This document shows positions 1-33,873 of a DNA stretch of 33,873 nt, in pieces. How positions within the stretch are numbered: the first letter of the stretch is position 1; every line of letters starts with the position of its first letter. This DNA comes from Clostridia bacterium (lineage in GTDB: Bacteria; Bacillota; Clostridia; Acetivibrionales; DSM-27016). A program made the translations under genes and the position numbers. The notes below the pieces were generated by a model, which had not been told where the DNA came from, did not search any database, and saw only the letters and a program-made list of their open reading frames with translations. The stretch lies in the NCBI GenBank assembly GCA_026414765.1, contig JAOAIJ010000005.1:1-33873 (forward strand), read 5' to 3'.

Positions 1-2532
1 CGGCAGACAGTAGTCTTAAAAAGCACAAATACCGATGACAAAATCTACTATACAACAGACGGTTCGATACCCACTACAGCTTCGACCCTGTATACGGCAC
101 CCATAATTGTCTCAACTACGACAACAATAAAAGCACTTGGAGTAAACAGAAATAATCAAGCAGGAAATGTTTCATCATTTACATATACCATAAATCCTGA
201 TTTAGACACTGAGAAGCCCTCAATAACTGCAAGTATGCCGGTGGGACACTCGGAGAGCTCAGTAAATGTGTATTTTACAATAAAGGACAATAAATCCAAA
301 TCGACAACAGCATACTATACTGTTGACGGTACTCCTGCAACAACCTCATCACCCGTTTACGTGTCCGGGGACGCATTGGCGGGATTACCTGGCCCAGAGA
401 TCAATATATCAAGGACTACAACCTTCAATTTTCTGGTTGTAGATGGTGCCGGAAATAAAACCACTGAGAGTTTTTTCTACAACATAGGACCCATAAGTGC
501 AAATGGGGATTTCAGAGAGGAAAGCATATACTTCCTTCTTACTGCCAGATTCTATGACGGTGACTCATCCAATAACAGATACTGCAGGTCAGATGACACA
601 AGCGGAAACAAGGCAAATAATGACCCGCCATGGAGAGGTGACTTCAAAGGGCTTGTGGAAAAACTTGATTATATAAAAGCCCTGGGTTTTTCCGCCATCT
701 GGATTTCTGCACCTGTTTTGAACAGAAGTGATTATGATTACCACGGATACCACGCATGGGATATGGAAAAAATTGACGGAAGGTTGACATCACCGGGTTA
801 TGACTATCAGCGACTGATAAATGAGTGCCATGCAAGAAAAATCAAATTAATTCAGGATATTGTTTTAAACCACAGTGGAAGATATGGAATCAATGACAAA
901 GCTGAAGTCAAATACTGGGGTGATTTGAACGACCCGCAGTGGGGGAACGGAACAGCTATCGACTACTATGACGAGTACAATCCGAACTTCGAATACGATG
1001 GAGTTTCAATAGAACCAAAGTCCGGAAAAAGCTACTATAATGGCGATTTGTGGCAAAAGGAAAAGCCAGACCTGCCGTGGGAGGGTGTAGAAGAAAAACA
1101 ATGGTGGCCTGGGGGCTATGGGGGCACCATACCACATGCCGGAGAGCTTGACAGGCTCTGGGGTGTAAAGAGTCCGTACAGTTCTCCGGAAGGCTATAAA
1201 ATATGGCACTTCCAGTGGCCCGGAATGTATGAATCCCAGTTCTCCCTTTTAAACCCGGAATGGTATCACTGCTACTGGCTGAAGAACTGGGAGGACTATA
1301 CCTGCCAGTATGGTACAATCCATGAGGATTGTCTCGACTTGAATACAGAGTCGCCCGTAGTTCAAAAATACCTGACAGATGCATACAGCAGGTATATCCA
1401 AATGGGAGTTGACGCCTTCCGTGTAGATACTGCGAAGCATATCAGCAGGAATACCTTCAACAGGCGTTTCACCCCTGCATTTCATAAAGCTGCAGCAGCA
1501 GCCGGAAATCCTAATTTCTTCATGTTTGCTGAAGTATGTGTTAGGGACCATGGCGTATGGAACAAAGGCAATGCAGCATTGTCCGTCCCATTCTATACAT
1601 GGAAGGAAAGAACCACTTACAGCGCAGATGATAAGACAGCAGCGTGGGAATCCTATAATTATGAAACCAGTATTATGGGTGCTGACAAGCAGCCTGTAAG
1701 CAATAACCACCTGCTTGTTGGAAATGAATATCACAAACCTGACTACTCTCAATATTCGGGAATGAGTGTTATCGACTTCCGTATGCACTGGAACTTCCGC
1801 GACGCTTCATCTGCATTCAGTATTAGGGATGGAGACAAGTACACCAATGACGCTACATGGAGTGTAACCTATGTTGATTCCCATGACTACAGTCCAATAG
1901 AGGGCGGAAGTAACACTTACCTCAGGTATAATGCAGGAGCATCAGCTTTTGCAGAAAACTGGGACTTGATGTTTACCTGGAGGGGGATACCATGTATCTT
2001 CTACGGAAATGAAATACTTTTCAAGGAAGGCAAAGTTATCGATATGGGACCGAACATGCCTCTTGAAGATACGGGAAGAGCATATTTCGGCAAGCATTTG
2101 GAAGGAACTGTGGAAACCACTGATTTCGGTATATGGAAAAATGCTTCGGGAGAAATATCCACTACCCTGACCCACCCCCTTGCAAAGCATGTAACAAGGC
2201 TGAATCGCATAAGAAGAGCAATTCCGGCACTCCAGAAGGGTCAGTACTCTACTGAGAATGTTAGCGGGGCAATAGCATTTAAGAAGAGGTTTACGGATAC
2301 GGATAAAAAGGTAGACAGCTTTGCTCTAGTTACAATATCTGGTGACTCAACCTTCAGCAGTATACCCAACGGCACATACGTGGATTCTGTAACAGGCGAT
2401 AAAAAGGTAGTTACCAACAATACACTAACTGCCAGTTGTGCAGGAAAAGGCAATATGAGGATATATGTTCTTAACACTGCCAATACCCCTGCTCCCGGGA
2501 AAATAGGAGAAGACACCCAATGGCTTAAATAA
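1..2532 (+). CDS. Secreted GH13 alpha-amylase-family glycoside hydrolase, 5' truncated by window edge
   Basis: The frame is open from base 1, so the start and any signal peptide lie outside the window; 843 codons are visible. The N-terminal part carries at least two chitobiase/HEX C-terminal-like repeats with the YYTxDGxxPTT signature, near codons 17-25 and again after about codon 105. The GH13 barrel follows with its four conserved regions: DIVLNH (codons 286-291), GVDAFRVDTAKH with the nucleophile Asp at nt 1426, FMFAEVC with the acid/base Glu at nt 1531, and YVDSHD with the transition-state Asp at nt 1885. A beta-rich C-terminal domain ends the protein. The family hydrolyses alpha-1,4-glucans, and the repeat architecture suggests an extracellular enzyme. 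The ATG at 235 is only an internal Met. The exact GH13 subfamily and product are not assigned. Confidence 0.93.
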   Translation, partial: RQTVVLKSTNTDDKIYYTTDGSIPTTASTLYTAPIIVSTTTTIKALGVNRNNQAGNVSSFTYTINPDLDTEKPSITASMPVGHSESSVNVYFTIKDNKSKSTTAYYTVDGTPATTSSPVYVSGDALAGLPGPEINISRTTTFNFLVVDGAGNKTTESFFYNIGPISANGDFREESIYFLLTARFYDGDSSNNRYCRSDDTSGNKANNDPPWRGDFKGLVEKLDYIKALGFSAIWISAPVLNRSDYDYHGYHAWDMEKIDGRLTSPGYDYQRLINECHARKIKLIQDIVLNHSGRYGINDKAEVKYWGDLNDPQWGNGTAIDYYDEYNPNFEYDGVSIEPKSGKSYYNGDLWQKEKPDLPWEGVEEKQWWPGGYGGTIPHAGELDRLWGVKSPYSSPEGYKIWHFQWPGMYESQFSLLNPEWYHCYWLKNWEDYTCQYGTIHEDCLDLNTESPVVQKYLTDAYSRYIQMGVDAFRVDTAKHISRNTFNRRFTPAFHKAAAAAGNPNFFMFAEVCVRDHGVWNKGNAALSVPFYTWKERTTYSADDKTAAWESYNYETSIMGADKQPVSNNHLLVGNEYHKPDYSQYSGMSVIDFRMHWNFRDASSAFSIRDGDKYTNDATWSVTYVDSHDYSPIEGGSNTYLRYNAGASAFAENWDLMFTWRGIPCIFYGNEILFKEGKVIDMGPNMPLEDTGRAYFGKHLEGTVETTDFGIWKNASGEISTTLTHPLAKHVTRLNRIRRAIPALQKGQYSTENVSGAIAFKKRFTDTDKKVDSFALVTISGDSTFSSIPNGTYVDSVTGDKKVVTNNTLTASCAGKGNMRIYVLNTANTPAPGKIGEDTQWLK

Positions 2533-2548
2533 ACCGGTTCAAAAAAAG

Positions 2549-2590
2549 AAGTGTCGCAAAACTACTTTAAAGTAGTTAGCGATGCTCTTT
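2549..2590 (+). terminator. Terminator hairpin after the amylase, formed by the left IS end
   Basis: TCGC at 2554-2557 pairs with GCGA at 2579-2582, around a nearly perfect AACTACTTT/AAAGTAGTT stem, and CTTTTT follows. It lies 17-60 bases after the amylase stop, so it can end that transcript. Its sequence also matches the terminal repeat at the right end of the IS remnant. Confidence 0.6.
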
Positions 2591-2617
2591 TTATCATCAA
2601 AATCAAGCAATCCACAG

Positions 2618-3236
2618 CTATTCATTCTTAAATATGATTGACTGTGGATTGTTTTTAGTTTCTTGGCGCACTTTAATAAGCTCATTACCTTTCTTTTTGT
2701 GTATCATAGAACATATTCTCACGTTTGCTGATATCCTTTTTGAAGCTTTTCTTTTTCCACTGTTCAAAGGTCTGAGGCTTTATGTAGTACTTTTGCCTTC
2801 TCCCCTCCAGATATAGGTAATTCTCTTCACTTTCGTACCCTGAGTCTGCAATAATAATTTTAAAATAATCATCATATTTGGACTGCATATCATTCGGTAA
2901 TGGAATCAGTATCTGTTTTTGAATAATTATTCCTGACCTCAAATAATTGGTTGTGGGTATCGTATTGCTCCTGGCGTTCCTTGTATTCCTGGAGTTTCTC
3001 CATAAACTTCTGCAACTGGGATTTACGTTTTCCAATTCTATAAAAAAATTCCACACCTGCTGTCTTCTGCACTTCTTCCAGATATCCGAGAATTTTCTTA
3101 ATAGCCTCTACAACAGACCCTTTTGTGATGTTAAAGGTTACCGAATACGCAAGATTTACTCCAGCATTTATTGGCAAGACCAGTTGACAGTATTAGCCAA
3201 ATCCTGTATAGTTCTTTTGTTGTGTTGTTTTTTCAT
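2618..3236 (-). pseudogene. Broken IS1182-family transposase
   Basis: Three frames are needed to read the fragments. An ATG at 3236 opens a 22-codon piece. A second frame (about 3177-2905) gives a coiled region ending in RNNYSKTDTD, where intact IS1182 transposases continue with the first catalytic region. A third frame (about 2905-2685) gives IIADSGYESEENYLYLE and QTFEQWKKKSFKKDISKREN, both recognisable from this family. The join near 2905 skips residues normally found between these blocks. A possible C-terminal tail in yet another frame runs to a TAG at 2618. The gene cannot make an active transposase. Confidence 0.75.
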
Positions 3237-3303
3237 CAATTAATTATACAATATACAACACTTGCGGGCCCTTTGGTCCCCGTATTTTACTATTTTGGAG
3301 CAT

Positions 3304-3348
3304 AAAAAGGGACTGTGCAAAACTATAGTTTTGCAACAGCCCCTTTTT
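3304..3348. terminator. Bidirectional terminator at the right IS end
   Basis: A long hairpin pairs AAAAAGGG-CTGT-GCAAAAC with GTTTTGC-ACAG-CCCCTTTTT around a TATA loop, with A-run and T-run flanks on both strands. It lies just downstream of the CAP-domain gene on the minus strand, so it probably ends that transcript. It also contains the IS terminal repeat. Confidence 0.75.
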
Positions 3349-3390
3349 ACTAAATCCGGCATCTAATGATATTTTGATGCCTCAGTCTTT

Positions 3391-4203
3391 TCAGCGTCCA
3401 ATGAATTGCTGTACAAGTACTTTTCCATAGGTAGGACTTTCAACAATTCCTACTCCTGTATAATTAAAGTTTCCATTCATTATATTTTTTCTGTGTCCTT
3501 CCGATGCCATCCATTTCTTTACAGCATCCTCTATACTATCATTACCGGCAATATTCTCACCTGCATTTTTAAAGCTTACTCCAAACTGTCTCATCATATC
3601 AAATGGTGAACCATATGTAGGTGATTCATGTGCAAAATAGTTGTTATCAACCATATCCTTTGCCTTTAGCCTTGCAACCTTCATCAGCTCCATATCAAAC
3701 TGAAGAGCTGCTACACCTCCATTGGCCCTCTCTTTGTTAATAAGATCAAGAAGTGTTTGCTCATCCTGAGATATTCCTGATGGCGGGGTTGTCTTGCCGG
3801 TTGACGGCGTAGTCTTGGCTCCGGTTCCTTTTGGGGTAGCTTTTGGAGTAGCCTTTTTTGTAACTGGAGTCTTCGAAGGTATATTTGCTGAATCAGCAAC
3901 TTTAATGTATTTACTGTATGCAGCACCTACACAGCCTCCCGATACCTCATACAAAGCATACCAATCCCCAACCATTCCAAAGACCTTTACTTTCTGTCCC
4001 TTTTTAAGAGTGCATGTTATAGGATATTTTGTATCCGGCCCCTGTCTTACATTTAATGTTTTACCAATAACAACTCCATCTACAAAATTTGATTTCTTGA
4101 AATAAGGAGCTGCGACAGTACTCTTGGTACCAATCCCTGTAAACCCTAATACAGAAGTGAGTACGAGAGTTAATACCAGTAGCATAATTATTTTCCTCTT
4201 CAT
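3391..4203 (-). CDS. Secreted SH3b-CAP (YkwD/SCP-like) domain protein
   Basis: A 270-residue exported protein. Residues 1-32 form a signal peptide (KRK then a long hydrophobic core). Residues 43-102 form a bacterial SH3 domain (LNVRQGP, KKGQKVKVFG, WYALY), a type that often binds cell wall. Residues 108-145 are a Thr/Pro/Lys linker. Residues 147-270 form a CAP domain with LLDLINKERA, YFAHESP, NAGENIAG and GHRKNIMN, including the family His/Glu residues. The RBS TGGAGGGA precedes the ATG. The role is not known; bacterial CAP proteins of this class are associated with the envelope or spore surface. It is monocistronic, with terminators on both sides. Confidence 0.92.
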   Translation of the reverse strand: MKRKIIMLLVLTLVLTSVLGFTGIGTKSTVAAPYFKKSNFVDGVVIGKTLNVRQGPDTKYPITCTLKKGQKVKVFGMVGDWYALYEVSGGCVGAAYSKYIKVADSANIPSKTPVTKKATPKATPKGTGAKTTPSTGKTTPPSGISQDEQTLLDLINKERANGGVAALQFDMELMKVARLKAKDMVDNNYFAHESPTYGSPFDMMRQFGVSFKNAGENIAGNDSIEDAVKKWMASEGHRKNIMNGNFNYTGVGIVESPTYGKVLVQQFIGR

Positions 4204-4297
4204 AAAATCCCTCCAAAAATATATACTTCTTACTAGAAGAAATTACGTATGCTTATAGTATTAACAAAAATATTCGAATTATTTACATAAGAGTAAT

Positions 4298-4343
4298 ATA
4301 AAAGTAAAAAAACTTCGGTTAACCGAAGTTTTTTTACTTTTAT
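4298..4343. terminator. Perfect 23-bp-arm bidirectional terminator downstream of proS
   Basis: A 46-bp perfect palindrome is centred at 4320/4321, with a GC-containing core ACTTCGGTT/AACCGAAGT and A7/T7 flanks on both sides. It lies about 80 bases after the proS stop and separates proS from the CAP gene. Confidence 0.9.
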
Positions 4344-4423
4344 CATTTGGAGCAGCATAAATGAGGAGCTAAAGCTTGAATACACAGCAATTCTGCAGCT
4401 ATCACAATCTTGCCCCATGACCA

Positions 4424-5860
4424 TCAATACGCTTTACCCCAGTAGACCATATGTTTTGCTGCCTTCCCGCAGCACATACAATTTTCTGAAAGCTGCTCCT
4501 GTTCAAAAGGAATACACCGGGCAGTAGCAGAAGTTCTCTCTTTTACCGCATCCTCACAGGCTCTTTCCCCACACCACATTGCTTTAACAAAGCCTGGGGT
4601 TTCATTAATTGTTTTTTCAAATTCATCAAGGGTTTTTGCCGTAAATGTCTTCTTATCCCTCATTTGTCTTGCTTTTTCAAGCAATCCCCTTTGGACATCA
4701 GCAAGCAACTGCGGCAGTTTTTCTTCCAATTCGTCAATTGATACAAATATCTTTTCTCTGTTATCCCTTCTTACAAGCACAACCTGATTCTTTTCTATGT
4801 CCTTGGGCCCTATCTCCAGACGTACGGGAACACCCCTCATTTCATGCTCGCTGAATTTCCATCCAGGCATTTTATCGCTGTCGTCAACTTTTACCCTTAT
4901 TTGCTTTGACAGCTTATCTTTAAGCTCATATGCCTTCTCTATGACACCTTCCTTATGTTGTTGGATCGGTATGATTACGAGCTGAATCGGCGCTATTGCC
5001 GGCGGCAGTACAAGACCACTGTCATCGCCGTGAACCATGATTACAGCACCTATTAGCCTTGTAGTCACTCCCCATGAAGTTTGATGTACATACTGGAGCT
5101 GATTATTTTTATCTGTGTATTGAATTCCGAATGCTTGCGCAAACCCATCGCCAAAATTGTGTGATGTGCCTGATTGCAGAGCTTTGCCATCATGCATAAG
5201 GCTCTCAATCGTATAGGTTGCATGTGCTCCTGCAAATTTCTCCTTCTCGGTTTTCTTTCCCTTAACAACTGGTATGGCAAGAACTTGTTCACAAAAATCT
5301 GCATACACATTCAGCATTCTAATTGTTTCTTCCTGCGCTTCCTCAGCGGCAGCATGTGCCGTATGCCCTTCCTGCCATAAGAATTCAAGTGTTCTGAGGA
5401 ATGGACGTGTTGTTTTTTCCCATCTGACGACTGAACACCATTGGTTGTATAGCTTCGGCAAATCTCTATAGGAATGTATTATGTTCGCATAGTGATCACA
5501 GAATAGAGTTTCCGATGTAGGCCTTACACATAGTTTTTCGGTAAGTTCCTCCTTGCCGCCGTGTGTAACCCATGCAACTTCAGGTGCAAACCCTTCTACA
5601 TGATCTTTTTCTTTTTGGAGCAGACTTTCAGGTATAAACATAGGCATATACACATTTTCATGCCCTGTTTCCTTAAATCTTCTGTCAAGGTCTTTTTGGA
5701 TATTCTCCCAAATTGCATAACCATATGGACGGATTATCATACAGCCTCTTACACTTGAATAATCGACAAGATCCGCTTTTTTTATTACATCCGTATACCA
5801 TTGTGCAAAATCTTCATTCATAGAGGTTATCGCCTCTACAAGTTTCTTTTCCTGTGCCAT
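4424..5860 (-). CDS. proS: Prolyl-tRNA synthetase, archaeal/eukaryote-like short type
   Basis: A class II aminoacyl-tRNA synthetase that charges tRNA-Pro. The 478-residue length, the absence of the large editing insertion seen in E. coli-type ProS, and the C-terminal Cys-containing domain (CGERACED near the end, then CMCCGK and final Tyr) mark the type 3 form. Motif 2 is visible at RWE (147-149) through [17 protein letters not shown] (154-170), and RPTSETLF (113-120) is a substrate-binding block. The longest frame begins with a TTG at 5869, but AAGGAG sits 9 bases before the ATG at 5860, so that ATG (MAQEKK) is chosen. Expression is controlled by the T-box leader upstream. Confidence 0.95.
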
Positions 5861-5880
5861 AGAAATCAACTCCTTTAAAT

Positions 5881-6110
5881 TGAAAATCCGCCCTAAAACA
5901 AATGCTTCAGGACGGAAATATTTTCCCGCGGTACCACCTAAAATTGCCTTTCTACAAGGATAGCAAGGCCATCTTCAAAGCCTCTATCGGTGCTCAACCG
6001 GCAAGCTTTCAACCTGCATCTCAGGGGTGGGAAGAAAAGCTTTGTTTAGGAGCCTCCCAGCAAATCGGCCTCCTTCTCTTGAAACATTACCTTTCGCAGT
6101 CCCTTCATAG
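5881..6110 (-). promoter_or_regulatory. T-box riboswitch leader of proS
   Basis: On the minus strand the leader contains the canonical T-box core AGGTGGTACCGCGG (plus-strand complement at 5926-5939). A 12-bp terminator hairpin follows (5888-5915) with a short T-rich tail, ending 21 bases before the proS start. A long structured 5' part resembles stem I. Uncharged tRNA binding such an RNA favours an antiterminator. Proline specificity is inferred from the downstream gene; I could not assign the specifier codon by eye. The 5' boundary is approximate. Confidence 0.92.
5882..5915 (-). terminator. T-box-controlled terminator hairpin
   Basis: On the minus strand CCGTCCTGAAGC pairs with GTTTTAGGGCGG (with G-U pairs) around an ATTT loop, followed by ATTTTC. 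The 5' arm overlaps sequence just 3' of the T-box core, as expected for mutually exclusive terminator and antiterminator. Confidence 0.8.
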
Positions 6111-6144
6111 ATATGCTCATTAAGTAAACACAACTCTTTAATTA

Positions 6145-6173
6145 AATATAATATACCCAGAATCTCAAGTCAA
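6145..6173 (-). promoter_or_regulatory. SigA-type promoter of proS
   Basis: On the minus strand, TTGACT (6168-6173), a 17-bp spacer and TATATT (6145-6150). The predicted start near 6138 is about 30 bases before the structured T-box region. Confidence 0.65.
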
Positions 6174-6278
6174 TATAATCTACTAATTTAGGAGTATCTT
6201 TATTAGCATAACCCAGGTTATTTGAGGAAATATTTTCATTCTTTCTGTCAGTATGTATACTTGAGCCCTTTGTTGTAT

Positions 6279-6284
6279 TATAAT
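6279..6284 (+). promoter_or_regulatory. Candidate -10 box for the ispF-like gene
   Basis: A consensus TATAAT lies 35 bases before the ATG. No good -35 hexamer sits at 17 +/- 1 bases; TTGAGC at 6261-6266 is too close (12 bases). Assigned on the -10 alone. Confidence 0.4.
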
Positions 6285-6319
6285 TTAAAGATAAATACAA
6301 CAAAAGGAAGCGAGAAAGT

Positions 6320-6790
6320 ATGAAAGTAGGAATAGGTCAGGACAGCCACAGATTTGATTTTTTTGATAAGAGTAAAAAGCTCATTCTCGGAGGAGTCATA
6401 TTTGAGGACCACGCTCCTTTACAGGGGAACAGTGATGCTGACGTTGTACTTCATTCGATAACAAATGCCGTATCAGGAGTTACATGCGTAAATATACTGG
6501 GTAAAGTCAGTGATGATTTATGTCTGAAGCAGGGCATTACAGATAGCAGTGTGTATCTGAAGGAAGCACTGAAGTATCTTGAGGAGAGTAAGATTGTTCA
6601 TGTGTCTATATCGATAGAGTGTTCAACTCCAAAGATAACACCCAGAATTCACGAGATGCGGGCAAGTATATCAAAGCTATTGGATATACCGGAAAACTGT
6701 ATTGGCATTACGGCAACTACAGGAGAAGGTTTGACAGCCTTTGGACAAGGCCAGGGTATACAGGTATTCAGCTGTGTTACAGTAATATAA
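6320..6790 (+). CDS. ispF: Divergent 2-C-methyl-D-erythritol 2,4-cyclodiphosphate synthase homologue (IspF-like)
   Basis: A 156-residue IspF family member; the family converts CDP-ME-2-phosphate to MEcPP in the MEP isoprenoid pathway. The zinc ligands are present: D8 and H10 in GQDSH, and His45 in DVVLH (E. coli H42). The TPK..P motif that holds the cytidine is present around residues 103-108, and ATTGEGL (132-138) matches the ATTTEKLGF block. The usual AHSD is GNSD (His lost), ALTDA is SITNA (Asp lost), the GDIG-FPDTDP segment is NILGKVSDDLCL, and GRGEGI is GQGQGI. So it is a full-length but divergent homologue; catalytic activity is uncertain. It is divergent from proS and has its own terminator. 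Confidence 0.8.
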   Translation: MKVGIGQDSHRFDFFDKSKKLILGGVIFEDHAPLQGNSDADVVLHSITNAVSGVTCVNILGKVSDDLCLKQGITDSSVYLKEALKYLEESKIVHVSISIECSTPKITPRIHEMRASISKLLDIPENCIGITATTGEGLTAFGQGQGIQVFSCVTVI

Positions 6791-6792
6791 TT

Positions 6793-6840
6793 AAAGGACA
6801 ATTCTGTAGTTTTATCTTTCAGACTACAGAATTGTCCTTT
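6793..6840. terminator. Shared terminator between ispF-like gene and ABC permease gene
   Basis: Perfect 18-bp arms (6793-6810 and 6823-6840, AAAGGACAATTCTGTAGT and its complement) surround a 12-base loop, with T-runs on both strands. It serves two convergent genes. Confidence 0.92.
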
Positions 6841-6854
6841 TCTAAGCTCTTACT

Positions 6855-8072
6855 TCAGCTTCTGAATAAAACCTTTTCTCTCGTAAACATCCATGCTGCA
6901 AGACTAGTGGTAGCAATCATATAAACTATGGATGAACCTACTGCCAAAATCAGTTTTGAATAGATTATCACTCCCCCGAGCACCATCTTTATTGCCGATA
7001 TGGTATTCAATATTGGTACAAGGAACATATACACGGGAATATCATTTGCCTGCATGAACATTGTTGTATAGGCAGGTATTAAAACTACGATTATCAACAA
7101 CCCCAGATAGGTCTGAGCTTCCTTAAAGGATTTGGCATATGTACTGAGTGCTATCTGTATCCCTGTAAAAATAAACCCAAGTAAAATTGCAATACACAGT
7201 GTCAATAATACTGCAGGCACTGGCAGATCAAAGCCAGTAACATTATCCCCTACTCCCATAGTCAAAGAGTTGGGGTTCAATATGTAGCTTATTATTAGCC
7301 CTGTCAGGCTCGCTAATACAGTCATAAAAGCAAATAAGTTTACTGTAAGGAATTTACCGATAAGTATGGATATCCTTTTAGGTCTTGTTGTAAGCAAAGG
7401 CTCAAATGTATTTCTTTCTTTCTCACCGGCAATAAGGTCTGTAGCTGCGGGTATTCCTCCTGTAGCGATGAAACTGACCAGCAGCATAGGTATCAGCATG
7501 CCCAACATGGGATTGCCGCCTTTTTTGGTATCTGCTACGTTTTTATGCTCAATATTTGATGGCTGAAGGATATCGGTACTTACACCTAATGCAGAAATTC
7601 TTTCTGCGACCATTCCCATATTGAATTTTTGAATGGCCTCATTTACAATACCTACACTACCTTCTGATTTCGTCTTTGACTTATCATACATCAATCTGAT
7701 GGTAAAAGGCTTTTTATCCTTTAGTTTCTGAGCATAATCCTTATCAAAATCAAGCACAACTCTGACTTTTTCATTTCTGACTGCTTCAACAGAATCCCCT
7801 ATATTATCAATTAATTTTATATTAGGATATTCCTTGATTATTTTGCTTTTTACCATAGACTTGACTTCTTCCGTTCTGGAGTTCTCGGACAAACCGATTG
7901 TCACGTTCTCATTAATGTCCTTCTGGAGCTTTTCTACTCCGCCTCCGACAAGACCGTAAATTACGGGGAAAATAATGATAGGTACAACAATACTGGTAAT
8001 AATAGTCTTTTTGTCTCTCGTTATATCCTTTACTTCCTTCTTGAATATAGTCCAAATATGCTTTAAGTTCAT
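6855..8072 (-). CDS. ABC-2-type transporter permease (NatB-like)
   Basis: A 405-residue membrane protein. One N-terminal transmembrane helix (about 24-44) is followed by a long extracytoplasmic region and then a cluster of about five helices from around residue 187 to the end. The GEKERNTFEPLLTTRP block just after the second helix is typical of the NatB/ABC-2 export permease family. The start ATG overlaps the TAA of the ATPase gene by one base (TAATG), indicating translational coupling. The pair resembles sodium or drug export ABC-2 systems; the substrate cannot be told from sequence. Confidence 0.9.
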   Translation of the reverse strand: MNLKHIWTIFKKEVKDITRDKKTIITSIVVPIIIFPVIYGLVGGGVEKLQKDINENVTIGLSENSRTEEVKSMVKSKIIKEYPNIKLIDNIGDSVEAVRNEKVRVVLDFDKDYAQKLKDKKPFTIRLMYDKSKTKSEGSVGIVNEAIQKFNMGMVAERISALGVSTDILQPSNIEHKNVADTKKGGNPMLGMLIPMLLVSFIATGGIPAATDLIAGEKERNTFEPLLTTRPKRISILIGKFLTVNLFAFMTVLASLTGLIISYILNPNSLTMGVGDNVTGFDLPVPAVLLTLCIAILLGFIFTGIQIALSTYAKSFKEAQTYLGLLIIVVLIPAYTTMFMQANDIPVYMFLVPILNTISAIKMVLGGVIIYSKLILAVGSSIVYMIATTSLAAWMFTREKVLFRS

Positions 8073-8794
8073 TATTTATCACCTACCAATCTAATGAAGA
8101 TTTCCTCAAGATCATCATCATTGTATTTTTTCTTAAACTCATCAATTGTTCCTGTGTCCAGAAGATTTCCTTTATGAATTATGCCGATCCTGTCACATAG
8201 CTTCTCCACCTCGTTCATAGAATGGCTGGAAAATATCACAGTCTTCCCATCCTTTTTGCAATCTGCAATAAAATCATGGACATCTCTTATACTGCTTACG
8301 TCAAGTCCGGATGTAGGCTCGTCCAGAAGCATCATATCCGGGTTATGTACTATAGAACGTGCAAGAGCAACCTTTTGTTTCATACCCTTTGAAAGCTTGG
8401 AAGCTTTCCTGTCAAGGTATTCTTCCATGCCAAAAGCTTTGGCCAGGTAACTTATTCTTTTCTTAATTTCTGCCTTATTCATGTCATTCAACTCGCCGAA
8501 GTAAGCGATATTCTCTTCCGCAGTCAACCTATCATAAAGGCCGCTCTCTCCTCCGAAAAGTATACCTATATGACCCCGTACTTCTTCAGGTTTTGTTTGG
8601 ATATCAAAACCGCATATTTCAGCAGTACCCTCTGTAGGCTTCAGCATAGTAGCCAGCATCCTCAAAGTAGTTGTCTTTCCTGCCCCATTTTCTCCTAAAA
8701 GTCCAAAAATTTCTCCCTTCTTGATATCGAAGGTTATTCCATTTACTGCTGTCACCTCACCAAACCTCTTGGTGAGATTCTTAACTTTAACCAT
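8072..8794 (-). CDS. ABC transporter ATP-binding protein (NatA-like)
   Basis: A 240-residue ATPase with Walker A GENGAGKT (34-41), signature LSKGMKQ (134-140), Walker B MMLLDEP (154-160) and the switch His in SSHSM. It energises the adjoining permease. The longest frame starts with a GTG at 8803, only one base after GGAGG; the ATG at 8794 is 10 bases away and begins directly at the conserved MVKVKNLTKRFG, so it is preferred. It lies 87 bases downstream of ispD on the same strand and may be cotranscribed with it; no convincing terminator was seen in the gap. Confidence 0.92.
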   Translation of the reverse strand: MVKVKNLTKRFGEVTAVNGITFDIKKGEIFGLLGENGAGKTTTLRMLATMLKPTEGTAEICGFDIQTKPEEVRGHIGILFGGESGLYDRLTAEENIAYFGELNDMNKAEIKKRISYLAKAFGMEEYLDRKASKLSKGMKQKVALARSIVHNPDMMLLDEPTSGLDVSSIRDVHDFIADCKKDGKTVIFSSHSMNEVEKLCDRIGIIHKGNLLDTGTIDEFKKKYNDDDLEEIFIRLVGDK

Positions 8795-8881
8795 TTCATT
8801 CACTCCTCCATACTCTGGAATTAATTTTATCTGTTATGCTATTTACTTTATTTTTTATACAGATGCAATCGATACCTTCCA

Positions 8882-9595
8882 TCAAAGCCGTCCAGAATGC
8901 TCTATAATTGCATCAGCAAATGCCAAATCCTCTTTTGTGGTAATTTTTATGTTATCATATCTTCCCATCACAAGTTTGGTACACACGCCTAATCTTTCAG
9001 CAAGTATGGCATCATCTGTACCTGTGTACCCTTCCTCTTCCGCTTTCTTATGGGCTTCCATTATTATGTCGTATTTGAACGCCTGAGGTGTTTGAATGGA
9101 CCACAAAACATTTCTCTCAAGGGTTTCAGCTATAAAGCCGTCCTTATCACTCTTTTTTATTGTGTCCTTGACAGGCACTGCTGCACAGGCTGCACCAAAT
9201 CCCCTGGCTGCTTCTATGCATGCCATTATCGTTTCTTCTCTCACAAAGGGTCTTGCCCCATCATGTATCAATATAATATCCGATTCCCTTTTAGCTTCTT
9301 TCAAACCGTTATAGACCGAATTCTGCCTTTCGCTTCCACCTGCCACAACGGATTTTACCTTTTCAAACCCATACAGGTCTATGATACTTTTTTTGCAATA
9401 CATTATATCAGCTTCATTTACCACAAGTATTATTTCGTTTACTGAATCACAATCTTCAAAAGCCTGAATCGTCCTTGCAATAACCGGTTTTCCACATACA
9501 TCCACATACTGTTTGTTAATATCCATATTCATGCGTGTTCCTTTACCCGCCGCCACAATAACAACACTTACAGATATTCCAGCTCCTGTTTCCAT
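8882..9595 (-). CDS. ispD: 2-C-methyl-D-erythritol 4-phosphate cytidylyltransferase
   Basis: Transfers CMP from CTP to MEP, the third step of the MEP pathway. Family motifs: VVIVAAGKGTRMN (10-22) with the nucleotide-binding loop, NKQY, GGSERQNSVYNGL, IHDGARPFV, PVKDTIK, TPQAF and GTDDAILAERLG. The frame is open to 9712, but the ATG at 9595 is preceded by GGAGGAAGA and gives 237 residues, the usual length. The upstream extension would translate a palindromic operator array and is rejected. It lies next to the yacL-like gene, as in Bacillus subtilis. Confidence 0.95.
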   Translation of the reverse strand: METGAGISVSVVIVAAGKGTRMNMDINKQYVDVCGKPVIARTIQAFEDCDSVNEIILVVNEADIMYCKKSIIDLYGFEKVKSVVAGGSERQNSVYNGLKEAKRESDIILIHDGARPFVREETIMACIEAARGFGAACAAVPVKDTIKKSDKDGFIAETLERNVLWSIQTPQAFKYDIIMEAHKKAEEEGYTGTDDAILAERLGVCTKLVMGRYDNIKITTKEDLAFADAIIEHSGRL

Positions 9596-9635
9596 TCTTC
9601 CTCCACACCAGGCCCTTCCGGCTGTAATCCTCAAC

Positions 9636-9688
9636 ACTATATCATTATGCGATATATCGTTAAGTGATATATCGCATAATGATATAGT
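9636..9688. repeat. Operator-like array: four GATATATC-type palindromes at 15-bp spacing, in a 23-bp-arm inverted repeat
   Basis: Octamers ACTATATC (9636), GATATATC (9651), GATATATC (9666) and GATATAGT (9681) start exactly 15 bases apart. The spacers are ATTATGC, GTTAAGT and GCATAAT. The whole forms a perfect inverted repeat (9636-9658 with 9666-9688, 7-base centre). It overlaps the -10 box of the predicted ispD promoter and covers its start site, so it looks like a repressor-binding region. The regulator is not known. Confidence 0.75.
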
Positions 9689-9712
9689 ACTACCACATCC
9701 TGATTTTGTCAA
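9684..9712 (-). promoter_or_regulatory. SigA-type promoter of ispD
   Basis: On the minus strand, TTGACA (9707-9712), a 17-bp spacer and TACTAT (9684-9689). The -10 box lies inside the outermost unit of the palindrome array. Confidence 0.75.
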
Positions 9713-9735
9713 TACAATGATTAAAACCCAATAAA

Positions 9736-9759
9736 AAAAGCTGTATTCATACAGCTTTT
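9736..9759 (-). terminator. Terminator of the PIN-TRAM (yacL-like) gene
   Basis: On the minus strand an 11-bp stem, AAAAGCTGTAT/ATACAGCTTTT, overlaps the TAA stop and is followed by TTTTTTTATT. It insulates ispD from its upstream neighbour. Confidence 0.88.
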
Positions 9760-10819
9760 ATATTACTCTCTCTATAACATTTTTGGGTTTTGCAAATATC
9801 ATCCGCCCCGCAGCTGTTTGAATAACACTGGTGACCATCACACTCACCAGTTCGCCCATATACCTCTTGCCACCTTCTACTACTATCATTGTACCATCAT
9901 CCAGATATCCTATTCCTTGTCCATTTTCTTTACCGTCTTTAACTATCTGAATGGACATCTCCTCTCCAGGCAGGGCAATAGGTTTCATTGCATTTGCCAG
10001 CTCATTTATGTTCAAAACCTGTACCCCATGGACATTAGCTACTTTGTTAAGATTATAATCATTGGTTATTATTGTACAACCAGTCCTTTTAGCTGCCTTA
10101 AGTAATCTATCATCTACTTCGGCTCCTGTCGCATCATCAAAGTTTTCAATTTTGACAGGAAAAGCAAGCTCTTTCTGCAAAGCATTCAACACGTCTAATC
10201 CACGTCTGCCCCGGTTTCTCTTTAATCCATCCGGCGAATCCGCAATGTGCCTTAATTCCTCCAGGACGAAGTTCGGAATAACCAGCTGTCCTTCCAGAAA
10301 GCCGCTTCTACAAATGTCAACAATCCTACCATCAATAATAACATTTGTATCGAGCATTTTTAGCTCCATAGCACCTTTCTGCGACAATCCCTTTGCCGAA
10401 TCCGAAAAGGATTCATGCTTCTTGCCAAGTGCTATACCCACCCCTATACATGCAAATAAAATATTAGATATGATAGAAAGCGGTAGCCCAACAATACCTA
10501 TCCTGTTAACAGGTATATTTATAAGATTAGCAACGATAAGTCCTGCGATCAGACCTGCCGAACTCACTGTAATCTCGTATATAGTCATTTTCTGCAATGT
10601 CGCTTCGATTTTGTCAAGCAGCTTCAATACTGCCGATATTATCTGATTGGCAGTAGCATAGAATAATAGTGCGCAAATCACAGACAAAATAAAGAATATA
10701 CCAAATTCAATACCTGTCTGAAAAGAGATATCATTCACCATGAAGATTGTTCTCGTCAGTGTAAACCCGGTAATTGCGCCTATTAAAGCAAATGAGCCCC
10801 TTATTACATTGTTTATCAC
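9758..10819 (-). CDS. Membrane-anchored PIN-TRAM domain protein (YacL-like)
   Basis: A 353-residue protein. The N-terminal third has about four transmembrane helices. A PIN nuclease-like domain follows, with acidic residues in LDTNVIIDGRIVDI, VLEELRHIAD, VDDRLLKAA and TNDYNL. A C-terminal TRAM-like segment (GIGYLDDGTMIVVEGG) ends it. The layout matches B. subtilis YacL, which sits at the same place beside ispD. The biological role of YacL is unsettled; PIN domains are generally metal-dependent RNases. The longest frame begins with a GTG at 10843; the GTG at 10819 is preferred because GGGGAG lies 9 bases before it and the product then starts like YacL. Confidence 0.88.
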   Translation of the reverse strand: MINNVIRGSFALIGAITGFTLTRTIFMVNDISFQTGIEFGIFFILSVICALLFYATANQIISAVLKLLDKIEATLQKMTIYEITVSSAGLIAGLIVANLINIPVNRIGIVGLPLSIISNILFACIGVGIALGKKHESFSDSAKGLSQKGAMELKMLDTNVIIDGRIVDICRSGFLEGQLVIPNFVLEELRHIADSPDGLKRNRGRRGLDVLNALQKELAFPVKIENFDDATGAEVDDRLLKAAKRTGCTIITNDYNLNKVANVHGVQVLNINELANAMKPIALPGEEMSIQIVKDGKENGQGIGYLDDGTMIVVEGGKRYMGELVSVMVTSVIQTAAGRMIFAKPKNVIERVI

Positions 10820-11161
10820 TATACCTAACTCCCCTATAGACACCTGAATATGTTTCTTTCCTATAGATAAATGGTTATATCATGCAATATACAGTTGTAT
10901 ACACTAAATCAACAAAAAGTGCTTGCCGCTAATGTATTAGTACCCCTATTGCAGTCACACGGTTCACAGTTAAAGTAATTTTAGCTTCAGAGTTGGTTGA
11001 CTATAGTTAAGGCCCGGGAAAATATATCAGACATTTCTGCTAGAAGCTTCATGCCGGATAGTTCTCAGTCAGGCTAAAATCTATATCCTCAATTTAATAA
11101 TCAAAACAAAAAAATGAAATAAATAATAAGACTAGTTTTATTCTATTTAGATATTAATCAA
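10820..11161. other. Intergenic region between yacL-like gene and carD, no feature seen
   Basis: This stretch holds no open frame longer than about 21 codons on either strand, no convincing terminator for carD and no recognised RNA. A promoter for the yacL-like gene must lie here or further upstream, but I could not place one with confidence. Confidence 0.5.
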
Positions 11162-11641
11162 TCATATACTAATGTGGTCATTTATTATGTTCTCAATTTC
11201 ACATGGATCCACGCCTCTTGCCAGTACAAGCTCGCTTATAAGTATCTGGCGGGCACTGTTCAGCATCTTCCGTTCTCCTGTAGACAGGCCTTTTTCCTTT
11301 TCCCTAAGCATTAATGACCTGACAACATCAGCAACTTCAAAGATATTGCCACTTTTAATTTTCGTCATGTTTTCCCGATAACGCTTGTTCCAGTTCAAGT
11401 TAATACTGTTATTCTGATCTCCCAAAACTTTCAATACCTTGTCCACTTCAAGGCCGCTAATAACTTCCCTGATACCTATATCCCCGATATTATGCGTAGG
11501 AATCATTACCTTCATGTCACCCAGTGGCATTTTCATGACATAGTAATTCTGCTTCTGTCCAAGAATCTCCCTTTCTTCAATTGATTCAATAATACCCGCT
11601 CCATGCATTGGGTAAACAATCTTGTCCCCAACATTAAACAT
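11162..11641 (-). CDS. CarD/CdnL family RNA-polymerase-binding regulator
   Basis: A 159-residue protein. The N-terminal RNA-polymerase-interaction (Tudor-like) domain is MFNVGDKIVYPMHGAGIIESIEEREILG and YYVMKMP onward. A helical C-terminal domain has the LNWNKRYREN and LSTGERKMLNSARQIL segments typical of the family. CarD-type proteins bind the polymerase beta subunit and stabilise open promoters. The start is the ATG at 11641, eight bases after GGAGG; the longer frame to 11674 is rejected. It has its own strong promoter. I do not assign a symbol because paralogues are common in Clostridia. Confidence 0.92.
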   Translation of the reverse strand: MFNVGDKIVYPMHGAGIIESIEEREILGQKQNYYVMKMPLGDMKVMIPTHNIGDIGIREVISGLEVDKVLKVLGDQNNSINLNWNKRYRENMTKIKSGNIFEVADVVRSLMLREKEKGLSTGERKMLNSARQILISELVLARGVDPCEIENIINDHISI

Positions 11642-11749
11642 AATAAACTCCTCCGATAAATAAAACTTCCTCACAACCCCCGGAAGCCTTAAAAATCAAA
11701 AAAAGATTCAATTGAAACATTTTGTGTAATAAAATTTCCCACAATAAAC

Positions 11750-11778
11750 AGTATACTACAAAGAAATATTATTGTCAA
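11750..11778 (-). promoter_or_regulatory. Near-consensus SigA promoter of carD
   Basis: On the minus strand, TTGACA (11773-11778), a 17-bp spacer and TATACT (11750-11755), giving a leader of about 100 bases before the carD ATG. Confidence 0.85.
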
Positions 11779-11808
11779 AACGAATTATTTTAACATGGGG
11801 TAATGGTT

Positions 11809-11973
11809 ATGTCAACGGAAAATTTATGCCTTATTGCGGATTACAGTATGAAATGTTTACCAATTCATTTTCAATTGACAAGTAACAGACTCAGCAATTA
11901 TAATGAAATTAACAATCTTAAATCCGCTTGTTACAAGCTTTATGCATTATTCAGGGGTTCTGGCGGTTTCTAA
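11809..11973 (+). CDS. Possible 54-residue small protein (weak)
   Basis: ATG to TAA gives a peptide starting MSTENLCLIADY and ending FRGSGGF. Only a weak GGGG precedes the ATG at 8 bases. The frame overlaps the predicted promoter of the next plus-strand gene (11875-11904). No domain is recognised. It may be a chance open frame. Confidence 0.2.
   Translation: MSTENLCLIADYSMKCLPIHFQLTSNRLSNYNEINNLKSACYKLYALFRGSGGF
11875..11904 (+). promoter_or_regulatory. SigA promoter of the 131-residue Cys protein gene
   Basis: TTGACA (11875-11880), an 18-bp spacer and TATAAT (11899-11904), both hexamers consensus. The leader to the TTG start is about 110 bases. Confidence 0.8.
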
Positions 11974-12022
11974 ACCCTTGAAGCACAGTTTCATAAATAT
12001 TACACCTAAGGAGTGAGCCATA

Positions 12023-12418
12023 TTGAAAGACATAAAAGTGGATGAATTCCAATTTACGGCAAGTGAACTGCTTGTTAGGAATAAAAGCATTATCGATTTA
12101 ATAACAAAATTTCAGGATTCCAACGCAAGAGTCAATCGCGCAGTAGTGAAATCAGTTACTCAATGTGGCTGTGTAAAGATTCATGCCAAAAAGCAGGCAT
12201 TTCCCGAGGATGCTGACTTTGAAGAAGTACGTAATGCCATGAAAACGCATATAGACGGGAAGTTATGCGAAAATTGCAGGGATTTGATTGAAAAGGATAT
12301 CGGTAGAAATTTATTTTACCTTGCCTCAATATGTAATACATTGGATCTGAATTTGTACGATATACTGCTCAAAGAACTGGATAGAGTAAAAATGTTGGGA
12401 AAATATAACTTAAGATAA
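12023..12418 (+). CDS. Conserved clostridial-type 131-residue protein with CxC and CxxC motifs
   Basis: Translation starts at a TTG; AAGGAG lies 9 bases upstream and no better start exists. The protein is mostly helical and hydrophilic. Cysteines C48 and C50 (QCGC) and C82 and C85 (LCENC) could form a metal site; C104 lies in a hydrophobic C-terminal helix pair (NLFYLASICNTLDLNLYDILL) that looks like the end of MazG-type helical proteins. From memory, close relatives occur widely in Clostridia as proteins of unknown function, some labelled DUF1573; I cannot confirm that label. It is transcribed convergently with disA and carries its own promoter and terminator. Confidence 0.8.
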   Translation: MKDIKVDEFQFTASELLVRNKSIIDLITKFQDSNARVNRAVVKSVTQCGCVKIHAKKQAFPEDADFEEVRNAMKTHIDGKLCENCRDLIEKDIGRNLFYLASICNTLDLNLYDILLKELDRVKMLGKYNLR

Positions 12419-12424
12419 AAACAG

Positions 12425-12455
12425 TACTGTGTGAAATCACACAGTATTATTTTTT
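12425..12455. terminator. Terminator between the Cys protein gene and disA
   Basis: TACTGTGTGA (12425-12434) pairs with TCACACAGTA (12437-12446) around AA, then TTATTTTTT. It sits between convergent genes and may act in both directions. Confidence 0.88.
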
Positions 12456-12458
12456 GTC

Positions 12459-13541
12459 CTAAATATGTCTGTTATCGATAAGGAGTTGATCCTGCACTCT
12501 CCTGAGGCCTTCCTTTATCATCCTGGCTCTTACCTCTCCTATACCTTCTACATCATCAAGTTCTTCAGTTGAAGCCTTTAATATCCCCTGGAGATTATAA
12601 AATGATTCAACAAGCTTTCTTATCACCGTCATAGGTACTCTCGGAACTTTGTTCATAATCCTGAACCCTCTGGGAGATACATTGATGTCAAATGAGTTGT
12701 TTCCACCATAGTATCCTAATGCACGGCACACAAATGTAAGTTCCATCAGTTCCTCATATTTCAGTGATTTTATTTGTCTCATTACATCTTCAGCACATTT
12801 ATCATCAACCGGTATCATATAATCCTCAATGACAAGAAGGCCGTCTCCTTCGATATTTGCCAGCAATTCCTCAAGCTGCATGCTTATCAGTCTTCCTTCA
12901 TTGCCAAGTTCACAGATATACCTGTCAATTTCTGCAACTATTCTCATGACCATCTCTGTTCTCTGTATAACCAAGGCAACATCATCCAGGGTCACTATAT
13001 CCTCAAATTCCAGTACACTCAGATTGTTCATGGCATCATCCAGTACTGCCTTATATTTCTCCAAGGTCTGCAGCGCCTGATTTGCTCTGGTCAGGATAGT
13101 CGGGGTATCTCTCAGAATATATTTTTTAGAGTCCATATAGAGAGTAATAATATTTCTCCGCTGAGAAATACATATTACAACTTCTCCCGTCTGTCTTGCT
13201 ACTCTTTCAGCACTTTTATGCCTTGTACCGGTCTCTTCGGTAGGTATGGAAGGGTCAGGTATCAACAGTGCATTTGCATACAGGATTTTTTTCAAATCCT
13301 TGCTCACAATTATAGCACCGTCCATTTTTGCCAACTCATATAGCTGTGCCGGGGAGTATTCCTTATTTATAAAGAAGCCGCCGTCTACAATATTCATAAC
13401 CTCCTGGGAGTCACCTATTACAATAAGGGCGCCGGTTCTTGCTCTCAGTATGTTATCCAGACCTTCTCTCAATGATGTTCCCGGAGACATCATTTTCAAT
13501 ATATCCAGCATTTCATTTTCCTTAAGTCTCTCTTCCCTCAT
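12459..13541 (-). CDS. disA: DNA integrity scanning diadenylate cyclase DisA
   Basis: A 360-residue protein that makes cyclic di-AMP from two ATP and pauses at branched DNA. The N-terminal DAC domain holds the DGA motif (74-76, [10 protein letters not shown]) and [15 protein letters not shown] (105-119), with [12 protein letters not shown] after it. A linker helical domain follows, then a C-terminal helix-hairpin-helix DNA-binding part ([20 protein letters not shown]). The usual RHR triplet is RHK here (residues 107-109). GGAGG lies four bases before the ATG. In B. subtilis disA follows radA directly; here a 196-base gap with a promoter separates them. Confidence 0.96.
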
Positions 13542-13693
13542 AACCCCTCCGAAAATCAGCTGACAGTTGACATTTGAAAGTTACAAAACCACTAAAAACA
13601 GCTAATCACAAGAAACATATATTATTTGTCCAGGCCCTGAAATCCAAAAAATCTTGGATATAAAAGTATCTTTCATTTACACTTCTTTACCTA

Positions 13694-13723
13694 ATTATAC
13701 CCATTCATTATCTCAGCTGTAAA
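13694..13723 (-). promoter_or_regulatory. Promoter of disA
   Basis: On the minus strand, TTTACA (13718-13723), an 18-bp spacer and TATAAT (13694-13699), immediately after the radA stop. The leader to disA is about 145 bases. Confidence 0.6.
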
Positions 13724-13737
13724 CTGCATACTATAAA

Positions 13738-15099
13738 CTACAATAATACCTCCAGTGCCTGCTGAACATTTTCTACTGATTTTATATTTATGCCGTTTAT
13801 ATCTTTCATTTGCTTGATTATTTTCATATTTCCAGCAGGGACAATACAATTTTTGAATCCTATACGGGCTGCTTCAATAATTCTCTTATCTATCTGATTC
13901 ACTGCTCTCACTTCGCCCGTCAGACCCACTTCCCCTATCAGTACACTACCCTCTCTCACAGGCGTATTCCTGAAACTTGATGCTATTGCAGTAATCACAC
14001 CCAGATCACAAGCCGGTTCGTCCAGTTTGAGTCCTCCCACAACATTTACATAAGCATCATAGCTGCTTAGCTGCATTCCTACCCTTTTCTCAAGTACCGC
14101 CATAAGAAGTGTAATTCTGTTATAGTCTATACCTGTCGCCATCCTTCTTGGCATCCCGAAATTGGTTGCGCAGACAAGTGCCTGTATTTCTATCAGCATA
14201 GGCCTGGTTCCTTCAACACTTGATATCACAACAGATCCCGGAACATTTTCCGGCCTTTCGGAAAGCATAATCTGTGACGGATTATCAACTTCGACCAGTC
14301 CTACATCTCTCATTTCAAATATTCCAATTTCATTAGTAGATCCGAACCTGTTCTTCACTGATCTCAATACCCTGTAGCTCAGGTGTCTGTCACCTTCAAA
14401 GTAAAGAACTGTATCCACCATATGTTCCAGTACCCTGGGACCAGCTATAGCTCCTTCTTTAGTAACATGTCCTACTATGATTATCGTAATACCACGGCTT
14501 TTTCCTATCCTCATAAGCCCTGCGGTAATATCTCTGACCTGACTTACACTCCCGGGAGCAGATGTAAGGTTTTCATTGAACATGGTCTGAATAGAGTCTA
14601 TGATCACTAGACCAGGTTTTTCTGATTCTATAACTTTCTCTACAGCTCTGAAATTTGTTTCGGAAACCATAAGCAAATTGGAATTCCTTACATCAAGTCT
14701 ATCGGCTCTTAACTTAATTTGCTTTATAGATTCCTCGCCTGAGATATATAATAACTTTGAATCAAGCTGAATCTTATCACAGATTTGAAGTATTAAAGTT
14801 GATTTGCCTATGCCCGGGTCTCCTCCTACAAGTATCAATGAGCCTTTTATAAGTCCGCCACCAAGCACTCTGTCCATCTCTTTTATCCCGGTGGAATAGC
14901 GCTCTTCATCCCCTACTTTGATATCATTTATACTGACCGGCTTAATATCATTGTAATGGATATGGTCTGACTTTTGCAAGTTATCCTGAAACTGCTCGAC
15001 AAATGTATTCCACTGGCTACATGCCGGGCACTTCCCAAGCCATCCCATCGATTCATAACCACATTCCTGACATACAAAAATCGGTTTTAACTTTGCCAT
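13738..15099 (-). CDS. radA: DNA repair protein RadA/Sms
   Basis: A 453-residue branch-migration ATPase of the RecA superfamily. Features in order: C4 zinc finger (C10, C13, C24, C27), Walker A GGDPGIGKST (92-101), Walker B-like LVIIDSIQ (164-171), the RadA-specific KNRFGS motif (249-254), and a C-terminal Lon-protease-like domain (LDEPACDLGVITAIASS, GEVGLTGEVRAV). GGAGG five bases before the ATG at 15099 gives the usual RadA length; the extension to 15177 has no RBS support. It keeps the Firmicute order clpC-radA-disA, though three carbohydrate genes now separate it from clpC. Confidence 0.96.
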   Translation of the reverse strand: MAKLKPIFVCQECGYESMGWLGKCPACSQWNTFVEQFQDNLQKSDHIHYNDIKPVSINDIKVGDEERYSTGIKEMDRVLGGGLIKGSLILVGGDPGIGKSTLILQICDKIQLDSKLLYISGEESIKQIKLRADRLDVRNSNLLMVSETNFRAVEKVIESEKPGLVIIDSIQTMFNENLTSAPGSVSQVRDITAGLMRIGKSRGITIIIVGHVTKEGAIAGPRVLEHMVDTVLYFEGDRHLSYRVLRSVKNRFGSTNEIGIFEMRDVGLVEVDNPSQIMLSERPENVPGSVVISSVEGTRPMLIEIQALVCATNFGMPRRMATGIDYNRITLLMAVLEKRVGMQLSSYDAYVNVVGGLKLDEPACDLGVITAIASSFRNTPVREGSVLIGEVGLTGEVRAVNQIDKRIIEAARIGFKNCIVPAGNMKIIKQMKDINGINIKSVENVQQALEVLL

Positions 15100-15240
15100 T
15101 ACTTCCTCCCATTCAACTACCCTATAACTGTTCCCTCTCAAATCAATACAAGGTAAGCATGATTCCGCGTTTATCACACTTACCTGTACTTACACATACC
15201 CTATAGTATAAAGAATTATTTTCATACAGGAGCTTCCAGT

Positions 15241-15414
15241 ATGCTGCGCTTTATTAAAAAGGTTTTTCTTTTTTTCGACCTGGTAATTAACCATGGAATA
15301 AACCCATTTACTGTCCTTAGAAACCGTAAGCCCCTAAAAGAATATACAGAAAAAAGCGGTAAAATACCCCCAACCAACTTTGATTACAATAAAAATGAGG
15401 AAAACATGAATTAG
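15241..15414 (+). CDS. Small 57-residue basic protein of unknown function
   Basis: ATG to TAG, 57 residues: MLRFIKKVFLFFDLVINHG at the start, then a basic, polar C-terminal part including LRNRKPLKEYTEKSG and ending YNKNEENMN. GGAG lies eight bases upstream, an ideal spacing. The amphipathic or hydrophobic N-terminal helix with flanking lysines could associate with membrane. It fills most of the gap between radA and the GH15 gene, on the opposite strand to both. No family is recognised. The balanced composition and good RBS argue for a real gene, but no promoter is obvious (a TATAGT lies at 15202). Confidence 0.55.
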   Translation: MLRFIKKVFLFFDLVINHGINPFTVLRNRKPLKEYTEKSGKIPPTNFDYNKNEENMN

Positions 15415-15443
15415 ACTACTTAATCATCAGCAACCTATTACTT

Positions 15444-17378
15444 TTATACCTCTCCTGCATCCAGCAGTTCCATCAGGACCAAAACAAACATGGCATGTGA
15501 CCATGTTAATGGAATCACCCATTCAGGTCTTCCAGTATCGCGATTTACCTGCTCCGGCAGCAGCCCCAACTCTGTCCTTGATTTTACAGCCCAGTAAAAA
15601 TAACTTTTTGCTTTGGCAAAGTCCCTTCTGCTGCAGTAATATAACGCAACCCAAAGTGTAGTCAGTACCCAGGGATTACCTCCGGCATAATTGTCACTTT
15701 CATATCTTTTTATTCCACCTATGACCGGCGAAGTAAGAGCCCGTTCGATATTTTCTACAGTACAGGCGACTCTGTAATCATCGCTTTCAAATACTCCAAA
15801 TGGAATAGATATGCCAAGAAGGCTTATATCAATCATTCCATCCTCTAAAGTTACATCTCTTTTATATCCTTTCGGATTAACCTCTATTACGGTCGTATCC
15901 TGTGAATACTCTCCGCCCCAGGGGTTTAGTTTAGTTCTTATGCTCCTTAGGAAACACCTTCTGTCCTCTTTCCACAGATGTTTCTCCATAGCAGCTTTCA
16001 TGCCCATCCACGCTTTTTCCCAGATAGGTACCTTATCCTGCCCCCTGCCCAACACTCCTGCAATTTCAACTGCCGCCTTTATCCCACCGCATACTGCAGC
16101 AGAGGAGTATGTGTGCTCTCCGAATCTTTCCTCCCACAAGTCGTAACTTGGCTTCGGAAGACCGGTATCTTCATCAACAAAATTTACAAGGAAATCCGCA
16201 GCTTTTTCAACACTCTCCCAAACACCCTCGAGGAATTCTTTGCTTCCGGTCATCTCATAGTGCTTCAGCATTCCCCATATGATAGTACCTGTCTCGTCAA
16301 TCTGAAGACCCCATGAAGGGGCAATATTTCCATCCATATGGTATCTTTGCTGCCATGAACCTTCATCATCCTGAACCTGAACTGCCCACTCATAAAATTT
16401 CTCTACTGAAGAGGTCAAACCACATTTATCCAAAGCGCCGGTAATAAACGCAGCGTCCCTTCCCCAGCAATACGCATACCTTCCACATCTGGTAAATCCC
16501 TCGTCAATTTCAGGTGCCGCAAGAAGCCCGCCTGTTTTCTTGTCCGACATAAGCTTAAACACCAGGAGAGTTCTCTTATATAGATTATTTACATCAATAT
16601 CCGACGTGTGGACTTTCTGTGCTTTATTCAGAAAATCCAGCCAGTATTCCTCAGTATTCTCATATTCTTGTATTATATCTGAATTATTCATACTGTGCAC
16701 TACTTTTTTAAGGTTTTTTAGTGTATCTGATGCACAGACATGGAGAGTAAATTGTCTTTTCTCCCCAGGCATTATTCTACCCAGCTTCCACGATACAGCA
16801 CCGTCCGGCATCATACCTATACTATCGTTTCCGTTCAGTTCAGTATATCTTGCGCTGTCATATGCATTATTCCCCAACTGGAACTGATACGCCTTCATAT
16901 TTGAAGAAATTGATATATAGTATCCGTGTCTGTAGTGTATTAAAGCATCATAGCTGAAATCAAACAGGGTATTCCTCATTTCAGGGTTTGTACTGATTCC
17001 CGAAGAGTACACTATGACCCCCAGGTCATATTCATGCTCAGAGTAATTTCCAATAGTAAGGTTTCTGATCATTACATCCTTTTCGGGCAGCACAAAGTCT
17101 GTCTGCTCAATCTTTATTCCTCTGCCGTAATCCGTACAAATTGTTTTAAGAATATTTGTGTCTTTTACATAATACTGCTCATGGTGAAAATTATCCTCAT
17201 GCAGCCATAACGTACTATGTCTGTGTTCAGTAAAAAAAACACCCACAGCTAACCTGTCAATATGCTGCGGATAATCTATATTGGGCCAAAACAACCTTAT
17301 TAGCTCTCCTTTATCGGTTATGCACCCAAGCATACTTGAATTGCCAACAACAGCGTTATTTATATATGGTTTTGTCAT
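15444..17378 (-). CDS. Cytoplasmic GH15 glucoamylase-like glycoside hydrolase
   Basis: A 644-residue two-domain protein. An N-terminal beta-sandwich-like domain (to about 255) is followed by an (alpha/alpha)6 barrel with GH15 signatures: YAYCWGRDAAF (301-311), SWGLQIDETG (355-364, likely catalytic acid E362) and LLPEQVNRDTGRPEWVIPLTWSHA near the C-terminus with the likely catalytic base Glu. No signal peptide is present, so it probably acts inside the cell on imported or stored alpha-glucan oligosaccharides (glucoamylase, isomaltase or trehalase activity not distinguished). The ATG at 17378 follows GGGGGA; the longer frame to 17483 crosses the promoter. Confidence 0.9.
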   Translation of the reverse strand: MTKPYINNAVVGNSSMLGCITDKGELIRLFWPNIDYPQHIDRLAVGVFFTEHRHSTLWLHEDNFHHEQYYVKDTNILKTICTDYGRGIKIEQTDFVLPEKDVMIRNLTIGNYSEHEYDLGVIVYSSGISTNPEMRNTLFDFSYDALIHYRHGYYISISSNMKAYQFQLGNNAYDSARYTELNGNDSIGMMPDGAVSWKLGRIMPGEKRQFTLHVCASDTLKNLKKVVHSMNNSDIIQEYENTEEYWLDFLNKAQKVHTSDIDVNNLYKRTLLVFKLMSDKKTGGLLAAPEIDEGFTRCGRYAYCWGRDAAFITGALDKCGLTSSVEKFYEWAVQVQDDEGSWQQRYHMDGNIAPSWGLQIDETGTIIWGMLKHYEMTGSKEFLEGVWESVEKAADFLVNFVDEDTGLPKPSYDLWEERFGEHTYSSAAVCGGIKAAVEIAGVLGRGQDKVPIWEKAWMGMKAAMEKHLWKEDRRCFLRSIRTKLNPWGGEYSQDTTVIEVNPKGYKRDVTLEDGMIDISLLGISIPFGVFESDDYRVACTVENIERALTSPVIGGIKRYESDNYAGGNPWVLTTLWVALYYCSRRDFAKAKSYFYWAVKSRTELGLLPEQVNRDTGRPEWVIPLTWSHAMFVLVLMELLDAGEV

Positions 17379-17426
17379 TTTGTTCCCCCGTCTAAGCGTA
17401 TTACCGCCAGTCTTTAACCAAAGTTT

Positions 17427-17432
17427 ATTATA
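17427..17432 (-). promoter_or_regulatory. Extended -10 promoter of the GH15 gene
   Basis: On the minus strand TGGTATAAT (TATAAT at 17427-17432 with an upstream TGn), but no matching -35. It lies 49 bases before the ATG at 17378, in the divergent region shared with the plus-strand GT2 gene. Confidence 0.5.
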
Positions 17433-17559
17433 CCATATCTTATTTAGTTTTTTATTATAAATATTTTTCCTATAAAAGCACAAAATATATAGTGCGACAT
17501 CATCAATTTCCCAATACCATTACCGTGTAACCAAAGCTTCACTTTTGGAGGAATATAGT

Positions 17560-18795
17560 ATGGTTTATTACATAACGCAGGGAATACAGGTACTTATTTT
17601 TATTGCCGGATGTTACTTCTTTGGAATTTCAATGTTCGGTTGGGTTAAGAAAAGAGACAAGGGAGTAGAGGAATATACGCCAAAAAAAAGATTTGCCCTC
17701 TTGATAGCTGCTCATAACGAGGAGTTGGTAATAGGGCATATAGTGGACAGTCTTAAAAGACAAAACTATCCAAAGGAGTTATATGATATATTTGTAATAG
17801 CAGACAACTGTACCGACAAAACGGCAAAAATAGCAAAAAAGCATGGTGCCTTAGTTTTTCAAAGAGTTAATAATGAGAAACGTGGTAAAGGATATGCACT
17901 TGAGTGGATGTTCCATAAAATATTCAATATGCAGGACAAATATGATGTAGTGAGCGTATTTGACGCTGACAACCTTGTATCTTCCAATTTTCTTCTTGAG
18001 ATGAACCGTCAGTTGTGCAAAGGGCATACTGTAGTCCAAGGGTATATCGACAGCAAGAATCCTTTTGACTCCTGGATAACTTGCTCCTACTCTATAGCTT
18101 TTTGGCTGGCAAACAGAATATTCCAACTACCCAGATACTATGTGGGCTTAAGCTGCGGACTATGTGGTACGGGTTTTTGCATTGATATAAATGTTTTGAA
18201 AAAAATCGGTTGGGGAGCTACATGTCTGACTGAAGATCTTGAGTTTACCATGAAGCTGGCACTAAACGGCATGAAGGTGGCATGGGCTCATAATGCTGTA
18301 GTATATGACGAAAAACCACTGACATTAAAACAATCATGGAACCAGCGCAAACGCTGGATGCAGGGTCATGCTGATTGTGCAAGCAGATTCCTGGGCCCTC
18401 TTTTTAAAAGGGCTTTCAAGGAAAATGATCTTACTGCCTTTGATTGTGCCGTATACCTTTTTCAGCCGATAAGATTCATTTTTATCGGACTTATCACCCT
18501 TATGATGTGGATACAGACAGTTTATCCTGAATCACCATTTTTCAATTTGAAGTATTTTTTCCCTGTAGAAATATGGTATATATTTGTGCTGCTTCAGTTT
18601 TTTTATGGTCCCGCCATCATACTCTCAGAAAAGAAATTTAGCCTGAAAGTACTTCTGGGATTTATAATTTACCCCTTCTATTGCTTGACCTGGGTACCTA
18701 TAACCATTCAGGGCTTCCTGGCTAAAAACAACAGGGACTGGAGCCATACCGCCCATACACGGGAGATAAGCATTAATGATTTGGAAGAGGCATAA
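17560..18795 (+). CDS. Membrane-bound processive-type family 2 glycosyltransferase
   Basis: A 411-residue protein: one N-terminal transmembrane helix (about 5-27), a cytoplasmic GT-A domain with AAHNEE, FDADN, CLTEDLEF and the QRKRWMQGH motif (the QxxRW of processive GT2 synthases), then about four C-terminal helices. It is related to bacterial poly-N-acetylglucosamine, hyaluronan and cellulose synthase-like enzymes; sugar and product cannot be told. The ATG at 17560 lies eight bases after GGAGG; the open frame reaches a TTG at 17545. It is divergent from the GH15 gene and converges on a close paralogue. Confidence 0.88.
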   Translation: MVYYITQGIQVLIFIAGCYFFGISMFGWVKKRDKGVEEYTPKKRFALLIAAHNEELVIGHIVDSLKRQNYPKELYDIFVIADNCTDKTAKIAKKHGALVFQRVNNEKRGKGYALEWMFHKIFNMQDKYDVVSVFDADNLVSSNFLLEMNRQLCKGHTVVQGYIDSKNPFDSWITCSYSIAFWLANRIFQLPRYYVGLSCGLCGTGFCIDINVLKKIGWGATCLTEDLEFTMKLALNGMKVAWAHNAVVYDEKPLTLKQSWNQRKRWMQGHADCASRFLGPLFKRAFKENDLTAFDCAVYLFQPIRFIFIGLITLMMWIQTVYPESPFFNLKYFFPVEIWYIFVLLQFFYGPAIILSEKKFSLKVLLGFIIYPFYCLTWVPITIQGFLAKNNRDWSHTAHTREISINDLEEA

Positions 18796-18798
18796 AAT

Positions 18799-18825
18799 AA
18801 GCGGCAATCCATGATTGCCGCTTTT
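18799..18825. terminator. Shared bidirectional terminator between the two GT2 paralogues
   Basis: AAGCGGCAATC (18799-18809) pairs with GATTGCCGCTT (18813-18823) around CAT, with TTTTA and AAAATA-type flanks for both directions. Confidence 0.9.
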
Positions 18826-18834
18826 ATAGTTCTA

Positions 18835-20073
18835 TTAGCTTACTTTTTCAAGTGCTTCAACATCCCCCAGATCCAGAGCCCTTGTATGTAAGGTATGTAC
18901 CCATTCCCTCTTGTTTCTATCGATAAAACCATGGATTATGATAGGTATCCAGGTCAAGCTGTACAGTGGAAATGTAATAAAATATCCCAGAATCTTTTTA
19001 CTCATTTTACCTTCAACACATACAAAAATTATACTATAGTAGGTAAATACAAGTACCAGCAACATAAATAAAACTGTTTTTGCATTAAACTCTATCTGTG
19101 AAGGATCCAAAATCAGTGATACTATAGTGGAAACCAATCCTATACCATTTGCAACAATCACAAAAGGCTGAATAAGATACATAGCTGCATCTAATGCTAC
19201 CTTGTCGCGCTTTGTAACAGCCCTGGTCAGCATGCTCTTAAGATATCTCCGGGCACAATCACAGTGTCCCTGCATCCAACGCTTCCTCTGCCTCCAGGAT
19301 TGACCCATTTTCAAAGGTTTTTCATCATATATCACTGCTTCATGAGACCACGAAACCTTCATTCCTTTTAAAACGAGCTTTAATGAAAATTCCAAATCTT
19401 CTGTCAGGCAGGTAGCACCCCAGCCTATATCCTTAAGTACGTCGGTTGACATTACAAACCCTGTTCCTCCGAGCGCACAGCTAAGTCCAAGATAGTGTCT
19501 TGGCAGTTGGAACAGCCTGTTACTGGTCCAGTATGAAATCGAATAGTTGCCCGATACCCACGAATCCATTGGATTCTTGCTGTCAAGATAACCCTGAATA
19601 ACCTTGTGTCCAAGCTGCAGCTGTTTGTTCATTTCAAGCAGATAATTGGGCGAAGCCAGATTATCTGCATCAAATATACATACCGCATCATACTGCTTAT
19701 CCAATGCAAAAAGCTTTTTGAACATCCATTCGAGCGAGTGCCCTTTGCCCTTCTTTACTGTATCAAACCTTTCATATACCATTGCTCCATTTTTCCTTGC
19801 CACTTCAGCAGTATTATCACTACAATTATCGGCAATTACAAAAATGTCATACATGTCTTTAGGATAATTCAGCTCTTTAAGGTTGCGTACTATACTTCCT
19901 ATGACTATTTCCTCATTATGTGCCGCTACAATTACGGCAAACCTGTTTACTACAGGAAATCTATCAGCAGGTATTTCCTTACGTTTGAACCATCCGAATA
20001 CGGAAATAGCAAAATAGTAAATAAAAATACCCCATAACAGATACTGAAAAGTTAATATCAATATATTTAACAT
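18835..20073 (-). CDS. Membrane-bound family 2 glycosyltransferase, paralogue of the convergent gene
   Basis: A 412-residue protein with the same architecture as the plus-strand neighbour: N-terminal helix, AAHNEE, IFDADN, CLTEDLEF, QRKRWMQGH, C-terminal helices. Long shared blocks, such as YDIFVIADNC, LEWMFKKLF-type and GWGATCLTEDLEF, show a recent duplication, now arranged tail to tail. GGGGGA lies about 10-11 bases before the ATG. Its upstream region holds the 40-bp palindrome. Product unknown; a membrane-linked or extracellular polysaccharide is inferred from the family. Confidence 0.88.
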   Translation of the reverse strand: MLNILILTFQYLLWGIFIYYFAISVFGWFKRKEIPADRFPVVNRFAVIVAAHNEEIVIGSIVRNLKELNYPKDMYDIFVIADNCSDNTAEVARKNGAMVYERFDTVKKGKGHSLEWMFKKLFALDKQYDAVCIFDADNLASPNYLLEMNKQLQLGHKVIQGYLDSKNPMDSWVSGNYSISYWTSNRLFQLPRHYLGLSCALGGTGFVMSTDVLKDIGWGATCLTEDLEFSLKLVLKGMKVSWSHEAVIYDEKPLKMGQSWRQRKRWMQGHCDCARRYLKSMLTRAVTKRDKVALDAAMYLIQPFVIVANGIGLVSTIVSLILDPSQIEFNAKTVLFMLLVLVFTYYSIIFVCVEGKMSKKILGYFITFPLYSLTWIPIIIHGFIDRNKREWVHTLHTRALDLGDVEALEKVS

Positions 20074-20165
20074 AACTTATAAATCCCCCAACTATGTACT
20101 ACTATTCTTTTCTCTCTTGTACATTGTATACTTTTCTTTTTATTGTCATTACAGAAAATCTGATA

Positions 20166-20205
20166 TATGAAATTTTGTACATATAAATATGTACAAAATT
20201 TCATA
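20166..20205. repeat. 40-bp near-perfect palindrome, candidate operator of the GT2 gene
   Basis: Arms of 19 bases (20166-20184 and 20187-20205) are perfect complements around AA. The core reads TTGTACATA-TAAA-TATGTACAA. It lies 93-132 bases upstream of the GT2 start, lacks GC-rich pairing and a T-run, and is therefore more like a dimer-binding site than a terminator. Confidence 0.6.
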
Positions 20206-20356
20206 CTAATCAAAAATACATTATTTTGGAATATAAATCAAGTACAATATGAGCCTGAATATCCTCATATTCGGGATTGATATTTTTTTATCAGTGTATA
20301 TTTTTAGTAAATTACACTATAATTCAGTTTTTTAGTGAATTTCATATAAAAACAAT

Positions 20357-20382
20357 AAACTCTGAGTAAATTCTCAGAGTTT
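20357..20382 (-). terminator. Terminator of the ctsR-mcsA-mcsB-clpC operon
   Basis: On the minus strand a 10-bp stem AAACTCTGAG/CTCAGAGTTT surrounds AATTTA and is followed by ATTGTTTTTA, shortly after the clpC stop. Confidence 0.82.
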
Positions 20383-20394
20383 TATCGTTTCCAA

Positions 20395-22827
20395 CTAATT
20401 CTTATTAAATACCAATTGGTTATCTTTAAGTCCTATTGTCACTTTATCACCTGGCTTTATCTTGCCTTCCAGCATTTCTTCCGCCAGTTCATCCTCAACC
20501 ATACTTTGTATTGAACGCCTCAAGGGTCTTGCGCCATATACCGGATCAAAGCCTCTTTTTGCAAGATACAGTTTAACATCTTCATCAACTTCAATAGTGA
20601 TGGCACTTTGCTTTAGTCTGTTTGAGAGCATATCAAGCATAAGGCTTACAATTTTCTTAAGATGCTCTTCATCCAGCGGATGAAAAACAATAGTTTCATC
20701 AATTCTGTTAAGGAATTCAGGTCTGAAAGTCCTTTTCAGTTCTCCCATAACTTCACTCTTCATATTTTCATAGTTTTTATTTTTCTCATCCTTATCTGTT
20801 GAAAACCCCATTCTCTTGGGCTCTGTAATAAGTCTGGCACCTACATTGGAAGTCATTATTATGACAGTATTTCTGAAATCTACCTTTCTCCCTTGAGAAT
20901 CCGTCAAGCGCCCATCTTCCAAAATCTGCAGGAGAATATTGAATACATCCGGATGTGCCTTTTCTATCTCATCAAACAGCAGCACCGAATATGGCTTTCT
21001 TCTCACTTTCTCAGTTAGCTGTCCGCCTTCTTCATAGCCAACATACCCCGGAGGAGAACCTACAAGTCTTGAAACACTATGCTTCTCCATATATTCCGAC
21101 ATATCTATTCTTACCATTGCATTTTCATCACCAAATATAGCTTCAGCCAATGCTTTACACAATTCAGTTTTACCTACGCCTGTAGGCCCAAGGAATATAA
21201 ATGACCCGACTGGACGTTTAGGATCCTTTAAGCCAACCCTACCTCTTCTGATTGCACGGGACACGGCTTTAACAGCTTCCTCCTGACCAATAACCCTCAA
21301 ATGGAGAACTTCCTCCATTTTCATCAACCTCTCGGATTCTTCTTCAGCCAGTCGTTTTACAGGAATCCCCGTCCAACTGGAAACTATTTCTGCAATCTCC
21401 TCCTCAGTGACTGTATCGGTTTTAGTTTGATTTTTCTGATTCCATTCGTTTTTCATCTTATCCAGTTCGCCTTTGATTTTTTGCTCTTCATCCCGTACCC
21501 TGGCAGCCTTCTCATACTCCTGGCATCTGATAGCTTCTTCTTTTTCTTTTCTCAGGTTTTCTACCTGTTCTTCAAGCTTTTTCAAGTCAGGGGGGGCTGT
21601 AAATGATTTCAATCTTACTCTCGAAGCAGCTTCATCAATAAGGTCGATTGCCTTATCCGGCAAGTATCTGTCTGCTATATACCTGTCGGACAATTTTACC
21701 GCTGCTTCAACAGCATCATCCGTTATGTTGACTCTGTGATGGGCTTCATACTTATCCCTTACGCCCTTTAATATTTCTATGGCTTCCTCTTTTGACGGTT
21801 CACCGACTGTTATTGGCTGAAACCTTCTTTCGAGAGCTGCATCCTTCTCTACATGCTTACGGTATTCATCCAGTGTAGTTGCTCCAATCACCTGAATTTC
21901 CCCCCTTGCAAGGGAAGGCTTAAGGATATTGGATGCATCAATAGCACCTTCTGCTGCACCTGCTCCAATTATTGTGTGCATTTCGTCTATAAACAGAATA
22001 ATATTTCCGGCCTTTCTTATCTCGTCCATGGCCTTTTTCAATCTTTCCTCAAATTCACCCCTGTATTTTGCTCCTGCTACCATAGATGACAGATCAAGTG
22101 TAACTACCCTCTTGTCTTTAAGTATTTCAGGGATGTTGCCTTCAACTATTTTCTGCGCCAGTCCCTCTGCAATTGCAGTCTTACCGACCCCCGGCTCACC
22201 TATTAGACATGGATTATTCTTAGTTCTTCTGCTCAGTATTTGTATTACTCTTTCGATTTCCTGGTCACGCCCTATAACCGGGTCAAATTTCCCCTCTCTG
22301 GCCATTTCAGTCAAATCTCTTCCAAACTGATTCAGGGTAGGAGTATTTGAGTAATTGGGACTGCTCTTCGGTTCCCCTGTAGCACCAGGGGCTTCACTGC
22401 TCAGCATTTTCAGTATTTCATTCAACAGTTTTTGCGGATCTACTCCCAAATCCATGAGTATTCTAACCGCAACGCTCTCGCCTTCTTTCATTATGCCTAA
22501 AAGTAAATGTTCTGTTCCGATGTAATTATGCCCCATCCTCCTGGCTTCTCTGAAAGAGAGTTCAAGCACCCTCTTTGTCCTTGGTGTAAAGCCTAGCGGC
22601 TGTTCACCGGTTTGCTCGCCTTTTCCTATCAATTCCTCTATTTCCTTTAAGATTTTTTCTTCCGTAACACCTTGATTTTGCAAAACCCTTGCTGCTACAC
22701 CGCTTCCTTCTTTTACAAGCCCAAGCAGCAAATGTTCGGTTCCTACGTAATTATGCCCTAAAAGCATCGCACTTTCTTGTGAAAAAGTGATTGCTTTTTC
22801 AGCTTTCTCAGTAAAACGTCCGTACAT
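20395..22827 (-). CDS. clpC: Clp protease ATP-binding subunit ClpC
   Basis: An 810-residue Hsp100 unfoldase that feeds ClpP. Two N-terminal Clp repeats (residues 3-65 and 78-140, with [12 protein letters not shown] and [12 protein letters not shown]), AAA1 with Walker A GEPGVGKT (210-217) and LFIDEMHT, the middle domain with a UVR-like motif ([15 protein letters not shown], 435-449) for McsB/MecA-type adaptors, and AAA2 with Walker A GPTGVGKT (547-554) and LFDEIEKAH. Length matches B. subtilis ClpC (810). It is the last gene of the CtsR-controlled operon, 25 bases after mcsB. GGAG lies 9 bases before the ATG. Confidence 0.97.
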
Positions 22828-22852
22828 ATTTTCTCACTCCGTTCTTTTTAGA

Positions 22853-23890
22853 TTACACTTTTTTATCTGTTAGCTTCTTCCTGATCACTTCCGCCCTGCT
22901 TATATCCCTTTCATCAGGACTCAAGAGCTTTCCAGCAAGCTTTTGCAAATTTGCAGGCTGTGTCAGAAGCATTATCTCATTTATTGTTTCTATGGGAATA
23001 TCTTTGATTATTCCCATATCTACACCCAGTCTAACATCTGAAAGCAATTTCAGGCACTCTTCCGAAGATATTATCCTGGCATTGGTAAATATTCCTAAAG
23101 CTCTGAAAACCTTATCCTCAAAGCGGTAGGAGTTTTGTTTGTACAATTCATTCCTAAGCATTCTTTCCTGCTCAATGATCTGGAATGCAATATTGGTTAC
23201 ACTTGTTATGATTTCTTCCTCTGTCTGACCCAAAGTTACCTGGTTTGAAATTTGAAACATATTTCCCGAGGCTTCACTGTTTTCGCCGTAAATTCCACGC
23301 ACAGCTATGCCTAGCTTGCTGCAAGCTTCCAGAATCCCCTTTACATATCCTGTCATCATTAAAGCAGGCAAATGCAACATCACTGATGCTCTCAAACCTG
23401 TGCCGATATTCGTAGGACAGCATGTAACATATCCGTATTCCTTGCTGAAAGCAAACTCAATATTTTCCTCCAAAAGAGTATCAATGTTATTGCAAAGTTT
23501 CCAGGCACTATCCATCTGCATACCCGGGAACATACACTGTATTCTTAAGTGGTCCTCTTCATTAACCATAATGCTTATCTTTTCATCTCTGCTGATAAGT
23601 GCGCCGCATTCCCGTTTATTCTCAGCCATATCAGGGCTTATAAGATGTTTTTCTACCAGCGACAGTCTGTCTACATCATTGAGAATATTCAGATCTACAA
23701 ATAAAATATCTTTAGCAAGGGCACTATTTCCGTTAAAAATCGCGCTCTTTACTTCCCCAAGAGTCCTTGTGCACTGCTCATTATCCATCTTGTAAGGAAA
23801 AGGATAATTTCTGAAATTGCGTGCAAGCCTCACTCTGCTGCTGATTACAACATCTGATTCCGGCCCTTTGTCAAAATACCAGCTTTTCAT
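22853..23890 (-). CDS. mcsB: Protein-arginine kinase McsB
   Basis: A 345-residue phosphagen-kinase-fold enzyme that phosphorylates arginines on CtsR and damaged proteins, marking them for ClpCP. Visible signatures: VVISSRVRLARN near the N-terminus, ECGALISRDEKISIMVNEEDHLRIQ, and the guanido-kinase block CPTNIGTGLRASVMLHLP. GGAGG lies six bases before the ATG at 23890 (MKSWYF); the open frame to 23923 overlaps mcsA and is rejected. It follows mcsA by 16 bases, consistent with cotranscription. Confidence 0.96.
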   Translation of the reverse strand: MKSWYFDKGPESDVVISSRVRLARNFRNYPFPYKMDNEQCTRTLGEVKSAIFNGNSALAKDILFVDLNILNDVDRLSLVEKHLISPDMAENKRECGALISRDEKISIMVNEEDHLRIQCMFPGMQMDSAWKLCNNIDTLLEENIEFAFSKEYGYVTCCPTNIGTGLRASVMLHLPALMMTGYVKGILEACSKLGIAVRGIYGENSEASGNMFQISNQVTLGQTEEEIITSVTNIAFQIIEQERMLRNELYKQNSYRFEDKVFRALGIFTNARIISSEECLKLLSDVRLGVDMGIIKDIPIETINEIMLLTQPANLQKLAGKLLSPDERDISRAEVIRKKLTDKKV

Positions 23891-23906
23891 ATAACCCCTC
23901 CAGCCT

Positions 23907-24410
23907 TTACTTTTTGGACTCAAAACTCTTTATCTTATCCCTGATTTCTGCAGCCTTCTCATATTCTTCAGCCTGGATAGCCTTATTCAGAAGTTCCTTT
24001 AATGCCTCAATTTCCTTTGAATACTTTATATCCTTTGAAACTCTGGCTGGAATCTTTCCATTATGCTCCACATTGCCGTGCAACCTTTTAATCAATGGCT
24101 TGATTTTCTGTCCAAACTCTTCATAACAATTGCCACAGCCGAGCTTGCCTACCTTCTGAAATTCTTCATAACTCATACCGCATTTTCCGCATATCACCTG
24201 CTGAGGTTGTATTTTTTGCACATAAGAACCGGCATGTTCCATACCCATGAGTCCACTGAAAAAATCACTGACACTTAAGGGTGCGCTTACACTAAGCTGT
24301 CCCTTCTCTTTTGCACACTGTTCACACAAATACATTTCACTTTTTTTATTATTGTTTATTTGAGTAAAGTGAACATTTGCAACCCTCTTTTGACAATGTT
24401 GACACATCAT
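23907..24410 (-). CDS. mcsA: McsA, zinc-finger activator of McsB
   Basis: A 167-residue protein with four CxxC pairs (CQHC, CEQC, CGKC, CGNC) for zinc binding and a C-terminal UVR-like coiled motif (AIQAEEYEKAAEIRDKI). It activates McsB kinase and helps control CtsR. A GTG at 24419 is only three bases from GGAGG, while the ATG at 24410 is about ten from the GGAG, so the ATG (MMCQHC) is preferred. Unusually, 241 bases separate it from ctsR, with a weak hairpin (24583-24605) but no clear promoter or CtsR site seen. Confidence 0.94.
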   Translation of the reverse strand: MMCQHCQKRVANVHFTQINNNKKSEMYLCEQCAKEKGQLSVSAPLSVSDFFSGLMGMEHAGSYVQKIQPQQVICGKCGMSYEEFQKVGKLGCGNCYEEFGQKIKPLIKRLHGNVEHNGKIPARVSKDIKYSKEIEALKELLNKAIQAEEYEKAAEIRDKIKSFESKK

Positions 24411-24651
24411 ATGCCTCACACTCCTCCGGTTATTTTTTGCCAGTTGCCGGTTACTTTTACATAATCAAATAACAATGTAACACAGTATTCGGCATAAAGA
24501 AAACGATTGCCCAAGTACGCGTTTTATATTGATTGTAGTAATAGATAAGTCGACAGCAGCTACTTTATTCTATGTTTTTATGATGGAAATCATTTTTATT
24601 TCCATTAAATTAGCTCTACTTTAAAATATTGAATTTTTGTTTGCAATTTTA

Positions 24652-25110
24652 TCAAACAAGTAAACTCATCAACATGTGTTTCAGTATGCTTGCCCGCAGC
24701 ACATCCCTTTCAGGGAGTTGAACTGCTCCCAGTATCTTGTCGCTTGTAGCCGCCTTTAGCAGCAGCCCTTCTCTCCGTGTAATGACTTCATAGTCCATAA
24801 AATTATTTACGAATATTTCCGCTGATTGCTGGGATATGCTGTTTCCCATGGACATTACTATATGTGTAAGGTAATCACCTGCACGGGTAATATTAACTCT
24901 TCTGATGCGTATGTGACCCCCTCCACCTCTGCGGCTTTCCACATAATACCCTTTTTCGGTTGTGAATCTGGTATCTATTACATAGTTTATCTGCGATGGC
25001 ACACAATTAAACTGATTTGCCAGCTCATTCCGCTGAATCTCTATACTGCCGTTCGTATCATTTATTAGCTGCTTAATAAAAGCCTCAATTAAATCACTTA
25101 ATCTTGCCAT
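24652..25110 (-). CDS. ctsR: Class III heat-shock repressor CtsR
   Basis: A 152-residue repressor. The N-terminal winged helix-turn-helix begins MARLSDLIEAFI; the glycine-rich wing ESRRGGGGHIRIRR, which senses heat in Bacillus CtsR, is intact; the C-terminal dimer domain includes NFMDYEVITRREGLLLKAA. The start is the ATG at 25110 with GAGGTG upstream, giving the family length; the GTG at 25119 lies inside the RBS region. It represses its own operon through the operator just upstream. Confidence 0.97.
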   Translation of the reverse strand: MARLSDLIEAFIKQLINDTNGSIEIQRNELANQFNCVPSQINYVIDTRFTTEKGYYVESRRGGGGHIRIRRVNITRAGDYLTHIVMSMGNSISQQSAEIFVNNFMDYEVITRREGLLLKAATSDKILGAVQLPERDVLRASILKHMLMSLLV

Positions 25111-25130
25111 AGCACTCACCTCGTATTGAT

Positions 25131-25147
25131 TTTGACTATCTTTGACT
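25131..25147 (-). promoter_or_regulatory. CtsR operator
   Basis: On the minus strand AGTCAAAGATAGTCAAA: two perfect heptamers separated by three bases, matching the CtsR consensus RGTCAAA-NAN-RGTCAAA. It lies just downstream of the -10 box, over the expected start site. Confidence 0.93.
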
Positions 25148-25156
25148 ATTAAATAT

Positions 25157-25185
25157 ATTATAAATCATATCATAGTCCAGTTCAA
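25157..25185 (-). promoter_or_regulatory. SigA promoter of the ctsR operon
   Basis: On the minus strand, TTGAAC (25180-25185), a 17-bp spacer and TATAAT (25157-25162); the start site would be near 25150, at the edge of the CtsR operator. Confidence 0.88.
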
Positions 25186-25268
25186 TTGTATAATAAATAT
25201 CTGATATGGAAATTACCGGCTTCATAATAGAATATCTGATTTATTCTTAAATTTCTTTGCTGATGCTC

Positions 25269-25469
25269 TTAGTTGCTCCTCTTTTTATCACTTTTTTTGT
25301 TGTCTGCAACCTCCGATGATATTTCCGTAGTTTCCTCCAAATGTCTTGCTATCTTCCTCTGTCTGTCTATATTCATCCACTGGTCAAAGGAAGGTATAAA
25401 TTCACCATACATTGTGACATCCTCTATTCTTTCATCCTTTATATTGTTTTTATTGTTTTTGTTAGCCAT
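25269..25469 (-). CDS. Small hydrophilic 66-residue protein of unknown function
   Basis: GGAGG lies eight bases before the ATG. The protein is Lys/Asn-rich at both ends with a central segment GEFIPSFDQWMNIDRQRKIARHL and an acidic stretch after it. It has no membrane segment, no signal peptide and no cysteines. No family is recognised. It sits just upstream of the ctsR promoter on the same strand; the ctsR operon has its own promoter, so they are probably separate units. Confidence 0.7.
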   Translation of the reverse strand: MANKNNKNNIKDERIEDVTMYGEFIPSFDQWMNIDRQRKIARHLEETTEISSEVADNKKSDKKRSN

Positions 25470-25600
25470 GAACTGCTCCTCCGACTTTTAATATTCAGTA
25501 AATATTTAAAATATCATCTAAAAAATTACCCGAGAATATTTTTTACCATACTCAGAATTATATTCTTTAATAAATTGAATAATATAGTATTATAATCTAA

Positions 25601-25642
25601 AAAATGGGTAAAGGCGCCATAACAGACACCTTCACCCATTTT
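25601..25642 (-). terminator. Terminator of the DUF4349-like lipoprotein gene
   Basis: On the minus strand AAAATGGGTGAAGGTGTC and GCGCCTTTACCCATTTT form a long, slightly imperfect stem followed by TTAGATT; it lies 26 bases after the stop. Confidence 0.8.
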
Positions 25643-25667
25643 AGCATCTTCTTAAATAAACCGGTTG

Positions 25668-26684
25668 CTAAACCTCATCGCTTTCTTCCTTCTTTTTCAC
25701 CTTCACGCTATCATCTGATGTCCGGTTTTTTCTGATACCTCTTAAAAACCTCTTATATAGCAGAAATGCCAACCAACTGAACAATACAAGAATAATCAGC
25801 ACCGGCAATGCCTGTGCCAAAAATAGAACCAAAGATGCAAAGAAATTCCTTACCCCCTTAAAGCTGTCGCCAAAGCCATTTGCAAGCTTGCTCCAGTATG
25901 ACTTTCCTCCCGCTCCGTCATTATCCGAGCCAGGCTCCTTTTCATTAATATTGATAATTATAGTCGAAAACTTGACCAGATCGCTAAGCTTGTTCAATGT
26001 TCCTGTCAGGCTTTCAATCTGATGCCTTATTTCTGTCAACCTGCTTTCAGTCTTAAATATATCATCAGGCTTTGTCAGCTTGTTCAAATACTGTTCCAGA
26101 CGGTTCTGTTCATACCTCAGAAGTCTTAGTTCGGATTCAACATCATAAAATTTCTCTGTTACATCCTCTGTGTTTTCACTTGCATCGATAACTTCACCAA
26201 GTCCTTTTATGTTGCTGAGGATATCGGAAAACTTATCAGCCTGTACTCTCACTACCACCATACCGCTTTTAGTTTGGGAGCTTTCCTTGCTGACCCTTGA
26301 CTGCTGTATGTATCCATATCCGCTATGCTCTACCAGCGTCTGTATTTTTCCGTAAGTAAAGTCAAAGTTCTTAACTTGTATGGTTACATTAGCGTTTCTG
26401 ATGATTTTATGCCTTGACAGTAAAGCATTGGATGCGTTGCCACCCTCAGCCCCATTTCCCATAATACCTGCAATTTCATTCTCAGTCATACTTGTATTAT
26501 CGGCCTTTTGATCTGCCATAGTTTTGCCGTCACTCTCCGGCTTAGCTATCCCATTGGCTCGAAAGGAGTCCGAAGCCACTGCCATGCCTTCACTAGAGGT
26601 ACTCTCACTCTTTTTCCCACACCCTGCTGTCATGTAAACAAGCACCGTAAGTACAATGAATAGACACAGAATTTTCCTTTTCAT
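25668..26684 (-). CDS. DUF4349-type membrane-anchored lipoprotein
   Basis: A 338-residue protein. Residues 1-22 form a lipoprotein signal ending in a lipobox-like MTAGC. A Ser/Gly-rich linker follows, then an extracytoplasmic domain with RNANVTIQVKNFD and VVVRVQADKF, a coiled coil (LRLLRYEQNRLEQYL through IESLTGTL), a strand TIIININE, a transmembrane helix near residues 285-315, and a short basic/acidic cytoplasmic tail. The order matches the DUF4349 family, whose function is unknown. GGGGGA precedes the ATG at 26684; the frame reaches further to 26768 without RBS support. Confidence 0.85.
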   Translation of the reverse strand: MKRKILCLFIVLTVLVYMTAGCGKKSESTSSEGMAVASDSFRANGIAKPESDGKTMADQKADNTSMTENEIAGIMGNGAEGGNASNALLSRHKIIRNANVTIQVKNFDFTYGKIQTLVEHSGYGYIQQSRVSKESSQTKSGMVVVRVQADKFSDILSNIKGLGEVIDASENTEDVTEKFYDVESELRLLRYEQNRLEQYLNKLTKPDDIFKTESRLTEIRHQIESLTGTLNKLSDLVKFSTIIININEKEPGSDNDGAGGKSYWSKLANGFGDSFKGVRNFFASLVLFLAQALPVLIILVLFSWLAFLLYKRFLRGIRKNRTSDDSVKVKKKEESDEV

Positions 26685-26851
26685 ATTTATTCCCCCTCTT
26701 TTTCTGCTCCGGTCAGTTATGTTTTGAAAGGATTCACAAAGCGTATATGCGTTAAGCACATGCCTCATTACATAAACGTGACAAAAGCTTCTATCTGTGT
26801 ATATTGACGAAGTCCAAAGCCGTTATGTTCCATTCTTTATACATAGTCATA

Positions 26852-26890
26852 AAAAATACAGGCTATAGGAAATCTATAGCCTGTATTTTT
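26852..26890. terminator. Terminator of the EF-G paralogue gene
   Basis: Perfect 17-bp arms (AAAAATACAGGCTATAG and complement, 26852-26868 and 26874-26890) around GAAAT, with A/T runs on both sides, starting eight bases after the stop on the minus strand. Confidence 0.92.
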
Positions 26891-26897
26891 CCGGTCT

Positions 26898-28988
26898 TTA
26901 CTCATCATCTTCATCTTCAGTCATATGCTTCTTCGCTTCATCTATTACCTTACTGCTTACCATCGGCGGTGCCTCTTCGTACCTTTCAAACCATAGTTTG
27001 AAGTAACCTCTTCCCTGTGTCATGGATCTTAAGTCATTTGTATACTTAAACATTTCAGACTGCGGCACCTCTGCAACAACCTGTTGGATTCCACCATCTT
27101 GAGGGTTCATACCGAGTATTCTCCCCCTTCTTTTGTTCAAATCGCCAATAACATCACCCATATAGTGCTCGGGTACATATACTTCCACATGCGCTATCGG
27201 TTCCAGCAAAACAGGAGTCGCCAGTGGCAATCCTTTCTTATAAGCAAGACGTGCTGCGATCTTAAATGCCATTTCAGAGGAATCGACATCATGGTATGAG
27301 CCATCAACCAGCGTAGCTTTCAGATTCACAACAGGGTATCCGGCAAGTATTCCTTTGACTATTGCCTCCCGCAAGCCTTTTTCTACAGCCGGATGATACT
27401 GCTTCGGTACAGAGCCTCCGAATATTTTTTCATCAAAGGTAAGGTCTTCACTCTGGCCCGGCTCGAATTCAATCCATACATGTCCGTACTGACCATGCCC
27501 TCCTGATTGTTTCTTATGCTTTCCTTCAACCTTTACCTTTTTCTTTATTGTTTCTCTGTATGGTACTTTTGGATCAGTAAGGTTTACCGACACCCCAAAC
27601 TTTGCTTTCAATTTGCTAATTATTACATCCAGGTGCTGTTCTCCCATTCCCGAGATCAGAGTTTGATGTGTTTCTGTATTTATGGAAACTTTGAAGGTTG
27701 GGTCTTCATCCTGTAGTTTATGAAGACCTGAAGAAATCTTTTCCTCATCGCCCTTGGCCTTCGGCTCGACCGCTAAGGAGATTGCCGGTTCAGGGAATTC
27801 GATCTTAGCCAATACTATTTGTTTTGCTTGATCACAAAGTGTATCATTGGTATTTGTTGCCTGCAGTTTTGATACACCACCAATATCTCCTACCACAAGT
27901 TTGTCTACAGGAATTTGTTTCTTACCCCTCATAGTAAACAGGGAACCGATTTTTTCATTTTTCTGGGTTGTGGTATTAAATACTGTAGAGTCGGATTTTA
28001 ATGTACCGGAATACACTCTGAAAAGAGAGATCTTCCCGACAAACGGGTCTGCTACTGTTTTGAATACGAGAGCTGAGAGGGGGGCATCTGCGGTCGCTTT
28101 ATACTCGACTGCATCTTCGCTTCCCGGCTTTTTACCTGTTACAACCGGTTTGTCAACCGGTGACGGCATATACTCTGTAACAGCATCCATTAGAGACTGT
28201 ACCCCAAGGTTATTGGAAGCGGAGCCACAGAATACGGGCACAATCGAACCGTCAGAAATACCAACTCTCAGACCCTTAAGTATCTCATCGTGAGTAAACT
28301 CTTCCCCTCCGAAGAATTTTTCCATCAACGCTTCATCTGTCTCTGCTATCGCTTCATTCAGACCATCTCTGATACTTGAAATTCTATCATTTAAACCGGC
28401 AGGAATAGCTATGTCAATAAGCTTATCCTTGTCGAACTTTTTCGCTTTCAGATTTATAACGTCAACAAAACCTGTAAACTTTTCACCTTCAATAATAGGG
28501 ATTTCAAAAGCTACTATTCCCTTTCCGAAAATCTCGAGCATCTGATCGAGAACCTTAAAGAAATCAGCATTTTCATCATCCATCTTATTTACAAAAATGA
28601 TTTTGGGGATTCCCTGTTCTTTTGCATAAGCCCAGGATTTCTCAGTCCCTACAGCCACTCCACTTTTTGCAGAAACAAGTATTAAAGTTGAATCAGCAAC
28701 TCTTATTCCCTGCTTTACTTCTCCGACAAAATCAAAATATCCCGGGGTATCAATAATATTAATCTTGAAATCCTTCCACTCACATGGCGCTATTGCCGTA
28801 CTTATGGAAATTTTTCTTTTGGTTTCCTCCGGATCATAATCTGTAGTGGTTGTTCCGTCTACTACCTTTCCAAACCTGTCAAGAACTCCCGTGTTGAATA
28901 ACATTGCCTCGGCAAGGGTTGTTTTTCCTGATCCTCCGTGACCCATCAGGCAAACGTTGCGTAGTTTTTCCACGGCATAGTCTTTCAT
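26898..28988 (-). CDS. Elongation factor G paralogue (EF-G-2-like translational GTPase)
   Basis: A 696-residue GTPase with the five-domain EF-G layout. G1 is GHGGSGKT (16-23) rather than the AHIDAGKT of canonical EF-G; G3 is DTPGYFDF (80-87), with Tyr where canonical factors have the catalytic His; G4 is NKMD (134-137). Domain IV has KKQSGGHGQYGHVWIEFEP, and domain V has EPIAHVEVYVPEHYMGDVIGDLNKRRGRI. These traits match the second EF-G type known from Thermus (EF-G-2) and many clostridia, not the str-operon fusA. It stands alone with its own terminator and no tuf or ribosomal neighbours. GGGGGA precedes the ATG. Confidence 0.92.
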   Translation of the reverse strand: MKDYAVEKLRNVCLMGHGGSGKTTLAEAMLFNTGVLDRFGKVVDGTTTTDYDPEETKRKISISTAIAPCEWKDFKINIIDTPGYFDFVGEVKQGIRVADSTLILVSAKSGVAVGTEKSWAYAKEQGIPKIIFVNKMDDENADFFKVLDQMLEIFGKGIVAFEIPIIEGEKFTGFVDVINLKAKKFDKDKLIDIAIPAGLNDRISSIRDGLNEAIAETDEALMEKFFGGEEFTHDEILKGLRVGISDGSIVPVFCGSASNNLGVQSLMDAVTEYMPSPVDKPVVTGKKPGSEDAVEYKATADAPLSALVFKTVADPFVGKISLFRVYSGTLKSDSTVFNTTTQKNEKIGSLFTMRGKKQIPVDKLVVGDIGGVSKLQATNTNDTLCDQAKQIVLAKIEFPEPAISLAVEPKAKGDEEKISSGLHKLQDEDPTFKVSINTETHQTLISGMGEQHLDVIISKLKAKFGVSVNLTDPKVPYRETIKKKVKVEGKHKKQSGGHGQYGHVWIEFEPGQSEDLTFDEKIFGGSVPKQYHPAVEKGLREAIVKGILAGYPVVNLKATLVDGSYHDVDSSEMAFKIAARLAYKKGLPLATPVLLEPIAHVEVYVPEHYMGDVIGDLNKRRGRILGMNPQDGGIQQVVAEVPQSEMFKYTNDLRSMTQGRGYFKLWFERYEEAPPMVSSKVIDEAKKHMTEDEDDE

Positions 28989-29527
28989 AAAAATTCCCCC
29001 TCTTTTTATTAGATTGCCAAATACTGCTTATTCATTATGATTCCTAAGATTTAGGATAATAATTCATGAATTAAGAAAAATTTTACTTATAATCCAAAAG
29101 CAGCTATATAACTATCTAAGACCAAAATGCATTTATTATCGCACCGATTATTGGGGTACTCTTTCGTCTGATGTGGCAATAAATCTGCCATTTCAGAAAA
29201 AGGGTGTAGTTGAAAAGTATGATACAAATATGCAGGAACAAAAAATGTGATTTTTCTTCTTTATTAATACGTGATTAGATGTTTATTGCCACGAAAAGAG
29301 AGTATTTGTTGGTGTATAGCAAAAACCGGCCTTTCAAAATCTGGTTTCATATATAAATATTACTATTCTATTTTTTTTGCTTTTTTCCTCTTTTTTATAA
29401 TTAATTTTAGCTAAAATTTATTGAACAGTTAATATGAGTATTGTATTGTAAAATTAAGATTTTTATGACAGGATACATAATCAGAAAAGTTTGTAAAATT
29501 TGCAGAATATATCTATAGAAGGGCAAT
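28989..29527. other. 539-base intergenic region with a decayed-looking open frame
   Basis: The region separates the EF-G paralogue from the surface-glycan operon. A plus-strand frame without an early start codon stays open from 29041 to the TGA at 29250 (includes YYRTDYWGTLSSDVAINLPF); it may be a gene remnant or chance. An 11-bp inverted repeat, GTGGCAATAAA (29173-29183) and TTTATTGCCAC (29282-29292), flanks its end. No terminator for the glycan operon and no recognised RNA was seen. Confidence 0.4.
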
Positions 29528-30241
29528 TCACTGCTTATCCATATTTTTCTTGATTTCCCGGAAATCTCTCACAGCCTGCTTTCCAATTCTGACAATACGC
29601 TTAAAGTTAATGGAATTCACTCCGCCTTGTCTCGGCCTGAAGGTTATAGGCATAAACTTTACATTCTCTTTTGAGTTAAGCAGCAAAACCGTCAGCATTA
29701 TATTTGAAAGATTAAAGTCTTTAGGGATCTGTGAAACATATTTGTTTAATATATCCTTTCTAATCAGTCTGAAGGGCGTATTGGCATCGGCAATGTTCAG
29801 GCCAAAGATCAACCTTAGCACCAGCTTCAGTATTTTTGTTACAAAAACTCTGGAAAAACCGTCCTGTCTGCTGTTCCTGTGTCCAATCAATGCTGCATAA
29901 TCATTTCTTTGCTCCCAGAATGGCCAAAATTCCGATGGCAGGGTTTGCCCGTCGGAATCCGTCTGAAATATAAAGTCTGCATCATTTTCCAAAGCATAGT
30001 TGTATCCGTATAATACCGTAGCACCATGCCCGCTGTTTGTTTTTGTAACAGGCTGAAGATATGGTAAAGCCTCTTTCAGACCGCATAATTTCTGATATGT
30101 ATTGTCCCTGCTGCCGTCATCTATTATGACAAGCCTGGATTGATCCCCGGTTTTTGCAACAACTTCATGCCATTCACGTGCAACTGCTTCAATATTCATC
30201 TCTTCGTTATATGCAGGAATCACTATAAATAATTTATCCAT
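29528..30241 (-). CDS. Family 2 glycosyltransferase, polyprenyl-phosphate sugar transferase-like
   Basis: A 237-residue soluble GT-A enzyme with VIPAYNEE (7-14), IIDDGSRDNT, and QTDSDGQ holding the metal-binding Asp pair; TKTNSGHGATVLYGYNYAL resembles the dolichol-phosphate mannose synthase/GtrB group. It lacks the C-terminal membrane helices of GtrB and ends in a basic helix (KRIVRIGKQAVRDFREIKKN). It probably loads a sugar onto undecaprenyl phosphate. It is the last gene of the four-gene operon, 31 bases after the GtrA gene. Confidence 0.88.
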   Translation of the reverse strand: MDKLFIVIPAYNEEMNIEAVAREWHEVVAKTGDQSRLVIIDDGSRDNTYQKLCGLKEALPYLQPVTKTNSGHGATVLYGYNYALENDADFIFQTDSDGQTLPSEFWPFWEQRNDYAALIGHRNSRQDGFSRVFVTKILKLVLRLIFGLNIADANTPFRLIRKDILNKYVSQIPKDFNLSNIMLTVLLLNSKENVKFMPITFRPRQGGVNSINFKRIVRIGKQAVRDFREIKKNMDKQ

Positions 30242-30272
30242 TTCTTCACATATCCTTTATTAATAGGTTATT

Positions 30273-30680
30273 TTATCTTTTCCTGAAAGTAATAAATTTG
30301 TTTAATATGAACTGAAATGCGGCAACTACAAAAACTGAAGCCAGCTTCACGACATTTTCATTTATGTGGAGCCAGTCAGTTCCTATGAACATTATACCCA
30401 TTGAAAGCAACAATCCCGAATAACCTACAGTATAAAAACTTATTGCCCTCTTTGCCAGTTTATCCGTTTTTTTAAAGTTGAAACTTGTATTTAGTGTAAA
30501 GCTTAGAGTTATTCCCAGGTTTATTCCTATAAAGTTTGATATATAAAGCCCTACGTTCAAATACCTCAACCCTATAAATACAAGGCTGTCCATTCCGGCA
30601 GACACAGAACCTATTATACCATACAGGAACATCTCACGTAAAACAGGAAAGTCCTTCAATATCCGCTTTATTATTTTCAT
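30273..30680 (-). CDS. GtrA-family membrane protein (putative lipid-linked sugar flippase)
   Basis: A 135-residue protein with four transmembrane helices and family motifs FLYGIIGSVSAGMD and SFTLNTSFNFKK in the second-helix region, ending FILNKFITFRKR as usual for GtrA. Family members move undecaprenyl-phosphate-linked sugars across the membrane. The ATG at 30680 overlaps the TGA of glf (ATGA), so translation is coupled; the longer frame to 30764 is a shadow of glf. Confidence 0.9.
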   Translation of the reverse strand: MKIIKRILKDFPVLREMFLYGIIGSVSAGMDSLVFIGLRYLNVGLYISNFIGINLGITLSFTLNTSFNFKKTDKLAKRAISFYTVGYSGLLLSMGIMFIGTDWLHINENVVKLASVFVVAAFQFILNKFITFRKR

Positions 30681-31837
30681 ATCTCTATCCCTTCTGATAA
30701 GACCAAAGCTCTGTCTATTACTGCATCCATATTGTAATACCTGTACTCTGCCAGTCTTCCGCAAAGATAAATGTTCTTAATACTGTCGATGCCCCCCCTG
30801 TACCTCTGGTATAATCCTGCATTCTCCTCGTTAATTATAGGATAGTAGGGAATATTACCCCTTGAGGCGTTAACATCGTACTGCATAGGATATTCTTTCA
30901 ATATAGTTGTTTTAGCTATTACTTTCTGGCCCGTAAGATGCTTGAACTCTGTAATTCTCGTAAATTCTTCTTCATTGGGGTAGTTGACGACAGAAACAGG
31001 CTGGTAGGCGGTAACATCATGCTGTTCAAATACCAGTTCCAGTGAACGGTATGGCAATTTTCCAAACCTGTATTCCAATAGCTCATCTATGGGCCCGGTA
31101 TAAATAATGGGTTTGTCCCAGGGCTTTCCGTCAAAGAAGGTTATTTTATTTCCAACATCTATAGTCAGCCTCTTTGTAGCGTCACAATTAAGCTCCACTG
31201 TTATGTTAGGATGATTAAGCATATTCTCAAATATTCCCGTAAACCCCCCGTATGGCATATACTGGATACTATCCTGAAAATACCTGCTGTCATAGCCCAG
31301 AATAACCGGAACTCTGTTTATTACGGACCTGTCCACCTCTTCAGGCGGTACGCCCCATTGCTTGGCAGTATAGTTTACAAATACCTTGCTGTAAACAAAC
31401 TGCCCGAATTCTCTTATAGTACTGTCCTTACTTTCGGTCAGATCCAGCACCGATACTTTCTGCATACAAGGAAAATGTTCTGCAAGCTTGTGTTTGATAA
31501 TATCTGCCTTCTGTTCGGGAAAAAGCTTTTCAAGGGAAGTAAAGTTGAACGGGACAGGCACAAGCTGTCCATCGATTTTACCCAGAACCTCATGTTCATA
31601 TTTATACCAGTCTGCAAAACGCTTCAAATACTCAAATACGTTTTCCAGGTTAGTATGAAATATATGAGGACCATACCAATGGACGGAAATACCGTTTGAA
31701 TCTGCGCTTTCATACATATTCCCGCCTATATGGCCGCGCTTTTCCAATACAAGCACTTTTTTATTTCTTTCTTCTGCAATTTTTCTTGCTGCGACTGCAC
31801 CTGCAAAACCACAGCCTATAACAATAACGTCATACAT
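30677..31837 (-). CDS. glf: UDP-galactopyranose mutase
   Basis: Converts UDP-galactopyranose to UDP-galactofuranose using reduced FAD. The 386-residue protein starts with the Rossmann motif VIGCGFAGAVAAR, then RGHIGGNMYE, HWYGPHIFHTN, FVNYTAKQWGVPPEEV, and ends CGRLAEYRYYNMDAVIDRAL, all typical of bacterial Glf. GGAG is seven bases before the ATG at 31837 (MYDVIVIG); another ATG at 31855 overlaps the upstream TGA but has a poorer context. The presence of Glf predicts galactofuranose in a surface glycan. Confidence 0.96.
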   Translation of the reverse strand: MYDVIVIGCGFAGAVAARKIAEERNKKVLVLEKRGHIGGNMYESADSNGISVHWYGPHIFHTNLENVFEYLKRFADWYKYEHEVLGKIDGQLVPVPFNFTSLEKLFPEQKADIIKHKLAEHFPCMQKVSVLDLTESKDSTIREFGQFVYSKVFVNYTAKQWGVPPEEVDRSVINRVPVILGYDSRYFQDSIQYMPYGGFTGIFENMLNHPNITVELNCDATKRLTIDVGNKITFFDGKPWDKPIIYTGPIDELLEYRFGKLPYRSLELVFEQHDVTAYQPVSVVNYPNEEEFTRITEFKHLTGQKVIAKTTILKEYPMQYDVNASRGNIPYYPIINEENAGLYQRYRGGIDSIKNIYLCGRLAEYRYYNMDAVIDRALVLSEGIEI

Positions 31838-31851
31838 ATACAAACTCCAAT

Positions 31852-33393
31852 TCATTTCAACCTGTACAGCTCATATCTGAACCATCCTGCAATACAATAC
31901 TGATCCTGAGAAGCAGCAAGTGTATAATTCCTATTAAGCTCTTCCATAATCCTTTTCTCTAAACCTTTTGAGCTGCCATGCACCGAAATAACCGACGGGG
32001 TGCGTGTTATCACAAACTTCACCTTCCTGTTTTTAATGTATCCATACTGCGAATCAACAGCCTGCGGATATTTTTCATAGCTCACAAAAGGAATATAAAA
32101 ATATTTTACGTCCGGGACAGTTCCACATAATGTGGATATACCCAGGTCCTGTGTTATGAGGTTTACTAACGTAGGATTTTCCTCACGGTTAATTATGTCG
32201 GCAAATTTTTGCTGTGCCATCTGATCCCGTACATATATCCGGCTGTATTTATATAGACCGTTAGCCTGGATAGTCAGAGCCAGCACCATGCATACAAAAC
32301 AGACTAACAATAACTTTTTTATCTCAAGCTTATCAATAAGCATACAGGCTGCAGTCAAGCCGGGAATTATAAAAACTATTACAGTAAGAAAGTAATATGA
32401 AAACGACATCCCGGAAAAATATACCGCAGCAAATGTAATGCCGAATGATGAAAGCAATCCAAGTCTTCCTGCCGCATTAATACGGCCTTTCAAGAATACA
32501 AACCATACCAGCCCTGTCAGGAAAAGCAAAAAACTGGCTGCATTATTGGTATTAACCTTAATCAGAGCTTTTATGAAACCTTTAAGTACAGGAAGGGAAA
32601 TCCCCAGATCTGCATATAATGAATTGAACCTGAAATACACCTCATATAAATCTTTTATACTGTCCGTTATCCGGAAATATACCAGCCATGGCAGGAGGGC
32701 TGCTGCAACCCCTAGTATCAGGGTAAGCAGGTTTTTAAGAAAATTTTTATACATACCCCGGACCAACAAACCGGCGAATATAAAGAAGTCAAAGCCAACC
32801 CAAAATACTAAAGGAGTATATTTCAGCATCAATACGCAGCCGGACATAAGACCATGAATGAACATTACCCTGGGTTCATGTCCTTCCAAAGCCGGTTTTT
32901 TAAAATACCTCAGAAAAAAATACATGCTCACCGCCTGAAAGGCCAATATATACTCTTCAGGTGACCCCCCTCCCGATATATATACAGGAGAATTAAGCAT
33001 GAAAACAGGTATTGATACGGCAGCAAGTAATGAGGCCTTTTTAGTCGCATACAAATTTATTGCCTTGTATGAGAAATACAGGACTACAGACAAGGAAATT
33101 GATTGCATTATGTAAACACCATAGAAATTATTATCCGATATCAGATAGGCTAGTCCATTCAAAAAATAAAGAAGCGGTCCTTTGTGGTCAAAAATATCCC
33201 TATACGGCACTAAACCGTTAAACATGCCTTTTCCCATGCTGAAATAGGCATTTGCATCAGGCCAGTCATTCATATGGAAAAAAGGTGAAGATTTTGTACA
33301 GAAAAATAATACAGCAAATGAATATGCCAGGAAAAACGAGATGGTTAAAGCTGTTTTTGAAAATCTTACTTTGCCCGGCAAGTTATGCTCCAC
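31852..33393 (-). CDS. Polytopic membrane glycosyltransferase (GT39/GT-C-like)
   Basis: A 513-residue protein with about ten to twelve transmembrane helices and a C-terminal extracytoplasmic domain. The first extracytoplasmic loop has NDWPDANAYFSMGKGMFNG and YRDIFDHKGPLLYFLN, acidic residues placed as in GT-C enzymes that use polyprenyl-phosphate sugars. The GTG at 33393 is chosen because AGGAGG lies eight bases before it; the open frame goes up to a TTG at 33447 that would sit at the transcription start. It is the first gene of the operon and its stop lies just before glf. Confidence 0.85.
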   Translation of the reverse strand: MEHNLPGKVRFSKTALTISFFLAYSFAVLFFCTKSSPFFHMNDWPDANAYFSMGKGMFNGLVPYRDIFDHKGPLLYFLNGLAYLISDNNFYGVYIMQSISLSVVLYFSYKAINLYATKKASLLAAVSIPVFMLNSPVYISGGGSPEEYILAFQAVSMYFFLRYFKKPALEGHEPRVMFIHGLMSGCVLMLKYTPLVFWVGFDFFIFAGLLVRGMYKNFLKNLLTLILGVAAALLPWLVYFRITDSIKDLYEVYFRFNSLYADLGISLPVLKGFIKALIKVNTNNAASFLLFLTGLVWFVFLKGRINAAGRLGLLSSFGITFAAVYFSGMSFSYYFLTVIVFIIPGLTAACMLIDKLEIKKLLLVCFVCMVLALTIQANGLYKYSRIYVRDQMAQQKFADIINREENPTLVNLITQDLGISTLCGTVPDVKYFYIPFVSYEKYPQAVDSQYGYIKNRKVKFVITRTPSVISVHGSSKGLEKRIMEELNRNYTLAASQDQYCIAGWFRYELYRLK

Positions 33394-33451
33394 TATCCTT
33401 TCCTCCTGGTTATTTCCTCTTTTTTCGACAAATACCCTCCGCCGCAATCAA

Positions 33452-33480
33452 ATTATAGCATAGTCCGGCATGAGCCGCAA
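33452..33480 (-). promoter_or_regulatory. SigA promoter of the surface-glycan operon
   Basis: On the minus strand, TTGCGG (33475-33480), a 17-bp spacer and TATAAT (33452-33457). The start site near 33445 leaves a leader of about 50 bases before the GTG. Confidence 0.75.
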
Positions 33481-33527
33481 GAAATTTACTAAAGCGGCGA
33501 AATGCGGCACCAAACATATACAAAAAC

Positions 33528-33555
33528 AGCCCAGCCTGGTTTATCCGGCTGGGCT
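33528..33555 (-). terminator. GC-rich terminator of the last partial gene
   Basis: AGCCCAGCC(t)GG pairs with CCGGCTGGGCT around TTTAT; on the minus strand the tail is GTTTTTG. It separates the partial membrane gene from the glycan operon promoter. Confidence 0.88.
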
Positions 33556-33569
33556 TTAAAAACTCCTGT

Positions 33570-33873
33570 TTATATTGAATTGTTGATTACTCCATCATCA
33601 ACATAGTCTTTGAGCTTGGAAAACAAAAGCTTTACAAACACTCTAATTTGCTTCTCTCCCACCAGCAGCCTTACGTATAGCGGCAAATACCTCATTGCTT
33701 TGTTTACCACCCATTCTTCCTGCTCCTTGCCGGACTCCAGCAGGGCATCTTTTGCCATCCTCTTCGCTTGCAGCATAAGTGCATAAAGTACTGTTTTAGT
33801 TTTCTGCCACTCAAGCAAGGCAACCACCAATACAAGTATTGTTAAAGCTATTATCAATCTCCAATCCCAAATA
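33570..33873 (-). CDS. Small membrane protein, holin-like, 5' end outside window
   Basis: The frame stays open through the window edge (IWDWRLIIALTILVLVVALLEW), so the start is not visible. One N-terminal transmembrane helix is followed by a basic amphipathic region (LMLQAKRMAKDALLESGKEQEEWVVNKAM) and a C-terminus FSKLKDYVDDGVINNSI. The one-helix layout and the end motif resemble small phage-type holin or endolysin-associated proteins found in clostridial prophages; this is from memory and uncertain. No other phage gene is visible. Confidence 0.55.
   Translation of the reverse strand, partial: IWDWRLIIALTILVLVVALLEWQKTKTVLYALMLQAKRMAKDALLESGKEQEEWVVNKAMRYLPLYVRLLVGEKQIRVFVKLLFSKLKDYVDDGVINNSI

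Follow-up and report, generated by a model that had tools for sequence, protein, structure and literature searches.

A 15-bp-step octamer array over the ispD promoter of a Clostridia bacterium as a probable PadR-family operator acting in trans

We analyzed a window of 33,873 nucleotides (the whole stretch of DNA under study, which is an entire contig, G000:C5, of a 4.56-Mb Clostridia genome in 53 contigs) and found that the promoter of ispD is overlapped by four octamers at an exact 15-bp step. An array of the same type precedes a padR gene on a different contig (C43) of this genome. Very probably, the array over ispD is an operator that forms part of the promoter and has a regulatory role, most likely in cooperative repression. 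We are fairly confident that dimers of the C43 PadR protein would occupy it to repress an ispD–natA–natB operon in trans, along with their own padR–DUF2812 operon. The initial annotation had proposed cooperative repression or signal control of ispD: of this, an operator in the promoter is retained as very probable, but the regulated unit is probably the ispD–natA–natB operon rather than ispD alone. As far as the sequence allows us to judge, a PadR-linked array is present here in trans on a presumed operon beginning with ispD.

Geometry of the array and its promoter

The array (9636..9688) lies between the stop of the PIN/TRAM gene (9758-10843, minus strand), the upstream neighbor of ispD, and ispD itself (8882..9595, minus strand; PF01128, TIGR00453). 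On the plus strand its octamers read ACTATATC at 9636, GATATATC at 9651, GATATATC at 9666 and GATATAGT at 9681. These positions and their strict 15-base period agree with the initial annotation, as does the perfect inverted repeat with 23-nt arms (9636-9658 and 9666-9688) around a 7-nt center. The four palindrome copies it described come down to two: only the inner octamers are exact copies of GATATATC, and the outer ones, ACTATATC and GATATAGT, each match it at 6 of 8 positions.

The array can equivalently be read as three overlapping 19-bp palindromes of the form TATATC-N7-GATATA, namely TATATC-ATTATGC-GATATA (9638..9656), TATATC-GTTAAGT-GATATA (9653..9671) and TATATC-GCATAAT-GATATA (9668..9686), which we propose as putative PadR dimer sites 1 to 3. 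The best-matching pair between the two arrays of the genome, site 2 here and the first site at padR, is identical at 16 of 19 positions. Across the array loci, spacer bases on either side of the central octamer pair with each other more often than expected from shuffling, at 302 against a shuffled mean of 200 and with none of 2000 shuffles as high, in a shuffle that ignores the relatedness of loci. Such complementarity fits extended half-sites read outward from the octamers, i.e., dimers on TATATC-N7-GATATA. The octamer as the site of a single dimer is less likely, because known PadR half-sites are further apart and the spacers are complementary.

The ispD promoter, TTGACA-17-TACTAT on the minus strand from 9712 to 9684, consists of a −35 match at 9707..9712 and a −10 match at 9684..9689, in keeping with the 17-bp-spaced TTGACA promoter described earlier. 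The outermost octamer (9681-9688) had been said to contain the −10 box; the two do overlap, but by five bases, as the −10 begins a single nucleotide ahead of the first octamer in transcriptional order, like that of the padR promoter. A predicted intrinsic terminator (9736..9759, minus strand) 3′ of the PIN/TRAM gene parts that gene from ispD.

Using the three-octamer pattern TATATC-N7-GATATATC-N7-GATATA and allowing 3 mismatches at most, we recovered solely the ispD array in the window (two overlapping matches) and nothing in 100 dinucleotide shuffles of it. In the 4.56-Mb assembly, the same search gave four overlapping matches at two places, ispD and C43; a reversed control pattern gave 2 matches. 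The octamer GATATATC is by itself unremarkable, with two or more copies in 14 of 100 shuffles. Across the order (58 genomes, Ruminiclostridium cellobioparum among them as judged from the identical place of L164 and G054:C45), an array with up to 1 mismatch is present in 15 genomes, this one included, as against one genome for the reversed pattern and none for a 14-bp step (6-base spacers). A plasmid search for the array gave no match. Looser patterns yielded no further regulon members: at 1 mismatch the single-site pattern has 80 places in the genome (reversed control 57), and at 3 mismatches the two-octamer pattern has 98 (reversed control 65). A match on C18, which falls within a reading frame that looks TetR-like by a motif, was set aside as chance. 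By these sequence comparisons, the array is a real, non-random and recurrent kind of PadR-linked operator.

The candidate regulator and the wider occurrence of the array

The C43 array (locus L016) features AATATATC at 4995, GATATATC at 5010, GATATAAC at 5025 and GATATAAG at 5040. It lies directly upstream of a gene for a 114-aa PadR-family protein (PF03551, 2.3e-15, 56.8 bits against a cut-off of 27), which is followed by a DUF2812 gene (PF11193, 1.5e-30), and it overlaps the −10 of the padR promoter, TTGACA-17-TAATAT (L016 4971-4999). This locus fits the group characterized by three or more octamers at a 15-bp step with PadR directly downstream; the ispD locus fits it by its array, with the PadR gene in trans. 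The genome codes for eight PadR proteins. Against a profile of the 95 listed array-linked PadRs of other genomes (none from this genome), the C43 protein scores 145.7 bits and the remaining seven 26.6 to 63.6 bits, and the loci of these seven, each covered with 1.5 kb of flank to either side as far as the contig extends, are free of the array. Since its gene is preceded by an array of this kind in an identical promoter register, the C43 PadR is the probable regulator of the ispD array; both the regulator family and this probable cognate protein are well supported at the sequence level. The initial annotation knew of no described regulator with this site: the site is indeed unlike the published PadR motif, but a PadR-family protein can now be identified.

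The AlphaFold2 model of the C43 PadR (pLDDT 92.9) predicts a winged helix with a long C-terminal helix (81-109). Its best PDB matches are LmrR structures, with Bacillus cereus PadR (4esf) also among the matches; by phmmer, similarity to solved PadR-like chains, LmrR included, is low (best E 1.2e-4). The model of the DUF2812 protein (L016:5396-5947; pLDDT 94.7) displays two long C-terminal helices. It has no PDB match at E up to 0.001 and no notable sequence relative in the PDB, which makes it a candidate for an undescribed fold. It possibly serves as a signal input.

A scan of species-representative genomes recovered at least 116 array stretches. Among the 116 listed, a PadR frame, detected with a profile built from the eight PadRs of this genome and not with Pfam, lies directly downstream in 95; by comparison, of 4877 random positions taken >600 bp away in these loci, 46 have a PadR downstream. 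Under another distance rule, the count is 91 of 137 listed arrays, the 137 including 21 viral contigs that all lack PadR. A further gene (at least 80 aa, within 200 bp) follows padR in 76 of the 95 listed loci and codes for DUF2812 in 63 of these 76. Among 45 second or third genes from listed loci, 11 encode an ABC ATPase domain and 10 an ABC2_membrane_3 domain. The listed PadR-linked hosts include Bacillota, Chloroflexota and Acidobacteriota as well as one Bathyarchaeota and one Nanoarchaeota record. In the latter two (L174 and L177), the array stands beside a PadR-like frame (3.1e-14 in the Bathyarchaeota record, 1.9e-10 in the Nanoarchaeota record). Within the order, the 14 loci from the other 14 array-bearing genomes include PadR in 12 and a padR–DUF2812–ABC ATPase row in eight; L208 and L221 are devoid of all three.

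Arrays distant from a PadR gene are unusual. Among 40 array–PadR genomes, 30 have one pattern match and five others have extra matches within 50 bp of the first; the last five have six separate extra places, of which five have a PadR of their own and one (L291, with one mismatch) does not. Among the 21 of the 116 listed loci that lack a PadR neighbor are simple tandem repeats as well as genes of various functions. In the Ktedonobacteria, arrays near or inside non-PadR genes (L084 and L173 from Ktedonobacter racemifer; L099, L104, L119 and L171) are possibly trans targets. A set of IMG/VR contigs (L187, L189-L193, L197, L198, L200, L202, L204, L205 and L207) has in common a repeat of CTAGATATATC-like units at 15-bp steps, with no PadR nearby. 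Arrays also occur twice within one locus: in a genome of the same family (L223, G001:C3), the array and the first padR codons occur twice about 1.2 kb apart (4358-4503 and 5545-5909), with the upstream copy soon diverging into other sequence, and in L226 (4951-5034) and L227 (4784-4856) two adjoining three-octamer arrays precede one padR–DUF2812–ABC ATPase row.

The ispD and padR promoters have the common form TTGACA-17-TANTATATC-N7-GATATATC, with the −10 one base ahead of the first octamer, a register that would explain why this octamer is ACTATATC in place of GATATATC at ispD. A sigma-70-like promoter points towards PadR in 83 of the 95 listed array–PadR loci. Counted from the first octamer, the −10 of these promoters begins most often at −1 (33 loci), followed by +32 (11) and −4 (nine), and sixteen different positions account for the remaining 30. 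Since 47 of the 95 also yield a promoter-like string on the other strand, the informative part is the clustering alone; the octamer itself looks like a −10, so that part of the register count follows from the array as such, and the TTGACA element located 17 bp further upstream provides the independent evidence. The flanks in the 95 listed loci show T before the first octamer in 55 and A as its first base in 68 (compare TA-N-TATATC). Seven of 391 genomes of the class contain the promoter pattern in this register (up to 1 mismatch), among them this genome with its two places; PadR lies downstream at five of the six places elsewhere, the sixth (L296) being without it.

The ispD–natA–natB operon and the competing explanations

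Downstream of ispD lie genes for a natA-like ABC transporter ATPase (8072..8794) and a natB-like ABC-2 permease (6855..8072), both on the minus strand and presumably the second and third genes of an operon. No promoter or terminator match was found on this strand in the ispD–natA interval; the two terminator-like matches on the operon strand, within natA (8626-8609) and natB (7117-7102), are close in number to the shuffled mean of 1.1. Convergent to natB is ispF (PF02542; window 6320-6790, plus strand), and two MEP-pathway genes consequently flank the transporter. To our knowledge, no link between the functions of ispD and natAB has been described.

Of 29 further ispD loci from the order, the row ispD–natA–natB (6855-9595 in the window) is found in 12 (L043-L045, L051, L053-L056, L064, L067, L068 and L070, with natA matched in two pieces in L068 and L070), all without the array, which suggests that the operon is probably older than the operator seen here. 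Absence of the array upstream of ispD in close relatives had been named by the initial annotation as counting against its reading. The array is in fact absent upstream of ispD at all 29 other loci, in a sample without same-genus genomes. Further, it is absent (up to 1 mismatch) within 20 kb of ispD in each of the 39 further genomes of the order where ispD could be placed, none of them from the same genus, which argues against an old ispD-specific control. Array control of ispD thus looks lineage-specific.

In three Clostridium genomes, C. yunnanense (L074), Clostridium sp. C8-1-8 (L175) and C. manihotivorum (L288, from the same genome as L120), we found the row array–padR–DUF2812–natA–natB; the L288 array has one mismatch and was missed by the octamer scan at 6/8. 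Their proteins are 58-60% (NatA) and 33% (NatB) identical to those of this genome, and the gene set that is split here over two arrayed operons forms one arrayed row there. This accompaniment of such a PadR by natAB relatives makes the ABC transporter a better-supported target than ispD. In a NatA tree of 30 rows (ispD-linked and array-linked sequences only, nearness being relative to that sample), the NatA of this genome falls among the ispD-linked versions of the order, with the three PadR-linked Clostridium versions as sister (99/99). An origin by splitting of a Clostridium-like natAB operon is unsupported, given this placement; the tree position makes it more likely that an existing ispD–natAB operon gained the operator.

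These comparisons bear on what the array is meant to control. If a PadR operator were acting on ispD as its intended target, the supply of isoprenoid precursors would be tuned and the transporter merely carried along. The array does stand directly at ispD, the first gene, and the age of the ispD–natA–natB arrangement leaves room for the two functions to belong together. We nevertheless regard this reading as unlikely: ispD is encoded in none of the 116 listed array loci, ABC ATPases are recurrent in array–PadR operons, both among the listed second and third genes and in the order, and natAB itself is part of such operons in Clostridium. That a different regulator, either a PadR paralog or an unrelated protein, binds the ispD array is quite improbable. 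There are seven further PadRs to choose from, and from sequence the half-sites might be read by other families, but the paralogs have array-free loci and far lower scores against the array-linked profile.

A role mainly at the RNA level, in which a 5′ stem-loop would stabilize the ispD mRNA or modulate its translation, appears rather improbable, even though a 12-bp stem with a 7-nt loop is predicted (9647..9677, minus strand) at the estimated mRNA 5′ end, the leader folds at −22.5 kcal/mol (z −2.4), the padR leader also beats its shuffles (−13.3, z −3.1), and the perfect 23-bp arms exceed what the octamers require. Against it, the padR stem pairs differently, no Rfam family scored above the cut-off in 8700-10900, and the feature common to both loci is the octamer step and register in the DNA, which extends upstream of the estimated start into the −10. 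A 5′ RNA stem may add to control, but it does not explain this shared register. Highly improbable, finally, is that the 15-bp repeat arose by chance or by mobility and regulates nothing. Some arrays are indeed plain 15-bp tandem repeats without PadR (L073, L098, L134 and L154), and the viral contigs contain a similar repeat; yet the clean shuffles and 14-bp control, the promoter register common to ispD and padR, and the ispD spacers, which are not tandem copies of one another, speak for an operator. The initial annotation had allowed that a mobile repeat scattered over unrelated loci would undo its reading; elsewhere, the arrays lie mostly at PadR promoters (95 of the 116 listed).

Proposed mechanism and comparison with known systems

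We therefore return to the C43 PadR as a repressor acting in trans. Its dimers would sit on the three overlapping TATATC-N7-GATATA sites, one per 15 bp, with each GATATATC octamer shared by two adjacent dimers. Neighboring dimers would lie about 150-154 degrees apart around the helix (15/10.5 turns), and we infer from this turn that they could overlap at the shared TATA and pack without clash. The earlier remark that a 15-bp step places neighbors on different sides accords with such a turn, but the spacing is a rule of the family and not an anomaly. Together, the dimers would occlude the −10 box as well as the start region, thereby blocking RNA polymerase, and padR–DUF2812 would be repressed through the same arrangement. 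Some inducer, either bound by PadR or signaled via DUF2812, would lift the repression, and derepression would raise the ABC transporter together with IspD.

The prediction made here is of a likely chemical sensor that switches an isoprenoid-synthesis gene together with an ABC transporter, and it can be tested directly with one protein and two promoters. More generally, the operator code of a widespread PadR subfamily would allow regulators, partners (DUF2812) and targets to be assigned from sequence, above all in Bacillota. A more speculative extension, which we consider doubtful, is that a PadR–DUF2812 switch captured ispD so that an envelope-acting compound raises both the ABC transporter and the supply of undecaprenyl carrier, with the number of octamers setting the steepness of the response and GATATATC per 15 bp being the general operator code of a large PadR subfamily across several phyla. 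If it held, the literature covered would contain no earlier instance of a PadR repressor governing the MEP pathway.

In the open-licence literature, we found no description of the GATATATC array, which might exist in subscription papers, and nothing joining PadR with DUF2812 or ispD with PadR and an operon. The PadR consensus published in the available excerpts of PMC4517056, PMC3506622 and PMC5428041 is ATGT-N8-ACAT. With up to 1 mismatch, no match to it overlaps the ispD or the padR array, and its totals are 23 in the window against 21.1 expected and 4 in L016 against 7.3. The letters TATATC in the excerpts of PMC4517056 and PMC2774856 occur in primers.

The closest parallel is LmrR–lmrCD of Lactococcus lactis, in which, according to the available text of PMC5428041 and PMC4517056, a small PadR winged-helix protein is an autorepressor that also represses the operon of an ABC transporter. 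The modeled C43 PadR is closest to LmrR structures, and its predicted long C-terminal helix resembles the dimerization helix of LmrR and bcPadR. The operators differ, that of LmrR being ATGT-N8-ACAT (with a 10-bp spacer at lmrCD) in the same excerpts as against TATATC-N7-GATATA in a 15-bp tandem here, as do the transporters, the heterodimeric LmrCD as against a NatA/NatB-like system behind ispD.

In Listeria monocytogenes, a PadR-type regulator whose loss derepresses a separate ABC operon, lieAB, likewise shares a two-gene operon, LftR–LftS, with a DUF protein (PMC4517056, PMC6457526, in part). The partner there is DUF1048 and here DUF2812. The LftR operator OP-1 is described in these excerpts as partially palindromic, and the authors left direct control of lieAB open and saw no site common to both promoters. 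Bacillus subtilis PadR (PDB 5x11, a Foldseek match) is a family member solved on operator DNA, and is longer (176-181 residues) than the 114-aa C43 protein. Two LmrR dimers were measured on one lmrCD operator, and two dimers per operator are also given for QacR and DtxR (both in the excerpts of PMC5428041). QacR and DtxR belong to other protein families, and the arrangement proposed here differs from theirs in that three or more PadR dimers would share octamers at a 15-bp step.
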